Shown piece after piece: positions 1 to 56,921 of a DNA stretch of 56,921 nucleotides. Every line of letters starts with the position of its first letter. Positions within the stretch are counted from its first letter, which is position 1. Both the position numbers and the translations under genes were made by a program. Below the pieces are notes generated by a model. The model was not told the DNA's origin and did not search any database. It saw only the letters and a list, made by a program, of their open reading frames with translations. Source of the stretch: Sulfurimonas crateris (GTDB taxonomy: Bacteria; Campylobacterota; Campylobacteria; Campylobacterales; Sulfurimonadaceae); NCBI GenBank assembly GCA_945883795.1, contig CAMCYC010000010.1, forward strand, positions 1 through 56,921, in the 5' to 3' direction.

Positions 1-756
1 TTTGTTGATGAGGTAAATGGAGATTATAATCTCACTGCATCATCAAACCTTATAGATGCAGGGACTACAATTATTGAAGGGCTTACTTTACCTACAACAG
101 ATTTCAATGGAAACACTAGAGTAGTAGGCGGTGGCATAGATATAGGACCTTATGAATTTTCTACAACCAAACCAACAATAAACTCTTTTACTTATAGCGG
201 TGAGGCACAAGAAGCAACTCTACTTACTTTTAGTGTTGATTATACATTAGCAAGTGATAGAACCATAAGTGCGGTAACTTATGACTACTTAAATAATGGA
301 AATTTTGTAGCAGAAAATACACACACTTTTAACACAGCAGGAATATACACCGTTCATGTAAGAGTAAGCGATAATCAAGGGGAAGTTACAACAAAATCTT
401 TGACACTGACAATTCAAGCCATTAGTTTAGAAGATAAATTATTACAATATTTATCTGCTTCGCAAGTTCAAACAATACTTCCAATTATCAACGAATCACT
501 AAGTACAGAGCAACAAACAACAAGCGGTTTATCTTCAATTATAAATGGTTTAACAAATGGATGGCACATGATACCAATCATAACAGCAGTTACGGATATG
601 AATGTTTTTGATGGTGTTGTAATAATTTGGTACTATAAAGATGGTAATTGGAGTGCATATAGTCCAAATAGTGCAAGTGCCTCAGCAATCACACAAGCAG
701 GGATTACAACTTTGATGAGCCTTCCTGCAAATAGTGCTATTTGGGTGTATAAATAA
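1..756 (+). CDS. C-terminal part of a large secreted surface protein (choice-of-anchor Q-like, PKD-like and Trp-rich modules)
   Basis: The frame is open from the first base, so this is the 3' end of a longer gene; 251 residues are visible. Residues about 37-55 carry the D-F-N-G-N-x-R-V-V-G-G-G-I-D-I-G-P-Y-E signature that closes right-handed beta-helix proteins of the choice-of-anchor Q type. Residues about 60-135 look like a PKD/Ig-like beta domain. The last 70 residues form a Trp-rich module (GWHMIP, then IIWYYKDGNWSAYS, then AIWVYK) resembling two modules in the beta-propeller protein at 50829-53321. By family the protein should be exported and displayed on the surface, possibly as an adhesin. 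A TTG at 400 is internal, not the start. Its function is inferred from domain type only. Confidence 0.75.
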   Translation, partial: FVDEVNGDYNLTASSNLIDAGTTIIEGLTLPTTDFNGNTRVVGGGIDIGPYEFSTTKPTINSFTYSGEAQEATLLTFSVDYTLASDRTISAVTYDYLNNGNFVAENTHTFNTAGIYTVHVRVSDNQGEVTTKSLTLTIQAISLEDKLLQYLSASQVQTILPIINESLSTEQQTTSGLSSIINGLTNGWHMIPIITAVTDMNVFDGVVIIWYYKDGNWSAYSPNSASASAITQAGITTLMSLPANSAIWVYK

Positions 757-846
757 ATATCTTTTTCTCATTCCCATTATCTCCGATGGGTTTGAAAATA
801 CCCAACTCTCATGATAATATCAAACAGATGAGGTGTTAGAAATGAA

Positions 847-880
847 ATGCTAAAACATCCCAAGTCTAGCATCTTTTTCT
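847..880 (+). terminator. weak hairpin after the surface-protein gene
   Basis: ATGCTA at 847-852 pairs with TAGCAT at 867-872 and is followed by CTTTTTCT. The stem is only 6 bp with a 14 nt loop, so this is a plausible but weak intrinsic terminator about 90 nt after the stop codon. The rest of the 757-931 gap holds no gene that I can see. Confidence 0.3.
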
Positions 881-931
881 CCACCTTTTCATGGTAAAAT
901 CTAAGCTCTATTTTAAGGATTTATTACATTT

Positions 932-1990
932 ATGGATTTATTAATTTTATTTTTTGTTTTATCGGTGAGTGTCTCTTTTTTGTGTTCCATTTTAGAATCG
1001 GTTCTTTTATCTGTCAATATGTCCTATATTGCAGTTTTAGAAGATGAAAGCCCCGCTATTGGAAAACTTTTAAAACAGCAAAAGCTCAATATAAATAAAT
1101 CTATCGCTGCAATTTTAATCTTAAATACCATTGCTAATACTTTGGGTGCAGCAGCTGTTGGCGCACAAGCTTCTATCATTTTTGGGAATGATTCTGTTGT
1201 ATATGTTTCTATAGTTTTAACTTTTTCGATTTTATTTTTTTCTGAAATTATCCCAAAAACCATAGGTGCAATCTATTTTAAGCAGTTAGCACCTACGGCA
1301 GCACAATTTATACGCATTTTTATTTGGCTCACTTATCCCATTATTCTCATCACACTTTTTGTAACCAATAAAATTTCAAAAGGTAAAAAAAATATCCACT
1401 CTCTTACAAAAGAGGAGCTTCTCCATACTATGCTTTTAAGCGAAGATAATGGATATATTGATGAAAAGGAATCTGATGTCATTGAGAATATTTTAAAACT
1501 TGACAATATAAAAGTAAATGCAATTTTAACGCCTCGAAGTGTTATTTTTGGGATTAATGAAAATATGAGTATTAAAGAGGTCATAGCAACGCAACATAAT
1601 ATTTTTAGATTTTCCAGAATTCCAATTTACAACAAAAGCATAGATAATATCACAGGTTTTGTCTTAGCGAAAAAGATTTTTCAACAAGCTTTTATAGATG
1701 ATAGCGTTCCTATCAGTTTTATCAAAAAAGATATATTTACTATCAATGAAAATATTCCTGTCTCTAAAGCACTTGATTTATTTATAGCCAAAAAAGAGCA
1801 CATGTTTTTGGTGATGGATAACTACGACCAAACAGAAGGTCTTATAACTCTTGAAGATTGTATTGAAACTGTGTTTGGAGTTGAAATCATGGATGAGAGT
1901 GACACAATAGAAGACATGAGAGAACTCGCAAAAAGAAAAATGAAACAAAAAAGGAAAATGAAATTACATACCAATACCGCAAAAAAGTAA
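932..1990 (+). CDS. CNNM/CorC-type membrane protein with CBS pair
   Basis: A 352-residue member of the CNNM/HlyC/CorC family. The DUF21 membrane domain covers about residues 1-150 with three hydrophobic segments, followed by a CBS-domain pair at about 195-320. These proteins are linked to magnesium or other divalent-cation efflux, with the CBS pair sensing nucleotides on the cytoplasmic side. The C-terminus is a short Lys/Arg-rich tail, and the CorC_HlyC domain of longer relatives is absent. The start ATG has AAGGA at 915-919 upstream. It stands alone and converges on the sugar transferase at 2019-2939. The transported ion cannot be read from sequence. Confidence 0.85.
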   Translation: MDLLILFFVLSVSVSFLCSILESVLLSVNMSYIAVLEDESPAIGKLLKQQKLNINKSIAAILILNTIANTLGAAAVGAQASIIFGNDSVVYVSIVLTFSILFFSEIIPKTIGAIYFKQLAPTAAQFIRIFIWLTYPIILITLFVTNKISKGKKNIHSLTKEELLHTMLLSEDNGYIDEKESDVIENILKLDNIKVNAILTPRSVIFGINENMSIKEVIATQHNIFRFSRIPIYNKSIDNITGFVLAKKIFQQAFIDDSVPISFIKKDIFTINENIPVSKALDLFIAKKEHMFLVMDNYDQTEGLITLEDCIETVFGVEIMDESDTIEDMRELAKRKMKQKRKMKLHTNTAKK

Positions 1991-2018
1991 TGGATGAAAA
2001 ACATTTTATTTTTGAAAT

Positions 2019-2939
2019 TTACAACCCTTTTTTACCAATAACAGTGAGAGCAGTTTTATAAACAATTTTCAGTTCTAAAGCTATGCTCCAGTATTTTATA
2101 TAGTATAAATCATACATGAGCTTTTGTTTTGTATCTTCAATATTTGCACCATAAGGGTAATTTACCTGCGCCCAACCTGTAATTCCAGGAGCTACTAAAT
2201 GGCGTTCGTTGTAGTAAGGAAGCTCTTTTTCGTAATTCTCAACAAGAATATTCCATTCTGCTCGTGGACCTATAAGGTGCATCTCTCCTTTTAGGATATT
2301 AAGTATTTGTGGGAGTTCATCCAGTCTTGTTTTTCGCATGGTTTCACCAAAAGGGAAAATCCTTGTGTCATTTTCTCTGGTGTATGGGTCATGATAAGAG
2401 TTTTCATGCATACTACGAAATTTAGTACACTGAAATAGTTTCCCATTTTTGCCAACTCTGTCTTGTTTAAAGAAAGTGGTTCCAGGGGATTGTTTTTGAA
2501 TTTTCTGTCGAGTCAAAAGCATCACTGGCCAACTAAAAAATAACAACCAAAAAACACCAAAATAGTCTATAACTCTTTTTTGAAAATATTGCCATGATGA
2601 GAAAGGCTTAATTTCGTCTAAAAAGTGGAGTTCATTATTCGTGCTTGGAATGTAACATTTATGGAGATATTTTTCTAAAAAGTGTTCTATTGAGATATAT
2701 TTTATATTTTTTTCAAATTGAATATGTGTGAGATATTTTATAACTTCGTCATCTACTGTTGCTCGAGTATTGAGAACTATAAGTGTTATCTCTTTTGTTG
2801 TAAGAAACTTTTTTATATCTGCAATAACTTCCTCAGCTTTTCTGCCTTTGTACTCCAAAACATGAGGTGCTAATTTTTTTTTCTCAAGTCGTTCCATCTC
2901 TAGTGGAGTAAAAGTGTATTTTTTACCAAGTATGAGCAT
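2019..2939 (-). CDS. bacterial sugar transferase (polyprenyl-phosphate phosphoglycosyltransferase)
   Basis: A 306-residue protein with a C-terminal bacterial sugar transferase domain from about residue 120. There is a hydrophobic re-entrant helix near 130-150, the motif TKFRSMHENS, and the catalytic Asp-Glu region RLDELPQ followed by GEMHLIGPR. This family moves a phospho-sugar from a UDP-sugar to undecaprenyl phosphate, the first step of capsule, O-antigen or exopolysaccharide assembly at the inner membrane. The N-terminal 120 residues look soluble, unlike the four-helix N-terminus of WcaJ and unlike minimal PglC. It is last in a minus-strand run with asnB-like and methyltransferase genes (61 nt gap to the former). 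The donor sugar is unknown. Confidence 0.85.
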   Translation of the reverse strand: MLILGKKYTFTPLEMERLEKKKLAPHVLEYKGRKAEEVIADIKKFLTTKEITLIVLNTRATVDDEVIKYLTHIQFEKNIKYISIEHFLEKYLHKCYIPSTNNELHFLDEIKPFSSWQYFQKRVIDYFGVFWLLFFSWPVMLLTRQKIQKQSPGTTFFKQDRVGKNGKLFQCTKFRSMHENSYHDPYTRENDTRIFPFGETMRKTRLDELPQILNILKGEMHLIGPRAEWNILVENYEKELPYYNERHLVAPGITGWAQVNYPYGANIEDTKQKLMYDLYYIKYWSIALELKIVYKTALTVIGKKGL

Positions 2940-3000
2940 AACTTTATCCCTAATTTTAAGTTGTGCAATTGTAACTGAAAAGAACTTAAAGATTAACTGT

Positions 3001-4803
3001 TCATATCATCCATTTTTTGAGCCAAACAGACAAGACATACAACCCCCAAACATGCTGTTTAAAACTCCCTTTTGAGGCGGTGTTTATGTATTCTTCTAGC
3101 TCTTTTGCTTTAAACATTCCTGTTTGTTCATTGACCTCTTTTATGAGATTTATTTCTTGAGAATTTATCAAGTATTCCATGTATGGGTTCGAGAAACCTT
3201 TTTTCTTTCGTTTTAAAATTTTTTCATGCAGTTTATTTTTCATAATCTCTTTAAGAAGTGATTTTGTAATTTGCTCTTCATAGCGTAAATAGGGTGCAAT
3301 AGAAAAAACTGTTTCTGCGAGTTTATGGTCCAAAAATGGGGTGCGTGATTCGATGGAGTGTGCCATGCTTACACGGTCAAGTTTGGTTAAAAAATGTTCT
3401 GCTTGAAAGAGGTTCAGGTCGATGTAACTGTACCAAATGCTCTCATCTTCATGGAGAGAATGCTCAAATCTATCACGATACGGTTGAAGGTATTTGAGAG
3501 ATTCATTATCTTTAACATTTCTTCTCATGAGATTATTTTTTTGTAAATCTGTAAATTTATCTCCAGAGGTACGAAATAAAAGTGTGTCATCAAAAATCCG
3601 TTTGTACCATTCCCATTCACGGTTCATTGAAAAGTTTGAACGGAAATATTTTTTGAGCCAATTTTTATGTGCTAAACTAGAAGCTTTTTGGATGTCGAGA
3701 TACTCAAAATATTGCCGATACCCCAAAAATAGTTCATCACTTCCTTCCCCGCTCAAGACCACTTTATAACCATCTTTTTTTATTTGCTCAAATAAAAGAT
3801 AAAGCGGAATTGCCGCTGGGTCATTGAGTGGTTCATCGAGTGTATCAAAAACTTTTTGACTTGCTTGCATAAAATCATCTTGAGAAATAAGAACTTCTGT
3901 ATTTTGTAATCCCAAAAACTGAGCTGTTTCTTTTGCATTAGAGCGTTCATCATATTTTGCAAACTCTTTGTAACCGAGTGTGTAAGTGTGTAGATTTATC
4001 CCTTTTTTTTGTGCATAAAAATTCAGTGTGGCACTATCAATTCCGCCTGAGAGAAGTGAAGCCATTGGAACATCAGAATTGAGTCGCATGGCGATAGATT
4101 CTTCTAGTATATATTCTAGTTTTGCAATCGCTTCATGTTTAGTGGTTATGATATTTGGCTGAATGTCTAGCAAATCAAAATATCTTTTTATATCTACCTG
4201 ATTTTCTTTCAAAACCAAATACTCTCCAGCGGCTAATTTATGAATATTTTTAAAAAAAGTATGCGGAGGCGTTGGTGCTAAAAATGATAAATAACTCATA
4301 AGAGCATCATCGTTTAATTCATATTTTTTGAGAAATGGGATAAGTGCTTTTATCTCTGAACTAAAAATAAAACGGCTCTTGTCATGCAGATAAAAAAGTG
4401 GCTTTTTACCAAGTCTATCACGAAAAAGATAAAGCGTATTTTTATCAAACAAAGCGATAGCAAACATCCCTCTAAGGTGTTGTACAAAATCTATCCCCCA
4501 TTTGAGATAACTAGCAATTATAACTTCGCTGTCACTTTGGGTTTTAAAATCAAAATCTAACTCCTCTTTGAGCTCTTTAAAATTGTAAATTTCTCCATTG
4601 AACGAGAGTAAAATATCATTATGTTTTAAAGGTTGGTGTGAACGCTCATGTGTATCTAAAATACTGAGGCGTTGATGGGCAAAAAAAAGATTTTTAGTTT
4701 GTGTAATGCCACAATAATCTGGTCCTCTATGCGTAAGTAAAGAAAGCGTACTTTTTGCAAACGATTCTTCATATTCCCCTATAATTCCAAAAACTGCACA
4801 CAT
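3001..4803 (-). CDS. asnB: asparagine synthetase (glutamine-hydrolysing) / AsnB-type amidotransferase
   Basis: A 600-residue protein with the class-II glutamine amidotransferase domain (Cys2 nucleophile after Met1, RGPD near residue 31) followed by a synthetase domain with the ATP-pyrophosphatase loop SGGIDS near residue 250. The fold converts aspartate, ATP and glutamine to asparagine. AsnB paralogues inside polysaccharide clusters amidate sugar acids instead. Its start overlaps the stop of the methyltransferase gene by one base (TAATG), so the two are translationally coupled, and a sugar transferase follows. That context supports a glycan-amidation role as an alternative to housekeeping asparagine synthesis; sequence alone does not decide. 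Confidence 0.88.
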   Translation of the reverse strand: MCAVFGIIGEYEESFAKSTLSLLTHRGPDYCGITQTKNLFFAHQRLSILDTHERSHQPLKHNDILLSFNGEIYNFKELKEELDFDFKTQSDSEVIIASYLKWGIDFVQHLRGMFAIALFDKNTLYLFRDRLGKKPLFYLHDKSRFIFSSEIKALIPFLKKYELNDDALMSYLSFLAPTPPHTFFKNIHKLAAGEYLVLKENQVDIKRYFDLLDIQPNIITTKHEAIAKLEYILEESIAMRLNSDVPMASLLSGGIDSATLNFYAQKKGINLHTYTLGYKEFAKYDERSNAKETAQFLGLQNTEVLISQDDFMQASQKVFDTLDEPLNDPAAIPLYLLFEQIKKDGYKVVLSGEGSDELFLGYRQYFEYLDIQKASSLAHKNWLKKYFRSNFSMNREWEWYKRIFDDTLLFRTSGDKFTDLQKNNLMRRNVKDNESLKYLQPYRDRFEHSLHEDESIWYSYIDLNLFQAEHFLTKLDRVSMAHSIESRTPFLDHKLAETVFSIAPYLRYEEQITKSLLKEIMKNKLHEKILKRKKKGFSNPYMEYLINSQEINLIKEVNEQTGMFKAKELEEYINTASKGSFKQHVWGLYVLSVWLKKWMI

Positions 4804-5384
4804 TAATTTTTACCTTTAAAAAAGGCTACTGTAATATCATTTTTCAAATATTCTGTTTGCATTTTCACCCTTTTTACTCCAAGCTCTTTGGCGATTTTTT
4901 TTATCTGCTCGCCTGTCATATAATTGTAAGTTTCTGATTTTTTATTGCCATAAAGAATATTAAAAATAAAACCATGTTTACTTGTAAGATAACAGTTTCG
5001 TATAAATTGGTATGCTTCAAAAGGGTTTAAAATATTCAACGCTCCGCTACACACAAAATAATCAGCAGTTGGAAGTTCGTCTTTGCAAATATCAGCCATA
5101 ATTACTTCACACCCTGTTTGTTTGGAAGTAATTTCGCACATCTCTGGCATAGAATCTATACCGATATATTTCTTTGGTTTTTGTTTCATGTAGAGATAAA
5201 AATCTCCAAATCCACACCCTGCATCTGCGAGAGTCAATTGATTGAAGTTTTTTGGCAACATCTCCAAAATAATATCAAATCGAATTTCTTGAGACTTTTT
5301 TGAGCTCCAATTAAGACCTTGTGCGCTCATGCCATGGAGACTTAAAGCTGATTTGTAAAATTTTGTACTATCAATTCGTGCCAT
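4803..5384 (-). CDS. class I SAM-dependent methyltransferase
   Basis: A 193-residue protein with a Rossmann-type methyltransferase core. Motif I is LADAGCGFGDFY near residue 55, with an acidic residue after the next strand (YIGIDSMPEM) that would bind the SAM ribose. The substrate is unknown. It opens the minus-strand run with the amidotransferase and sugar transferase, so methylation of a glycan or its precursor is the contextual guess. A strong AGGAG ribosome site sits just before the ATG, and a TATAAT box lies about 20 nt upstream. Confidence 0.8.
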   Translation of the reverse strand: MARIDSTKFYKSALSLHGMSAQGLNWSSKKSQEIRFDIILEMLPKNFNQLTLADAGCGFGDFYLYMKQKPKKYIGIDSMPEMCEITSKQTGCEVIMADICKDELPTADYFVCSGALNILNPFEAYQFIRNCYLTSKHGFIFNILYGNKKSETYNYMTGEQIKKIAKELGVKRVKMQTEYLKNDITVAFFKGKN

Positions 5385-5404
5385 AACTCTCCTTTTTTTG
5401 GCGT

Positions 5405-5410
5405 ATTATA
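5405..5410 (-). promoter_or_regulatory. -10 box for the methyltransferase-asnB-sugar transferase run
   Basis: Reading the minus strand, TATAAT occurs 20 nt before the methyltransferase ATG. Campylobacterota vegetative promoters rely mainly on the -10 box, so this is a reasonable promoter with a very short leader that still contains AGGAG. Confidence 0.45.
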
Positions 5411-5453
5411 TTAAAAAAATATCAATTTTTTTAAAGCAAGAGTTTTTAGTTAC

Positions 5454-5459
5454 TATGCT
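5454..5459 (+). promoter_or_regulatory. -10-like box for the binding protein/GGDEF-EAL operon
   Basis: TATGCT preceded by a T-rich stretch lies about 40 nt before the ATG at 5501, divergent from the minus-strand promoter at 5405-5410. Confidence 0.35.
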
Positions 5460-5500
5460 AAAATGTCGCTCTTTAACTTAGACTGGTTTGCGGAGTTGTT

Positions 5501-6424
5501 ATGTTATTTTTAGAAAAGATTTTTCTCTCTTTTATTCTATTTACTTTTTTTACAACGCTTCAGGCACAAAATAACCCCACAAAAACAATAGCTTTTGCAC
5601 AAGATACCATGGCGAATGATTTTAGAAAAGCACAAGTATACGAAGTGCGTGATGAACTTGCAAAATATCCAGATGTAAAATTTATCTCTTCAGATGCAAA
5701 TGGTCAAACCTCTTTGTTAATTCATCAAATAGAAAAATTTATCTCCATGAAAGTTGATGCAATTATTTTAGGTACAAACGATGCAAAAGCTGTTGTGCCT
5801 GTTGTGGCAAAAGCGTATCATAGTGGCATACCAATTATCATTCTTGACCGTGGAATAGATGGAGAAGATTATACAACCTTTATAAATTCTGACAACATCA
5901 AAATTGGTACGCTTGGAGCAGAATATATTGCTCAAAGACTCCATGGTAAAGGGCAAGTCCTTTTATTTGAAGGGTTACAAAAAGCAGATGTTACACAACT
6001 AAGAACAAAAGGTTTTATGGATGAAATATCCAAATACCCACAAATCAAAGTGATAAAAAGAACGGGCAATTATCTGAGAAAAGATGCCATTCTTGAGATG
6101 CAAAAACTGATACAAGAAGGTGTTCATATTGATGCTATATTTTCACAAAGTGATAGCATGTTAAGTGGTGTGCGTTTGGCTATGTCCCGCTATAAAATGG
6201 ACTTAACCTCTATTATAACTATTGGATGTGATTATACAAGTGAAGCACAAAACGCTATTAAAAATGGGATACAAACAGGCTCTATCCTTTTTCCGCTTGG
6301 AGGAACTATGGCAGCACAAGTTGTACTCAAACTTTTTGCAAAAGAGGCAGTTTTAAAACATATCTTAATACCAGTAAAATTGGTAACCAAAGAGAATGTC
6401 GAAGAAGTAAACCCAATTTTTTAA
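5501..6424 (+). CDS. periplasmic sugar-binding protein (RbsB-like, type I PBP)
   Basis: A 307-residue protein with an N-terminal signal peptide (hydrophobic residues about 5-18, likely cleavage after LQAQ) and a type I periplasmic-binding fold. Typical marks are KVDAIILGTND, GIPIIILDRGID and SMLSGVRLAM. Such proteins bind ribose, galactose, autoinducer-2 or similar ligands. No ABC permease or ATPase is nearby. The gene is followed after one base by a membrane-bound GGDEF/EAL protein, which argues for a sensory rather than transport role, as known for LuxP-LuxQ and NspS-MbaA. GGAG at 5492-5495 supports the start. The ligand is unknown. Confidence 0.85.
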   Translation: MLFLEKIFLSFILFTFFTTLQAQNNPTKTIAFAQDTMANDFRKAQVYEVRDELAKYPDVKFISSDANGQTSLLIHQIEKFISMKVDAIILGTNDAKAVVPVVAKAYHSGIPIIILDRGIDGEDYTTFINSDNIKIGTLGAEYIAQRLHGKGQVLLFEGLQKADVTQLRTKGFMDEISKYPQIKVIKRTGNYLRKDAILEMQKLIQEGVHIDAIFSQSDSMLSGVRLAMSRYKMDLTSIITIGCDYTSEAQNAIKNGIQTGSILFPLGGTMAAQVVLKLFAKEAVLKHILIPVKLVTKENVEEVNPIF

Positions 6425-6425
6425 T

Positions 6426-8918
6426 ATGAAAAATTTTTATCTGAAGTTAAACTTATCCAATAAACTCTCTTTTATTATAGTCGTAACAATTATCATCTCT
6501 TTCATTGTTTTTGGTTTGTATTTTGATTCTTTTTTGAAAAAAAATGACTTTGAAAACACTCAAAAGCGGATGTTGCACACTTTCGAGCGTATGGCATCGG
6601 ATATATTAACAACAAATGAAAAATTAAAAAAAGCAACTTCCTTTATTCAAGAAGATGAAAAATTCTTAGCTTCTATAGAACTTATTAATGAGTACGAAGA
6701 TAAAAATAATTACAACGCTATTTTATTAGATGAAGAGAAAAAATATATCGCAGAACAGTTACTAAATCGTGTAAAAATCTCTTTAAACCATGATATAACT
6801 CTTTATGATAAAAATGGAGATTTACTCTCTTATGTGGTAAAAGAGGGGGAAAAATATAAATTATATTTTATCTCTTATAAAAATGGGCAATCTTTCCTAA
6901 ACTCTAAGTATGACTATGAACCATTGTATACACAAATTAGTTTACAAGATATTCGACATATCAATATAAAGCATCAATTATATTATGATAAACAATTAAC
7001 ATCTAATGCTTTAACCACTTATCATTTTACAGATAACAATCTTTATATCAAAGCACATCGAAATTTTTTTTCTAGTCATGGAACTACAGCTATAGGACAT
7101 ATTGAGATAAGTAAAATCTTTGATGTAGAGTATTTTGAAACTCTTTCTAATGATTTGAATATAAAAGTTTCTCTCAGTACAAATAAAAAATGTCTTAGAA
7201 ATGCTACAAAACTTCTCGACATGGAGCTACAAGAGCATTTAAAAACTATCCAAACAGATACACGCTATTTTGGTGTCAAGAGTCTTGAGACTCAAGATGG
7301 TCCAGTTTTTTTTATCACTGCTTTAGAAAAAAATCTCCTTAAAACACGATTGACACAAAACAGGATAGAGCTTTTTATTATTTTATTCCTTATGATTTTG
7401 GTGTTGGTCTCAATCTTTCGTCTCATATTGATAAAAGGGCTTTCTGAACCTTTGGCAGTGCTTATGAAACAGATAAACAAAATTGAGCAAAGAGATTATT
7501 CAAAATCTTTATATCTTCGTACAAACGATGAACTTCAAGTAATTTCAAAAAATATCAATACTCTAGCAACTACAATTAGAAATAGAGAAAATGAGTTGCG
7601 AAATTATCAAACAGATTTAGAATATCTATCCACTCATGACACACTGACGAATGTTGCAAATCGCCGTTTATTTTTACAACAACTCGAATATGCAATGACT
7701 GTAGTAAAGCAAAAAAATAAAAAATTAGCAATCTTGTTTATAGATTTGGACGAATTCAAAGAACTAAATGATTCACTAGGGCATGAAGTGGGCGATGATT
7801 TACTCAAAGAGGTTGCAAAACGGCTAGAAAATATTTTGTGGCGTTCTGATAGCATTGCACGAATTGGAGGAGATGAATTTTATATCCTTTTACAAAATTT
7901 TGAAACACATTTAGAAGTTGAAATTACAGCACAAAAAGTGTTAGATATTTTTCAAACAGCCTTTGTTTGTTGTGATTATGAGCTTAAAACTACAGCAAGT
8001 ATTGGTGCAGTTTTATATCCAGATGATGGAGAAGATAGTATATCTTTGATGAAAAATGTAGATTTAGCTATGTATGAGGCAAAAAATAGAGGGAAAAATA
8101 GTTTTAATTTTTTCTCAAAACATTTATCAGAACAATTTGAACAACGCTTAGAAAAGATTGCCACTTTAAAAAAGGCACTGAAAAGTTGTCAAGAGTTTAC
8201 CCTTTTTTACCAGCCAAAAGTCTCCACCAAAACAGGTAAGATTGTTGCAGTTGAAGCACTTGTTCGATGGAATAGTTCCCATTTTGGATTTGTAAGCCCA
8301 GACCAATTTATAAAATTGTCTGAAGAAACAAAACTGATTGTCAAACTTGGAAAATGGATACTGCATCAGGCATGTAGTGATTTTGTTAAACTTCAAAATG
8401 AAGGGTATATTCTAGAACAAATCAGTGTCAATGTTTCAACTGTACAATTCCAAAATAGTAATATGCTAGAAACAATTCAAGATGTTATCAAACAAACAGG
8501 GATGCCAATAGAAAAATTAGAATTAGAGATAACAGAAAGTTTTATTGCTACAAATGATACAAAAAATTTACAGACTCTTCAAAACTTTAGAGATATGGGT
8601 ATAGGTTTGGCGATAGATGATTTTGGAACAGGTTTTTCCTCTTTGAGTTATTTACAAAAACTTCCAGTAACTCGCCTAAAAATTGATAAATCGTTTGTAG
8701 ATAATATCCCTCATTCCGAGGATAGTGTAGCTTTAGTCAAAGTTATCGCATCACTTGCAAAAACATTTCACTTACAAATCACCGCTGAGGGTGTTGAAAA
8801 AAAAGAGCAAATGGAATTTTTAAAAGAGATAGAGTGCGATGAAATTCAAGGGTATTATTACTCAAAACCGCTCCCGTTAGACGAGTTCAAAAAATTTTAC
8901 GATAAGAGTCATTCATGA
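6426..8918 (+). CDS. membrane sensor with HAMP, GGDEF and EAL domains
   Basis: An 830-residue protein. Transmembrane helices at about 13-35 and 312-337 bracket a periplasmic sensor region of some 275 residues. HAMP follows at about 340-390, then GGDEF (intact at residues 481-485) and EAL (E610-A611-L612, with EITESF and DDFGTGFS downstream). Both the cyclase and phosphodiesterase signatures look intact, so it could make or degrade cyclic di-GMP at the inner membrane, with direction set by the periplasmic input. It begins one base after the stop of the periplasmic binding protein gene and overlaps panE by 4 nt. The binding protein is the obvious input partner, by inference. Confidence 0.9.
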   Translation: MKNFYLKLNLSNKLSFIIVVTIIISFIVFGLYFDSFLKKNDFENTQKRMLHTFERMASDILTTNEKLKKATSFIQEDEKFLASIELINEYEDKNNYNAILLDEEKKYIAEQLLNRVKISLNHDITLYDKNGDLLSYVVKEGEKYKLYFISYKNGQSFLNSKYDYEPLYTQISLQDIRHINIKHQLYYDKQLTSNALTTYHFTDNNLYIKAHRNFFSSHGTTAIGHIEISKIFDVEYFETLSNDLNIKVSLSTNKKCLRNATKLLDMELQEHLKTIQTDTRYFGVKSLETQDGPVFFITALEKNLLKTRLTQNRIELFIILFLMILVLVSIFRLILIKGLSEPLAVLMKQINKIEQRDYSKSLYLRTNDELQVISKNINTLATTIRNRENELRNYQTDLEYLSTHDTLTNVANRRLFLQQLEYAMTVVKQKNKKLAILFIDLDEFKELNDSLGHEVGDDLLKEVAKRLENILWRSDSIARIGGDEFYILLQNFETHLEVEITAQKVLDIFQTAFVCCDYELKTTASIGAVLYPDDGEDSISLMKNVDLAMYEAKNRGKNSFNFFSKHLSEQFEQRLEKIATLKKALKSCQEFTLFYQPKVSTKTGKIVAVEALVRWNSSHFGFVSPDQFIKLSEETKLIVKLGKWILHQACSDFVKLQNEGYILEQISVNVSTVQFQNSNMLETIQDVIKQTGMPIEKLELEITESFIATNDTKNLQTLQNFRDMGIGLAIDDFGTGFSSLSYLQKLPVTRLKIDKSFVDNIPHSEDSVALVKVIASLAKTFHLQITAEGVEKKEQMEFLKEIECDEIQGYYYSKPLPLDEFKKFYDKSHS

Positions 8919-9796
8919 AAATAGCAGTTGTAGGTTTAGGTGGCGTTGGAGGATATATTGGAGCAAATTTAGCCAAAACATCTCATGAAGTGGTTGGTTT
9001 TGCAAGAGGTGAGCATCTCGCTCAAATACAAAAAAATGGTCTTACAATCGTAGAAGATAATTGCTCTTGGAATGTCCCTTTGCAAGCAAAAACTTTACAA
9101 GAGGCAGAAGGGATTTTTGATATTGTTTTATTTTGTGTAAAAAGCTACGATTTACAAAACTCATTTGAAGCAATTGATTCTCATGTAAACTCTCAAACAA
9201 TTTTAATTAGTTTTGCAAACGGTGTTTCTCATGGAGATATACTAAGAGATTTAAGTCAATCTATTGTTTTAGATGGTTGCGTTTATATCCTCTCTCACAT
9301 AGAAGAAGCAGGAGTTATTCGTAAAAAAGGGAAAGTTTTTGCTATTGTTTTTGGCGGAGAAAACCAAGCAACACAAACACTCGCTTCTCTTTTTGAACAA
9401 GCCTCATTGCGTGCAAAACTTTCCACAAATATCCAAACTGATATTTGGAGAAAATATATTTTTATCTCCGCTTTTGCAACTATTACAAGCTTTTATGATA
9501 AAAGTATTGGGCAGGTATATGAATATTATTTTGAGGAGATACAAACACTTTTACAAGAGATAGCAAATGTTGCTTTTGCAAAAGGGATAGATATTTTTGA
9601 TGAGGTGCAAAAAGCTTTGGATATTGCAAAAAGTTTGCCTTATGATTCTTCAACTTCCATGCATCTTGATTTTCAAAATAAGAATAAAAATGAGCTTGAA
9701 ATTTTAAGCGGTTTTATAATCCATGAAGCCAAAAAGAAAGGTGTAAAAACCCCATTAATGGAAAAAATGTATAATAAATTAAAGGAGTTGTCATGA
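8915..9796 (+). CDS. panE: 2-dehydropantoate 2-reductase
   Basis: A 293-residue protein with the NADPH-binding GLGGVGG loop at residues 7-13. The conserved features of the ketopantoate reductase family follow: SFANGVSH in the middle and the Lys-containing WRKYIFISA segment before the C-terminal helical domain. It reduces 2-dehydropantoate to pantoate for coenzyme A synthesis in the cytoplasm. The start overlaps the GGDEF/EAL stop (ATGA) and the end overlaps msrA (ATGA), so all four genes from 5501 read as one transcription unit. Family members with other ketoacid substrates exist, so exact specificity is inferred. Confidence 0.85.
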   Translation: MKIAVVGLGGVGGYIGANLAKTSHEVVGFARGEHLAQIQKNGLTIVEDNCSWNVPLQAKTLQEAEGIFDIVLFCVKSYDLQNSFEAIDSHVNSQTILISFANGVSHGDILRDLSQSIVLDGCVYILSHIEEAGVIRKKGKVFAIVFGGENQATQTLASLFEQASLRAKLSTNIQTDIWRKYIFISAFATITSFYDKSIGQVYEYYFEEIQTLLQEIANVAFAKGIDIFDEVQKALDIAKSLPYDSSTSMHLDFQNKNKNELEILSGFIIHEAKKKGVKTPLMEKMYNKLKELS

Positions 9797-10320
9797 CAAA
9801 AAAAAGAGTAGTGTTAGGTGGTGGTTGTTTTTGGTGTACAGAAGCGGTATATCTCAATGTCAAAGGTATTTTAGGCGTTGTAAGTGGCTACTCAGGTGGA
9901 GCAAGAGCAAATCCTAGTTATGAGAGTGTTTGCACTGGAGTGAGTGGACATGCAGAGATAATTGATATTTCGTATGATGAAGATATTGTCAGTTTAAGTG
10001 AAATTTTGGGTATCTTTTTTGCAGTACATAACCCAACAACACTCAATGCACAAGGTGCAGATAAAGGGACTCAATACCGTTCTGTGGTGTATTATGAAAA
10101 TGATGCAGAAAAAGCAATTATTTTGGATTCAATAGCCAAAGCACAAAAAAATTATAATGATAAAATCGTAACAGAAGTTAGCCCTTTAGGTGCAGTATAT
10201 CCAGCTGAGAGTTATCATCAAAATTACTACAACCGTAACCCTTCGCAAGGGTATTGCCAAGTTGTAATCGCTCCAAAGTTACAAAAATTTATGACCTATT
10301 TTCCTCAAAATTTAGGATGA
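9793..10320 (+). CDS. msrA: peptide-methionine (S)-S-oxide reductase MsrA
   Basis: A 175-residue protein with the MsrA active-site motif GGGCFWCTEAV near residue 10 and the conserved GYSGG that follows. The enzyme reduces methionine-S-sulfoxide in oxidised proteins using thioredoxin; trxA and trxB lie at 29160-30943. The start ATG overlaps the panE stop by 4 nt. The length is normal for a single-domain MsrA with no fused MsrB. It belongs with the flavoprotein downstream in an oxidative-repair grouping. Confidence 0.95.
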   Translation: MTKKRVVLGGGCFWCTEAVYLNVKGILGVVSGYSGGARANPSYESVCTGVSGHAEIIDISYDEDIVSLSEILGIFFAVHNPTTLNAQGADKGTQYRSVVYYENDAEKAIILDSIAKAQKNYNDKIVTEVSPLGAVYPAESYHQNYYNRNPSQGYCQVVIAPKLQKFMTYFPQNLG

Positions 10321-10372
10321 TAAAAAATTATGTTACACTTTTTGCCAATAAATATTCAAAATAGGAGATGAT

Positions 10373-11338
10373 ATGAGCCACATGTATAACTTAGCAATCA
10401 TAGGAGCTGGTCCCGCTGGGATTGCAACTGCCGTTGAGAGTTACTTGCAAGGAATAAGAGATATTGTTTTACTTGAAAAAGAGACAAATCATAATGCAAC
10501 AATTCGAAAATATTACAAAGATAATAAACGGGTGGATGTTGATTGGAAGGGTCAAAAAGTGGAACTCGATGGAAGAATCTATTTTGTGGATGGAACAAAA
10601 GAGACCACTTTAGATTTTTTTGATGAAATTATTGCGCATCACTCTGTGGAGCTTAAAACTCATGTCGAAGTGCAAAGTATCGTTAAAAAAGAAAATGAAT
10701 TAGGTGAGCCATTTTTTGAAGTGTTTATGTCTGGTAAAAGTATCACAGCTAAAAATGTGGTGGTAACTATTGGCAGAATGGGAAAACCCAATAAACCAGA
10801 ATATAAAATCCCCCCCGCACTTAAAAAACAAGTTGGTTACACTTTAGATGGGTGTGTTGGAGATGAAAAGGTACTCATTGTTGGAGGTGGCGATAGTGCG
10901 TTAGAATATGCTATTGATTTAAGTAATAAAAATGAGGTTACAATTTGTTATAGACAAAACGCTTTTATAAGAGCCAATCCAACTAACCAACAAAATATTA
11001 CAACTGCGATTGAAGATAAAGAGGTTCGTGCTATTTTAGGGGTAAATATTGAGGGCTTAGAGGAGCATGAGGGAAAAGTCAAAGTACTTTTTAAAGAGTG
11101 TGAAGCAGAAATTTTTGATAGAGTTGTGTATGCCATTGGCGGAACAACTCCAAGTGCTTTTTTGGCAAACTCTGGCATAGCAGAAGAAAATGGAAAACCT
11201 GTGCATGATGCTAATTATGAAACAAATATCGAAGGGCTTTTTGTAGCAGGAGATATTACTCAAGAATCAGGTGGCAGTATCGCTCTTGGACTCAACCATG
11301 GATATGCAATAGCATGTCATATTGAAGGGAAAGTTTAG
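10373..11338 (+). CDS. NAD(P)/FAD-dependent oxidoreductase (YpdA/thioredoxin reductase-like, no CxxC)
   Basis: A 321-residue flavoprotein with an FAD-binding IIGAGPAGIATA loop at residues 8-19, an NAD(P)-binding IVGGGDSALEYA loop near 170, and the C-terminal GLFVAGDIT motif. It resembles thioredoxin reductase but lacks the redox CxxC, as in YpdA/bacillithiol-reductase-like and ferredoxin-NADP reductase-like proteins. Relatives occur widely in Campylobacterota. AGGAG at 10363-10367 sets the start. It sits 52 nt after msrA. The electron acceptor is unknown; a ferredoxin, flavodoxin or low-molecular-weight disulfide are possibilities. Confidence 0.82.
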   Translation: MSHMYNLAIIGAGPAGIATAVESYLQGIRDIVLLEKETNHNATIRKYYKDNKRVDVDWKGQKVELDGRIYFVDGTKETTLDFFDEIIAHHSVELKTHVEVQSIVKKENELGEPFFEVFMSGKSITAKNVVVTIGRMGKPNKPEYKIPPALKKQVGYTLDGCVGDEKVLIVGGGDSALEYAIDLSNKNEVTICYRQNAFIRANPTNQQNITTAIEDKEVRAILGVNIEGLEEHEGKVKVLFKECEAEIFDRVVYAIGGTTPSAFLANSGIAEENGKPVHDANYETNIEGLFVAGDITQESGGSIALGLNHGYAIACHIEGKV

Positions 11339-11439
11339 AACTGTGAAAGATGATGCTTCATTGGCTCAGGTTTGCCTAGAGAATGCCCTTGAGCGTTTCC
11401 AAAATCATAAATTGCTGTTTTAATTCCATAAGTTTGCAT
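11335..11439 (-). CDS. possible 34-residue peptide
   Basis: An uninterrupted small frame on the minus strand beginning MQTYGIKTAIYDFGN and ending MKHHLSQF. AGGAATT lies 8 nt before the ATG. Codon use reads like the neighbouring genes. The stop overlaps the stop of the convergent flavoprotein gene. It follows the AMMECR1-like gene in the same direction after 62 nt, so it could be the last gene of the topA-bioB run. Its ribosome site lies inside an inverted repeat at 11442-11467. No homologue is known to me, and it may be chance. Confidence 0.35.
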   Translation of the reverse strand: MQTYGIKTAIYDFGNAQGHSLGKPEPMKHHLSQF

Positions 11440-11441
11440 CT

Positions 11442-11467
11442 TATAATTCCTATAAATAGGGATTATA
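11442..11467 (-). promoter_or_regulatory. inverted repeat overlapping the ribosome site of the 34-residue ORF
   Basis: TATAATTCCTA and TAGGGATTATA form 11 bp arms with one mismatch around a TAAA loop. Neither side has a following T-run, so it is not a standard terminator. On the minus strand the arm contains AGGAATT, the only ribosome-binding candidate for the small ORF, so the folded RNA would hide it. An operator for a dimeric repressor is an alternative. Confidence 0.4.
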
Positions 11468-11501
11468 GACTAATTTCGTTGAATTGACATACCATGAAAA
11501 T

Positions 11502-11870
11502 TTATAAAATTTGTTCAAATTTATGGGTTTTTAAAATAGATTTATCTTTTTCACTCATGACACCATCGGGTGTAATAAGAAGTATTTCAAGCTCACAGCT
11601 AAGATATTCAGAAGTTGATATTGGGGTGAAATTTTTGTCTTCAAAAGCTGATTTTTTGGCATTGTAGATTATTGATTCAAGAAGTGATTTATCCTCTGAA
11701 CTCCAAGAACCTCTCAATTTATCCTCAAGATAAATATTTACAGTTGTTTTTATTGGCTCATTTAAAAGTGGATGCATACTCAAAAGAGTTTTTTTATCTA
11801 TAGTCCTTTGAGCTTCGAAAACCTCTTGAATTGACTCACGAGCAAGTTGTAATAAAATCGAACGAGACAT
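11502..11870 (-). CDS. short AMMECR1-like protein
   Basis: A 122-residue protein that reads as the core of an AMMECR1 domain. It opens with LLQLARESI, has a strand-turn KLRGSWSSEDKSL where family members usually show LRG-C-I/G, then AFEDKNFTPIS and LSCELEILLITP. Usual AMMECR1 proteins are about 180-200 residues, so this one ends early, and the common Cys after LRG is replaced by Ser. The family's chemistry is unsettled; fusions with Memo and radical SAM partners are known. It follows the antiporter gene by 32 nt in the topA-bioB run. Confidence 0.6.
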   Translation of the reverse strand: MSRSILLQLARESIQEVFEAQRTIDKKTLLSMHPLLNEPIKTTVNIYLEDKLRGSWSSEDKSLLESIIYNAKKSAFEDKNFTPISTSEYLSCELEILLITPDGVMSEKDKSILKTHKFEQIL

Positions 11871-11902
11871 TCCTTACCTCTTAATGAAGATATTTTGAAA
11901 TA

Positions 11903-13078
11903 TTATACCAGACTTTGATTTTTGTCTAGTTTTTTTATTTTGTAAATATTGAGTAATTTTATAATAATCATCACACTAATAACTTGAAAAAGTGCTGCTA
12001 AAATAAAAGCATAATAATGAAGTACATCTATCGAATTTGCATCATAAGCAAGCGTTGCCATCGCAATAAGAAGTGTAAGTGGCATGGAGTGACTCAAACC
12101 CATCAAAATAGAATCGATAAAACCAATCTGTTTGATAAAAACAAGTGAAGCCATAAGTCGTATGCTAATCATAGTAATAGCAATCATAAATGCTTTGAGC
12201 AGAAGTCCTTCCATGCCAAGTGCTTCAAGATTAAACAAAGTACCAATATGGATAAAAAACATAGGGATTAAAAAACCAAAACCATACGAAGCTAGTTTTT
12301 CTGGCAATTCATGTTTGTGTTCAAAAAATGTGGGGATAAAAATACCAGCAAGAAATGCTCCAAAGGCAAGTTCAAGATGCAGATATAACATCGCACCTAA
12401 AAGAAGAAAAAATATCCCCATGGACAATCTAATATCTTGCTCTTTAGTGTCTTTATGTGGCATAAGTAAGATTGAAACCTCGGGAAACCACCAAAATAAA
12501 AGCTGTATAAGATGAAAAAGAACAAACATAAAAAGCGAAAATAAAATTAACGCCATGATACTTTGGAATAACACAAGACCAAAACCTGATTGAAGTGCAG
12601 CTGAAGTGATGGTAAGAAACCCAATACTTATAACCTCCCCTATTCCGCCTGCTGTCATAGAAAGAGCAAGCCAAGGAGTTTTACCATATTCCCTTGCAAG
12701 TGTAGCAATAAGTCCAACTGAAATAAGCGGTAAAAGTACAATAAAAATTTTTCCAAGATTAAGATATAAAGTAAGTGCAATGGAGAGACTATAAAGAATA
12801 AGGGTGTAAAGAAGAACTTTTCGCATGATATATGCAGGTGTTTTGATAACATTTTTGAGATTAATTTCAGTTCCAGCGATAAACATCAGGTATAAAAAAC
12901 CAAGCTTGGCAACAATTTCAAAAAGATGCTCTTCATGAATAAAACCAAAATATCCAAAAACAGAACCCAAAATTATCTCTATAGGGGTTGTTGGAAGTTT
13001 TAAAAGCTTTGCAAAAAATGGGGAAAATATAATGATTAATGAAATAGTAGTTATTAAAACAACATTATTACTTTGCAT
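11903..13078 (-). CDS. cation:proton antiporter (CPA2/KefB-like)
   Basis: A 391-residue, almost entirely hydrophobic protein with roughly 11-13 transmembrane helices. The family pattern is clear: an N-terminal PTTPIEIILGSVFGY segment and a central FGAFLAGIFIP segment. It is expected to exchange Na+ or K+ for protons at the inner membrane. The C-terminal cytoplasmic TrkA/RCK domain of KefB is missing. It starts 3 nt after the bioB stop; this bioB-transporter order is also found in Campylobacter as I remember it. Ion specificity is not readable. Confidence 0.85.
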   Translation of the reverse strand: MQSNNVVLITTISLIIIFSPFFAKLLKLPTTPIEIILGSVFGYFGFIHEEHLFEIVAKLGFLYLMFIAGTEINLKNVIKTPAYIMRKVLLYTLILYSLSIALTLYLNLGKIFIVLLPLISVGLIATLAREYGKTPWLALSMTAGGIGEVISIGFLTITSAALQSGFGLVLFQSIMALILFSLFMFVLFHLIQLLFWWFPEVSILLMPHKDTKEQDIRLSMGIFFLLLGAMLYLHLELAFGAFLAGIFIPTFFEHKHELPEKLASYGFGFLIPMFFIHIGTLFNLEALGMEGLLLKAFMIAITMISIRLMASLVFIKQIGFIDSILMGLSHSMPLTLLIAMATLAYDANSIDVLHYYAFILAALFQVISVMIIIKLLNIYKIKKLDKNQSLV

Positions 13079-13081
13079 AAT

Positions 13082-13927
13082 CTATTGAACTTTTTTAGCG
13101 ACTTCTAACTCTAACGATTCTAGCATCTCCAAATCTTGACTCATCATTCGACCACTCGTTGTAAGATAATTTCCAAGTACAATAGAGTTTGCTCCATAAG
13201 CAAAAATTTCATGCTGTCTTGCACCAAACATCAAATCTCTCCCACCAGCAACCATAATTCGTTGGGCATTTGGAACCATCTTGCGTGTGAGTTTAATAAG
13301 CTCTAACGCTTCATCAATATTGAGTGGATTTGGCTCTAATTCTAACGCTTCATTATGATGGTAAAAATTAATTGGTACAGATGTTGGATTAAGAGAATGA
13401 AGTGCTTCTAACATGGAAATTCTATCCTCTTGTGTTTCTCCAAGACCAAAAATTCCGCCTGTAATAAGCACTAAACCTGATTTATTGACATTTTGACAAG
13501 TTTCATACCGCTCATCCCATGGATGTGTTGTACATATTTGCGGATAAAAATCTCGTGAAGTTTCTAAATTATGATTATACGCTTTTATCCCAGCATCTTT
13601 TAAAACTAAAAGTTGCTCTAAAGTCGCAGTGCCATTACATGCAATCAGTCTAAGTTCAGGGGCTACTTTTGTGATTTCAGAAGCAACATCGCATACAAAT
13701 TGAAGAGTTTTATCTGTTAATCCTTTATCGGCAGTGACAAGACAAAATCCCAATGCACCATTATCTCTAGCGGTGAGTGCTTCTTGTAAAATTGTGTCTA
13801 TTGGCTTTTGTTTATAACGAGGAATATTCGCTTTATAGCGTACACTTTGAGAACAAAATTTACAGTCTTCGTTACATGTTCCACTGTTTATATTACAAAT
13901 TGAACATAAAAATATCTCTTTATCCAT
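13082..13927 (-). CDS. bioB: biotin synthase
   Basis: A radical SAM enzyme with the cluster motif CNEDCKFC near residue 20 that inserts sulfur into dethiobiotin. I place the start at the ATG at 13927 (MDKEIFLCSICNI) because AAGGA lies 9 nt upstream and Campylobacter BioB begins at the equivalent point; an upstream ATG at 13975 lies inside the phosphodiesterase gene. This gives 281 residues, short for BioB but normal for this phylum. The start overlaps the yfcE-like stop by 8 nt. No other biotin genes are in the window. Confidence 0.92.
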   Translation of the reverse strand: MDKEIFLCSICNINSGTCNEDCKFCSQSVRYKANIPRYKQKPIDTILQEALTARDNGALGFCLVTADKGLTDKTLQFVCDVASEITKVAPELRLIACNGTATLEQLLVLKDAGIKAYNHNLETSRDFYPQICTTHPWDERYETCQNVNKSGLVLITGGIFGLGETQEDRISMLEALHSLNPTSVPINFYHHNEALELEPNPLNIDEALELIKLTRKMVPNAQRIMVAGGRDLMFGARQHEIFAYGANSIVLGNYLTTSGRMMSQDLEMLESLELEVAKKVQ

Positions 13928-14450
13928 TGTTTTTAATCCTTTGATAAGAAAAAATTTTCGACTTATATTTTTCATCTTTTTCTTTTCGTGTATAGTAAGT
14001 AACCAAAAATTTATCCGCTAGCACTTCAAGCATTAGAGATTCAGAGATTGGCTTATTTCGAGCGCAATTTTCTCCAGGGTTAATATAGAGTGTTCCATTA
14101 GCGGTAAAATCAAGCAAAAATTCATGCGTATGCCCAAAAATAATCACTTCACTATCAGAACTCATATAATAGGGAAGATGCATGAGTTTAAACTTCGTAT
14201 CTGCTAATTTGAAATAATAAGGCTCTTGTACGAGATTGTAATTTTCATGATACTTGATAAGATGCGCATCGTTATTTCCATAAACAGCGATATATTTGAG
14301 CTTAGATTGCACTAAGAGTTGTAATATTTCAACCTCTACAATATCTCCTGCATGAATCAAAAATTCAGCTCCCTCTTTTTTTAACATCTCAATTGTATCT
14401 TTTGCTTTATTTATTTTTCTATGAGTGTCCGATAGGATACCTATTTTCAT
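13920..14450 (-). CDS. YfcE-type metallophosphoesterase
   Basis: A 176-residue calcineurin-like phosphoesterase with all metal-binding motifs in order: SDTH near residue 7, HAGD near 36, GNND near 59 and GHTH near 108. YfcE/MJ0936-type enzymes hydrolyse phosphodiesters using Mn2+ or similar ions; the physiological substrate is not established. It begins 4 nt after topA and overlaps bioB, so the three genes are likely cotranscribed and coupled. Confidence 0.88.
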   Translation of the reverse strand: MKIGILSDTHRKINKAKDTIEMLKKEGAEFLIHAGDIVEVEILQLLVQSKLKYIAVYGNNDAHLIKYHENYNLVQEPYYFKLADTKFKLMHLPYYMSSDSEVIIFGHTHEFLLDFTANGTLYINPGENCARNKPISESLMLEVLADKFLVTYYTRKEKDEKYKSKIFSYQRIKNNG

Positions 14451-14454
14451 ACTT

Positions 14455-16680
14455 TTATTTTACCTCTTCACGGGGAGTTCTAACCTTACATTTAACACAT
14501 TCATAAATCTCTTTATTTCTATAAACTCGTGGTGCAAGAACACCCGTACACTCTTTTTCTTTACAAGCCAGAGTCGTTGGTTCAAATTTACTTATAAACT
14601 TACATTTAGGGTAGGTTTCACATCCCCAAAAAGCACCTCGGCGAGATTGTTTCCAAAGAAGTTTTCCTCCACATTCAGGGCAAGGAATTTGTGAACTTTT
14701 TGTTTCACCACTCTCCATGCTTTTTGTATTTTTACAATCAGGATAACCGCTACATGCCAAAAATTTACCATTACGACCATTTTTAATTATCATAGGCTTA
14801 CCACATTTTTCACATTTTTCATCGGAGAGTTCCACTGTTACTTCTACTTTATTCCCCTCTGCATCTACTTGTTCTGTGTATTTACACTTAGGAAATGCAC
14901 TACATGCGACAAAGTTTCCAAATTTACCTGAACGGAGTAATAACTCTGCATCACATTTTGGACATTTTCGCCCAAGTGGTGTAGCAGTTTTAAGAGATGT
15001 AATTTTTTCTTTTCCTTGTTCAATTTGTTCCATAAATGGAAAATAAAAATCACTCAAAAGTTTTTGCCAATCCACATTTCCCTCTGCAACCTCATCGAGT
15101 TTTTCCTCCATGTTTGCAGTAAAAGAGACATCTACGATATTTGCAAAATTTTTCTCCAAAATCTCTGTAACCGTAAAAGCTATCTCAGTTGGAATAATCT
15201 GCTTTTTTTCTATGGTTACATAAGTACGACCACTCAGCGTTGCCACTGTTGGCGCATAAGTTGATGGGCGACCTATCCCCTCAGATTCTAGCTTTTTGAT
15301 TAAACTCGCTTCTGAATAACGAGCTGGAGGTTCTGTAAAATGTTGCTCTGGTTTTATAGTTTGAATCTCAATTACATCACCTTCTTTGAGTGTTGGAAGT
15401 AATTTATCTTTGTCTTCATTCCCGATAAGTGCATAAAAACCATCAAATAAAAGTTTTCTACCACTTGCTTTGAATGTGCTTGTTTTACCAACAAAAGAGA
15501 TACTTTGTTGCTCAAAAAGTGCATCATTCATTTGACAAGCCATAAATCTTTCATAAATAAGACGATAAAGTTTAATCTCATCTGTTTTTAAAAATTTTTC
15601 TGCAATCTCTGGAGTAAAACTAAGTAAAGTAGGACGGATTGCCTCATGTGCTTCTTGAGCTCCTTTTGTTTTTTTATCATACGATTTTGGCTCAATTGGA
15701 AGATATTTCTCCCCAAATCTTGCTACGATATTTTCTCGTACTGCTTCAACTGCTTCTTTTGCCATATTAAGTGAATCTGTTCTCATGTAAGTAATAACAC
15801 CCGAAGTTCCATCTGGAGTTCTTACACCTTCATAGAGTGTTTGTGCAACCATCATGGTTTTTTTTGGGGTAAAACCTAATTTACTTGAAGCAGTTTGTTG
15901 CAAGGTTGAAGTCATAAAAGGTGGTGGAGTTGCACTTTTTCTTTGTTTTGTTTCTATTTCACTAATCACAAAAGAATCAGCGTTGACACTTTTTACTATT
16001 TTTAAAGCTTGTGTTTTATTAGTGATGGAGAGTTTTGTTATTTTTTCATTCTCATATAAAACTAAAGAAGCATCTATATTTGTTTTAAAAATAGTATCAA
16101 TACTCCAATATTCCTCTGGTTTGAATGCTTGAATTTCCCTTTCTCTGTCTACTACAAGTTTGAGTGTAGAGGATTGTACACGACCACCTGAAAGCCCTTT
16201 TTGAATTTTTGAGCTTAGAAGTGGAGAAAGTTTATATCCCACAACACGGTCAAGTAAACGGCGAGCTTGTTGCGCATTTACCATTTTCATATCTATTGAA
16301 CGGGAGTTTTCAAGTGCATGATGGATAGCAGTTTTTGTAATCTCATGAAAAACAATCCGAGGAAGTGTTGCAGGGTCTTTTTTTATGGCATGTGCAATAT
16401 GCCAACCAATAGCTTCACCTTCACGGTCTTCATCGGTTGCGATATAGATTTTATCTGCTTTTTTTGCAAGAGCATTTATCTCTTTAACTGTAGCAGCATT
16501 TTCTTTTGCCACAGTGTAAGTTGGTACCAAATGTTTAGTAAGGTCCTCTATACTAATTCCAAAACGGGATTTTGGTAAGTCTCTGATGTGTCCCTTAGAA
16601 GCAATAACCTCATACTCTTTACCCAAAAAGTTTTTTATGGTCCTAGCTTTTGCGGGTGATTCAACAATAATTAAGTTCAA
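14455..16680 (-). CDS. topA: DNA topoisomerase I
   Basis: A 741-residue type IA topoisomerase that relaxes negative supercoils. The TOPRIM domain is at the N-terminus (IVESPAKA, then DEDREGEAIGWH). The active-site Tyr lies in ITYMRTDS near residue 298. Four cysteine zinc-ribbon units end the protein; the first three begin CPKC, CEKC and CPEC, and the last is an irregular CKEKEC with CVKCK. The start ATG has AGGAAAATT upstream. It heads the minus-strand run to bioB and the antiporter. A T-rich palindrome just upstream (16723-16747) would terminate transcription coming the other way. Confidence 0.97.
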   Translation of the reverse strand: MNLIIVESPAKARTIKNFLGKEYEVIASKGHIRDLPKSRFGISIEDLTKHLVPTYTVAKENAATVKEINALAKKADKIYIATDEDREGEAIGWHIAHAIKKDPATLPRIVFHEITKTAIHHALENSRSIDMKMVNAQQARRLLDRVVGYKLSPLLSSKIQKGLSGGRVQSSTLKLVVDREREIQAFKPEEYWSIDTIFKTNIDASLVLYENEKITKLSITNKTQALKIVKSVNADSFVISEIETKQRKSATPPPFMTSTLQQTASSKLGFTPKKTMMVAQTLYEGVRTPDGTSGVITYMRTDSLNMAKEAVEAVRENIVARFGEKYLPIEPKSYDKKTKGAQEAHEAIRPTLLSFTPEIAEKFLKTDEIKLYRLIYERFMACQMNDALFEQQSISFVGKTSTFKASGRKLLFDGFYALIGNEDKDKLLPTLKEGDVIEIQTIKPEQHFTEPPARYSEASLIKKLESEGIGRPSTYAPTVATLSGRTYVTIEKKQIIPTEIAFTVTEILEKNFANIVDVSFTANMEEKLDEVAEGNVDWQKLLSDFYFPFMEQIEQGKEKITSLKTATPLGRKCPKCDAELLLRSGKFGNFVACSAFPKCKYTEQVDAEGNKVEVTVELSDEKCEKCGKPMIIKNGRNGKFLACSGYPDCKNTKSMESGETKSSQIPCPECGGKLLWKQSRRGAFWGCETYPKCKFISKFEPTTLACKEKECTGVLAPRVYRNKEIYECVKCKVRTPREEVK

Positions 16681-16722
16681 ATAATTTTCCTAAATAAATA
16701 AAATAGTACTCTTTTTTTTAGT

Positions 16723-16747
16723 TCGGAAGTGTATCCGATTTTTTTTT
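16723..16747 (+). terminator. plus-strand intrinsic terminator upstream of topA
   Basis: TCGGA at 16723-16727 pairs with TCCGA at 16734-16738 around a 6 nt loop and is followed by nine Ts. It is oriented for plus-strand transcription, although the genes on both sides are on the minus strand. On the minus strand the stem is followed by ACT and then As, so it would not terminate the upstream gene well. Confidence 0.5.
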
Positions 16748-16763
16748 AAATAAAATTAATGAA

Positions 16764-17231
16764 TCAATATCCTCTTGAATCAAGTCCCATGGTCAAAGTG
16801 TCATTTATATATGATTTATACTCAGGATTTAACTCTGACAAGTTTTTATCAAAATAGATAATAAGGTCTTTATTTGTATGTGGATGACGACAAAGTGTAA
16901 ATAAAACATCTCTGTAAATAGTAAAATCTGGATGCGCTCTTAGCCCAATTTTTGGAGGTATTACACCATAATTTTCAATAATTGCTTCAAGTGCTTCTTT
17001 GAGAGCTTTTGTACTTGAATCTTTATCTTTGATGATACTTTGAAAATAGCGTAACTCTAAATTAGAATTTTTTTTCACAGGCACTGATTGTTGGACTCTT
17101 TTTTGTGCTTCCATTTTTTTCTTTTTTTTCTTCTCATTTAATGAAGAAAAGAACATAAACAATAAAATTGCCAAAATGACTATCAAGCCGAGTAGCGATT
17201 TTATAAAGAGAATTACTTCCATAAAGCTCAC
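16764..17231 (-). CDS. membrane-anchored protein of unknown function
   Basis: A 155-residue protein with one N-terminal transmembrane helix (about residues 6-30), a run of six lysines just after it, and a soluble C-terminal domain of about 100 residues with no motif I recognise. The positive stretch predicts that the C-terminal domain is cytoplasmic. GTG at 17231 or ATG at 17222 could start it; no strong ribosome site separates them. It follows the REC-PAS-GGDEF gene by 38 nt and could be part of that signalling run. Confidence 0.7.
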   Translation of the reverse strand: MSFMEVILFIKSLLGLIVILAILLFMFFSSLNEKKKKKKMEAQKRVQQSVPVKKNSNLELRYFQSIIKDKDSSTKALKEALEAIIENYGVIPPKIGLRAHPDFTIYRDVLFTLCRHPHTNKDLIIYFDKNLSELNPEYKSYINDTLTMGLDSRGY

Positions 17232-17269
17232 TTTTTAAGGAATTGTACCTTGTAACGCCTTACTTATTA

Positions 17270-18517
17270 TTAAAAAATTTCAACTCTATTCCGACCATTT
17301 GCTTTTGCTGTATATAACGCTTCATCTGCTTGTTCAAAGAGCTGTTTTAGCACTGTTTGTTCCTTATATTGAGAAACTCCAAAGCTAGCTGTTTTATGTC
17401 CAATAACTGAAAAATGATAGAGTTGAATTTTTTTTCTTAAATTTTGTGCTAGGATATACGCTTCTTGCCTAGTGATATTTGGGCAGATAATCAGAAATTC
17501 TTCTCCACCCCATCTTCCAATAAAGTCTGTTCCTCTGATGTTTGTAGATAAAAGGGTAGCAAACTCTTGTAAAGTTATGTCCCCTACTTGATGTCCATAA
17601 GTATCGTTTACCTGTTTAAAAAAATCAATATCTACTAAAATAACAGTTAAGGGAATATTGTAACGGTTAGTGCGCATAATTTCTACATTTAAAATAGTGT
17701 CGAGTTTGAACCTATTTGCTAATCCTGTGAGTTTATCTGTTTCGGAGTATTTTTTAAATTTTATCTTATCATCAATATTTTTATAAAATGCTATATAACC
17801 ATCAAAATTGTAATCTTCTTGACATGAAGATGAGATTGTCATTTGATACCAATTTGTACCATATTTAAAATTTCTATTTTCTATCTCTGCCGTAAATGTT
17901 TTGTTTGCTGATATTGTTTTCCAAAGTTCCCCATAGAGAGATTCTGGTGTATTTCCTGATTTTAAAATATTGATATTTTTTCCCACTATCTCATTTGGAT
18001 TACATTGAATATTTTTGGATAAATCAGAGCTTATCTCTTGTATAATCCCTTTTTTATTCACTTTTACAAAAGAAACATATTTGTCCACAATTTGAACTAG
18101 ATGCATATTTTTTTCAAATTGTTCGTCAAGTTTTTTTTGAAGCGTATAACTTTTCACATGATTTTCTACTCTCACAGAGAGTTCTTCAGCTTGAAAAGGT
18201 TTTATTATATAATCGACTGCACCAAGTTTAAAAGCTTCTAAAATTGTTTCTCGTGAGTCATTTGCTGTTAAAAATATAATTGGTATTTTTGATGCCATTT
18301 CAGAAGAATTTCTAATCTCTTTAGATACTTCAAAACCACTCATTTCAGGCATATTAATATCAAGTAAAATAAGGTCTGGTAATTCTTTGTTTAGCAATTG
18401 CAATGCTACTTTACCACTTCTAGCTATCATAAGATTATAATCATTTTGTAATATTTGTGCTACAAGTTGGATATTTATAGCTTCATCATCTACAATCAGT
18501 ATTGTTGCCTTAGACAT
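17270..18517 (-). CDS. response regulator diguanylate cyclase (REC-PAS-GGDEF)
   Basis: A 415-residue protein. The receiver domain covers about 1-120, with the acidic pair D10-D11, phosphoacceptor D53 in LLDINMPEMSG, and Lys in IIKPF. A PAS-like region follows at about 135-245, then a diguanylate cyclase domain with an intact GGEEF near residue 335. Phosphorylation of the receiver is expected to control cyclic di-GMP synthesis in the cytoplasm. The start overlaps the stop of the hybrid kinase by 8 nt, making that kinase the probable phosphodonor. Confidence 0.92.
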   Translation of the reverse strand: MSKATILIVDDEAINIQLVAQILQNDYNLMIARSGKVALQLLNKELPDLILLDINMPEMSGFEVSKEIRNSSEMASKIPIIFLTANDSRETILEAFKLGAVDYIIKPFQAEELSVRVENHVKSYTLQKKLDEQFEKNMHLVQIVDKYVSFVKVNKKGIIQEISSDLSKNIQCNPNEIVGKNINILKSGNTPESLYGELWKTISANKTFTAEIENRNFKYGTNWYQMTISSSCQEDYNFDGYIAFYKNIDDKIKFKKYSETDKLTGLANRFKLDTILNVEIMRTNRYNIPLTVILVDIDFFKQVNDTYGHQVGDITLQEFATLLSTNIRGTDFIGRWGGEEFLIICPNITRQEAYILAQNLRKKIQLYHFSVIGHKTASFGVSQYKEQTVLKQLFEQADEALYTAKANGRNRVEIF

Positions 18518-21500
18518 TTAGACCCCTTAAGTGATTCATCATTTTATTTAACGACTCTTTTGCAATATCATAATCAAATAAAGAAAAATTCTTGTTAAGT
18601 TTTTGTGCTTCGTTGCTACCAAAAAATTGTTCAATTTGAGCTATAACCTCTTTTGAAAGAGTATCATTTACAAATCCGCCATGGTCTAGAATATTTATCA
18701 AGTTTTGCATAGTTTCTATTGTTTGTTGTTGAGTATATTCACCCGATTGTTTTTCTATTTTTTTTGGAAATTTTTTCTTTATTGTTTCTATAACCAACTC
18801 AACTTCTTCTAGCAGTTTTGGTACTAGCATAGTTTGTTCCATGATATTATGTGAGGTATAAATTTTTGAGGCAAGAGGGTAAACATAAGTAAACGAGAGA
18901 TTACCACTCAACCCTTTCATATTGTGCATAAGTTCTTTAAATATTTGACTACCAACTTCTGCTTTTTGTAATTTATCACCAAAATCACTATATTCATCAA
19001 CGAACATTTGTAAAATTTCAGGTATTTTTTCAATATTTTTAAGTTGATTCATTAAAGTGTTTATATCAATTCCGTCAATTAGAGTATGTTCATGATGTTG
19101 TGTATACGATGCTACTATATCCTCTTTTTTTTCTACTACCACATCTGCACCTAAATAAGATATCAATAATTTTTCTAACTCTTCCATGTTGATTGGTTTT
19201 GAGATATGTGCATTCATCCCTACTTGTTTTGTCAATTCTCTATCTTGTTGCATCACTGCAGCACTGAGTGCTATAATAGGTATTTTTGTATTAAATTCTC
19301 GTATTTTTTGAGTTGCTTCAAATCCATCCATCACTGGCATTTGTAAATCCATGAGGATAATATCAAAATCTTCATTCAGACACATCTCCACAGCTTCCTT
19401 TCCGTTATTTGCAATTTTTACTAGAAGACCAAAAGATTGTAAATTCTCTTTAGCTACTATTTGATTGATTTCATTATCTTCTACGAGTAACACCTTTTTA
19501 TTCAAAATCACTGTATTATCTATTTTTACCTCTTCAAACAGCGATGTAAGTTGCTCTGTCTGCTCGATATATTGAAATATTAAATCAAAGCTAAATCGGC
19601 TTCCCTCGCCAAATTCACTTAAGAGTTCAATACTTCCACCCATAAGTTCCACTAATTGCTTAGAAATCATAAGTCCAAGACCCGTGCCACCATACTTTCT
19701 AGTATTTGAAGCATCTGCTTGTGCAAATGGATTAAAGAGGCGATTTTGTTGCTCTTGGGTGATTCCAATCCCTGTATCTTCTACATAAAAATGAAGCTGT
19801 ACAATTTTTGAATCTTTGTACACTAAATCAACACTCAAGAGAATTATTCCAGAAGGGGTAAACTTCACAGCATTTCCAACAATATTATTCAAAATTTGAG
19901 TGAGTCTATGTGGGTCTCCCACTAACATGTCTGGAATTAATTTATCAATATTTGGTGCGAGTGTAATCCCTTTTTCATTCGCTTTATAATCAAAAAGGTC
20001 TATAATATTGACAAAGAGAGCCTTTATTGAAAATGGTATCTCTTCAATATCAAGTTTACCCGCTTCTATTTTTGAATAGTCTAAAATATCATTTAAAATA
20101 TTAAGGAGTGCATAAGAAGATTTTTGTGCTTTGGTGAGATACTCTTTTTGTTCCATGCTTAAATCTGTTTTGAGAATTAAATCGGTTAACCCAATAACCC
20201 CATTAAGTGGAGTTCTAATTTCATGAGACATATTTGCTAAGAAATCACTTTTGGCTTTATTTGCTAATTCAGCTTGTTCTTTGCGAATAATCAACTCCCG
20301 TTCAATCCGCTTTTTGGCTGTTATATCTTTTGCACTAATGAAAAATCGTTTTTTATCTGGCATAAGAGCTATAGACATACTAATTGTAACTATTGAACCA
20401 TCTTTAACAATATAAGACTTTTCAAAGTTTGTAATAAAACCATGTTCCATAGTATAGGCAATAGCCTCAGTAGCACGAATCTTGTCCTCTTCAACACTTA
20501 ATCCAATACAAGACTTTGTCAAAAGTTCATCATAACTAAAACCTGTCATCTCCAAATAACTTTCATTAAAATCTAAAAAATTTGACTCTAAGTCTAAAAT
20601 AGCAACCCCATCTTTTGAGAGATGAAACATAGTTTCTAGTTCATCTTTTTGTTTTATCTGTTCTGTAATGTCGTAAAACCACCCCAAAACACCAGATTCT
20701 CCCTCAAATTCAATTGGCATATAAGAAGCTAATACCCACACTGTTTCATTTTTGATTTTAAGTTCTATCAATTTATCGTAAATAATTATATTATTTTTAA
20801 TATTTTCAATAATTTTATTATATTCATCTTTATTTACATAGTAGTTTTGTGGACTTTTACTAAGAATTTCATCTTTTTCCATTTGTAAAAGCGTACGATA
20901 TGCGTGATTAGCAAATAAAATATTATCCCCATCTGCATCTGTAATTCTTACTGAAATAGGACTAAGTTGAAGCATATTTAAAAGAGTGCTTTTAGTTTTT
21001 TCTATATGATTTCGAGTTTCAATTAATTCTTGTTGTGCTTTTTTAAATTCATTGATATTCGCATAAGCCACAACAACCCCATATTTTGGGTCTTCAAGAT
21101 ACGACGCACTCACTGAGAGCCAATTCACTTTACCATCATGACATATCACACCCGCTATCTCCTCTGAATAAGAGGTTTGATTATGCAGTGCTTTGACACT
21201 TGTGTACTCATCTTCATGTATGAAAGAACCGTCTTCTTTAATAATATTCCAACTTTTTGAATCTATTTGTTTTGTAAGATATTCCTCTTTTGTCAAGCCA
21301 AGTATTTGTTGAGAAGCTTTATTAGCATCAATAATATTTCCATCTTTATCGGAGATAGTAATGCCTATTGGTATGGTGTCAAATATCGTTTTAAACATTA
21401 TTTGCTGTTGTTCTATCTTTTTTTGAGTCTGAATCTCTTGTGTAATATCAATGATAAATCCCACAAAATGGGTTATAGTATTATTCTCATCTTTAATAAT

Positions 21501-21830
21501 ATTTGTTGTATCTTTTACCCATCTGTAATTTCCATACGCATCAAGATATTGGTATGGTTCATGTGCAAAAGAAACAGATGTGCTATCATTTGACGCATCT
21601 ATAATTTCTTGAGTTACTTTTTTGAGATTCTCTGGATGAATTTGTTCAATGTATTTTAGTTTTTGATTTATATATAAAGATGGTTGATATCCATAAATTT
21701 TTTCAATATTTTCAGATACAAATTCAACAGGCCAACCCTCCTCATTTTTCCAAACAAAAATAACGACAGGTCCATTTTTAAAAAGTTCATAATTTATCAA
21801 ATCTGTATATAACAATAAATATCCTTTCAT
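18510..21830 (-). CDS. multi-PAS hybrid histidine kinase with receiver and HPt domains
   Basis: A 1106-residue protein without obvious transmembrane helices. Four PAS domains occupy about 20-510. A HisKA domain with SHEIRTPLNG puts the phosphorylated His near residue 535. An HATPase domain (VGNAVKF, GIGI, GTGLGL), a receiver domain (MDLQMPVMDG, Asp near 825) and an HPt domain (MHNMKGLSGN, His near 968) follow. This is the full His-Asp-His chain of a phosphorelay, whose final Asp is probably in the overlapping REC-PAS-GGDEF gene. PAS domains suggest a cytoplasmic redox, oxygen or ligand signal. The ATG at 21830 has no spaced ribosome site; a TTG at 21815 with AAAGGA upstream is an alternative start. 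Confidence 0.92.
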   Translation of the reverse strand: MKGYLLLYTDLINYELFKNGPVVIFVWKNEEGWPVEFVSENIEKIYGYQPSLYINQKLKYIEQIHPENLKKVTQEIIDASNDSTSVSFAHEPYQYLDAYGNYRWVKDTTNIIKDENNTITHFVGFIIDITQEIQTQKKIEQQQIMFKTIFDTIPIGITISDKDGNIIDANKASQQILGLTKEEYLTKQIDSKSWNIIKEDGSFIHEDEYTSVKALHNQTSYSEEIAGVICHDGKVNWLSVSASYLEDPKYGVVVAYANINEFKKAQQELIETRNHIEKTKSTLLNMLQLSPISVRITDADGDNILFANHAYRTLLQMEKDEILSKSPQNYYVNKDEYNKIIENIKNNIIIYDKLIELKIKNETVWVLASYMPIEFEGESGVLGWFYDITEQIKQKDELETMFHLSKDGVAILDLESNFLDFNESYLEMTGFSYDELLTKSCIGLSVEEDKIRATEAIAYTMEHGFITNFEKSYIVKDGSIVTISMSIALMPDKKRFFISAKDITAKKRIERELIIRKEQAELANKAKSDFLANMSHEIRTPLNGVIGLTDLILKTDLSMEQKEYLTKAQKSSYALLNILNDILDYSKIEAGKLDIEEIPFSIKALFVNIIDLFDYKANEKGITLAPNIDKLIPDMLVGDPHRLTQILNNIVGNAVKFTPSGIILLSVDLVYKDSKIVQLHFYVEDTGIGITQEQQNRLFNPFAQADASNTRKYGGTGLGLMISKQLVELMGGSIELLSEFGEGSRFSFDLIFQYIEQTEQLTSLFEEVKIDNTVILNKKVLLVEDNEINQIVAKENLQSFGLLVKIANNGKEAVEMCLNEDFDIILMDLQMPVMDGFEATQKIREFNTKIPIIALSAAVMQQDRELTKQVGMNAHISKPINMEELEKLLISYLGADVVVEKKEDIVASYTQHHEHTLIDGIDINTLMNQLKNIEKIPEILQMFVDEYSDFGDKLQKAEVGSQIFKELMHNMKGLSGNLSFTYVYPLASKIYTSHNIMEQTMLVPKLLEEVELVIETIKKKFPKKIEKQSGEYTQQQTIETMQNLINILDHGGFVNDTLSKEVIAQIEQFFGSNEAQKLNKNFSLFDYDIAKESLNKMMNHLRGLNV

Positions 21831-21945
21831 CCTAAAAATAATTTTATAATATAGTGTAATAGTTTGCGAACAATACCAATCAATTTTATCATAATTTTCA
21901 AAATTTAAATCTGAATTGTAACTTTTGAATTACAATATTTTCTGA

Positions 21946-21951
21946 TATAAT
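21946..21951 (+). promoter_or_regulatory. -10 box of the chemoreceptor gene
   Basis: TATAAT with an upstream TG and T-rich sequence lies about 65 nt before the chosen chemoreceptor start. Confidence 0.5.
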
Positions 21952-22016
21952 TTGTTCCCTCAAAAGACAACATGAAATAAATAATTCTTATGAGTAAAAA
22001 AAACAAGGAAATAGAA

Positions 22017-23702
22017 ATGTTTAAAAATATAACGATAAAAAGTATGCTAATAGTTGTTGGAGTGATAATTATTCTGGCAATACTCTCAAATATAATAACA
22101 GGTTTCGTCAAACTCGGTATTATGTCTCAAAAAATAGAGAAGAAAGAAACAGAGATAGTTCCAAGTGTTTTGAATTTTTTAAATCTCAAAATTGATGTCA
22201 TACAAGTACAACAATGGACAACAGATATTTCAGCAACAAGAGCAAAAGAGGGTTTTGATGATGGACTAGTCAAGGCACAAGAGTATTTTGAACATGCAAA
22301 TAGTTCACTGGACAAAATTATCAAAGCCGATACGCAACGCCAAGATTTCGAAGCGGTTCAAGCACTCCAAGAGTTTAAAAAAGATTTTGCAGAGTTTTAT
22401 AATATTGGAATTAAGATGGCACATGCTTATATTGATGGCGGACCAGAAGAGGGAAACAAGATGATGTCTGTTCTTGACCCTTATGCTGAAAAACTTTCAG
22501 ACAAGCTTTCTAGTTGGATAGACACTCACATGAAAGAAAATAATGAAAAAAGTAAAGAACTCCAAGAAGAGTTCGCTAATATGCATTCTATGATGATTGT
22601 TTTTAATATTTTTTTAATCCTCTTTATTATAATTATATTTTCATTACTTGCTTCAAAAATTACATCTTCCGTTGATAAATTTGAACGAGGAGTTATGCAC
22701 TTTTTTAAATATCTCAATAAAGAGGTGAGTAACGCCGAATTACTTGATGATACCAATCATGATGAGATTGGAAGAATGGCAAAAGTTATTAATTCAAATA
22801 TAACCAAAACAAAGCTTATGATTGAAAGCGATGAACAATTAATCAATAATGTAAAAGATATTGTTATTCGTGTAAAAGCAGGACAAATGAGACAAACAAT
22901 TACAGTTTCAACCCAAAACGAAGCATTAGAAGAGCTGAAAAAACAATTCAATGAGATGCTACTATTTATAGCAAATAATATTTGTGGAGATTTAAATAAA
23001 ATTTCAGATGCACTTGCAAGCTACAAAAAATTAGATTTTAGACACAGAATACCAAATGCAAATGGAACAGCTGCACAAGGGCTTAATAGTTTAGCTGAGA
23101 TGATTACAACTATGCTACAAAGCTCAGATAACAGTTCTCATGAACTTTTTTCAAAATCTAATATCTTACAAGTTGAGATGGAAAAGTTAAGTAGTGCAAC
23201 ACTTCAACAGTATGCAAGTTTAGAAGAAACAGCTCGCTCAATAGAAGAAATTGCTCAATCAATTGAAGTCACTTCACAAAGAACGCATGAAGTCATAACA
23301 CAAACAAGCACAATTAAATCTATTGTAGAAGTAGTTGGAGATATAGCAGAACAAACCAATTTACTTGCACTCAATGCTGCAATTGAAGCAGCTCGTGCAG
23401 GTGAACATGGAAGAGGTTTTGCTGTTGTTGCTGATGAGGTAAGAAAATTAGCAGAAAGAACGCACAAATCACTTACAGAGATTAATATAAATGTAAACGC
23501 TTTGACTCAATCTATCATGGAAATAGGAACAAGTGTGAGTGCGCAAAGCTCTGAAATAGCAAAAATAAATGCCTCTATTTTAGAAATTGAAGATGGTACT
23601 CAGACAAATTCAGATACATCACTCAGAGTAAGTCAAGTTGCTAAAGAGGTTAAACAGATGTCAGAAATAATTTTGGAAGATTTAAAACATAATAAATTTT
23701 AA
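22017..23702 (+). CDS. methyl-accepting chemotaxis protein
   Basis: A transmembrane chemoreceptor of 561 residues. TM1 is at about 5-30, a mostly helical periplasmic domain at about 31-180, and TM2 at about 185-210. The cytoplasmic signalling hairpin carries the conserved tip [18 protein letters not shown]. It would bind CheW and CheA and steer the flagellar motor. I prefer ATG 22017 over ATG 21990 because AAGGAA sits at 22005-22010 with 6 nt spacing, while 21990 has no ribosome site. No C-terminal CheR/CheB pentapeptide is visible. The ligand is unknown. Confidence 0.93.
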
Positions 23703-23713
23703 TAAAACTGTTA

Positions 23714-23744
23714 TTTAGGAATCGAAAATTAATTGATTCCTAAA
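23714..23744. terminator. bidirectional hairpin between converging genes
   Basis: TTTAGGAATC and GATTCCTAAA are perfect 10 bp arms around an 11 nt AT-rich loop. The hairpin lies between the chemoreceptor stop and the DUF89 stop, overlapping the latter, and probably ends both transcripts despite weak T-tracts. Confidence 0.55.
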
Positions 23745-24597
23745 CTATTTTACAAATAATATCACCAACTTCTTTATCCAAAGAGTTTGCAACAACACCA
23801 CACTTTACTTTGAGTAAAAAACATATATTTGCTCTATGAGAAGGAGTTAAACATTCATAATTTCCCATCCCTTTTGAGATAACTAAATCTGTAGTATCAA
23901 AAAGTTTTTTTGCATCTTCATTTGCACGATTATAAGTAAATCCAGGAGTATTAACGCCACTATCTACAAGATTACAGAGTGTATCAAATTGAGCTTGGAG
24001 AGCTTCTTTCATGGTAACATCATTAATAATAGGATTGCCTCTAACCATGTAGGAATAATTTATATCTGGAAATAGTTGCTGTAATGTTTGGATAAAAAGA
24101 TAATCAAAAATATGCTCACCAACATTATCTCCAATAATCACAACACTCTTTGCGAAAGAAAGTTTATTTTGCAATATCTCAAAATCATCATGAGCAAAAG
24201 AGGTATCAAAAATTTTTTCTAACTCCTCTTTCAAATCAAATTCCACCGCAGCGGCTAAATCTATTACATTCCCTGCAACTGCTATTTTTGTAGCAGTTAA
24301 TAATTTGTTTTCACTCAAAAAAAGTTTCTCTTTTAAAAAAGGGATAAATGAAAGTGCTTTTTTTGTAGATAACTCTTTGACCTCATCATAAAGGTCATGT
24401 TTATTGGCAATTTCCGCCATTTTTTCATAAACAACAGAAGCAATTTCAGGGGGAGTTTGAGCGAATGAAAATGTTTTACTCATAAACTCAACCGTTGTAG
24501 TGAGTTCATGAGAGAGTTCTTTAGAGGCGTTTATAGCTTTGGAAACTTTAAAACTTTGGTTAATAATACAACCAACACATGCTTCATGAATCAACAT
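23740..24597 (-). CDS. DUF89/ARMT1-like metal-dependent phosphatase
   Basis: A 285-residue protein of the DUF89 (damage-control phosphatase/ARMT1-like) family. Visible hallmarks are the Cys pair EACVGCI near the N-terminus, IGDNVGEH (usually D-N-A-G-E) near residue 150, the GNPIINDVT segment and SKGMGNYE near residue 245, which together build the metal and substrate site. Known relatives remove phosphate from damaged sugar phosphates or related metabolites. It starts at the last base of the DUF3972 gene, so the two are coupled. The natural substrate is unknown. Confidence 0.8.
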   Translation of the reverse strand: MLIHEACVGCIINQSFKVSKAINASKELSHELTTTVEFMSKTFSFAQTPPEIASVVYEKMAEIANKHDLYDEVKELSTKKALSFIPFLKEKLFLSENKLLTATKIAVAGNVIDLAAAVEFDLKEELEKIFDTSFAHDDFEILQNKLSFAKSVVIIGDNVGEHIFDYLFIQTLQQLFPDINYSYMVRGNPIINDVTMKEALQAQFDTLCNLVDSGVNTPGFTYNRANEDAKKLFDTTDLVISKGMGNYECLTPSHRANICFLLKVKCGVVANSLDKEVGDIICKIV

Positions 24598-25067
24598 TAA
24601 TTTGCATGGTCTTCTATTGCTTTATTCCACATGAGTTTATATTTTCTTTTCATAAACTCAACCTCTTGTTGCGACATTTTTAGTTGCTGTGTAAAAGTAG
24701 CAATTGTATTTCTGTCTTCATCATAAAGCTCTTGTAATGAAGCAAGTGCTTCTCTTAAAAATGCATTTTCGTTTTTGACAGAAAGAATCGTTTCATCTTT
24801 TGCATCAATCACTTTTTCATGAAGATTTATGATTGTACCTATCGTTTTTTCAACAAACTCTGGTTGTACCAACATCTCATGTCTATTATGAGCAGAGAGC
24901 ACTTTTAATTGAGCAGGAACAACCGAATGCGCTCCCTTTGATGGGTCTATAAATCTTATCCCATCTTCAACTTTTACAGTGAGCTTCCCCCGTTGTATTA
25001 AATTTTCAATTGCAACAAGGTCTAAGCCTGTCAACTCACTATACTCTTCATCACTCATCCACTTCAT
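24597..25067 (-). CDS. DUF3972-like protein with coiled coil
   Basis: A 156-residue protein with an N-terminal helix-turn-helix-like segment (YSELTGLDLVAIENLIQRG) and a long, charged, heptad-rich C-terminal half (about 85-150) predicted as a coiled coil. I recognise it as the DUF3972 family typical of Campylobacterota, which sits next to purE in Campylobacter as I recall. Its function is not established; the layout suggests a DNA- or protein-binding head on a dimerising stalk. It follows purE by 28 nt and its stop overlaps the start of the DUF89 gene. Confidence 0.7.
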   Translation of the reverse strand: MKWMSDEEYSELTGLDLVAIENLIQRGKLTVKVEDGIRFIDPSKGAHSVVPAQLKVLSAHNRHEMLVQPEFVEKTIGTIINLHEKVIDAKDETILSVKNENAFLREALASLQELYDEDRNTIATFTQQLKMSQQEVEFMKRKYKLMWNKAIEDHAN

Positions 25068-25095
25068 ACTACGACCCCTATTTGAAAAAAAAGTT

Positions 25096-25596
25096 TTATT
25101 TGCCGATAATCGTCTCTATCTCTAAAGAGTCCATCTCAACTTTTTTAGCTTTTGCTATACGGTCCTCTTTTAATTTTACTGATAATTCTTCATTGTCAAG
25201 TGCCAAAATTTGCATCGCTAAATAAGCTGAGTTGATTGCACCAGCTTTTCCTATTGCCACTGTAGCAACTGGCATTCCAGCTGGCATTTGAACGGTTGAA
25301 AGAAGTGCGTCAATTCCTGCAAGAGCTGAGGCGCTCATAGGAACACCGATAATTGGCTTGACAGTTTTTGAAGATAAAACACCTGCTAAATGTGCTGCCA
25401 TTCCAGCTGCTGCAATAAATACTTGCGCACCTTTTGCTTCTGCTGTTTGAATATAATCTTTTGTTCTCTCTGGTGAACGGTGAGCTGAAGATATCACTAA
25501 CTCATATTTAACACCAAATGCTTCAAGTGTATCTGAACAAGATTTCATCACCTCAAAGTCACTTCTACTTCCAATAACAATAGATACAAATTTCAT
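25096..25596 (-). CDS. purE: 5-(carboxyamino)imidazole ribonucleotide mutase
   Basis: A 166-residue PurE with the CAIR-binding motif GSRSDFEVM near residue 8 and the SAHRSPERT signature near 40. It converts N5-CAIR to CAIR in purine synthesis. The class I (mutase) length and motif fit. It lies between the U32 peptidase-family gene and the DUF3972 gene, an order shared with Campylobacter; purF is encoded at 31798-33153. Confidence 0.95.
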   Translation of the reverse strand: MKFVSIVIGSRSDFEVMKSCSDTLEAFGVKYELVISSAHRSPERTKDYIQTAEAKGAQVFIAAAGMAAHLAGVLSSKTVKPIIGVPMSASALAGIDALLSTVQMPAGMPVATVAIGKAGAINSAYLAMQILALDNEELSVKLKEDRIAKAKKVEMDSLEIETIIGK

Positions 25597-25644
25597 TGAA
25601 CTTTTTTCCCTCTTTATTTATATTTTTTATATTATACAATTTTT

Positions 25645-26937
25645 TTATTTTTTTGGATAAGTTCCCATATCCAAATGAGCAGGTATACGGAAAAAAGTGT
25701 AAGATGGAAACTTTGTTGGTAAAGTGATAGGATTGACATTACCGCTATGCACCTCATCCCACGCTTTGCCTTTTTGTGAAAGGAGTTGTTTAAGCTTCAA
25801 ATACAATCTTCCATTTTTTTCGTAAGTTGTTCCTATTTCATTATCAACTATAGCTATAAAAGCATGAAGCGGAGCTACAATTTCAAGCTCATCATGTGGC
25901 AAAGTTTTATATTTACATAAAAAATAAAGACCATCTTCGGTTACTTCACCACTCACTTGATGTGTGCCTAATTGCATAGTAAAATCTAAACTCTGCGTAT
26001 CATGTTTTTCAAATGGGCGTGAAATTAAATAAGCGTCTGTATAGCCACGATTTTGTAAAGATTGCAATTCATACTGATATTTTTCTACATCAATTGTATC
26101 TGCATAATAATCATCAATCGCCATTCTATACGCTTTTGCAGTTGTCGCAGCATAATAAGCAGTTTTTGTACGCCCTTCTATTTTAATAGAATCAACACTA
26201 CCACTGTCTAAAATCTCTTTAAGATGGGAAGCAAGATTCAAATCTTTGGAGTTCATGATGTAAGTGCCTACACCTTCTTCTTCTTCGAGTCTAAAAAGTG
26301 TTCCTGTATCAGGATTGGCAGCATACATCTCATAAGGAAATCTACAATCATTCGCACAACTGCCACGATTTGGAACTCGTCCACTTTGGAGTGTTGAGAT
26401 AAGACATCTGCCACTATACGCAAAACACATAGAACCATGGACAAAAACTTCTAATTCTAAATTTGGAAGCTCTTTTTTTATCTCTTTTAAATCTCGAAGC
26501 GAAATTTCTCGTGCAGTAATAATACGAGTAGCACCCATTTCATGATAGATTTGAGCATCTAAAACATTCATAACATTGGCTTGTGTGGATAAATGCAGTG
26601 GCATTTGTGGAGCAAGGTCATGGCAGAGTTTTAAAACACCTGGAGTAGCTACAATAAAAGCATCTGGCTGTAACTCCGCCATAGCAACAATATGTTTTTT
26701 TAAAAGATTTAATTGCGAATTAAAAGGAAAACCGTTAATAGTGACATATACTTTTTTACCCCGTTCATGTGCATATTCAACCCCCTCTTTAAACTCTTCC
26801 ATACTAAATTCTTTACCAGAACGGATACGAAGAGAAAAATGACTTACCCCACCATACACAGCATCAGCACCAAAATCAATTGCTATTTTTAATTTTTCTA
26901 AATTTCCTGCAGGAGAGAGAAGTTCGACTTTTTTCAT
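25645..26937 (-). CDS. peptidase U32 family protein (TrhP/YegQ-like)
   Basis: A 430-residue U32 family protein with the opening ELLSPAGNLEKLKIAI, GADAVYGG, the U32 signature region EVFVHGSMCFAYSGRC, and the Cys residues of RGSCANDCRFPY. Once described as collagenase-like proteases, bacterial members TrhP/YegQ are now tied to prephenate-dependent 5-hydroxyuridine formation in tRNA, and the four-Cys pattern fits that group. It lies between cheZ and purE. A tRNA-modification role is more likely than proteolysis, by family knowledge. Confidence 0.87.
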   Translation of the reverse strand: MKKVELLSPAGNLEKLKIAIDFGADAVYGGVSHFSLRIRSGKEFSMEEFKEGVEYAHERGKKVYVTINGFPFNSQLNLLKKHIVAMAELQPDAFIVATPGVLKLCHDLAPQMPLHLSTQANVMNVLDAQIYHEMGATRIITAREISLRDLKEIKKELPNLELEVFVHGSMCFAYSGRCLISTLQSGRVPNRGSCANDCRFPYEMYAANPDTGTLFRLEEEEGVGTYIMNSKDLNLASHLKEILDSGSVDSIKIEGRTKTAYYAATTAKAYRMAIDDYYADTIDVEKYQYELQSLQNRGYTDAYLISRPFEKHDTQSLDFTMQLGTHQVSGEVTEDGLYFLCKYKTLPHDELEIVAPLHAFIAIVDNEIGTTYEKNGRLYLKLKQLLSQKGKAWDEVHSGNVNPITLPTKFPSYTFFRIPAHLDMGTYPKK

Positions 26938-27033
26938 ATATATTTCCGTTTTATGTCCTAGCTATTAAAAGCTAAAGACGAAATTTTATGAAATTTTAGC
27001 CAAAAGAGTTGCCATATTTATTAAAAATAAAAA

Positions 27034-27711
27034 CTACTGACCAAATTGAGCTAAGAGTGCTTCTATATCATCTGTTGAAGCCAAATCATTGTGTGTATCA
27101 CCCGCTATATGTGTAGCTGAAGAAACCCTTTTATGGTCATCAATTTTACCCTCAAAAAGTCTATTCATATATTTAGATAACGCTCTCATCACATTAATAA
27201 CTCGTTCAATTTTTTGACGGTGAATATCTTGGTATTGCATAATATCCATAACATTCATAATAGCAGCACCACTATCTTGAAGTGTTTCCATACAGATATT
27301 TCCATCTTCTAATGCTTCTTCATTTTGAGTTAAACCCGTAGAAAATGCTTGAACTTCTGGAAATTTTGTAGTTAAAAGAGTAAAAAGTGCAACATTAGCA
27401 GATAATGTATTTATAACTCTTTGAAGATTTTCTTCTTTATCCATTAAATCACTGCTAATGGTTTCAATAATATCAAAAATTTCACTCGCTTTTTCTTCAC
27501 TCTCTTTTGTAACATCATCCAATTGATGAACCATTTTATTTTCATCGGTAGCAGGTAAAGGCCACTGATGTGCTGTTGAATCACTATATCCATCAGGGTA
27601 AGCTACTGTTTTTTCTTGGGCTGGCTTTACTTCCTTTTTTTCTTCTACAAAATCGTTATCAACTTCATCCATATCTCCATTCATCAAAGCGTCTAATTCT
27701 TCTTGTGTCAT
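27034..27711 (-). CDS. cheZ: remote CheZ-type phosphatase
   Basis: A 225-residue protein whose helical core carries MQYQDIHRQKIERV (about residues 155-168), the CheZ signature containing the catalytic Gln. It should remove phosphate from CheY-P, as shown for the distant CheZ of Helicobacter and Campylobacter. Position beside the U32 gene matches those genomes. The first residues, TQEELDALMNG, resemble the N-terminal FliM/FliN motif that binds CheY, and the last ones, TDDIEALLAQFGQ, repeat a similar pattern. AGAGG precedes the ATG. Confidence 0.85.
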   Translation of the reverse strand: MTQEELDALMNGDMDEVDNDFVEEKKEVKPAQEKTVAYPDGYSDSTAHQWPLPATDENKMVHQLDDVTKESEEKASEIFDIIETISSDLMDKEENLQRVINTLSANVALFTLLTTKFPEVQAFSTGLTQNEEALEDGNICMETLQDSGAAIMNVMDIMQYQDIHRQKIERVINVMRALSKYMNRLFEGKIDDHKRVSSATHIAGDTHNDLASTDDIEALLAQFGQ

Positions 27712-27754
27712 AAAAACCTCTCCATACTAAAAATTCGCTACATTAATTGTCTGC

Positions 27755-27760
27755 TATAAT
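27755..27760 (+). promoter_or_regulatory. -10 box of the histidinol-phosphatase gene
   Basis: TATAAT about 30 nt before the ATG at 27791, within the divergent cheZ/hisJ intergenic region. Confidence 0.5.
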
Positions 27761-27790
27761 ATCATAAAAAAGTATAAAGATGAGAGACTT

Positions 27791-28570
27791 ATGTTGATAG
27801 ATTTACACAACCACACACCTCTTTGCAACCATGCACAAGGGGAACTTTTTGAATACATAGAAAAAGCTATTGAAGCCAAAACTCAATATTTTGGATTCTC
27901 AGACCATGCTCCCATGGAGTTCGATTCACACTATCGGATGCGCTTTGAACAGATGCAAAATTATGAAAAAGAGGTGTTAAACCTTAAAAAAAAATATCAA
28001 AATAAAATCACCATCCTCTTAGGTTACGAAGTTGATTTTCTCGTTGGCTACATGGATACAAGAGTGTTAAATGCGCAAGTTGATTATTTAATTGGGTCTA
28101 TTCATTTTATTGATGATTGGGGTTTTGATAATCCTGAATTTATAGGAAGATACGAAAATGAAAATCTTGACGAAATTTGGCAAAAATATTTTAACGCAGT
28201 AGAAGAGATGGCAAAAAGTAAACTGTTTGATATTGTTGGACACTTAGACTTAATAAAAGTTTTTAAGTATATGCCCTCAAGAGCAATTACAGATATAGCA
28301 AAAAATGCAATGCTAGCAATTAAAAATGCAGATATGGCTTTAGAATTAAATGTAGCAGGACTAAGAAAACCTATCAAAGAAACCTATCCATCTTTAGAAT
28401 TACTTCAAATGGCATATAAATTAGAGATACCAATCACTTTTGGTTCAGATGCACATCAACCCGAACAAGTAGGACTTTATAGTGATGAAATTCAACAAAT
28501 GGCAAAAACTGTAGGATATACACAATGTGCCATTTTTGAAAATAGAAAAAGAAGATTAATTAACTTTTAG
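27791..28570 (+). CDS. hisJ: histidinol-phosphatase, PHP family
   Basis: A 259-residue PHP-domain phosphoesterase with metal-binding motifs DLHNHTPLCNH, GFSDHAPM, GYEVDF, GSIHF, VGHLDLI and GSDAHQP in the expected order. It dephosphorylates histidinol phosphate in histidine synthesis; hisIE is at 35186-35866. The end overlaps the convergent haemoglobin gene by 11 nt. PHP phosphatases with other substrates exist, but the length and motif set match HisJ/HisK. Confidence 0.87.
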   Translation: MLIDLHNHTPLCNHAQGELFEYIEKAIEAKTQYFGFSDHAPMEFDSHYRMRFEQMQNYEKEVLNLKKKYQNKITILLGYEVDFLVGYMDTRVLNAQVDYLIGSIHFIDDWGFDNPEFIGRYENENLDEIWQKYFNAVEEMAKSKLFDIVGHLDLIKVFKYMPSRAITDIAKNAMLAIKNADMALELNVAGLRKPIKETYPSLELLQMAYKLEIPITFGSDAHQPEQVGLYSDEIQQMAKTVGYTQCAIFENRKRRLINF

Positions 28571-29003
28571 TATTAACCATCCACATGGAAAATATATTGA
28601 GATAATTCCAAAAGGACTCAATATATTCAACACTAATCCCCTCTAGTTCTAAAGCTTCTAATAACGGAACATAAAGTTGCAACCAATTTTTTCTTCCATT
28701 TTCGTCAATACGAAATGGAGCATGGCGTCCAACCATTTGATGTTCACCTCGTGTTTGAGTAAAATAATCAGGTCCACCAGAGATTTCAATTAAAAAATCG
28801 GTGGCATGTTTTTGTGCCTCTGCAAAATCATCATCATCAAATACAGGAAATAAAAAAGCTATATCACTTGTCTTGATTGACTCATAATGTTCAAATACCA
28901 ATTTTCTGAACCTCTCCTCGCCCACTTCATAAAAAAAACCAGGATGCGGTTTAGCAACCGCTGGTCTGACACCAATTTCACCATTTGTTATTGTTAATTG
29001 CAT
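28560..29003 (-). CDS. truncated haemoglobin (group II-like)
   Basis: A 147-residue truncated haemoglobin. The GGPDYFTQTRGEHQMVG stretch followed by RHAPFRI and KNWLQLY matches group II proteins, with the haem-ligand His in RHAPF and the conserved Trp after it. An N-terminal extension of about 20 residues is present. Such globins handle oxygen or nitric oxide chemistry in the cytoplasm. The 3' end overlaps hisJ by 11 nt in convergent orientation. A TATAAT box lies 32 nt upstream of the ATG. Confidence 0.8.
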   Translation of the reverse strand: MQLTITNGEIGVRPAVAKPHPGFFYEVGEERFRKLVFEHYESIKTSDIAFLFPVFDDDDFAEAQKHATDFLIEISGGPDYFTQTRGEHQMVGRHAPFRIDENGRKNWLQLYVPLLEALELEGISVEYIESFWNYLNIFSMWMVNTKS

Positions 29004-29034
29004 AAAACACCTCTACTTATTTTCTAAAAAAACT

Positions 29035-29040
29035 ATTATA
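29035..29040 (-). promoter_or_regulatory. -10 box of the haemoglobin gene
   Basis: On the minus strand TGCATATAAT lies 32 nt before the haemoglobin ATG. Confidence 0.5.
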
Positions 29041-29122
29041 TGCATCTAAAGTTCAAAAAGCCCTAAAAATAAAGAAAATCCTCGAAATACTTTTACTAAA
29101 GATTTTTTAATGATTACATTTG

Positions 29123-29128
29123 TATAAT
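29123..29128 (+). promoter_or_regulatory. -10 box of the trxA operon
   Basis: TTTGTATAAT lies 31 nt before the trxA ATG, which also has a strong AAAAGGAAA ribosome site at 29147-29153. Confidence 0.6.
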
Positions 29129-29159
29129 ACCCCACATTAATTATAAAAAGGAAATAAAG

Positions 29160-29483
29160 ATGAGTAAATACACAGAACTAACTAGTGCAAATTTCGAAGC
29201 AACACTTGCAGAGGGCGTATCTCTGGTAGACTTTTGGGCTCCATGGTGTGGACCTTGTCGTATGATTGCTCCAGTAATCGAAGAGTTAGCTGAGGATTAC
29301 AAAGGAAAAGCAAATATTTGTAAAGTAAATACAGATGAAGAGCAAGACATTGCAGTTAAATTTGGTATTCGTTCTATTCCAACTATTATGTTCTTTAAAA
29401 ATGGTGCTATGATAGACCAAATTGTTGGAGCTCAATCAAAACAAGCTTTAGCTCAAAGAATTGATAAACTTTTAGCACAATAA
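29160..29483 (+). CDS. trxA: thioredoxin
   Basis: A 107-residue thioredoxin with the WCGPC active site near residue 30 and the cis-proline segment RSIPTIMFF near 73. It is the general cytoplasmic dithiol reductant and would serve MsrA and other reductases. It has its own promoter and starts an operon with a membrane-anchored protein and trxB. Confidence 0.97.
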   Translation: MSKYTELTSANFEATLAEGVSLVDFWAPWCGPCRMIAPVIEELAEDYKGKANICKVNTDEEQDIAVKFGIRSIPTIMFFKNGAMIDQIVGAQSKQALAQRIDKLLAQ

Positions 29484-29494
29484 AAGGAACTGTA

Positions 29495-29983
29495 GTGTTA
29501 AGAAAAGGGGGAAAAAGCCTCTTCTCTTTATCTACGCTTCTTGCCTCGTTTTTCGGTGCCGTTATGATAGCGGCTGCATTCGCTTACTTCAATTACAAAT
29601 TTTCTGAATTCAAATTTATCAATTTTAAAGAGTGGATTTTTTATGAAAAAAAAGATATTTTTGTTCCTAAAGAGCCAAAATATATAGTTGTATTTTATAG
29701 TTCTCGAGAGAGTAACGCTATGGATGAACTCGCCCGCCTTTCTCTCAATATGCCTATTCTTGCCATAGATTACTATAATAAAGTCAGAGAAAATACAAAA
29801 AATACTATATTTTTACGAAGTGGTACAAAAAACTCTCTTTCTTTTATTCAACGATTTAATATCTATGAATCCCCTTCCATTTTTTTTATTAAAAAATCAA
29901 AAGACTCTCTTTATAAACAAGATAGTATGATACGAAAGCTCGATAATTTAAAAGAATTATCAAAACAAATAGACTCACTATAA
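29495..29983 (+). CDS. membrane-anchored thioredoxin-fold-like protein between trxA and trxB
   Basis: A 162-residue protein with one N-terminal transmembrane helix (about residues 15-35) and a C-terminal domain of about 105 residues. The IVVFYSSRES strand-turn and the later ESPSIFFIK segment mimic the thioredoxin fold, where the Pro in SPS would be the cis-proline. There is no Cys anywhere in the protein, so it cannot be a dithiol oxidoreductase. The GTG start has AAGGA at 29484-29488. It is 11 nt after trxA and 15 nt before trxB. Fold assignment is my inference. Confidence 0.7.
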   Translation: MLRKGGKSLFSLSTLLASFFGAVMIAAAFAYFNYKFSEFKFINFKEWIFYEKKDIFVPKEPKYIVVFYSSRESNAMDELARLSLNMPILAIDYYNKVRENTKNTIFLRSGTKNSLSFIQRFNIYESPSIFFIKKSKDSLYKQDSMIRKLDNLKELSKQIDSL

Positions 29984-29998
29984 AAAAGGATTAAAAAG

Positions 29999-30943
29999 AT
30001 GATATTAGATTGTGCTATTATTGGTGGTGGACCAGCTGGATTGACCGCTGGACTTTATACAACTCGTGGTGGTTTAGAAAATGTTACAATGTTTGAAAGA
30101 GGGATGCCTGGTGGACAAATCACGCAAAGTTCTGAGATAGAAAATTATCCTGGAGTTACAGGTGAAATTACAGGTATGGAGTTAATGATTCCATGGCCTG
30201 CGCAGTGTCAAAAGTTTGGTCTCAAACATGACATGGTTGAAGTAACACGAGTAACCAAAGAAGATAATATTTTTAAAATATATAAAGCTGATGATACAAT
30301 CTCTGAGGCATACAGTGTTATTATTGGAACAGGTTCTTCCCCTCGCCGTGCTGGATTTGTTGGCGAAGACCAATATTTTGGTCGTGGTGTAAGTACATGT
30401 GCTACTTGTGATGGTTTTTTCTATAAAGGTAAAGAAGTTGCTGTAGTGGGTGGAGGAGATACCGCTTTAGAAGAAGCTCTTTATCTTGCAAAAATTTGTA
30501 AAAAAGTATACCTGATTCATAGAAGAGATTCATTTCGTGCTTCTCCAAATACCGTTGCCAGAGTAAAAAGAACTGAAAATATAGAGCTTATTTTGAATGC
30601 TATTCCACAAGAAGTGTATGGTGATAACATGGGTGTAAATGGACTAAAAGTTACCATGCAAGATGGAGAAATTCGTGATATTGTTGTCCCTGGAGTATTT
30701 ACTTTTGTCGGTAATAATGTAAACAACCAAACACTTATCCAAGAAGATGGTAGTTTTTTATGTAACATGACAAAATCGGGTGAAGTTATAGTGGATATTA
30801 GTATGAAAACTTCTATTGCTGGTTTATTTGCAACTGGTGACATGCGTATTGCAGCACCAAAACAAGTTGTTAGTGCCGCTGGTGATGGTGCAGTTGCAGC
30901 ACTTCAAGCTATTGCTTATGTTGATGAACTCTTAAACGCTTGA
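29999..30943 (+). CDS. trxB: thioredoxin reductase
   Basis: A 314-residue flavoprotein with FAD loop IGGGPAGLTAGLY near residue 8, the redox site CATCDG near residue 135, NADPH loop VGGGDTALEEALY near 155 and C-terminal GLFATGDMR. It reduces thioredoxin with NADPH. It is third in the trxA operon and lies 25 nt before dapB. Confidence 0.97.
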   Translation: MILDCAIIGGGPAGLTAGLYTTRGGLENVTMFERGMPGGQITQSSEIENYPGVTGEITGMELMIPWPAQCQKFGLKHDMVEVTRVTKEDNIFKIYKADDTISEAYSVIIGTGSSPRRAGFVGEDQYFGRGVSTCATCDGFFYKGKEVAVVGGGDTALEEALYLAKICKKVYLIHRRDSFRASPNTVARVKRTENIELILNAIPQEVYGDNMGVNGLKVTMQDGEIRDIVVPGVFTFVGNNVNNQTLIQEDGSFLCNMTKSGEVIVDISMKTSIAGLFATGDMRIAAPKQVVSAAGDGAVAALQAIAYVDELLNA

Positions 30944-30968
30944 TAAATAAAATTAAGGATATTAGCAA

Positions 30969-31736
30969 ATGATTAAAATTGGCGTATTTGGTGCAAGTGG
31001 TAGAGTGGGTAAATTATTACTTGAAGATTTAAAACTTACAGAGAATATGAGTTTAAGTTGTGTGTTTGTTCGTTCTAGCTTAGATTTTTCAATTGACCCA
31101 TCCGTTTTAGTCACTTCTGATATGAAAGCTTTTTTAAGTGCTAGTGATGTAATCATTGACTTTTCACTTCCTGAGGCGTGTGAGAGTTTACTCGAACAAG
31201 CGATACAAACCCCAAAACCTCTAGTGATTGGGACAACAGGTTTAAGTCAGCATCAGCTTAATCTTCTTAAAAATGCAAGTGAAGTGATGCCTATTTTGTA
31301 TGCAACAAATATGTCTTTGGGTATTGCACTTTTAAATAAACTTGTATATCAAGCTTCTAGCGCACTTGAAGGGTTTGATATTGAAATAGTTGAGATGCAT
31401 CATAAGCACAAAAAAGATGCTCCAAGTGGCACAGCACTTACATTAAGTGAATCAGCGGCAAAAGGTCGTAGTCTTGATTTGGATAAAGTAAGAATCAGTG
31501 GTAGAGATGGAAATATTGGAGCAAGAAGCAAAGATGAAATTGCTGTCATGGCACTCAGAGGTGGCGATATAATAGGTCGCCACACAGTTGGTTTTTACAA
31601 TGATGGAGAATTTTTGGAGCTAAATCATACTGCAACATCAAGAAATACTTTTAGTAAAGGTGCAATTAGAGCGGCTACTTGGCTCTCTCAAAAGCCTAAA
31701 GGTCTCTATAGTATCAGCGACTGTTTAGACTTATAA
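30969..31736 (+). CDS. dapB: 4-hydroxy-tetrahydrodipicolinate reductase
   Basis: A 255-residue DapB with the nucleotide-binding GASGRVGK loop at residues 8-15 and the signature [15 protein letters not shown] near 140. It acts in lysine and diaminopimelate synthesis. The dapB-purF order that follows also occurs in Campylobacter as I recall. Confidence 0.96.
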
Positions 31737-31752
31737 TAAAGATAAATTTTAG

Positions 31753-31758
31753 TATAAT
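31753..31758 (+). promoter_or_regulatory. -10 box of purF
   Basis: TTTTAGTATAAT lies 40 nt before the purF start and has the T-rich upstream context of Campylobacterota promoters. Confidence 0.5.
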
Positions 31759-31797
31759 TTCAAGCTTATTTTATAAAGCTTTTATAAGGAAACTATT

Positions 31798-33153
31798 TTG
31801 TTAGAAAATATGAATGAAAAATGTGCTGTCGTTGGAATATTTGGACATAAAGAAGCCTCTAAGTTAGCTTATTTTTCACTCCATGCACTTCAACACCGTG
31901 GTCAAGAGGCAGCAGGTATAAGCTCATCAGATGGGCAAAAACTTCATACAATTAAAGACCGTGGTCTAGTTATGAAGGTATTTAATGAGGAAAAACTCGC
32001 TACCTTAAGTGGAAGCAGTGCAGTTGGACATACACGCTATTCTACTGCTGGAGATGATTCTATTTTGGATGCACAACCTGTTTTTGCTCGATATGATTTG
32101 GGTGAAATGGCAATTGTACACAATGGAAATCTCACAAATGCAGAAGAAGTAAGAAGTGCTCTTATAAAAAAAGGGGCTATTTTTCAAACTTTTATGGACA
32201 CTGAAAATCTTATCCATCTGATTGCTAAAAGCCAAAAAGAGACACTTACTGATAGAATTATTGATGCGGTCAATAGAATTGAGGGTGCTTTTTCATTAGT
32301 ATTTTTGAGTAGAACAAAAATGTTTGCGATGAGAGACAGACATGGTTTTAGACCTCTGAGTCTTGGAAGATTGCCAAGTGGTGGCTATATTGTGGCAAGT
32401 GAAACCTGTGCTTTTGACCTTGTGGGAGCTGATTATATTCGAGATGTTGAAGCTGGTGAACTTCTTATTTTTGAAGAGAATAAAGCGCCTCTTAGCATAA
32501 AAGTTTTTGAACCAACTCCAAAACATTGTATTTTTGAATATGTTTATTTTGCAAGACCTGATTCGAAAGTTTTTGGTCAATCGGTATATCAAACACGAAA
32601 AAATATGGGTAGAGAACTAGCACACATCAAACCCATAAAAGCAGATATTGTTATCCCTGTTCCAGATGGTGGTGTACCCGCTGCAATCGGTTATGCTCAA
32701 GAGAGCGGCATACCCTATGAGCTTGGGATTATGAGAAATCATTATATTGGAAGAACTTTTATCGAGCCTACTCAAGAGATGCGTGATTTGAAAGTAAAAA
32801 TGAAATTATCTCCTATGGCTGAAGCAATTAAAGATAAAATTGTTATTGTCATTGATGATTCTATTGTTCGTGGGACTACATCACGCAGGATTGTAAAAAT
32901 GCTCAAAGAAGCGGGTGCAAAAGAGGTTCACATGAGAATATCTTCACCACCAACAACTGACCCTTGTTTTTATGGTGTAGACACTCCAAATAAAGAGAAA
33001 TTAATAGCTGCAAATATGAGTGTAGAAGAAATATGTGCGTTTATCGAAGCAGATTCACTAGCTTATCTCGATGAAGCTGGACTTCTTAGAAGTGTTAATG
33101 CAACAGATGATAGATATTGTACAGCATGTTTTACTGGTAACTATATAGTTTAA
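31798..33153 (+). CDS. purF: amidophosphoribosyltransferase
   Basis: A 451-residue enzyme making phosphoribosylamine from PRPP and glutamine. The catalytic Cys9 follows a short leader, so a propeptide must be cleaved. The PRPP-binding VIVIDDSIVRGTTS lies near residue 350. Cysteines in KHCIFEY, DPCFYG and YCTACFTG match the four that bind the [4Fe-4S] cluster in the Bacillus-type enzyme. I choose the TTG at 31798 because AAGGA at 31786-31790 is 7 nt upstream; the ATG at 31810 would be too far and would leave only four residues before the Cys. Confidence 0.95.
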   Translation: MLENMNEKCAVVGIFGHKEASKLAYFSLHALQHRGQEAAGISSSDGQKLHTIKDRGLVMKVFNEEKLATLSGSSAVGHTRYSTAGDDSILDAQPVFARYDLGEMAIVHNGNLTNAEEVRSALIKKGAIFQTFMDTENLIHLIAKSQKETLTDRIIDAVNRIEGAFSLVFLSRTKMFAMRDRHGFRPLSLGRLPSGGYIVASETCAFDLVGADYIRDVEAGELLIFEENKAPLSIKVFEPTPKHCIFEYVYFARPDSKVFGQSVYQTRKNMGRELAHIKPIKADIVIPVPDGGVPAAIGYAQESGIPYELGIMRNHYIGRTFIEPTQEMRDLKVKMKLSPMAEAIKDKIVIVIDDSIVRGTTSRRIVKMLKEAGAKEVHMRISSPPTTDPCFYGVDTPNKEKLIAANMSVEEICAFIEADSLAYLDEAGLLRSVNATDDRYCTACFTGNYIV

Positions 33154-33163
33154 TAGGATTATT

Positions 33164-34123
33164 TTGAAACAAATTTATACTTACGGAACTTATTTAAAAG
33201 ATAAATTTAACTGTAAAGTTTACAAAGTTGGTATAAATATCTCTGGATTTACCTGTCCAAATATTGATGGAACAGTCGCAAAAGGTGGATGTACTTTTTG
33301 CGAAAATGACTCTTTTAGTGCTAGTACGGGAAAAACTCAAGAACTAAAATCTTTTCATCTTAATCTCTCCTCAAAACAAAACCCTTATCTTGCAAAACAA
33401 TTAGAACAATTAGAACTTCAATTTAAAGCAATTAGTTCAAGACAACAAAAAGAGTATGGTGCTGAGAAGTTTTTAGTTTATTTTCAATCTTTTACCAATA
33501 CTTATGCCCCTTTTGAAACACTCAAAGCTCTTTATGACAAAGCTCTCTCATTTACTCATGTTGTAGGTTTAAGTATTGGAACAAGGTCTGATAGTATCAC
33601 ACAAGAAACACTTGAATATCTCTCTTTTTTAAGTAAAGAAAAAGAGATATGGATAGAGTTTGGAATTCAATCTATTTACGATGAAACGCTTCTTAGAATT
33701 AACAGAGGGCATGATAGTGCTAATGTAAAAAAGTGGATTCTTAAATCTAAAGAGGCGGGTCTAAATGTGTGTGGACACCTTATTTTTGGTTTACCTGGCG
33801 AAACAAAAGAGATGATGCTAGAAACAGCAAAAGAGGCTTATAATTGGGGAATAGATTCTGTAAAATACCATCCACTTTATGTGGTCAAAAAAACTGCTTT
33901 AGCCAACGATTTTACCAAAGGGATTTTTACCCCTATTTCAGAACAAGATTATCTTGATGTTTTAACTCAAGCGATTCAGATTAAACCAAAAAATGTCCAT
34001 GTTCAAAGAGTAACCGCTGGAATAAACAACGATTCTCTTTTAGGACCTGCATGGTGTAGAGATAAAAATCTTCAAATTAAAAATATCAACCAAGCTTTAA
34101 AATCTATAGGTCTAAAATATTAG
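33164..34123 (+). CDS. TIGR01212-family radical SAM protein (YhcC-like)
   Basis: A 319-residue radical SAM protein. The cluster-binding cysteines are in a spread motif, CPNIDGTVAKGGCTFC near residue 30, characteristic of the YhcC/TIGR01212 family rather than the usual CxxxCxxC. GIQSIYDETLLRINRGH and HLIFGLPGE follow as in the family. No biochemical function is settled. It starts with TTG 10 nt after purF and ends overlapping the convergent DUF2393 gene by 4 nt. Confidence 0.85.
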   Translation: MKQIYTYGTYLKDKFNCKVYKVGINISGFTCPNIDGTVAKGGCTFCENDSFSASTGKTQELKSFHLNLSSKQNPYLAKQLEQLELQFKAISSRQQKEYGAEKFLVYFQSFTNTYAPFETLKALYDKALSFTHVVGLSIGTRSDSITQETLEYLSFLSKEKEIWIEFGIQSIYDETLLRINRGHDSANVKKWILKSKEAGLNVCGHLIFGLPGETKEMMLETAKEAYNWGIDSVKYHPLYVVKKTALANDFTKGIFTPISEQDYLDVLTQAIQIKPKNVHVQRVTAGINNDSLLGPAWCRDKNLQIKNINQALKSIGLKY

Positions 34124-34677
34124 TGTGCATAAACTTTTGTAAACTGCGAAACATTGCTAAAATGGGGTGGAAATGCAAAGTAGACTCTAAAAGATTGACT
34201 TTGTCCCGGCTTTAAATTTTTGGCAACAATAAACTCTTTTTCAAGTGATTGTGTCTTATTAGCTGAAGACTCTGAATTACTTCCCTTTCCCATTATCATA
34301 TCCCAAAGACCTACAGAGTTAAAAAAAGAAGTACTTCTTCCATTTCCTATGACATGCCCTTGATTTACAAGTTTAAGTTCAAAAGTAACTTCACCTATTT
34401 CATAATCACCTACATTTGTTACGATACCTGAATAAGCAACTTTTTCAATACTCAATAATCTTTTACTTTCAAGTTTAGACAAAGTTACTTCTTTGGTATA
34501 TTTATCAACAAGTGTCATCGCAATAGCACCTATGAGTAATATTATAAGTAAAAGAGAAAAAAATACAGTTACTTGCAACTGCATAGTTTTTTGTTTGAAT
34601 GATATGTATATAATTCCCATCAATGAGAGTATAGCTATAGCAATTACTAAGTAATGCCAAATATTAAATAAAGTCAT
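34120..34677 (-). CDS. DUF2393-like membrane protein
   Basis: A 185-residue protein with two N-terminal transmembrane helices (about residues 8-25 and 37-57) and an outer domain of beta character, ending in an aromatic segment (FRVYFAFPPHF). I read it as the DUF2393 family found in Campylobacterota; its function is unknown. It is the second of two related neighbours, and its start overlaps the stop of the first by one base. Confidence 0.7.
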   Translation of the reverse strand: MTLFNIWHYLVIAIAILSLMGIIYISFKQKTMQLQVTVFFSLLLIILLIGAIAMTLVDKYTKEVTLSKLESKRLLSIEKVAYSGIVTNVGDYEIGEVTFELKLVNQGHVIGNGRSTSFFNSVGLWDMIMGKGSNSESSANKTQSLEKEFIVAKNLKPGQSQSFRVYFAFPPHFSNVSQFTKVYAH

Positions 34678-35189
34678 TATTCACACTTCCCTATTATTGA
34701 AATATTGTAATCAATTTGAAATCTAAATGGATCCATGATAATTTTAAACTCCCTTGATTCACCTTTTTTTATATCTTCTTCTATAATCGACATATTCATC
34801 AATGGTTTAAAAGTATATATATAATTTTTTATCACATTTGATGTCATTTTATTTACACTAGCAGTTATCTTACAACTTTGAAAATCAAGATTTGATTCAT
34901 TCTTAAGCGTACCTTTAATAACAAGAGCTTCAACAAATGTTAATCTCTTCTCCTCTGTAATTGCAACAGAATTTTTAAATAAAAAGTTATGCATCTGAAT
35001 ATACCCAAGAGAAGGTCCCAAAAATAAAATCACAAGAGATAAAAGAAGAAAAAAGATAGAAATACCTAATCTCTTTCTAAACACAAGAGTTAAAACTAAA
35101 AAAAGAACAAAAAGGACTAAGACACTTCCAAATAAAATATAATCTTGAAGGATTAAACCATGTATAAATAAACCTATTTTTTCTTTCAT
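34677..35189 (-). CDS. DUF2393-like membrane protein, paralogous neighbour
   Basis: A 170-residue protein with the same plan as the next gene: two transmembrane helices (about 15-38 and 43-62), then a beta-rich domain with ITEEKRLTFVEALVIKGTL corresponding to the neighbour's LLSIEKVAYSGIV segment. This suggests an ancient duplication, possibly encoding a heteromer. It starts 4 nt inside the end of hisIE, so it is translationally coupled to histidine synthesis, although no functional link is evident. Confidence 0.7.
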   Translation of the reverse strand: MKEKIGLFIHGLILQDYILFGSVLVLFVLFLVLTLVFRKRLGISIFFLLLSLVILFLGPSLGYIQMHNFLFKNSVAITEEKRLTFVEALVIKGTLKNESNLDFQSCKITASVNKMTSNVIKNYIYTFKPLMNMSIIEEDIKKGESREFKIIMDPFRFQIDYNISIIGKCE

Positions 35190-35866
35190 GACGCTCTTGA
35201 ACTCTTTTCTGCAATACCACTCATGTTAAAACGGCGTGCAAGTTCTTGTTTTATTCTCTCAGGAGATATATTTTTTGCGGCAAGTGCAACTAGGACATGA
35301 TAAGTCAAATCAGCACCCTCATATATTATCTCTTTTTCATCATTATCTTTATAAGCAAAACAAAATTCTCCAGCTTCCTCTACCACTTTTTTAAGGATAG
35401 TATTTTCCCCTTTTGCAAAAAGTTTTGCAGTCCAAGAAGACTCTGGGTCTGCATTTTTTCGCTCTTGAATTGTATGATATAAAGTATCAATCACACCATA
35501 AAGTGCATGAGAATCTATTTGAACTTCCGCAGTCACTTCACCACTTTCTAGCTCTGTAAAAAAACATGAACGCCGTCCTGTGTGACATGCCACACCTTCT
35601 TGTGTTACTTTTATTAAAAGCGTATCATTATCGCAATCTATATGAAAAGAGTGAATTTTTTGAATATGTCCACTTGTTTCACCTTTTTTCCAAATGCGTT
35701 GTTTACTTCTGGAGAAATAATGAGCTATTTTTGTAGAAAGAGACAACTCAAGTGCTTCTTTGTCCATGTAAGCCATCATAAGCACTTCACTATTTTCTAC
35801 ATCTTGCACAACGACTGGCAAAAGGTCAATCTTTTGCCAATCTATTTTATTAATTATATTTTGCAT
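35186..35866 (-). CDS. hisI: bifunctional phosphoribosyl-AMP cyclohydrolase / phosphoribosyl-ATP diphosphatase
   Basis: A 226-residue HisIE fusion. The N-terminal HisI half shows YMDKEALELS, HIDCDNDTLL and the Cys motif GVACHTGRRSCF. The C-terminal HisE half (from about 118) shows KVVEEAGEFCFA. It catalyses two successive early steps of histidine synthesis. The prohibitin gene lies 8 nt upstream in the same direction. Confidence 0.95.
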   Translation of the reverse strand: MQNIINKIDWQKIDLLPVVVQDVENSEVLMMAYMDKEALELSLSTKIAHYFSRSKQRIWKKGETSGHIQKIHSFHIDCDNDTLLIKVTQEGVACHTGRRSCFFTELESGEVTAEVQIDSHALYGVIDTLYHTIQERKNADPESSWTAKLFAKGENTILKKVVEEAGEFCFAYKDNDEKEIIYEGADLTYHVLVALAAKNISPERIKQELARRFNMSGIAEKSSRAS

Positions 35867-35874
35867 AACGCTAC

Positions 35875-36975
35875 TTATTGAGCCGTTGTTCTTTGTTTTG
35901 CATCTTTCATGTCAACCCAAATATTTGGAGTTGAACCACCAGGTGTTAAGAAAATTTTTGCATCTTTGTTTGTACGAAGTGCATCATTAAACTGACCTTG
36001 CACTTTTAATTGTTCTAATTGTAAAAGTTCTGGAGTTAAAGATTTTGCAATTAAATAGTTCGCTTTTGATTTTGCATCGGCATCTATTGTGATTGCATCT
36101 GCTATACCTTGTGCTTCAATTCTTGCTTTTTGAGCCGTTCCTTCTGCTTCTGCTGCTAGTTTAAGTGCCTCTTGTTTTGCTCGCTCAACCTCTTGTTCTG
36201 CTTTTTGAACTTCTTGTTTTGCTATTTGAACTCTCTCAATTTGGTCTTTTACTTTTTGAGGTAAAACAATTTCACGAAGTTGTACAGATTGTAATTCTGC
36301 CGGAGCATTTTGAAGACTTGCAACACTTTCTCTTACACCTGTTTCAATAGAAACTGCAATAGTATTTCTCATTTGAGGAAGAGATTCTGCATCGTATTTT
36401 CCAACAACATTACGAACAACATCACGAACAACAGGATTGATAATTTTATCTTCCCAGCTAAATCCCCAATTTGAAATTGTTTGTGCTGCAAATTGAGCAT
36501 TGAGTCGATACTGTACTGTAAGTTCAATAGAAACTGGTAAACCCCGTTTATCAAGAACAGTAATAGATGGTTTGACATTAATACCAGCCGCATTTCCACC
36601 ACTTGCTTCTACTTTTGAGGCATAATTGATGATTCTTACTTTTGTATCCACAACATATACTTTTTGAATGACAGGAATAATAAAATGAAGTCCTGGAAGT
36701 AACGCTTGGTCTTGATATTTACCATTTGTACTTAAAATACCTCGTTCACCCTCTTGAATGATTGTAAAAGGTTTTACAAATACTAACATGGCGACAATAG
36801 CAATTAAAAAATAAAATATTCCAGCCTTACCACCACCAAAGTTTACTTCGATATTTGGCATTTTTGGACCATTGCCACCGCTGTTGCCACCGCCATTTTC
36901 ACCACTTGGTCTTTTTCCAAATTCACTATTTTCACTCTTTTTTTTATTAAAATAGTCATTCATATCTGATGCCAT
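35875..36975 (-). CDS. prohibitin/SPFH-domain membrane protein
   Basis: A 366-residue protein with a Gly/Asn-rich cytoplasmic N-terminus (GGGNSGGNG), one transmembrane helix at about 55-72, an SPFH/band-7 domain to about 240, and a long Glu/Lys/Ala coiled coil with KQEVQKAEQEVERAKQEA repeats. Such proteins form large membrane cages and scaffold or protect proteases such as FtsH. The order prohibitin-ilvE also occurs in Campylobacter as I recall. AAGGAAG precedes the ATG. Confidence 0.9.
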   Translation of the reverse strand: MASDMNDYFNKKKSENSEFGKRPSGENGGGNSGGNGPKMPNIEVNFGGGKAGIFYFLIAIVAMLVFVKPFTIIQEGERGILSTNGKYQDQALLPGLHFIIPVIQKVYVVDTKVRIINYASKVEASGGNAAGINVKPSITVLDKRGLPVSIELTVQYRLNAQFAAQTISNWGFSWEDKIINPVVRDVVRNVVGKYDAESLPQMRNTIAVSIETGVRESVASLQNAPAELQSVQLREIVLPQKVKDQIERVQIAKQEVQKAEQEVERAKQEALKLAAEAEGTAQKARIEAQGIADAITIDADAKSKANYLIAKSLTPELLQLEQLKVQGQFNDALRTNKDAKIFLTPGGSTPNIWVDMKDAKQRTTAQ

Positions 36976-37016
36976 ATTTCTTCCTTAATTTTATTTTGTC
37001 TCTATACTAGCATTTT

Positions 37017-37937
37017 CTAATTAACATAAGTTAGATAATGCTCATATCTTTTATCACGACCAAAAACTATATCAAAATATGCACTTTGAATTTTTTCTGT
37101 CATGTCACCTCGTTGCCCTTTGCCTATTTCTCTTGCGTCCACCAACCGAACAGGTGTTATTTCTGCTGCTGTTCCTGTCAAGAATGCTTCATCAGCAATA
37201 TAAATTTCTTCTCTTGTAATGCGTCTGCGAGTTACTTTGATTCCCATGTTTTGTGCCATCTCAATCACTGTTTTTTGCGTAATAGATTCAAGTGCATTAT
37301 CACTTGGAGGCGTGATAAGTTCACCATCTCGTATCATAAAAAAACTCGCTCCACTTGCTTCTGCTACATACCCTTGGTCATCAAGCAACAACGCTTCATC
37401 ATAGCCACAATCAATCGCTTCATATTTTGCCATTTGAGAGTTAAGGTAATTTCCTGTTGCTTTTGCTTTGCCCATGTTAGAGGTATTTGCTGGACGAGTC
37501 ATAGAAACAATTTTGAGTTTAATCCCTTTTTTCATCCCCTCTTCACCCAAATAAGCGCCCCACTCCCATGCAGACATAATAGTCTCAACTGGTGCATCTT
37601 TATGGTAAATTCCCATAACACCATAACCCAAAAATGCAAATGGACGGATATAAACATTGTCGCCAGTAAATTCATTTTTACGAATTAACTCAATTTGTGC
37701 CTGATTCATCTCTTCAACACTATAAGGGATATTAATTAAAGTCATTTTTGCTGAATCTTTGAGTCTTTTTGTGTGGTCATTAAGGCGAAAAATAGCATAA
37801 CCTTTATCAGTTTTATAAGCTTTTGTCCCTTCAATAACGCCATTTCCATAATGAATAGTATGTGATAAAACATGCACTTTTGCATCATCCCAAGCAACAA
37901 ACTCTCCATTCATCCAAATATATTTCGCTGTGTTCAT
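37017..37937 (-). CDS. ilvE: branched-chain amino acid aminotransferase
   Basis: A 306-residue class IV aminotransferase. SHTIHYGNGVIEGTKAY near residue 25 and the PLP-lysine segment KAKATGNYLNSQ near 158 match IlvE, as does EASGASFFMI. It makes leucine, isoleucine and valine from their keto acids. GGAG precedes the ATG. It lies 41 nt before the prohibitin gene in the same direction. Confidence 0.95.
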   Translation of the reverse strand: MNTAKYIWMNGEFVAWDDAKVHVLSHTIHYGNGVIEGTKAYKTDKGYAIFRLNDHTKRLKDSAKMTLINIPYSVEEMNQAQIELIRKNEFTGDNVYIRPFAFLGYGVMGIYHKDAPVETIMSAWEWGAYLGEEGMKKGIKLKIVSMTRPANTSNMGKAKATGNYLNSQMAKYEAIDCGYDEALLLDDQGYVAEASGASFFMIRDGELITPPSDNALESITQKTVIEMAQNMGIKVTRRRITREEIYIADEAFLTGTAAEITPVRLVDAREIGKGQRGDMTEKIQSAYFDIVFGRDKRYEHYLTYVN

Positions 37938-38033
37938 TAAAATTCTCCATGAATTGTTACATAATAAAGTTTTGAATTTTAACCAAAAGGTTATTTAGAT
38001 TCTATTAATACACTTCTTCTTAGCAACAAATAG

Positions 38034-38039
38034 TACAAT
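38034..38039 (+). promoter_or_regulatory. -10-like box directly before the DTW gene
   Basis: TAGTACAAT ends only 7 nt before the ATG at 38047, and no Shine-Dalgarno sequence lies in between. If used, transcription would begin at or next to the start codon. Confidence 0.4.
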
Positions 38040-38046
38040 ACGCTTT

Positions 38047-38700
38047 ATGAAAACATATTATAGCAATAGAGAAAAATGTTATACATGCTATAGACCAAAA
38101 AGTTCTTGTATGTGTAAGCATGTAAACACTTTGGATACAAAAACAAAATTTGTCATTTTGATGCACCCAAAAGAGTTTAAAAAAGTAAAAAATGGAACAG
38201 GACATTTAACCCATTTGGCGCTTAAAAATTCAGAGTTATTTCACGGGATTGATTTTACAAATCATAAAAAGATAAATCATATTATCAATACACATGAAAG
38301 TTTTGTACTCTATCCTTCAAAAGATGCAATTAACCTCAGCAAATCAGACCCAACACCCAATGCTAATAAAAAAATAGCGATATTCATAATAGACTCAACA
38401 TGGGCATGTTCACTTAAAATGTTACGAGAGAGTAAAAACCTTCAAACACTTAAAACGCTTAGTTTTACAAGTTCAAAACTCTCACAATTTAAAATAAAAG
38501 AGCAACCAGCAGAATATTGTCTTTCAACTATTGAATCAACTTTAGAAGTGATACAACTCCTAAAACAATGGAATATGGAGCATTTGGAACAAGAAGATTT
38601 AGATAAATTTTTAAACCCTTTTGAAAAAATGGTGGAATACCAACTTGAGTGTATAGCACAAAATTCAACGCATTCGGTAAGGTTTAAAGAAAGGTATTAA
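38047..38700 (+). CDS. DTW-domain tRNA aminocarboxypropyltransferase
   Basis: A 217-residue DTW-domain protein. An N-terminal Cys cluster (CYTCYRPKSSCMC) would bind zinc; KTKFVILMHPKEFKK and the DSTW motif (variant of D-T-W) near residue 117 follow. This family, TapT/TuaA in E. coli, adds the 3-amino-3-carboxypropyl group of SAM to uridine 47 in tRNA. There is no ribosome site before the ATG, while a TACAAT box ends 7 nt upstream, so the mRNA may be leaderless. It is monocistronic by appearance. Confidence 0.85.
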   Translation: MKTYYSNREKCYTCYRPKSSCMCKHVNTLDTKTKFVILMHPKEFKKVKNGTGHLTHLALKNSELFHGIDFTNHKKINHIINTHESFVLYPSKDAINLSKSDPTPNANKKIAIFIIDSTWACSLKMLRESKNLQTLKTLSFTSSKLSQFKIKEQPAEYCLSTIESTLEVIQLLKQWNMEHLEQEDLDKFLNPFEKMVEYQLECIAQNSTHSVRFKERY

Positions 38701-38704
38701 TTAT

Positions 38705-38727
38705 ACTTTTTACTCTTATTAAAAAGT
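38705..38727 (+). terminator. AT-rich hairpin after the DTW gene
   Basis: ACTTTTTA and TAAAAAGT form perfect 8 bp arms around a 7 nt loop, five bases after the stop. The T-run lies further away (about 38743-38749), so termination is plausible but not certain. Confidence 0.35.
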
Positions 38728-38785
38728 TCATATCTATCCGCTTTTTTTTGTTTTGCAACATACATTAGCGATAATTTTATGTTAA

Positions 38786-38791
38786 TATAAT
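38786..38791 (+). promoter_or_regulatory. -10 box of the acidic-protein gene
   Basis: TATAAT about 58 nt before the ATG at 38850, in an AT-rich leader. Confidence 0.45.
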
Positions 38792-38849
38792 AAAATTTTT
38801 AAACTTTAAATTGATAAAATAAAAGAATATATTTTTAAAGGTGGTCAAA

Positions 38850-38987
38850 ATGTTCGATGATTTTATAGAAGATGATGAAATAGAAGGGGAAGAAGATTGT
38901 AGTCCTTATGATTACAATGATGATTCAGAAGAAGAAGATGATGATGAGGAAGATTTTTATGAATATGAAGATGATGAAGACCAATAA
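38850..38987 (+). CDS. hyperacidic 45-residue protein
   Basis: A complete small gene: AAAGGTGG ribosome site, ATG, and 45 codons ending CAA TAA. The product has 15 Asp and 13 Glu, four Tyr, one Cys and no Lys, Arg or His. It would be highly negative and disordered. Such peptides can mimic DNA or bind basic proteins or metal ions, but no function is known. It lies 82 nt before the FliK-like gene, separated by a small hairpin, and has its own -10 box. The good ribosome site and clean frame make it credible despite low complexity. Confidence 0.65.
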   Translation: MFDDFIEDDEIEGEEDCSPYDYNDDSEEEDDDEEDFYEYEDDEDQ

Positions 38988-38999
38988 TATTTTCTTTTT

Positions 39000-39018
39000 C
39001 AGAAATAGTTTATTTCTG
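39000..39018 (+). other. hairpin between acidic-protein gene and fliK
   Basis: CAGAAAT and ATTTCTG are perfect 7 bp arms around a 5 nt loop, 12 nt after the acidic ORF. No T-run follows, so it may protect or process the transcript rather than terminate it. Confidence 0.35.
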
Positions 39019-39069
39019 TGACAATCAAAATAAGAGTTGGAGTTTTTTGTCTTTTAATCGGAATACAAG

Positions 39070-41340
39070 ATGATTAATTTAACACTCAGTAAACAGCATG
39101 CTATTGTTACTCCAAATATAAATAAAGCATTAGCTGTATTACTAGAACAAGCAACACCTAAAGAACTTGAACTTCTTTCAGAAGGTAAAGATTTAAAATC
39201 GATAATAGATTCTTTACTCAAAGAAAATACTCAAAGTTCTGCTGGGGATAAAACGCTTCTCAATCTTCTCAAAAACAATCCAACGCTCAAAGAGCTTGGG
39301 AATGTTTCTAATACAATCAAGGAGTTACTCACACTCCTCAAATCTGATACAACTGCTTTACCAATTGAAAATATTTTAAAAAAGTTCTTGATTGATATTA
39401 AAGATTTAAGTGAACCGATTTTAAAACAAAAACTTGAAAATTCAGGTATTTTTCTGGAATCAAAACTCAAAAATGTAGAAAATCCCCAAGTAGTTTTGAA
39501 AAACTTACTTCTCTCTTTGGATGCAACAATCAGTAAAAGTGAGCTCAATTCAGTCAAAGAGTTACAATTTAAAATCAAAAATTTATTGGCTACTCCTATA
39601 ATAGAAGAGAGTTCAAATACAGCTCTTTTAGAGTCAGCAAAAGAGAATCCAAAGACCCTTAAAGTTATTGCAAAAAATGTTGAAACCGTTGTATTAAAAC
39701 TACAAGAATACTTAAAATTTGCAGATCCCATGAGTACAAAAAGTGTGAATGTTCAACTCTCAAAACTTGAGCATTTAATAGAACCAAACATACTAACAAC
39801 CGAAAATTTTAAACTCCCCACACTTCAAAAAGTAGTAGAAAAACTACAGACTCAATTAGAACAAAGTTTAAAACCTGAAACAAAAAATCTTCTTGAGAGT
39901 TTACATAAAATCACTGCTTCATTGAGTCAGATTGAGCAAAAAGGCACAACGACACAAGCCACAATAGATACGCTTCAAGAAAAAAAAATTCCTCAAGAGA
40001 TTCGTAATGTCATGGAATCTTTAAAAACTTTGATAGCAAAAGAGGAACATGCAACTTCTAAAACAGTAGAGCCAATAGTATCAAAAACTATCTCTACAGA
40101 ACTTTCTAAACTAGAACAACTTATAACTCCAAAAGCACTTACAACGGAGTCGTTTAAACTTCCAACACTTCAAAAAGTTCTTGAGCAAGTGGCAACACAT
40201 TTGGAGCAAACACCAAAAGTAGAAGTGAAACCTTTGGTTGAAAATTTGAATAAAATCACTGCTTCATTAAAAGAGATTGAACAAAAAAGTACAAAGCCAG
40301 AAACTTTGATAAATTCAATTCAAGAGAAAAAAATACCCCAAGAGATTAAAAATGTCATTACATCTTTAAAAACATTGATAGAAAAAGATACGCAAGTCAG
40401 CGTTAAAATAACAGAGGCAATTTTAAGTAAAACTGCCACACTAGAGATTTCTAAACTTGAACAGCTTATCACTCCAAAAGCACTAACAACAGAATTTCTA
40501 AAACTTCCATTACTTCAAAAAGCAATTGAGCAAGTAGCAACACATTTAGAACAAAGCCAAAAACAAGAGTTCAAACCTTTGTTTGAGAGCTTAAATAAAA
40601 TCAGTACCACACTCACTCAAATTGAGCAAAAAAGTACAACACCACAAACAACTATAGATGCAATTGTTGAGAAAAAAATACCTGAAATGATGAAAGGTGT
40701 GATTGAGTCTTTCAAAACAGTGATAAATAAAGCAGACCCTATTTTTTCTAAAGAGATAGCTACTATTACCAATAAACTTTTAGAGTTTACAAATCCAGAA
40801 AAACTAAGCTCCGATGCAAAGGTAAAAGAGATTCTCTCACAAGATTTTAAGGCAGTTTTATCACAAGCAACTGAAGAAGTGAGCCAATCGAGTCATCCAC
40901 AAAAAGCAGAACTTTTAAAAAATATTGAAAAATTATCACTTCAAATTGATTATTATCAACTTGTTTCCCACCTTTCAAACAATACCTCTATGTATGTTCC
41001 GTTCTCATGGGAACAACTAGAAGATGGAAATGTGAATATCCAAAAAGATAAAGATGAAAAATTTTATTGTGATATAAATTTAAAATTACAAGAGTATGGT
41101 CCACTTCATTTTAGGTTGGTTTTATATGAAAAAAATCAACTCAATATCCATGTCAAATCTAATAATAGCCAACTAAAAGATATGATTAAAGAAAATATTG
41201 GCGTACTTCGGAGCGCACTCATAGATGCACAGATAACACCAAGAGAGATACGATTTTTTGATTTAGAAAGTAAAAATATGAGCTCATCTTATGAAAAAAA
41301 TTATAACGATATTAGTGTTGGATTTGAGGTAAAGGGATGA
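39070..41340 (+). CDS. fliK: flagellar hook-length control protein, FliK-like
   Basis: A 756-residue protein, larger than the roughly 400-600 residues usual for FliK. The C-terminal domain (about 640-735, with EYGPLHFRLVLYEKNQLNIH and SALIDAQI) matches the FliK hook-length domain that switches FlhB from hook to filament export. The middle, residues 231-567, consists of three tandem units starting SKLE-H/Q-L at residues 231, 346 and 461, all helical. The N-terminus is also helical and repetitive. FliK acts as a secreted ruler, so the repeats should set length. It overlaps flhX by 4 nt. The recognition rests on the C-terminal domain and on the flhX neighbour. Confidence 0.8.
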   Translation: MINLTLSKQHAIVTPNINKALAVLLEQATPKELELLSEGKDLKSIIDSLLKENTQSSAGDKTLLNLLKNNPTLKELGNVSNTIKELLTLLKSDTTALPIENILKKFLIDIKDLSEPILKQKLENSGIFLESKLKNVENPQVVLKNLLLSLDATISKSELNSVKELQFKIKNLLATPIIEESSNTALLESAKENPKTLKVIAKNVETVVLKLQEYLKFADPMSTKSVNVQLSKLEHLIEPNILTTENFKLPTLQKVVEKLQTQLEQSLKPETKNLLESLHKITASLSQIEQKGTTTQATIDTLQEKKIPQEIRNVMESLKTLIAKEEHATSKTVEPIVSKTISTELSKLEQLITPKALTTESFKLPTLQKVLEQVATHLEQTPKVEVKPLVENLNKITASLKEIEQKSTKPETLINSIQEKKIPQEIKNVITSLKTLIEKDTQVSVKITEAILSKTATLEISKLEQLITPKALTTEFLKLPLLQKAIEQVATHLEQSQKQEFKPLFESLNKISTTLTQIEQKSTTPQTTIDAIVEKKIPEMMKGVIESFKTVINKADPIFSKEIATITNKLLEFTNPEKLSSDAKVKEILSQDFKAVLSQATEEVSQSSHPQKAELLKNIEKLSLQIDYYQLVSHLSNNTSMYVPFSWEQLEDGNVNIQKDKDEKFYCDINLKLQEYGPLHFRLVLYEKNQLNIHVKSNNSQLKDMIKENIGVLRSALIDAQITPREIRFFDLESKNMSSSYEKNYNDISVGFEVKG
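39760..40770 (+). repeat. in-frame tandem repeats within fliK (345 bp period)
   Basis: Units 39760-40104, 40105-40449 and 40450-40770 encode the same segment order: SKLE-x-LI-x-P, L-T-T-E-x-x-K-L-P-x-L-Q-K, a Leu-Glu-Gln helix, KI-x-x-x-L-x-x-IEQK, EKKIP and a Lys-rich helix. The first two are exactly 115 codons and the third is 107. A fainter fourth start (NKLLEFTNPEKL) follows. Confidence 0.85.
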
Positions 41341-41591
41341 AAAAAGCGGTCGCTCTAAGATACCACACCTCCAAAGATAATGTTCCTCGTGTTGTTGCCA
41401 CTGGCAAAGGTCAAACAGCAGATAACATTATCAAAATAGCCGAACTCCATAAACTTCCTATCAAAAGAGATGCCGACCTTGTGGAGCTTCTCTCCAAAGT
41501 TGAACTTGATAAAGAGGTGCCGACAGCTTTATATAAAGTGGTTGCAGAACTTTTTACTTTTATCTATAAGCTTACAAAAGATAAAAAGTAA
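41337..41591 (+). CDS. flhX: FlhX, stand-alone FlhB C-terminal domain
   Basis: An 84-residue protein equivalent to the cytoplasmic fragment of FlhB/EscU that remains after autocleavage at NPTH. It starts MKKAVALRYHTSKDNVPRV, where full FlhB reads NPTH followed by YAVALKY, and keeps the later segment EVPTALYKVVAELFTFIYKL. FlhX is known to substitute partly for this FlhB fragment in Helicobacter. Its ATG overlaps the fliK stop (ATGA), linking the ruler with a piece of the export switch it talks to. Confidence 0.88.
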   Translation: MKKAVALRYHTSKDNVPRVVATGKGQTADNIIKIAELHKLPIKRDADLVELLSKVELDKEVPTALYKVVAELFTFIYKLTKDKK

Positions 41592-41649
41592 ATGAAAATA
41601 GTTAAGTATATGACGACTTTTATTTTTATATTATCTTTGACAAAAACTA

Positions 41650-43182
41650 TTAACGAGTCACTCTTTTTAATTCAAATATATCTTTTCTTCTATCTTTGAG
41701 ATTTTTTACACTTCCAAATTCATGCAGTTCGGTTAAAAGGTCAATATCCACATCAGCAATTAAAACCATTTCGGTATTTGGTGTGGCTTCTGCTTTAATG
41801 CCATTTGTTGGAAAAGCAAAATCACAAGGTGTAAAAACCATAGATTGGGCAAATTGCATATCCATGTTGTGTACATTTGGAAGATTTCCTACACTTCCTG
41901 CAATTGCGACATAACACTCATTTTCGATGGCTCTTGCTTGGGAACAATGTCTTACTCTTGAGTAGCCATTTTGAGTATCTGTTAAAAATGGTACAAATAA
42001 AATATCCATCCCCTCATCTGAAAGCAGACGGCTAAGTTCTGGAAATTCTGAATCATAACAGATTAGTATCCCTATTTTTCCACAATCTGTATCAAAGGTT
42101 TTAATACTATGTCCCCCTTGCATTCCCCATACTTTTGCTTCATCAGGTGTCACATGAATTTTTTCATAACGGTCAATCGTGCCATCTCTTCGGCATAAAT
42201 ATCCAACATTGTAAAGCTGTCCATCTTTCATCTCTGGCATACTTCCTGAGATAATATTGATGTTATAAGAGATAGAAAATTCTGAAAACTTTTGGATAAT
42301 GTCATGCGTATGCTTTGCTAATTCTCGTATCGCTTCAGGCTCTGAGAGGTGATTATTTTCTGCCATGAGAGGTGCATTGAAAAACTCTGGAAATAGGGCG
42401 AAATCTGAGCGGTATCCCGAAACTGTATCAATGAAATATTCTGCTTGTTGTAATAACTCTGTAAGATTATTATAAGGACGCATTTGCCATTGGATTAAAC
42501 CGAGTCTCACAATTTTTTTCTTTGTTTTTGTTTGTTTATTAGGTTTTTCGTAGTAAATATTATCCCACTCCAACAAAACAGCAAACTCTCCCGATTCTTT
42601 GTCACCTTCAAGATACCCTTTTAAAATTTTTGACGGATGAAAATCGTTTGACATTTGAAAATTAAGAACAGGGTCATGAATCTCTTTTCTTTTGACTTTT
42701 TCAATGTATTCTTTAGGCGAAAACTCATTTTTATATTTGTGATAATTTGGAATTCTCCCCCCAAAAGCAATACTTTTTAGATTAAGATTTTCACATAACT
42801 CTTTTCGATAATCATATAAACGCCTACCAAGTCTTAGACCTCTAAATTTTGGTTTGACAAATACATCAATTCCATAAAGAACATTTCCTTTATCTGAATG
42901 GGTGTCAAAAGTAGAATTACCTGTTATCTCTTTGTAAGTGTGATGGTTTGAAAATACTTCATACTTTACAATAATCGAAAAAGCACATCCTGCCAACTCG
43001 CCATTGACTTTAATCACTATCTGTCCATCTGGAAATTTATCTATCAAAGTTTGTATTTGCTCTTTTTTCCAATAAGCATCTGGTATTGTGTCATAAGATA
43101 AAAGCATTGCATCTTTTAACTCATCATAATCATCTATGCTCAGAAATTTTAATTCAATATTTTCTTTGTTTTTTGTTTCCAT
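41650..43182 (-). CDS. fused GNAT acetyltransferase / nitrilase-type carbon-nitrogen hydrolase
   Basis: A 510-residue two-domain protein. The N-terminal GNAT domain (about 1-200) has an acetyl-CoA site in KPKFRGLRLGRRLYDYR. The C-terminal nitrilase-superfamily domain (about 225-510) has the catalytic triad: Glu in FALFPEFF, Lys in YEKIHVTPDE and Cys in ILICYDSEFPE. The fusion is a known architecture in several phyla, with no firmly assigned substrate. It is flanked by flhX and comEC and appears monocistronic. Confidence 0.88.
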   Translation of the reverse strand: METKNKENIELKFLSIDDYDELKDAMLLSYDTIPDAYWKKEQIQTLIDKFPDGQIVIKVNGELAGCAFSIIVKYEVFSNHHTYKEITGNSTFDTHSDKGNVLYGIDVFVKPKFRGLRLGRRLYDYRKELCENLNLKSIAFGGRIPNYHKYKNEFSPKEYIEKVKRKEIHDPVLNFQMSNDFHPSKILKGYLEGDKESGEFAVLLEWDNIYYEKPNKQTKTKKKIVRLGLIQWQMRPYNNLTELLQQAEYFIDTVSGYRSDFALFPEFFNAPLMAENNHLSEPEAIRELAKHTHDIIQKFSEFSISYNINIISGSMPEMKDGQLYNVGYLCRRDGTIDRYEKIHVTPDEAKVWGMQGGHSIKTFDTDCGKIGILICYDSEFPELSRLLSDEGMDILFVPFLTDTQNGYSRVRHCSQARAIENECYVAIAGSVGNLPNVHNMDMQFAQSMVFTPCDFAFPTNGIKAEATPNTEMVLIADVDIDLLTELHEFGSVKNLKDRRKDIFELKRVTR

Positions 43183-43337
43183 ATACTATCCAACTTTTTT
43201 ATTTAAATTTAATCTTGCGATATTACTATAAACAAATTACAATACGGAATATCTCTATGTTACTAATTTTTTTAAACTTTTTTTGTTGGACTTAAGTTCT
43301 GAAGTATTGTTCATTATCATGACGAGGAACTTGTAAT

Positions 43338-44612
43338 ATGCTAGAAAGTGTCTCTTTATTTCAGTCCAAAAAAGAGTTCTTTATTTTTCTTTTAGCATGT
43401 GCTTTTGTATTCACTTATTCTTTTTTGATAGAGTTTCAAAATTACAAAAATTTAACAAGATTTGATTCTAATCTTGTCTCTGGTGTTGTGATAAAACAGT
43501 ACATAAAAACAAAAATAAATAAAAGAGGCAAACTCAAAACTTATCAAGTTCTTCAACTCAAAAGTGAACAAGGGTTTTCTTTTTTCACCACTACAAAAAA
43601 AGATTTCCAACCCGCTATTGAAAAAAGAATTACACTTGAACTTTGGGCAGGAAAAATCACTTTTTATGAGTACATGACAAAATTTTATGCTTATAGTAAA
43701 ATTTTGGAAATTGATGAACAAAAAACGCTCAAACAAAAACTCAATAGTTCAGTTTTTCATTCCCATGCGAATAAAGATATTGCCAATATTTACCAAGCAC
43801 TCTACACAGCCACACCACTTTCAAAAGAGTTACAAACTACTTTTTCCACATTAGGGGTTTCTCATTTGTTGGCAATTAGTGGTTTTCATTTGGGAGTTTT
43901 GAGTGCTTTATTATTTTTATTACTTCGCCGTACTTATAAACTTTTTCAAAATAGATATTTTCCTTACAGAAATTCAAATAGAGATTTATTTGTAATTGTC
44001 GCTATTGTACTTTTGGGATATTTACTCTTTTTAGATTCTCCTGATTCACTTTTAAGAGCATTTGCTATGTTGATTATTGGTTTTTTTCTCTACGATAGAG
44101 GGATAAAAATTATCTCCATGCAAACTCTTTTTATCAGTGTTATCGTTTTATTAGCACTTTTTCCTCGACTTTTTTTTGGGATAGGATTTTGGCTCTCTGT
44201 AAGCGGTGTTTTTTATATTTTTTTATTTCTTATCCATTTTAAATCTCTCTCCAAAATTTCACAGTTTATCCTTGTTCCATTTTGGGTTTATTTCATGATG
44301 CTTCCATTTTCTTTAACTATTTTTTCAAACTTTAGTCTATATCATCCACTTTCTAGCATTTGGACAACAGTTTTTACTCTCTTTTATCCTCTGAGTATAT
44401 TGTTGCACATGATTAGTTTTGGGGATTTATTTGACACACTTTTAGAGAGTTTAATGCAATTAGGAGTAGATGGAAAAACAGTTGTTTTGAACTCTTTATG
44501 GCTCAAGATACATATCCTTTTTTCTTTTATTGGGATTTGGAAAAAAAGTTTTATCTTTATTTTGGTTCTTTGGAGTCTGCTTATTTTCTTGTATGCGTTT
44601 AGTTTTGTATAA
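43338..44612 (+). CDS. comEC: ComEC/Rec2-family DNA-uptake channel (short form)
   Basis: A 424-residue membrane protein with the ComEC hallmark LLAISGFHLGVLSALLF near residue 180, preceded by a soluble OB-like region and followed by about seven transmembrane helices. ComEC carries single-stranded DNA across the inner membrane in natural transformation. The C-terminal metallo-beta-lactamase-like domain of long ComEC proteins is absent, as in other Campylobacterota. GAGGAA at 43324-43329 supports the ATG. It converges on the YihY gene with six bases between stop codons. Confidence 0.87.
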   Translation: MLESVSLFQSKKEFFIFLLACAFVFTYSFLIEFQNYKNLTRFDSNLVSGVVIKQYIKTKINKRGKLKTYQVLQLKSEQGFSFFTTTKKDFQPAIEKRITLELWAGKITFYEYMTKFYAYSKILEIDEQKTLKQKLNSSVFHSHANKDIANIYQALYTATPLSKELQTTFSTLGVSHLLAISGFHLGVLSALLFLLLRRTYKLFQNRYFPYRNSNRDLFVIVAIVLLGYLLFLDSPDSLLRAFAMLIIGFFLYDRGIKIISMQTLFISVIVLLALFPRLFFGIGFWLSVSGVFYIFLFLIHFKSLSKISQFILVPFWVYFMMLPFSLTIFSNFSLYHPLSSIWTTVFTLFYPLSILLHMISFGDLFDTLLESLMQLGVDGKTVVLNSLWLKIHILFSFIGIWKKSFIFILVLWSLLIFLYAFSFV

Positions 44613-44633
44613 AAATTTCTATTTTTGATACAA
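44605..44633. terminator. bidirectional terminator between comEC and yihY
   Basis: TTGTATAAAAAT and ATTTTTGATACAA pair over 12 bp with one bulged base around a TTCT loop, and the hairpin includes both stop codons. The internal A and T runs serve as U-tracts in both directions. Confidence 0.5.
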
Positions 44634-45434
44634 CCGATTTATCATGTAACACAGTTTGAGTCCATAGATAAAGATAATCCATGAAACATAAATCCATAAA
44701 AATAAAAACATTAAAATGGCAAAAGAACCATACATGGTTGTGTAGGATTTATTGTAAAAAACATAATAGATAAAAGCATTTTTGGAGATGCTAAAGACTA
44801 TTGCAATAATAAAAGAGCTAAGAGCGGAAGCTTTTGGATTTATTGTTGTATTTGCTCCAATTTGGAAAATCAGAAAAAAAAGTCCCCAAATGATGAGGTA
44901 TGGGATATATGGCAAAATATCAAAACCTGCCGTATATTCGCTATTTGCCATGATATTTGCCATATATCCAGTGATATAAAACGAAATACCAAGTGCAATA
45001 GGTGTGAGAGTGAGCATTGTCCAATAAGTGGTAATTGATTCCCAAAGTGTTCGTGGTTTAGCATGAAAAATTTTGTTTGCAATATATTCAAAGTTTTTAA
45101 AAAATAAAAGAGATGAAACTAAAATTGCTCCAAACCCCAAAATTCCCATTTGCGAAGAATTTTCTAAAAAACCATTTATCTGTTTCATAACCACTTCAGA
45201 ATTAACAGGCATAAGATTTGAAAAAATAAACTCTTGAATTTTAAGATAATACTCCGAAAAAGAGGGTAAAGATGTAAGAAGGGTAAGCATGATAAGAAGC
45301 AGGGGGATTATGGTAAAAATAGTATAAAAACTCAAACTTGCTGCAAAGAAAGTCAACTCTTTATCGAAAAAACTCTTTATCAAAAATCTACTATGTCTGT
45401 AGAACTGATTGAGTTTGGGTTGATTTATTTGCAT
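44619..45434 (-). CDS. YihY/BrkB-family membrane protein
   Basis: A 271-residue protein with six predicted transmembrane helices. It matches the YihY/virulence factor BrkB family: FFAASLSFYTIFTIIPLLL near residue 30, GFGAILVSSLLFFKNFEY near 100 and MYGSFAILMFLFLWIYVSW near 235. It was once mislabelled ribonuclease BN; members are probably transporters of unknown substrate. AAAGGA precedes the ATG, and it lies 14 nt after glcD in the same direction. Confidence 0.87.
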   Translation of the reverse strand: MQINQPKLNQFYRHSRFLIKSFFDKELTFFAASLSFYTIFTIIPLLLIMLTLLTSLPSFSEYYLKIQEFIFSNLMPVNSEVVMKQINGFLENSSQMGILGFGAILVSSLLFFKNFEYIANKIFHAKPRTLWESITTYWTMLTLTPIALGISFYITGYMANIMANSEYTAGFDILPYIPYLIIWGLFFLIFQIGANTTINPKASALSSFIIAIVFSISKNAFIYYVFYNKSYTTMYGSFAILMFLFLWIYVSWIIFIYGLKLCYMINRLYQK

Positions 45435-45448
45435 TATAGTTTGTCCTT

Positions 45449-46834
45449 TTAGTTAAGTCCCATTTTTGCAGGATTTAAAATATTATTTGGGTCAAACGCT
45501 TTTTTGATTGATTTAAATAAGTTCATCTCTTCGTTTGTAAAAGCCATGTGCATATAAGGTGCTTTTGCCAGACCAATTCCATGTTCTCCACTTAATGTTC
45601 CACCCAAATCAATTGTTGCTTGAAAAACCTCTTCTATGGCTTTGTACGCAATTTTTACTTGTTCTGGGTCTTTGCCATCTACCATGACATTGGTGTGTAC
45701 ATTGCCATCACCTGTATGCCCAAAACATGGTATTTTTAGATTGTATTTGTCTGCTATGGCATAAAATCTCTCAAGCAATTCTGGTAGTGCAGAGCGAGGA
45801 ACTGTGACATCTTCATTGAGCTTTTTGCTTCCATACACACTCAGTGCTGGAGAAGCATTTCTCCTTGCAAACCAAATATCTTTTGCTTCTTTATCATCTT
45901 TTGCAATTTTGAACTCTTTACACCCATTTTCACGAAAAACTTTTTCTATTTGAGCGAGTTGAAAATTTAAATCCTCTTCAAGGTTTCCATCCACATCGGT
46001 CACAAGTAAAGCTCCCGCATCAATTGGTAAACCTTTATGAAAAGTTTGTTCAACTGCACGGATTGTAAGATTATCTAAAAATTCCATAGCAACTGGAGTA
46101 ATTCCACTTGCCATAGTTTTATAAACTGCTTCCATGGCTTGATGCACGCTATCAAAAATTCCCATAGCAGTTTTTGTCATTTTTGGTTTAGGAATAAGCT
46201 TGAGAGTAATTTCACTTAAAACTGCCAAAGTTCCCTCACTTGCAATTAAAATACCGCTAATGTTATACCCTGCGACATCTTTTATGGTTCTTTTTCCTGC
46301 TTTGATAATGTCTCCATTTGGTAAAACAGCTCTTGTTGCCATGACATAATCTTTGGTAATTCCATATTTTGCAGCTCGCATGCCACCTGCATTTTCGCTC
46401 ACATTACCACCGATTGTGGAGTATTCTTGACTTGCTGGGTCTGGTGGATAAAAAAGTCCCAACTCCTCCACTTTTCGTTGAAGTTCCATGTTTATTACAC
46501 CAGGTTGCACAACGGCAACCATGTTTTTCATATCAATCTCTAAAATTTTATTCATGTGTTTTTCCATAGCCAACACAATTCCGCCAGAGCTTGGAAGTGC
46601 GCCACCTGTAAAACCACTTCCTGCACCACGAGGTACAATGATAATTTTGTGCTGATTGCAATATTTTAAAATATTGCTAATATCCTCTTCATGGCGAGGA
46701 AAAATAACCGCATCTGGCTCAAAATGCTCTCTTGTGGCATCATACGAGTAAGCAAGTAAATGTGCTTTATCGACATAAATATTTTCAGCACCAACAATCG
46801 AAGTAAAATGTTTCATGTGGGTTGCGTTCATCAT
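45449..46834 (-). CDS. glcD: FAD-linked glycolate/D-lactate oxidase subunit GlcD
   Basis: A 461-residue flavoprotein with an FAD-binding PCMH domain (PRGAGSGFTGGALPSSGG near 70, GNVSENAGGMRAAKYG near 147) and the C-terminal oxidase domain (GHTGDGNVHTN, GTLSGEHGIG). It oxidises glycolate or D-lactate and passes electrons to the membrane chain. No GlcE or GlcF partner is beside it. AAAGGA precedes the two consecutive ATG codons; either could start. The neighbouring PgbA-like gene is also adjacent in Campylobacter as I recall. Confidence 0.9.
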   Translation of the reverse strand: MMNATHMKHFTSIVGAENIYVDKAHLLAYSYDATREHFEPDAVIFPRHEEDISNILKYCNQHKIIIVPRGAGSGFTGGALPSSGGIVLAMEKHMNKILEIDMKNMVAVVQPGVINMELQRKVEELGLFYPPDPASQEYSTIGGNVSENAGGMRAAKYGITKDYVMATRAVLPNGDIIKAGKRTIKDVAGYNISGILIASEGTLAVLSEITLKLIPKPKMTKTAMGIFDSVHQAMEAVYKTMASGITPVAMEFLDNLTIRAVEQTFHKGLPIDAGALLVTDVDGNLEEDLNFQLAQIEKVFRENGCKEFKIAKDDKEAKDIWFARRNASPALSVYGSKKLNEDVTVPRSALPELLERFYAIADKYNLKIPCFGHTGDGNVHTNVMVDGKDPEQVKIAYKAIEEVFQATIDLGGTLSGEHGIGLAKAPYMHMAFTNEEMNLFKSIKKAFDPNNILNPAKMGLN

Positions 46835-46836
46835 TT

Positions 46837-47637
46837 TTAATCCTTTATTTCAAAATCTTTTAATAAATTTTGGAGTTTTTTATCCCCATTTTTAATAATT
46901 TTATATAACTGTTTATTCTCTTTGTTTGCATCAATCATGAGCTTGTAATAATATGGTTCATATTCTTTAAGCGCATCACTCCCCTCACCCCACCAATTTG
47001 CTTCAATTTTTTCAACTCGAGTATAAAAGGGAAGATGGATACTTTTTTGCTCTAATGGAGTATCTAATACACTTAAAATTTTAAAGCTTTTTGCATCAAG
47101 TGTAAAAACTTTTTTATCTAAATAGATGAATATAATACCTACAGCAGTTGATACACTTAAATTTGTAAAATCGCTTCTTAGCGGTGTCGGGTGTCCGTTA
47201 AGTGAAAGAAGAGTTGCAAATAAATCGGGATGTATCCACTGCACACTTTTTGTATTTTTTGTGATTCTATGATAAATCTCTTCACTTGGAGCTATTAAAA
47301 AAGCTCTTGAATAGCCAAAAGCTAAAAGTGCAGTATCTCCCACTACAACTTTCCATCTACCTTTTGGAAGGGCATCTTGCGTTAGCGTATCAGAATCACT
47401 CAAAATAAGAGTAGCAATTTTGCTCTCTTTATCATAACTCTTTACTACAATATTTTTTACAATAACACTATGATTTTCAGCCAAAGTGTGAAATACAAAT
47501 CCACTCATCCCAACATTGAGATTATCCACTTTTATAGTAGCAAGATTATTTACCTCATCAACACTTAGAATTGGAATTTTTAGAACATCTCCAATCAGAC
47601 TCAAAACAAAAATTAAAATTAAAACTGCGTACTTCAT
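46837..47637 (-). CDS. PgbA-type exported protein (plasminogen-binding N-terminal domain)
   Basis: A 266-residue protein with a signal peptide (MKYAVLILIFVLSLIGDV) and a beta-rich region whose layout (ILSVDEVNNLATIKVDNLNV at the start, PKGRWKVVVGDTALL later) matches the N-terminal domain of the Helicobacter PgbA/PgbB proteins. In free-living relatives a plasminogen-binding function is unlikely, and the original role is unknown. I start it at the ATG at 47637; an upstream ATG would add 19 charged residues ahead of the signal peptide. It lies 2 nt before glcD. Confidence 0.75.
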   Translation of the reverse strand: MKYAVLILIFVLSLIGDVLKIPILSVDEVNNLATIKVDNLNVGMSGFVFHTLAENHSVIVKNIVVKSYDKESKIATLILSDSDTLTQDALPKGRWKVVVGDTALLAFGYSRAFLIAPSEEIYHRITKNTKSVQWIHPDLFATLLSLNGHPTPLRSDFTNLSVSTAVGIIFIYLDKKVFTLDAKSFKILSVLDTPLEQKSIHLPFYTRVEKIEANWWGEGSDALKEYEPYYYKLMIDANKENKQLYKIIKNGDKKLQNLLKDFEIKD

Positions 47638-47737
47638 CTCTCTTCTTTTTGTTAATTTAGTGCGATTATACCTAACAATCCTCAGACTAAGCAAAAAAAA
47701 AAGGAAGTTTAAAAATTATTTATTATCAGATTATTTT

Positions 47738-49006
47738 TTACTCTTCTAGCGATAATTCACTAAATAAAACAACTTTATTTCTACCACTTTTTTTTGCTTG
47801 ATAGAGTGCTTTATCTGAGTTATCTATTAAATTATCTAACGCTAAACCCTCTTGAATTTGAGCTACGCCAAGACTGATTGTTTTATGTCCTATTTTATCA
47901 AATAAAAATAAGGCGACCTCATTTCTTAGTTTTTCTGCAAGTTTCAAAGCATCTGTTTGTGATGTTTCAGGACAAGCTATTAAAAACTCCTCTCCGCCCC
48001 ATCTGCCAACCAAATCTGTTTTACGGACATGTTCTTGCAAAATGAGAGCCAATTTTTTTAATACACTATCTCCAACTTGATGTCCATAAGTGTCATTTAC
48101 TACTTTGAAATAGTCAATATCAATCATGATAAGAGAAAAGGTTCTTCGATATCTTTGGTACATTTCATACATATTTTGAATTTCAATATCCATTTTTGTA
48201 CGATTATAAAGTTGTGTAAGTCTATCTGTAATAGCAATATTTTCAAGCTCTTTTGTTCTTTTTTTGACCTCATATTCCAATTTTTCATTTATTCCATGTA
48301 ACAGTTCTAATCGTTCTATCTCGTCATTGGAGATTTTTTCAAGAAGTTTATTAAACTCCTCTTGTAATATTCTCAGTTCATTATCATATTTCATATTTAA
48401 GGAAATTTGTTTTTTATCAATATTTTTAACTCGAAGATTCACTATAGTATTTGTCAAACTTTGTAAAGGCAGTTCCAAATATTTTCTAAATGCAATAATA
48501 AATAAAACTATTAAAACAGTAGTTTTAAGAAAGGCATTAAGAATAATCATGAGATAACTCACTTTGAGTCTTTCATAGACTGCTTTGTCGTCAGAATAAA
48601 CTTTTACGAGAGCTAAATAAATATCATTATTATTCATTTGATGATGGATATTAAACTGATGAAAATATTCTAAATTTTCTATCTCCTTTTCAGAGATTGG
48701 AATGTGAAATTTTTTGATGATTATTTTATCGGAAGAATCGGTGAGTTCAACACCATAAATCAATGGAATTTGCATCATTCCATCCACGATTGCTCGGAGC
48801 TGTTCATAGTTGAGTTCCCATAACGCAGTTTGTAACGCTGGTTCAAAAGTTTTGGCTATTTGTTTTAATTCACTATTAATATTATTTTTTGTGTATTGAT
48901 ATACTACACTCAAATGTATAATCGTTATAATAAAAGTGATGATAAAATAGATAGTAAGAATAGATTTTAAAAGTTGTTTTGAGAGATTAAATTGTTGATT
49001 AAACAT
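47738..49006 (-). CDS. membrane-bound diguanylate cyclase
   Basis: A 422-residue protein with two transmembrane helices (about 12-36 and 148-170) around a periplasmic domain of about 110 residues, a HAMP-like linker and coiled coil to about 250, and a GGDEF-family cyclase domain. GGEEF near residue 345 is intact and the product-inhibition RxxD is not obvious. It makes cyclic di-GMP. It starts two bases after the stop of a periplasmic amino-acid-type binding protein, the probable signal input. It has no strong ribosome site, so translation is likely coupled. Confidence 0.9.
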   Translation of the reverse strand: MFNQQFNLSKQLLKSILTIYFIITFIITIIHLSVVYQYTKNNINSELKQIAKTFEPALQTALWELNYEQLRAIVDGMMQIPLIYGVELTDSSDKIIIKKFHIPISEKEIENLEYFHQFNIHHQMNNNDIYLALVKVYSDDKAVYERLKVSYLMIILNAFLKTTVLIVLFIIAFRKYLELPLQSLTNTIVNLRVKNIDKKQISLNMKYDNELRILQEEFNKLLEKISNDEIERLELLHGINEKLEYEVKKRTKELENIAITDRLTQLYNRTKMDIEIQNMYEMYQRYRRTFSLIMIDIDYFKVVNDTYGHQVGDSVLKKLALILQEHVRKTDLVGRWGGEEFLIACPETSQTDALKLAEKLRNEVALFLFDKIGHKTISLGVAQIQEGLALDNLIDNSDKALYQAKKSGRNKVVLFSELSLEE

Positions 49007-49008
49007 GA

Positions 49009-49752
49009 TTATTTTTTGATTTCAAAATATTTCTGACTATACTCAAAATAAATTGCATCAAATCTGCCACTTTTTTTCAAATGAGCTACACCTTTATTAA
49101 AATCATCTCTGAGAGTTTTATCTTTAAATGCCATTTTATAGGGTGTTGGAGAAAAAAGTTCAATAAGCTCTGCCTTTATATTTCCATCGATTTTTTTCTC
49201 TTGTATTAATAAATTTTTGTAAAAAGTGAATATATTTCTATCCATGATAATGACTTCTGTTCTTTCTTTGAAAAGCATATATACCTGCTGTTTTTGGTCT
49301 GCTATTTCAATATATTTTTTATCTGCTAATTGAGAAATTTTACCAAATTCCTCACCTAAATAAACATGAGCATTTTGAAAAGCTATGGTATATAAATCTT
49401 TTAAGTCCTCTAATTGTTCTATTTTGATATGCTTATTTTTTAAAACAAACGCTGCATTATAATACTCCATAAAATCATCTGAATAAAAAGCCTCTAATCC
49501 TGAACTTATTTGAATGATAGAACTTGCATCAACATAACCATCTCTAAAAAGTTCAAAACTACGCCCTATATTTACAAAAACAGGTTTTAAAACATGCTCT
49601 TTATATGCCAAAGCTTCTTTAACAATACTCACCACAATCCCACTTCCATCTTTAAAAACATAAGGCGGTGTAGAATAGGAGAAAACAACATTAACTTCCT
49701 TCGAAAACAAAGCAATTGACAATAAAATTAATAAAAATAATATATTTTTCAT
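49009..49752 (-). CDS. periplasmic solute-binding protein (SBP family 3-like)
   Basis: A 247-residue protein with a signal peptide (hydrophobic residues about 4-16) and a type II periplasmic-binding fold of family 3: VVFSYSTPPYVFKDGSGI at the start, IAFQNAHVYLGEEF in the middle and ALKRSG-type AHLKKSGRFDAIY at the end. Family members bind amino acids or act as fused sensors. No permease or ATPase is present, and the next gene is a membrane diguanylate cyclase, so a sensory role is inferred. The ligand is unknown. Confidence 0.82.
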   Translation of the reverse strand: MKNILFLLILLSIALFSKEVNVVFSYSTPPYVFKDGSGIVVSIVKEALAYKEHVLKPVFVNIGRSFELFRDGYVDASSIIQISSGLEAFYSDDFMEYYNAAFVLKNKHIKIEQLEDLKDLYTIAFQNAHVYLGEEFGKISQLADKKYIEIADQKQQVYMLFKERTEVIIMDRNIFTFYKNLLIQEKKIDGNIKAELIELFSPTPYKMAFKDKTLRDDFNKGVAHLKKSGRFDAIYFEYSQKYFEIKK

Positions 49753-49871
49753 TTAAATATTTTATCATGCATAAAGTAATTCACTCCTGAAAAATTTATT
49801 TTATAAATGTTGATTCCCTTTTTGAAATAAAGTGGGTTAGAATTGCACACTTTTTACAAAGGATAGTAACC

Positions 49872-50774
49872 ATGGACAATTTTTTTCTTATCGCATTTAC
49901 TTTTATTCTTGGATACATTCTCCAAAAATTTAAAATATTCTCTCCAGAGATGCCTCTCACACTCAATAAATTTGTAATTTACATCTCACTTCCTGCACTG
50001 ATACTTCTTGAAATTCCAAAGCTTTCATTCTCCATGGAGATGTTTATTCCGCCATTTATTGCATGGATTGTGATGATGAGTTCGGCAGGTTTAGTGCTTT
50101 TGTTTTCACGCTTGTTACATTTTCCTCGTCAAATTGAGGGTTCTTTGATGCTTGTGAGTGTTTTGACAAATAGCTCTTTTGTGGGGATTCCTATGATTAG
50201 TGCCTATTTTGGGGAGGAATCTTTGGGCTATTTGATGATGTACGACCAACTAGGAACTGCTATAGCACTTGGAACTTATGGTACATTTGTAGTCGCTTAT
50301 TACACCCATTCAGGTACAATTACTCGCTTACAAATAGTAAAAAAAGTGCTTACTTTTCCCCCATTTATGGCTCTTATGATAGCATTTATTTTTTTAGGTA
50401 AAACTTACCCTTCGAGTTTTGCTAACACTTTAGAAGCACTCTCTGCAACAGTTATCCCTTTGGCTCTCATTGCAGCAGGATTACAACTCAAACTCCTTTT
50501 ACCAAAAGAGGAGATACTCCCATTTTTAGTATCAATAACTATAAAACTTATCATCGCACCACTCATAGCACTCTTGATGAGTTGGCTATTTGGTTGGGAT
50601 AATTTAGCTTCAAAAATTGCAGTCATGGAAGCTGGGATGGCACCTATGATAACGGCTGGTGCAGTAGCTTCCATGGCGGGTTTAGCTCCTCGCCTAAGTT
50701 CTGCAATTGTAGGATATGGAATTCTTTTTTCTTTTGGTTCGAGTGCTATTTTGTATTTTTTTGGACTCAGTTGA
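49872..50774 (+). CDS. AEC-family transporter
   Basis: A 300-residue protein with about ten transmembrane helices in two similar halves. The family features are FVIYISLPALILLEIP near residue 35, SVLTNSSFVGIPMI near 95 and a C-terminal EAGMAPMITAGAVA. AEC (auxin efflux carrier) proteins in bacteria move organic acids or other anions. AAAGGATAG precedes the ATG. It appears monocistronic and its substrate is not predictable. Confidence 0.88.
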   Translation: MDNFFLIAFTFILGYILQKFKIFSPEMPLTLNKFVIYISLPALILLEIPKLSFSMEMFIPPFIAWIVMMSSAGLVLLFSRLLHFPRQIEGSLMLVSVLTNSSFVGIPMISAYFGEESLGYLMMYDQLGTAIALGTYGTFVVAYYTHSGTITRLQIVKKVLTFPPFMALMIAFIFLGKTYPSSFANTLEALSATVIPLALIAAGLQLKLLLPKEEILPFLVSITIKLIIAPLIALLMSWLFGWDNLASKIAVMEAGMAPMITAGAVASMAGLAPRLSSAIVGYGILFSFGSSAILYFFGLS

Positions 50775-50828
50775 TTTTATACTCAAATTTGTTATCGTTT
50801 CTTTATATATATTCAAAAAGGAGTTTTC

Positions 50829-53321
50829 ATGAGGGTTATTTTACTTTTAGTTTTTGCATGGAATTTTATCTATGCAAACAGTACAATTCATTTTGAAAAA
50901 GGGTGGAGTCTTGTTGGTGTTCCCACGACACTTACAAATTTGGAGATATTTCAGGGTGAGAATGTGGAAATTGTTTGGGGGTTTGATGCTAAAGAACAAA
51001 AATGGCAAGGGTATTCCGCTGATACGCTCATAAGCACAAAAATTCATGATAATAATTTCTCAACTTTAAGTTCGTTGCAACCTTACCAAGCGGTATGGGT
51101 TTTGAGTAAAGAGTCTTGGGGATTTGAAATTCCAACAGCTTCAATTAATGAGCCAACAAACAATACTATTGTGCTCAAATCTGGATGGAATCTTTTAACT
51201 TTACCCAACAAAGCTATCGTTTATAAAGATTTTTTTGGAGATGCACTTGTTTGGAAATATGATACAAATTGGAGTGTCAATGATAGCTCTTTAAATTTTC
51301 CAACAATTACAAATCTCAAAGAAAGTGAGGGTTTTTGGGTTTATAGTAAAGAGGATTCAGTAATAGATATGGGTGAAAAACTCTCTAAATTAAGCACTTT
51401 TAGTTCCCATGAAACAATGCTTTCATACTTGCGAGAGATGGTAAAGAGTAACTCTTATAGATATGGTTATGTCCCTTTTGTGGGCGGTGTAGCAGTAGCA
51501 GAAAATACACAAGCACCAACCGTAGCTACAGATAATACCAAAAATACAACTGTTGATGCCACTACAACAAATCTTCAAGAGGTCAATGTCGATGAGTCTG
51601 ATATTTTAAAACATGATGGTACTTATATCTTTAGTGTTGATAATACAAAACAACAGATATTTATTACCTCATTTGAAAATATTACAAACAAAAATTATGA
51701 AGCAATAAATACCTTATCTACAGTAGAACAAGGTTTTGTACAAGCACTTTATTTGCAAAATAATCGTTTGATTGTTATCTCAAACAATGTAATCTATTCT
51801 ATGGCTACAACATCACAAAGATTATTTATCCCCTTCATGAATAACAATACAACACAGATTGCAATATATGATACTTCGGATATCAAAAATTTACGCCTTC
51901 TCTCTTCACATACAATAGATGGCAATTACGAAGATAGCCGACTTATTGATGCAAAGCTTTTTTTTATCACAAAATTTTATCCTCAAGTGGAATATGATTA
52001 TCCAAAAATTTATGTAGATACACTCTGTTCAACACTTGATTTCAATCAAATATATGCCTCATGCACAGCGTCCACTGAACCATCTATTATGCCTGTCGAT
52101 GATGGTTTCATAAAAGATACTTGTACTTATGGAACTGATTACAAAGCATATCAAGACAACGAATGTTACATTTATAATTATGATGCAGATAAAAAAGCAT
52201 GGAAATATGACTACGAAAACCCAACCATCAAAAGTGAAAATTTAACACCAAATATTCTCTCAAATGGAGTCACATCTTCGCTTGTCGAGCCATCAAAATT
52301 TTATGCACCACAAAAACTTGACCAAAACTTAGCTATCACAACAATTAGTAGTTTTGATGTTGCAAGTGGTAATTATCAAGAAAGTATCTCATTTTTGGGT
52401 AATACAAGCACTTATTACGCTTCAACAACCTCTTTGTATTTAGTCTCAAATGAGTATCCACTTTATTATAATTTTTATGATTTTTCACAAAGACAAATGG
52501 TGTATAAATTTGCTTTAAATGGAACTCTAAGCTATAAAGGAAGAGGCTTTGTGGATGGTGTAATGCTCAGTCAATTTAGCATGAGTGAAAAAGATGAGTA
52601 TCTTAGAGTTGCTACTACAAATGGTAATTCATGGAGTGCAGGAGGCACACAAAACTCACTTTTTACTCTCAAAGAAAATAATGAACTCTTAGAAGTTAAA
52701 GGAACTCTTAGTAATCTTGGTAAAGAGGGGGAGAGAATTATGGGGGTACGATTTATGGGAGATAGAGGGTTTATTGTCACTTTTAAACAAACAGACCCAC
52801 TTTATACTTTGGATTTAAGTGACCCACTGAGTCCAAAAGCTGTAGGAGAACTCTCAATACCAGGATTTTCGAGTTATCTTCATGTAGTAGATGAAAATAG
52901 AGTTTTGAGTATAGGTAGAGATGCAGATACACAAAGTGGTCGCACACTTGGATTACAACTCCAACTCTTTGATATTACCGATTTTTCAAACCCCTTACTT
53001 GCCGATAAAGTCAGTATTGGCAGTAATTCCACTTACAGTCCAGCCGAATATAATCACAAAGCATTTGCATATAGAGCGAGTGATTTAATATTTGGTTTGC
53101 CATATACTGAGTATCTTCAAACAAGTTCTAGTGAAAATTTTGGGATTTATCAGATAAATGGGATGAAAATTAATTCACTTCATACCATCACTCAAACTGT
53201 GGGTGATTATTCTTGGGGAAATGAAAAAAGAGGTTTGATATTTGATTTGAATAACACAACTTATGGCACTCTTTTTGAGGGTTCTAATCTTGTAAGCGAT
53301 ACAATTTTAAAAGGAAACTAA
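50829..53321 (+). CDS. secreted C-terminal beta-propeller protein with two Trp-rich modules
   Basis: An 830-residue exported protein. A signal peptide (residues 1-17, cleavage near YANS) is followed by two Trp-rich modules at about 22-100 (GWSLVGVP, IVWGFD, QAVWVLSK) and 115-180 (GWNLLTLP, LVWKYD, GFWVYSK). The beta-propeller domain of the DUF/PF09826 type begins near 245 with NVDESDILKHDGTYIFSV and runs to the end. Its function is unknown; such proteins are extracellular or periplasmic. An insertion with six Cys at about 395-450 could be disulfide-linked. AAGGAG precedes the ATG. A small lipoprotein gene follows after 1 nt. Confidence 0.85.
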   Translation: MRVILLLVFAWNFIYANSTIHFEKGWSLVGVPTTLTNLEIFQGENVEIVWGFDAKEQKWQGYSADTLISTKIHDNNFSTLSSLQPYQAVWVLSKESWGFEIPTASINEPTNNTIVLKSGWNLLTLPNKAIVYKDFFGDALVWKYDTNWSVNDSSLNFPTITNLKESEGFWVYSKEDSVIDMGEKLSKLSTFSSHETMLSYLREMVKSNSYRYGYVPFVGGVAVAENTQAPTVATDNTKNTTVDATTTNLQEVNVDESDILKHDGTYIFSVDNTKQQIFITSFENITNKNYEAINTLSTVEQGFVQALYLQNNRLIVISNNVIYSMATTSQRLFIPFMNNNTTQIAIYDTSDIKNLRLLSSHTIDGNYEDSRLIDAKLFFITKFYPQVEYDYPKIYVDTLCSTLDFNQIYASCTASTEPSIMPVDDGFIKDTCTYGTDYKAYQDNECYIYNYDADKKAWKYDYENPTIKSENLTPNILSNGVTSSLVEPSKFYAPQKLDQNLAITTISSFDVASGNYQESISFLGNTSTYYASTTSLYLVSNEYPLYYNFYDFSQRQMVYKFALNGTLSYKGRGFVDGVMLSQFSMSEKDEYLRVATTNGNSWSAGGTQNSLFTLKENNELLEVKGTLSNLGKEGERIMGVRFMGDRGFIVTFKQTDPLYTLDLSDPLSPKAVGELSIPGFSSYLHVVDENRVLSIGRDADTQSGRTLGLQLQLFDITDFSNPLLADKVSIGSNSTYSPAEYNHKAFAYRASDLIFGLPYTEYLQTSSSENFGIYQINGMKINSLHTITQTVGDYSWGNEKRGLIFDLNNTTYGTLFEGSNLVSDTILKGN

Positions 53322-53322
53322 G

Positions 53323-53478
53323 ATGAAATATTTATTGATTTTGATGGTAAGTTTAATGTTTTTTGGATGTAATGAGAGCAATACAACCTCTGCACAACCC
53401 AATATTTCAAACACAGATACGCTCCAACCACCTATTACAAATAAAGCAGTGCAACCACCTAAGCCACCTGCTTTATAA
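53323..53478 (+). CDS. small proline-rich lipoprotein
   Basis: A 51-residue product: signal peptide, a lipobox-like FFGC putting the lipidated Cys at residue 16, then a 35-residue Asn/Thr/Pro-rich tail with Q-P-P repeats. AAGGAA at 53311-53316 is an excellent ribosome site and the ATG lies one base after the beta-propeller stop, so it is cotranscribed. It probably anchors to a membrane and may tether the propeller protein. The family is unknown. Confidence 0.7.
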   Translation: MKYLLILMVSLMFFGCNESNTTSAQPNISNTDTLQPPITNKAVQPPKPPAL

Positions 53479-53488
53479 CAAATTAGAG

Positions 53489-53535
53489 TTTTTTTACTTT
53501 TTATCTTTTGTAATTTTGTAGATAAAAGTAAAAAG
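53489..53535. terminator. long AT-rich hairpin terminator
   Basis: TTTTTTACTTTTTATCT and AGATAAAAGTAAAAAG pair over about 16 bp with one bulge, 11 nt after the lipoprotein stop. The stem itself supplies T-runs in both orientations, and it sits just before the first island repeat. Confidence 0.5.
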
Positions 53536-53553
53536 CTCCACAACTAGCACATA

Positions 53554-53646
53554 TTTTCCTCGTTCCAATGCTCTGCGTTGGAATACATACAATTCCCAAC
53601 TTCAGGCATATATACATTCCCACGGAGACCGTGGGAACGAGGAAAA
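53554..53646 (+). repeat. MITE/REP-like element, copy 1
   Basis: A 93 bp element with perfect 13 bp terminal inverted repeats (TTTTCCTCGTTCC and GGAACGAGGAAAA). Internally it has two hairpins: TTCCAATGC/GCGTTGGAA and CATTCCCAC/GTGGGAACG. The right end lies 3 bp from the stop of the TumE-like gene. No transposase lies in the window. Confidence 0.85.
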
Positions 53647-53649
53647 ATT

Positions 53650-54039
53650 TTAGCTCATGTCAAGGAAAGATTTTTCAATATCACTTATCATATCTTCAAG
53701 TTTCCCACTAAACCCAAATACCTTCTCATCTTTTCCAATATGTTTATGGTGAGGAGGATTTATCTCTTTTACTTTTGGATTCTCATTATGATGGTCAACA
53801 TTATCAAATCTAATGTGATTTTCATTATTGCTATTTATTACACCAACAGCATACTTTTTGATTGTTTTTATATTTTGGCTTATCTCAGATATATTTATAA
53901 AAAAGCTAAACTCTTCAAGCACTCCCTCATCTAGCAAAGAAATATCATCCATTAAATCACCATAATCATGTGAAATATTACTAAGTTTTTCTATTTCCAT
54001 ACATGCATGAATTAACTCGTTAAGCGTGCTATTTTCCAA
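53650..54039 (-). CDS. TumE/DUF6516-like toxin candidate
   Basis: A 129-residue protein. The C-terminal half has HIRFDNVDHH followed 13 residues later by PPHHKHIGKDEKVF, the R-F/Y-D-N ... P-H-H-K-H pattern I associate with the DUF6516/TumE toxin family. The N-terminal half is acidic and helical. TumE proteins act as growth-inhibiting toxins in toxin-antitoxin pairs. Here it is the last of three overlapping genes (11 nt overlap with the one before), none of which looks like the usual DNA-binding antitoxin. The assignment is from motif memory and needs a profile search. Confidence 0.6.
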   Translation of the reverse strand: MENSTLNELIHACMEIEKLSNISHDYGDLMDDISLLDEGVLEEFSFFINISEISQNIKTIKKYAVGVINSNNENHIRFDNVDHHNENPKVKEINPPHHKHIGKDEKVFGFSGKLEDMISDIEKSFLDMS

Positions 54040-54232
54040 GTTTTACCTCGATTTTTTTGATAAAATTGAGATGCTCAATAACATCATGGTATTTATGATA
54101 AGATGTTTGTCTAATTTCTTCTTCTTTTGTATAGAACTCATCAAGAGTGCTAACATTTGCAAATTTTAGCCACTTCTCAAGGTCTATTTTTGCCCTAGTA
54201 AGTAAATTTTGGAGTTTATTTTGTTGTGTCAT
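54029..54232 (-). CDS. small helical protein, middle gene of the cassette
   Basis: A 67-residue, wholly helical, charged protein (KLQNLLTRAKIDLEKWLKFA at the start, HDVIEHLNFIKKIEVKLGK at the end) with no recognised domain. It overlaps the first gene by 17 nt and the TumE-like gene by 11 nt, so the three form one coupled operon. It may be part of an antitoxin or a bridging subunit; this is inferred from position only. Confidence 0.6.
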   Translation of the reverse strand: MTQQNKLQNLLTRAKIDLEKWLKFANVSTLDEFYTKEEEIRQTSYHKYHDVIEHLNFIKKIEVKLGK

Positions 54233-54455
54233 TTTGTTTTTTTGCCAAAGTTTTTAAAAACTCAAGTTGTTCTTTAATTTTGGTTGTTCGTTTATTTATA
54301 CTCGTTTGAATACTATCTTTTTCATCTTGACTAAGAACAAGTTTTTTTAAAAGAAGTTCTTGAACTTTTGCAAGCTCTATATTGACTTGTATATTCTCAA
54401 CAACTAGCGAACTGAATAAGTGTGCGAATTTATTCTGAGCAGTATCCTTATCCAT
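54216..54455 (-). CDS. small coiled-coil protein, first gene of the cassette
   Basis: A 79-residue helical protein with heptad-like Leu/Ile spacing from about 18 to 75 (LLLKKLVLSQDEKDSIQTSI). No DNA-binding motif is seen. AAAGGA about 6 nt before the ATG is a good ribosome site; that site falls in a small palindrome, AAGGATTCCTT, which could regulate translation or bind a repressor. It opens the three-gene cassette. Confidence 0.6.
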   Translation of the reverse strand: MDKDTAQNKFAHLFSSLVVENIQVNIELAKVQELLLKKLVLSQDEKDSIQTSINKRTTKIKEQLEFLKTLAKKQNDTTK

Positions 54456-54527
54456 AAGGAATCCTTTTTTGAACTATCTTTACAATAGAAGATTTTAGCA
54501 TAAACTTCCAAAACACCAGTATACTGA

Positions 54528-54577
54528 TTTTCTTGTTCCAATGTTCTGCGTTGGAATGCATATAATTCATAGCTTCA
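54528..54577 (+). repeat. MITE/REP-like element, truncated copy 2
   Basis: TTTTCTTGTTCCAATG and TCTGCGTTGGAATGCAT match the left half of copies 1 and 3. The right hairpin and right terminal repeat are missing, and the sequence diverges after about 54577. It lies just upstream of the three-gene cassette, so the cassette is bracketed by copies. Confidence 0.75.
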
Positions 54578-54598
54578 TAAAAGAGTGCCTGACGCCCT

Positions 54599-54715
54599 CG
54601 TTATTATTTTACGACTTCGACGAATTAGACACACCCTCCCCATGTAAAAAGATATTTTACTTGATAGTTCACACGGTAGGGGTATGTCGAAGTCGTCTAA
54701 TTCGTTATTATTTTA
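54599..54715. repeat. rearranged palindrome bounded by a 13 bp direct repeat
   Basis: CGTTATTATTTTA occurs at 54599-54611 and again at 54703-54715. Between them the left side reads GACTTCGAC then GAATTAGAC, and the reverse complement of the right side reads GAATTAGAC then GACTTCGAC: the same two 9-mers in swapped order. CCTCCCC and GGGG also face each other. The stretch 54456-54855 contains only this and the adjoining repeats, and no gene that I can support. Confidence 0.6.
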
Positions 54716-54797
54716 GAAATTATATCCCTGTGGGTGAATCTCCACTTTTTAACTTCTTAGTGAATCTCTACTCACATGGGTGTTTTTAAAGTGGATG
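54715..54797. repeat. second hairpin element, copy A
   Basis: It begins AGAAATTATATCCCTGTG and continues GGTGAATCTCCAC; CTCACATGGGTG and TTTTAAAGTGGA follow as facing arms. It shares its opening 18 bases exactly with copy B at 55879-55968. The right arm contains GAATCTC where copy B has the inverse, GAGATTC, so this copy is internally rearranged. Confidence 0.65.
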
Positions 54798-54855
54798 TTT
54801 AAGATGTATAGAATCAGCTTATTATCAAAATGCTAAATCCTGAAATGATACCATC

Positions 54856-55116
54856 CTAAGCTACATGCTTATTCATGTCAAATTTTTTATCAGTATCATA
54901 GACTTTAAAAGTGCCATCTTTGATTTTTTGAATAGCTGATTCTACTCTATTTTTTAAAAGATAAATCTCGTTGTAATTATCATCTAACAATAATTCAAAC
55001 AATCCACTTTCCAAATCATTATCCAAATGCATACCTTTTTCATTTGAAACCACTGCTAATTGAGTTAATAACTCATTTGTTTGATTAAACAAAGTTTCAA
55101 TGTTTTGTTTGCTCAT
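54856..55116 (-). CDS. small helical partner of the JAB-like protein
   Basis: An 86-residue, acidic, helical protein (NQTNELLTQLAVVSNEKG, then ESGLFELLLDDN) with no domain I recognise. Its start lies 20 nt inside the end of the JAB-like gene, so the two are translationally coupled. Immunity protein, antitoxin or accessory subunit are all possible. ATG start; AAGGATATTTATT lies upstream within the partner gene. Confidence 0.6.
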   Translation of the reverse strand: MSKQNIETLFNQTNELLTQLAVVSNEKGMHLDNDLESGLFELLLDDNYNEIYLLKNRVESAIQKIKDGTFKVYDTDKKFDMNKHVA

Positions 55117-55798
55117 AATAAATATCCTTTGTAGAGTTTGAGAATATCGACATTATAAAATGATGATACTCTAATGTGCCTTGTGTTCGTGTAAAAACTT
55201 CAGTTTCTACTAACTTGCGAATCACTGCTGAGGCTTCTATTTGTGCTTCCTTGTATTTTAACACAAGTTCATTGATGTTTTTATTACTTTTAATAATTAG
55301 TCTGTAATATGTCCCCTTACCTGAGAACGCTATAATCTCTGTTAAACCCTTTTGCACAGCTAACATGACATCTTGAAAACTCAATGTTGAACCAGATGGA
55401 TGATTATGAATTAGTTTATTTCCCTTCATCATATTACATTCTGCTTCAGTAAACATCACTGAACTTTCACCACCAAGCTTCTCAAACACAACTTTATTAT
55501 CTTTACCAATAACAATAGCCATCTCTTTATTATTGCCTGTCTCTTTTAAGATTTGATTCTTATAAGGTTTATACAATTTATATTCATCAGCCTTATAGTT
55601 TTTTGTGTAAGTATGATTCTTAGCAATAGTAATAATCTCTTGCACCCTAGCATCACCCAAAGCAAAAGCTTTATTGCGTCTTTTTTCTTGTCCAACATCT
55701 GATAAACTGTTCATGTCGGAATTATATCTCAAAAGGCAACTCTCCACCTCTCTCATAGTCTGTCTAGTATAGAGTTTTGTTGGTGTATGGATTCCCAC
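55097..55798 (-). CDS. JAB/MPN-like metallopeptidase domain protein
   Basis: A protein of up to 233 residues. The C-terminal half has KLGGE followed by KLIHNHPSGSTLSFQD, i.e. H-x-H-P ... S-x-x-D, the zinc-binding pattern of JAB/MPN peptidases. The spacing between the second His and Ser is six residues, as I recall for phage-associated JAB-like domains, not seven as in RadC. The N-terminal 80 residues match nothing I know. The start is uncertain: GTG at 55798, ATG at 55756 or ATG at 55714 (MNSLSDVGQEKRR); none has a clear ribosome site. It lies inside the repeat-rich island. Confidence 0.6.
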   Translation of the reverse strand: MGIHTPTKLYTRQTMREVESCLLRYNSDMNSLSDVGQEKRRNKAFALGDARVQEIITIAKNHTYTKNYKADEYKLYKPYKNQILKETGNNKEMAIVIGKDNKVVFEKLGGESSVMFTEAECNMMKGNKLIHNHPSGSTLSFQDVMLAVQKGLTEIIAFSGKGTYYRLIIKSNKNINELVLKYKEAQIEASAVIRKLVETEVFTRTQGTLEYHHFIMSIFSNSTKDIYYEQTKH

Positions 55799-55878
55799 CT
55801 CAAGAGAGGATAGAACGAAATAATGTGTAACAACTCATTTATTAACCAAAATAGCACTATTTGATGGAAAAGCGGTTA

Positions 55879-55968
55879 AGAAATTATATCCCTGTGAGTG
55901 AATCTCTAAATTTTAACCCTTAAATTTATCATACATGTTATAAAAGTGGAGATTCACTCACAAGGGTG
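55879..55968. repeat. second hairpin element, copy B
   Basis: AGAAATTATATCCCTGTG opens the element. CCCTGTGAGTGAATCTC at 55890-55906 pairs with GAGATTCACTCACAAGGG at 55949-55966, with a single inserted base, giving a stem of about 17 bp around an AT-rich 42 nt centre. This looks like a small non-autonomous element. With copy 3 of the other repeat it fills the 55799-56028 gap, which has no gene. Confidence 0.75.
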
Positions 55969-55980
55969 TATTTCGGGCTA

Positions 55981-56076
55981 TTTTTCTTGTTCCAATGCTC
56001 TGCGTTGGAATACATACAATTCCTAACTTCATGTATATATCCATTCCCACGCTGGAGCGATGGGAACGAGTGAAAA
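55981..56076 (+). repeat. MITE/REP-like element, copy 3
   Basis: A near full-length copy of the element at 53554-53646, same orientation: TTTTTCTTGTTCC, the TTCCAATGC/GCGTTGGAA hairpin, then CATTCCCACGC and GATGGGAACGAG. Terminal repeats are less perfect than in copy 1. Its right 48 bp form the 3' end of the helix-turn-helix gene at 56029-56253. Confidence 0.82.
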
Positions 56077-56253
56077 TGGCTCATTTAGGATTATCGCCGT
56101 TTTGATAGCTTCAATCATACTCCCATTTCTTTTGAGCGTTGCAATACTGATATTGATACTCTTAGATAATTGCTTTTGAGTGTAATCATGATAACCCTCC
56201 TTCATAAGAAACCTGATACCTTGAGCAATTCTTAATGCTGTTTTATTTGTCAT
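56029..56253 (-). CDS. short helix-turn-helix protein ending inside a repeat
   Basis: A 74-residue frame with a plausible helix-turn-helix at about 24-46 (YTQKQLSKSINISIATLKRN) preceded by an amphipathic helix. The last 16 or so residues (about from SLVPIAPAWEWIYT) are encoded by repeat copy 3, so the present stop codon is provided by the element and the protein was probably longer before insertion. It may be a DNA-binding regulator or a decayed fragment. Only a weak AAGG ribosome site precedes the ATG. Confidence 0.5.
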   Translation of the reverse strand: MTNKTALRIAQGIRFLMKEGYHDYTQKQLSKSINISIATLKRNGSMIEAIKTAIILNEPFSLVPIAPAWEWIYT

Positions 56254-56319
56254 GATGTGCCTTATTTGATTGAATGGAGAGCGTTGGAATAAGTAAAAAA
56301 AATTAATTATATATCACTT

Positions 56320-56466
56320 CTAGCTCCAGCAGATAATCCCACATACGAACTGAAATAGCATTACACTTACGAATAAAATTACAACAATTTTTAGTCCGGA
56401 TTTTAGCCTTTTTGATTCTATAACTTCATTAATCACATTATCTATTTTATTGTTATCTTCTTTCAT
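56320..56466 (-). CDS. 48-residue single-helix membrane peptide
   Basis: A small complete frame: AGAGGATAG ribosome site, ATG, charged N-terminal half (MKEDNNKIDNVINEVIESKR), then a hydrophobic helix at about 25-46 (IVVILFVSVMLFQFVCGII) ending Cys-Trp-Ser. Topology would leave the charged end in the cytoplasm. It resembles small membrane peptides of mobile elements or toxins, but I recognise no family. It accounts for the centre of the 56254-56583 gap, which otherwise holds a GAGCGTTGGAATAA fragment like the first repeat. Confidence 0.5.
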   Translation of the reverse strand: MKEDNNKIDNVINEVIESKRLKSGLKIVVILFVSVMLFQFVCGIICWS

Positions 56467-56583
56467 TTTCTATCCTCTTTATATAAATTTCGCTCCACTA
56501 TACCCAAACCCACAATAAAAACACCCAATATCCATCTCATGTAACAAACAGTAACACTAAATATCAAAAGTCTCAAAAAAGTC

Positions 56584-56921
56584 TCAAAACTGCATTATTT
56601 CACTTTTTTGCAATTTGCTTACAACTATTTCTCCATTTCTATGTTTCTCAATTCTTTTTTTTACACCAAAATAAACACTTTTTATATCACTAATAAACTG
56701 GGTGACAAACGCTTTTATATCTATCTCTTTGCTTTTAAATAGCTCTTTTGTCCATGTTAAAAAGATTGTTTTGGGGTTGAATGTTTTTTTAAATCTTTGA
56801 TAAGTTCTAATAGAGATATTTGATAATTGAGTCACTTCGCTGTTTGTTGGGTTTGTTTTGCCTTTTTCAAAGAGTTTCATAAGTGATGTCATGATGTTTT
56901 GAGATTGCTTTTCTTTGCGTG
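56584..56921 (-). CDS. unknown protein with helix-turn-helix-like segment, possibly cut by the window edge
   Basis: At least 102 residues from an ATG at 56892, but the frame stays open to the last base (upstream codons read RKEKQSQNI), so the true start may be outside. TNSEVTQLSNISIRTYQRFKK at about residues 16-36 looks like a helix-turn-helix, and the remainder is helical and basic. It could be a regulator or a plasmid/phage-type DNA-binding protein. No ribosome site is seen before the 56892 ATG, which favours a longer gene. Confidence 0.5.
   Translation of the reverse strand, partial: RKEKQSQNIMTSLMKLFEKGKTNPTNSEVTQLSNISIRTYQRFKKTFNPKTIFLTWTKELFKSKEIDIKAFVTQFISDIKSVYFGVKKRIEKHRNGEIVVSKLQKSEIMQF

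Follow-up and report, generated by a model that had tools for sequence, protein, structure and literature searches.

A FliK paralogue paired with flhX and its modular repeat region in Sulfurimonas crateris

We analysed a stretch of 56,921 nucleotides from Sulfurimonas crateris (contig CAMCYC010000010.1), referred to as a whole as the window. Its forward strand holds an open reading frame for a FliK-like protein of 756 amino acids with a Flg_hook domain (39070–41340). The protein starts with a conserved N-terminal domain, defined with a profile built from the genus (residues 1–138; 39070–39483), and continues into a diverged repeat unit, A (residues 140–233; 39487–39768; unit-profile match E = 1e-9). 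There follow B1 (residues 231–345; 39760–40104; unit-profile match E = 3e-35) and B2 (residues 346–460; 40105–40449), which share a 115-residue period, and B3 (residues 461–567; 40450–40770), which is recovered by repeat searches, the unit profile and clade membership. Beyond a weak, partial fourth start (residues 568–624; 40771–40941) lies a Flg_hook domain of the FliK switch type (Pfam PF02120, residues 657–732; 41038–41265). The next gene on the same strand is flhX (41337–41591), whose 84-amino-acid product is a free-standing FlhB C-terminal domain. A scan of positions 38700–39070, just upstream of the FliK-like gene, for a sigma-54-type flagellar promoter gave no match. A very acidic short open reading frame (MFDDFIEDDEIEGEEDC...; 38850–38987, forward strand) sits between an open reading frame at 38047–38700 and the FliK-like gene.

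The 115-residue periodicity claimed in an earlier note on this DNA is borne out, as units begin at residues 231, 346 and 461, exactly 115 codons apart. A direct-repeat search returned 300-nt copies at three sites, 39714, 40059 and 40404, with spacings of exactly 345 and 345 nt, and Tandem Repeats Finder reported a period of 345 across 39901–40682 (2.3 copies, 74% matches, 0% indels). The protein's self-comparison peaked at lag 115 (score 668) and gave 299 at twice that lag (230), whereas no lag in 20 shuffled controls exceeded 62; the off-diagonal signal of a self dot-plot is present in both protein (lag 115) and DNA (345 nt). Units 231–345, 346–460 and 461 onward are pairwise identical at 68/115, 67/115 and 60/115 positions (52–59%). 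The third unit runs for 107 residues up to the next start, at residue 568. This weaker fourth start, also proposed in that note, proved marginal: a partial match to the unit profile exists at residues 591–624, but it scores 9.4 bits, 2 of 500 shuffles scored higher, and the region merges into the C-terminal part common to all orthologues. Unit A was missing from that note's list. We give virtually no credence to chance similarity or an assembly artefact as the origin of the repeats, given that the lag-115 score stands far above the shuffle maximum and that the same module family is present in relatives. Collapsed or duplicated reads are ruled out as a source because about 40–48% of residues differ between units.

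The C-terminal domain is of FliK type, as had been proposed; its Pfam Flg_hook score, 40.1 bits, clears the cut-off of 29.8. Its best PDB profile match is 2rrl, the C-domain of Salmonella FliK, although this match is weak (E = 0.083). The protein is nevertheless not the FliK of this genome. A whole-genome search revealed a second, stronger Flg_hook open reading frame on another contig, C70, within a fliK–flgD–flgE cluster; this is the canonical fliK (L001:1369-2955 on the minus strand of G000:C70, the same as L177:3689-5275). For fliK in Campylobacterota, this grouping with flgD and flgE is reported to be ancestral (PMC9321776). Here the fliK–flgDE position is occupied by L177:3689-5275, and the window gene adjoins flhX instead. 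Outside Flg_hook, the window protein has no similarity to the FliK of the same genome, from which both the N-terminal domain and the unit are absent. Where canonical FliK reads QLNPEQLGDV, the window protein reads KLQEYGPLHF and its relatives KLKEYGELKL. The pattern LxPxxLG, which we take to be the FliK-type switch motif of the T3S4 literature, was not found in the window protein, and since KLQEYGPLHF stands in its place the switch interaction may differ. With a canonical fliK elsewhere, no similarity beyond Flg_hook and a replaced switch motif, the protein is, on sequence comparison, a FliK paralogue and not the genome's FliK. The two coexist in one genome and both have a C-terminal Flg_hook and a variable middle between conserved ends; the window gene differs in its flhX locus, its N-terminal domain, its lack of LxPxxLG and its modular folded repeats. 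The middle region of the canonical FliK has a small perfect tandem repeat of its own, in which AEPISQVGLQTK occurs twice.

The pairing with flhX is tight, with the flhX start overlapping the FliK-like stop codon by 4 nt. The flhX product scores 61.7 bits with Pfam Bac_export_2, over positions 262–335 of 335, and 102.8 bits with TIGR00789. The latter falls below the NCBI curated cut-off of 117.35 bits, a strict threshold that just 43 of 299 genomes in the order reach. FlhX is homologous to the cytoplasmic C-terminal domain of FlhB without the membrane part. Its start corresponds exactly to the position following the NPTH autocleavage site in the FlhB of this genome, so that it mimics an FlhB fragment that is already cleaved. 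Searching the genome found only one FlhB, hence one export apparatus. The 4-nt overlap recurs in 82 of 92 retrieved FliK-like open reading frames (a count that includes two duplicate rows); in 9 flhX lies within 170 nt, and 1 is cut by a contig end. Homologous fliK-like/flhX pairs were found in other families of the order, where the pair is widespread. Furthermore, the genus-built N-domain profile matches flhX-linked proteins in all other families sampled (E from 1e-39 to 6e-6) and gave no match to canonical FliK.

A second flhX lies elsewhere in the genome, directly downstream of riboflavin synthase (L156, G000:C41:10835-11077, minus strand), an arrangement that matches H. pylori HP1574/HP1575, of which HP1575 is FlhX. 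None of eight sampled flhX genes of that type sits beside a FliK-like gene; for seven, no FliK-like orthologue was detected anywhere in the genome. In C. jejuni, Cj0848c is flhX (PMC4894983), and a reporter fused to the N-terminal 36 residues of Cj0849c is secreted through the Yersinia flagellar type III secretion system (PMC2764114). Judging from locus-tag adjacency and family context, Cj0849c/Cj0848c appear to be the equivalent pair. The window flhX resembles the known FlhX proteins (Cj0848c, HP1575; TIGR00789) in being a free-standing FlhB C-terminal domain, and differs from them in its 4-nt coupling to a FliK-like gene and in having a second copy in the genome beside riboflavin synthase. 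A Nitratiruptor 'flhX-fliK' pair (PMC9321776) probably represents the same genes; the passages on it say only that it lies apart from the main flagellar cluster, and mention neither repeats nor paralogy to canonical fliK.

Related matches to the FliK-like protein are found in 100 of 135 genomes of the genus, and 84 complete Sulfurimonas orthologues form a ladder of lengths. Median lengths of the classes are 311 (n = 25), 426 (n = 22), 529.5 (n = 28) and 655 residues (n = 8), and the window protein has 756. Periodicity at ~110 residues is pronounced (R = 0.69, versus 0.09 for canonical FliK open frames of the same genus), and the coefficient of variation in length is 0.25 compared with 0.09 for canonical FliK. 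Conserved ends flank 0–4 units of ~100–115 residues each: the unit profile finds none in the ~310 class and one, A, in the ~425 class, while proteins of the ~530 class have A and B and the window protein has A with B1–B3. Proteins with 0 units account for 25 of the 84, and A is found in nearly all orthologues of at least 419 residues. Some proteins of more than 600 residues are long for other reasons, having a second A copy or long linkers. In another Sulfurimonas group (L021, L024, L028, L030), unit A has duplicated independently at a spacing of 136 residues. Sulfurimonas sp. UBA6014 (L033), the nearest relative with a name, gives a full-length alignment broken by a single gap of exactly 230 residues, which equals two units. 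The earlier note had pointed to repeat number in relatives, and between species length does differ in whole-unit steps. A tree built from the conserved ends shows 24 changes of size class, even between close relatives (521 versus 419 residues); this count takes length classes regardless of unit identity, on a tree with open forks. Overall, paralogue length varies about 2.5-fold within one genus. It shows no correlation with canonical FliK length (rho 0.06, n = 69), and we dismissed coupling between the two on this basis. In some genomes with canonical fliK, the paralogue was not detected.

The window's own units point to a long history. B1, B2 and B3 form one clade (support 100/97), placed among the lone B units of relatives with two units, and because they group together, triplication of B in the window lineage is the simplest reading; homogenisation between units is a conceivable alternative. 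Synonymous divergence between units is substantial (dS 0.75–1.1); comparisons of the window with the nearest relatives sequenced give higher values, from dS 1.35 to saturated. Units share no identical stretch of DNA longer than 19 bp, and third-codon identity is 54–60%. For efficient RecA-dependent recombination in E. coli, the minimum usually quoted is longer, at about 25 bp. On this divergence and this short shared tract, the units are old and frequent repeat-number switching today is unlikely. Recombination between 345-bp repeats, which had been put forward as a means of changing length, would be inefficient now that the copies have diverged to this degree. We also dismissed rapid repeat-number switching, as units share at most 19 identical consecutive bases. 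Lastly, a dN/dS of about 0.3 between units suggests constraint, or selection, on the module sequence.

Modelling a single unit with six related sequences gave, with good confidence, a compact five-helix bundle (pLDDT 81, pTM 0.72). AlphaFold2, run on the full protein with only two aligned sequences, gave a poor model (mean pLDDT 53), from which we took the helix pattern alone. Searching the PDB with the unit fold (Foldseek) returned generic four-helix and helical bundles, none of them significant, and we therefore drew no function from these matches. Across other families of the order, the N- and C-terminal domains are common and the Sulfurimonas unit is absent. Three flhX-linked FliK-like proteins from those families (L165, L166, L174) carry unrelated tandem repeats with periods of 124, 61 and 35 residues. 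Because unrelated repeats occur at this position in other families, the middle region seems, throughout the order, to have a tendency to expand through tandem duplication.

Secretion rulers that vary in repeat number have a precedent in YscP: its repeats, 14, 25 and 46 residues long, differ in number from one Yersinia enterocolitica strain to another, and its length dictates needle length (PMC3469391). The window protein is YscP-like in having conserved ends and a repeat number that varies between relatives, so that length is stepwise, and it would belong to the same functional class (PMC3469391). In contrast to the short YscP repeats, its units are whole helical-bundle modules of ~115 residues, and whereas YscP length is known to set needle length, a measuring role for the window protein is hypothetical. 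New, as far as the literature we compared goes, is an FlhX-linked paralogue that evolves by whole folded modules and forms a quantised ladder within one genus.

Beyond the paralogy, the FlhX pairing, the modular length ladder and the triplication of module B in the window lineage, we favour, with reasonable rather than high confidence, an FlhX-coupled FliK paralogue that acts at the flagellar type III export gate and has a modular spacer as its middle. The conserved N-terminal domain probably carries an export signal, and the protein would be exported through the flagellar apparatus. Tandem helical-bundle modules would serve as the spacer, and the FliK-type C-domain probably binds FlhX, the FlhB C-terminal domain or both, as FliK contacts FlhB. 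Total module length may then tune the moment at which the C-domain reaches the gate, with module number changing through infrequent duplications and deletions on an evolutionary timescale and not by rapid phase-type switching. Work in Salmonella has proposed that FliK ejects the cleaved FlhB(CCD) and thereby flips export specificity (PMC13344023); in such a scheme, a FliK paralogue paired with a free FlhB C-domain could be a supply, a competitor or an alternative lock. Fixed ends with a whole-unit middle amount to a ruler architecture, and a passive spacer would fit equally well. A folded module would need unfolding before export, which counts against this model, as do the replaced switch motif and the lack of a sigma-54-type promoter match just upstream of the gene.

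The earlier note took the window protein itself to be the hook-length ruler, with repeat number setting hook length in fixed steps. Salmonella hooks follow the length of their ruler (PMC13344023) as needles follow YscP, and the protein has the Flg_hook domain and the variable middle between conserved ends that such a role would entail. Yet a separate canonical fliK stands beside flgD–flgE in the same genome, and in C. jejuni loss of the canonical gene alone results in polyhooks (PMC5097172), a sign that it is this gene that determines hook length in the phylum. The paralogue's wide length range, untied to FliK length, weakens the claim further, as do genomes that have canonical fliK and no detectable paralogue. 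We consider this reading very improbable. It is less far-fetched, although still unlikely in our estimate, that the paralogue is a second ruler, exported alongside FliK, which measures or fine-tunes the hook, rod or other early structure and switches via FlhX. Its ruler-like architecture, quantised lengths, close coupling to a free FlhB switch domain and the separate origin of repeats in other families would all suit this role. Against it, the genome has a single FlhB and hence a single export apparatus, and a 2.5-fold range with about 24 changes in the genus would make the target lengths very labile. A more specific version is a speculation that we put forward with some reluctance: two rulers at one Campylobacterota gate, with FliK read by FlhB and a stepwise-evolving modular ruler of folded domains read by FlhX.

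Alternatively, the protein might measure nothing and be a cytoplasmic or gate-bound regulator, whose modules provide binding sites or bulk and whose unit number is nearly neutral. Frequent gain and loss of units, even between sister sequences of 521 and 419 residues, would fit such a protein, as would the compact folded bundles predicted for the modules and the retention of proteins with no unit at all. However, the dN/dS between units suggests selection on module sequence, the N-terminus of Cj0849c acts as a flagellar export signal (PMC2764114), and neutral drift of a linker is not expected to proceed in whole units. We regard a purely regulatory role as possible but doubtful, and retain the FlhX-coupled modular spacer at the export gate as our preferred reading.

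How type III secretion rulers measure, and how their lengths evolve, is a long-running question mostly tested with engineered insertions. The natural series of 0–4 modules, arisen through many changes within one genus, offers a way to ask if an exported structure is controlled by the length of the protein, by its number of domains or by neither. The pairing also provides a concrete partner for the little-understood free FlhB C-terminal domain, and does so at a timely moment given the recent proposal that FliK ejects the FlhB C-terminal domain from the gate (PMC13344023). Within the ortholog set, two sequences (L051 from G116 and L085 from G028) have frames that stop early in the C-terminal domain, one of them with an internal TAA, which suggests decaying copies or sequence errors.

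Follow-up and report, generated by a model that had tools for sequence, protein, structure and literature searches.

A chromosomal gene encoding a putative stand-alone, effector-type JAB protein of probable phage origin was found near the end of a Sulfurimonas crateris contig, overlapping the gene of a small acidic partner, an apparently undescribed protein that is predicted to fold into three helices. We put the probability that the two genes form an effector/antidote cassette, in which a phage-derived JAB enzyme is held by its small partner, at roughly 0.5, and the best reading of the unit is a toxin/immunity-type cassette that settles in defence loci. No published description of the pair was found in the literature searched. 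The window referred to throughout is the whole stretch of DNA analysed, 56,921 nucleotides in length.

Gene pair and surroundings in the window

The two genes, the elements within them and the repeats on either side map to the window as follows.

55097..55798, minus strand: JAB/JAMM-type protein, 233 aa (ORF call, GTG start)
54856..55116, minus strand: partner, 86 aa, acidic (ORF call, homologues, model, pI)
55097..55116, minus strand: 20-nt overlap between the JAB gene and the partner gene (coordinates)
55523..55525, minus strand: E92, proposed catalytic Glu of the JAMM motif (invariant in an eight-row alignment)
55370..55408, minus strand: HNHPSGSTLSFQD, residues 131-143, HxHx(9)D part of the JAMM motif (sequence; eight-row alignment)
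55540..55711, minus strand: N-terminal arm, ~residues 30-86, also in a JAB-less sibling (local scores against L018)
55100..55276, minus strand: C-terminal helical arm, ~residues 175-233, shared with the JAB-less sibling and phage JAB domains
55876..55975, plus strand: hairpin repeat upstream of the pair, an ordinary genus-wide intergenic repeat
54712..54753, plus strand: second, partial copy of the hairpin repeat, downstream of the pair

The two open reading frames, their 20-nt overlap and the acidic 86-residue partner are present as a sequence-only reading of this DNA had described them. Neither frame is a product of chance, because each has homologues in three further Sulfurimonas genomes and dN is below dS in all compared pairs. 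The overlap suggests that translation of the two genes is coupled. The GTG start of the 233-aa frame is uncertain, since the first ~30 residues are unconserved among homologues and have low pLDDT in the model, and the true start may lie later, for example at the ATG at 55714. Isoelectric points were 9.25 for the window JAB protein (basic) and 4.85 for the window partner (acidic), and ranged from 9.25 to 9.49 in three full-length JAB proteins and from 4.85 to 6.18 in four partners. Promoter-like sites were not above chance (9 found vs 7.8 expected).

The pair had also been placed in a repeat island; the repeats themselves are real, but they are ordinary, and the flanking hairpin, which 52 of the 135 genus genomes carry, is thus not a mark of the JAB pair. 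A palindromic repeat of REP-like look, with the core GTTCCAATGCTCTGCGTTGGAAT, lies between small gene cassettes three times in this region (53552-53646, 54525-54597 and 55979-56075). Adjoining the JAB pair is a toxin-antitoxin-like operon of three overlapping small genes on the minus strand (53650-54455; 79, 67 and 129 aa), the last of which exceeds the Pfam cut-off for Toxin TumE (38.1 bits, E 1.5e-9); the two genes upstream of it match no family. Small minus-strand ORFs at the contig end (56029-56253 and 56584-56919) have weak, sub-cut-off HTH-like matches.

The JAB protein and its phage relatives

JAB domains in bacteria are known from RadC, from ubiquitin-like processing enzymes and from two toxin clades, and the canonical JAMM spacing is HxHx(10)D. 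In the window protein, the JAMM set (E92, H131, H133, S140 and D143) is invariant in all eight aligned rows of chromosomal and phage relatives, as are N132 and P134, and in a ten-row alignment E92 is missing only from one fragment that starts downstream of it. Six residues separate the second His from the Ser in HNHPSGSTLSFQD, giving HxHx(9)D, with x9 instead of the canonical x10, and this shorter form is common to the window protein and its phage relatives (the MuF-JAB group). The spacing had been called unlike that of RadC, and comparison with a RadC-type motif, HNHPSGDPTPSIQD from the polyvalent protein of G476, agrees, the window spacing being one residue shorter.

A structure model of the JAB protein built from seven alignment rows had a mean pLDDT of 74.8, with values of ~83-94 over residues 91-180. 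The model comprises beta strands at 93-97 and 103-108, a helix at 118-124, a strand at 128-133, a helix at 141-149, strands at 154-159 and 164-169, two long helices and a final strand, and the MPN core is present in this predicted fold. Searched against the PDB with Foldseek, the model matched RadC (2qlc) at the top (E 2.5e-3, prob 0.99) and PfJAMM1 second, with no row passing E 0.001. The VIA rows were mostly JAMM/MPN proteins, none reaching Z 8; the highest Z, 6.8, was that of 5lda_A (rmsd 3.7, 107 residues aligned), and the BubCD chain 9ea4 also had Z 6.8 (rmsd 4.3, 118 residues aligned). AMSH was among the fold matches as well.

No model in Pfam, PADLOC, PHROG or NCBIfam names the JAB protein or the partner. 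The sole Pfam listing for the window JAB protein was PF10597 (snRNA binding; E 0.0032, 18 bits vs a cut-off of 33); RadC (PF04002) fell below Pfam reporting and below the curated cut-off, and Tox-JAB-1 (PF15659) was not listed in the Pfam scan, its match to the L027 MuF-JAB protein having an E of 0.16. Scanned with Pfam and PHROG models, the 233-aa protein showed no second domain, trafficking domains included. Searches of PDB sequences gave no match by phmmer with the window protein and no real match with the JAB alignment profile (best E 0.38, RadC 0.81), and Prok-JAB (PF14464) had no match within the protein's own genome. Fold and residues together, that is, a predicted structure and an alignment, support placement of the window protein in the JAB/MPN+ (JAMM) superfamily. 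The earlier proposal of a JAB/MPN-like metalloenzyme is likewise supported by the invariant JAMM residues and the predicted fold, if not by a PDB match at Foldseek E 0.001, and zinc binding and hydrolysis are predicted.

Outside Sulfurimonas, the searches support two groups of C-terminal domains as the closest JAB relatives, those of phage MuF minor head proteins and those of DarB-like injected proteins. The suspected kinship to phage head-associated effectors was thereby upheld, MuF minor head proteins being nearest by both sequence and fold. A phage search with the JAB query recovered three records (Dorea phage DO134P1, Aphanizomenon phage CL131 and one gut phage); the JAB domain of the Dorea phage, used as query, recovered the same three phage records and had no match among plasmids. 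Four IMG/VR loci were matched in the sequence search for JAB relatives, and among viral structure models 17 rows matched the JAB model at E < 1e-3, seven of which bear the name minor capsid protein. When the window JAB protein alone served as query, close-relative scans recovered none from genome contigs, viral contigs or plasmids.

The Phage_Mu_F domain was above cut-off in the L003 and L025 proteins, head-and-packaging PHROGs were matched by four MuF-JAB proteins, and a related JAB domain lies within a Sinorhizobium phage PBC5 protein annotated as DarB-like antirestriction. The C-terminal arm beyond the JAB core is common to the window protein and the phage JAB domains, and the same JAB core plus C-terminal arm ends MuF proteins; the window protein thus shares a toxin-type domain with longer delivered proteins. 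Just upstream of two of the four chromosomal pairs lie ORFs that may be remains of injected phage effectors: the one at L008 has its match in a minor head protein PHROG (E 4e-6), the one at L022 in a ParB C-terminal PHROG (E 4.6e-14).

In six of nine phage JAB loci, a small ORF of 51-72 aa starts within the last 23 nt of the JAB gene, and downstream in the remaining loci are one 204-aa ORF, one 453-aa ORF and one doubtful 44-aa ORF. The small ORFs have no match in phages and no PHROG, show no homology to the partner of Sulfurimonas in the comparisons made, and may represent different families or simply other head genes. Because phage head operons are tightly packed, a small ORF behind a phage JAB gene is weak evidence by itself.

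In a further relative, from G415 (E 1.7e-8; hhalign E 1.1e-10), the pattern reads HSHx(9)D, and the small ORF that overlaps its end is a different one. A small family with a terminal GVA[IV]FC...MDF motif is encoded downstream of the JAB gene in G415 (L057 1925-2095) and also upstream of the JAB pair in G331 (L008 1305-1520), the two proteins sharing 36% identity over 47 residues (E 3e-7) in a single comparison. Three other weak matches were set aside: one in G152 falls in an unrelated 395-aa ORF, one in G465 lies in an ORF that resembles YbeY by eye, and that in G476 is the RadC-type domain of a polyvalent protein. This RadC-type JAB domain (HNHPSGDPTPSIQD) lies in a very long phage-type polyvalent protein encoded in a genome of the same family (L061 1-3078).

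The partner, its linkage and the restriction-modification settings

The JAB-partner pair is strictly linked within Sulfurimonas. The JAB gene was detected in four of 135 genomes of the genus at E < 1e-38, leaving aside five further matches at E 0.03-0.06, and these same four also carry the partner; in each, the two genes are adjacent and share an overlap, which measures 17 nt in L008 and 20 nt in L006, L007 and the window. The proposed coupling to a small gene therefore holds in all four JAB-carrying Sulfurimonas genomes, the 86-aa family accompanying the JAB gene each time. Among 397 high-completeness genomes of the phylum the partner was found in its own genome only, and among 200 genomes of the family, from which the genome of L006 was not drawn, it had seven matches at E < 0.01, four of them strong and three at E 0.001 to 0.01. 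Amino acid identity across copies is about 41-57% for the JAB protein; measured against the window, it is 42-57% for the JAB protein and 56-63% for the partner.

Both genes are under purifying selection, with dN < dS in every pair compared, dS being saturated in several. Between the window and L006, dN was 0.30 and dS 1.20 for the JAB gene (dN/dS about 0.25), and 0.29 and 2.65 for the partner (dN/dS about 0.11). The L007 copy is frameshifted.

The partner was modelled from a five-row alignment (mean pLDDT 82.6) as a three-helix bundle with helices at 3-26, 34-44 and 48-66 and a disordered C-terminal tail, the last 13 residues (74-86) having pLDDT < 50; VA or AA forms the C-terminus in four of five partners, and the tail is otherwise poorly conserved. 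Foldseek gave no clear match of this model to the PDB (best E 1.3), and no HTH or other family was matched in the family libraries. A likeness to the PezA antitoxin chain 2p5t_A (VIA Z 7.7, rmsd 2.3, 66 residues) was rejected because three-helix bundles score so by chance, and further VIA rows, namely designed mini-binders and staphylococcal complement inhibitors, were dropped on the same ground. Homologues of the partner were found neither in viral contigs or plasmids nor, with the L018 partner as query, in phages, and no relatives of it were found adjoining phage JAB domains.

The same cassette was found in restriction-modification (R-M) operons, so the pair is not stand-alone and without relatives. 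At L024, hsdM, hsdS, the JAB gene, the partner gene and hsdR follow one another in this order on one strand, with gaps of 16 nt ahead of the JAB gene and 9 nt behind the partner gene, and the M, S and R genes all match type I models in PADLOC, which makes this a complete type I R-M operon. The hsdS-hsdR slot is used by one of the four Sulfurimonas pairs. The pairs at L007/L022 and L008/L023 have no R-M gene within the stretches covered, and an R-M link is not visible for the window copy because its upstream side extends only ~1.1 kb to the contig end.

In another genus of the same family (L018), an MmeI gene (MmeI_TRD, 246 bits) is followed, with a 4-nt overlap, by a 121-aa ORF (1155-1520), which in turn overlaps a divergent partner gene (53 bits to the partner; 98% probability against the partner profile). 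The 121-aa protein has kept both arms of the JAB protein, and the JAB core is absent. Its scores against the N-terminal arms of the window, L006 and L007 proteins were 57, 58 and 74, each reached by 0 of 2000 shuffles; against the C-terminal arms of all four JAB proteins, 0 of 1000 shuffles each reached the observed score, and the C-terminal arm was also recovered by hhalign (E 2.7e-8). Since the phage domains include that arm too, it would be simpler to suppose that the L018 lineage lost the core than that the core was inserted elsewhere. A small gene accordingly lies immediately downstream in all four Sulfurimonas pairs and in the JAB-less sibling, and the unit sits inside an R-M operon at L024 and, in JAB-less form, at L018.

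Proposed function, alternatives and known systems

An undescribed effector/immunity or defence pair, as the sequence-only reading had suggested, fits this context best. A MuF-type JAB domain of a phage may have reached the chromosome and lost its head domain, so that it now stands alone. The acidic three-helix partner would most likely bind the basic JAB protein and keep it inactive, probably through contact with the helical arms on either side of the core. Should a phage, for instance, hit the neighbouring restriction system or host gene expression, the partner could be lost or titrated, and the freed JAB enzyme would then act on a host or phage substrate and cause a growth stop or protection from the incoming phage. 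Binding, inhibition, toxicity, trigger and substrate are all features that we infer for the pair; the substrate may be a peptide bond or, by analogy with proposals for RadC and Tox-JAB, nucleic acid or a nucleotide.

An effector held by an antidote fits the linkage, the gene overlap, the opposite charges, the selection, the complete JAMM set and the relatives in phage-injected proteins. Against this reading stand the L007 frameshift and the L018 core loss, which a useful toxin need not tolerate, the rarity of the pair, the absence of partner kin from phages, plasmids and viral contigs as searched, and the gene order: in classical type II toxin-antitoxin systems the antitoxin gene usually comes first, whereas the partner gene is second here. 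A more elaborate version is tentative and, in our judgement, rather unlikely: a captured virion-injected JAB effector and a labile three-helix antidote would serve as an abortive-infection guardian in R-M operons (in the hsdS/hsdR slot and behind MmeI), to be released once a phage has put the restriction enzyme or host gene expression out of action, and the one lineage without the core would keep the arms and partner as a decoy or immunity remnant against phage JAB effectors.

The operon settings might instead point to an accessory regulator, with the JAB protein and partner tuning or licensing the neighbouring R-M system (anti-restriction, alleviation) instead of killing, and with the DarB-like injected relatives being phage versions of the same activity. 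The hsdS-JAB-partner-hsdR order with its 16-nt and 9-nt gaps, the MmeI-sibling-partner arrangement with its 4-nt gene overlap and the JAB domain in the DarB-like antirestriction protein of PBC5 are all consistent with such a role, which is unlikely given that two of the four Sulfurimonas pairs (L007/L022 and L008/L023) lack an R-M gene in the stretches covered and that the hsdS-hsdR slot also takes unrelated defence systems, as reported in the available part of PMC12255303. Decay offers a different account of the sparse spread (4 of 135 genomes), of the L007 frameshift and the lost JAB core of L018, and of the phage-effector-like ORFs beside two copies and the repeat-rich surroundings, namely that an injected-effector remnant and a neighbouring gene persist as phage cargo with no present function. 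We consider this quite unlikely, as dN is well below dS across copies at about 41-57% identity, the JAMM residues are all kept, the overlap is conserved and one copy is tightly inserted in a complete hsd operon.

The least probable of these alternatives, in our view, is modelled on the JAMM enzymes that process ubiquitin-like proteins: the partner would be the substrate, the JAB protein would trim or release its flexible C-terminal tail, and the processed partner would do the work. The complete JAMM residues, the low pLDDT of the last 13 partner residues and the VA/AA end of four of five partners are compatible with processing, although, by analogy with ClpXP tags, a protease degron on a labile antitoxin would explain this end just as well. 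The predicted partner is all-helical with no beta-grasp fold, however, its tail shows little other conservation, nothing resembling an E1 or E2 gene was seen beside the pairs, and the L018 sibling keeps the partner without a JAB core. Read as an effector/antidote cassette, the pair is a small, intact, two-gene chromosomal version of a JAB system in which the partner is defined, nature supplies a core-deleted control and the setting is a restriction operon, and its plasmid size makes the role of phage-injected JAB domains directly testable.

Among known systems, MuF minor head proteins that end in a JAB domain resemble the window protein in the C-terminal arm and in a JAB core containing Glu, Ser and HxHx(9)D, and a small ORF overlaps the 3′ end in six of the nine phage JAB loci, as in the chromosomal pair; the latter differs in standing alone, without a MuF domain and with a different partner, whose family is homologous among itself. 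For MuF toxins, the available part of Jamet et al. (2017; PMC5576092) gives 89.4% of 191 genes as preceding an ORF of < 150 aa, for which immunity is proposed, and the term JAB is absent from its main text. Tox-JAB-1 with Imm65 and Tox-JAB-2 with Imm-NTF2-2 likewise combine a JAB toxin module with a small downstream immunity gene, but as described in the accessible portion of Zhang et al. (2012; PMC3482391) they are mostly RHS or secreted types, whereas the window protein has no Pfam Toxin-JAB1 match and its partner is a predicted three-helix bundle. In the same portion, toxin JAB domains are argued to lack the ubiquitin-tail groove and possibly to act on nucleic acids, a nuclease-like activity being proposed, and the group extends the nucleic-acid proposal to RadC in injected proteins (PMC5512222, as far as available). 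RadC (PF04002) itself shares the HNHPSG string and provides the best Foldseek PDB match of the window model (2qlc), but its His-to-Ser spacing is one residue longer, and the window protein lies below Pfam reporting for it.

The Bub and Bil ubiquitin-like pathways have a JAMM-type fold in common with the window protein, but no E1, E2 or ubiquitin-like gene was present among the neighbours examined, including the nine window flanking ORFs scanned with Pfam, of which the right flank ends with the contig. A parallel in gene placement is given by PrrC in EcoprrI and by DarTG2, which, according to the available parts of PMC12707154 and PMC12255303, are separate effector units in the hsdS-hsdR slot; the enzymes are different and the slot is seen in one of four Sulfurimonas pairs, and at L024 the JAB gene and its partner occupy it in the same way.
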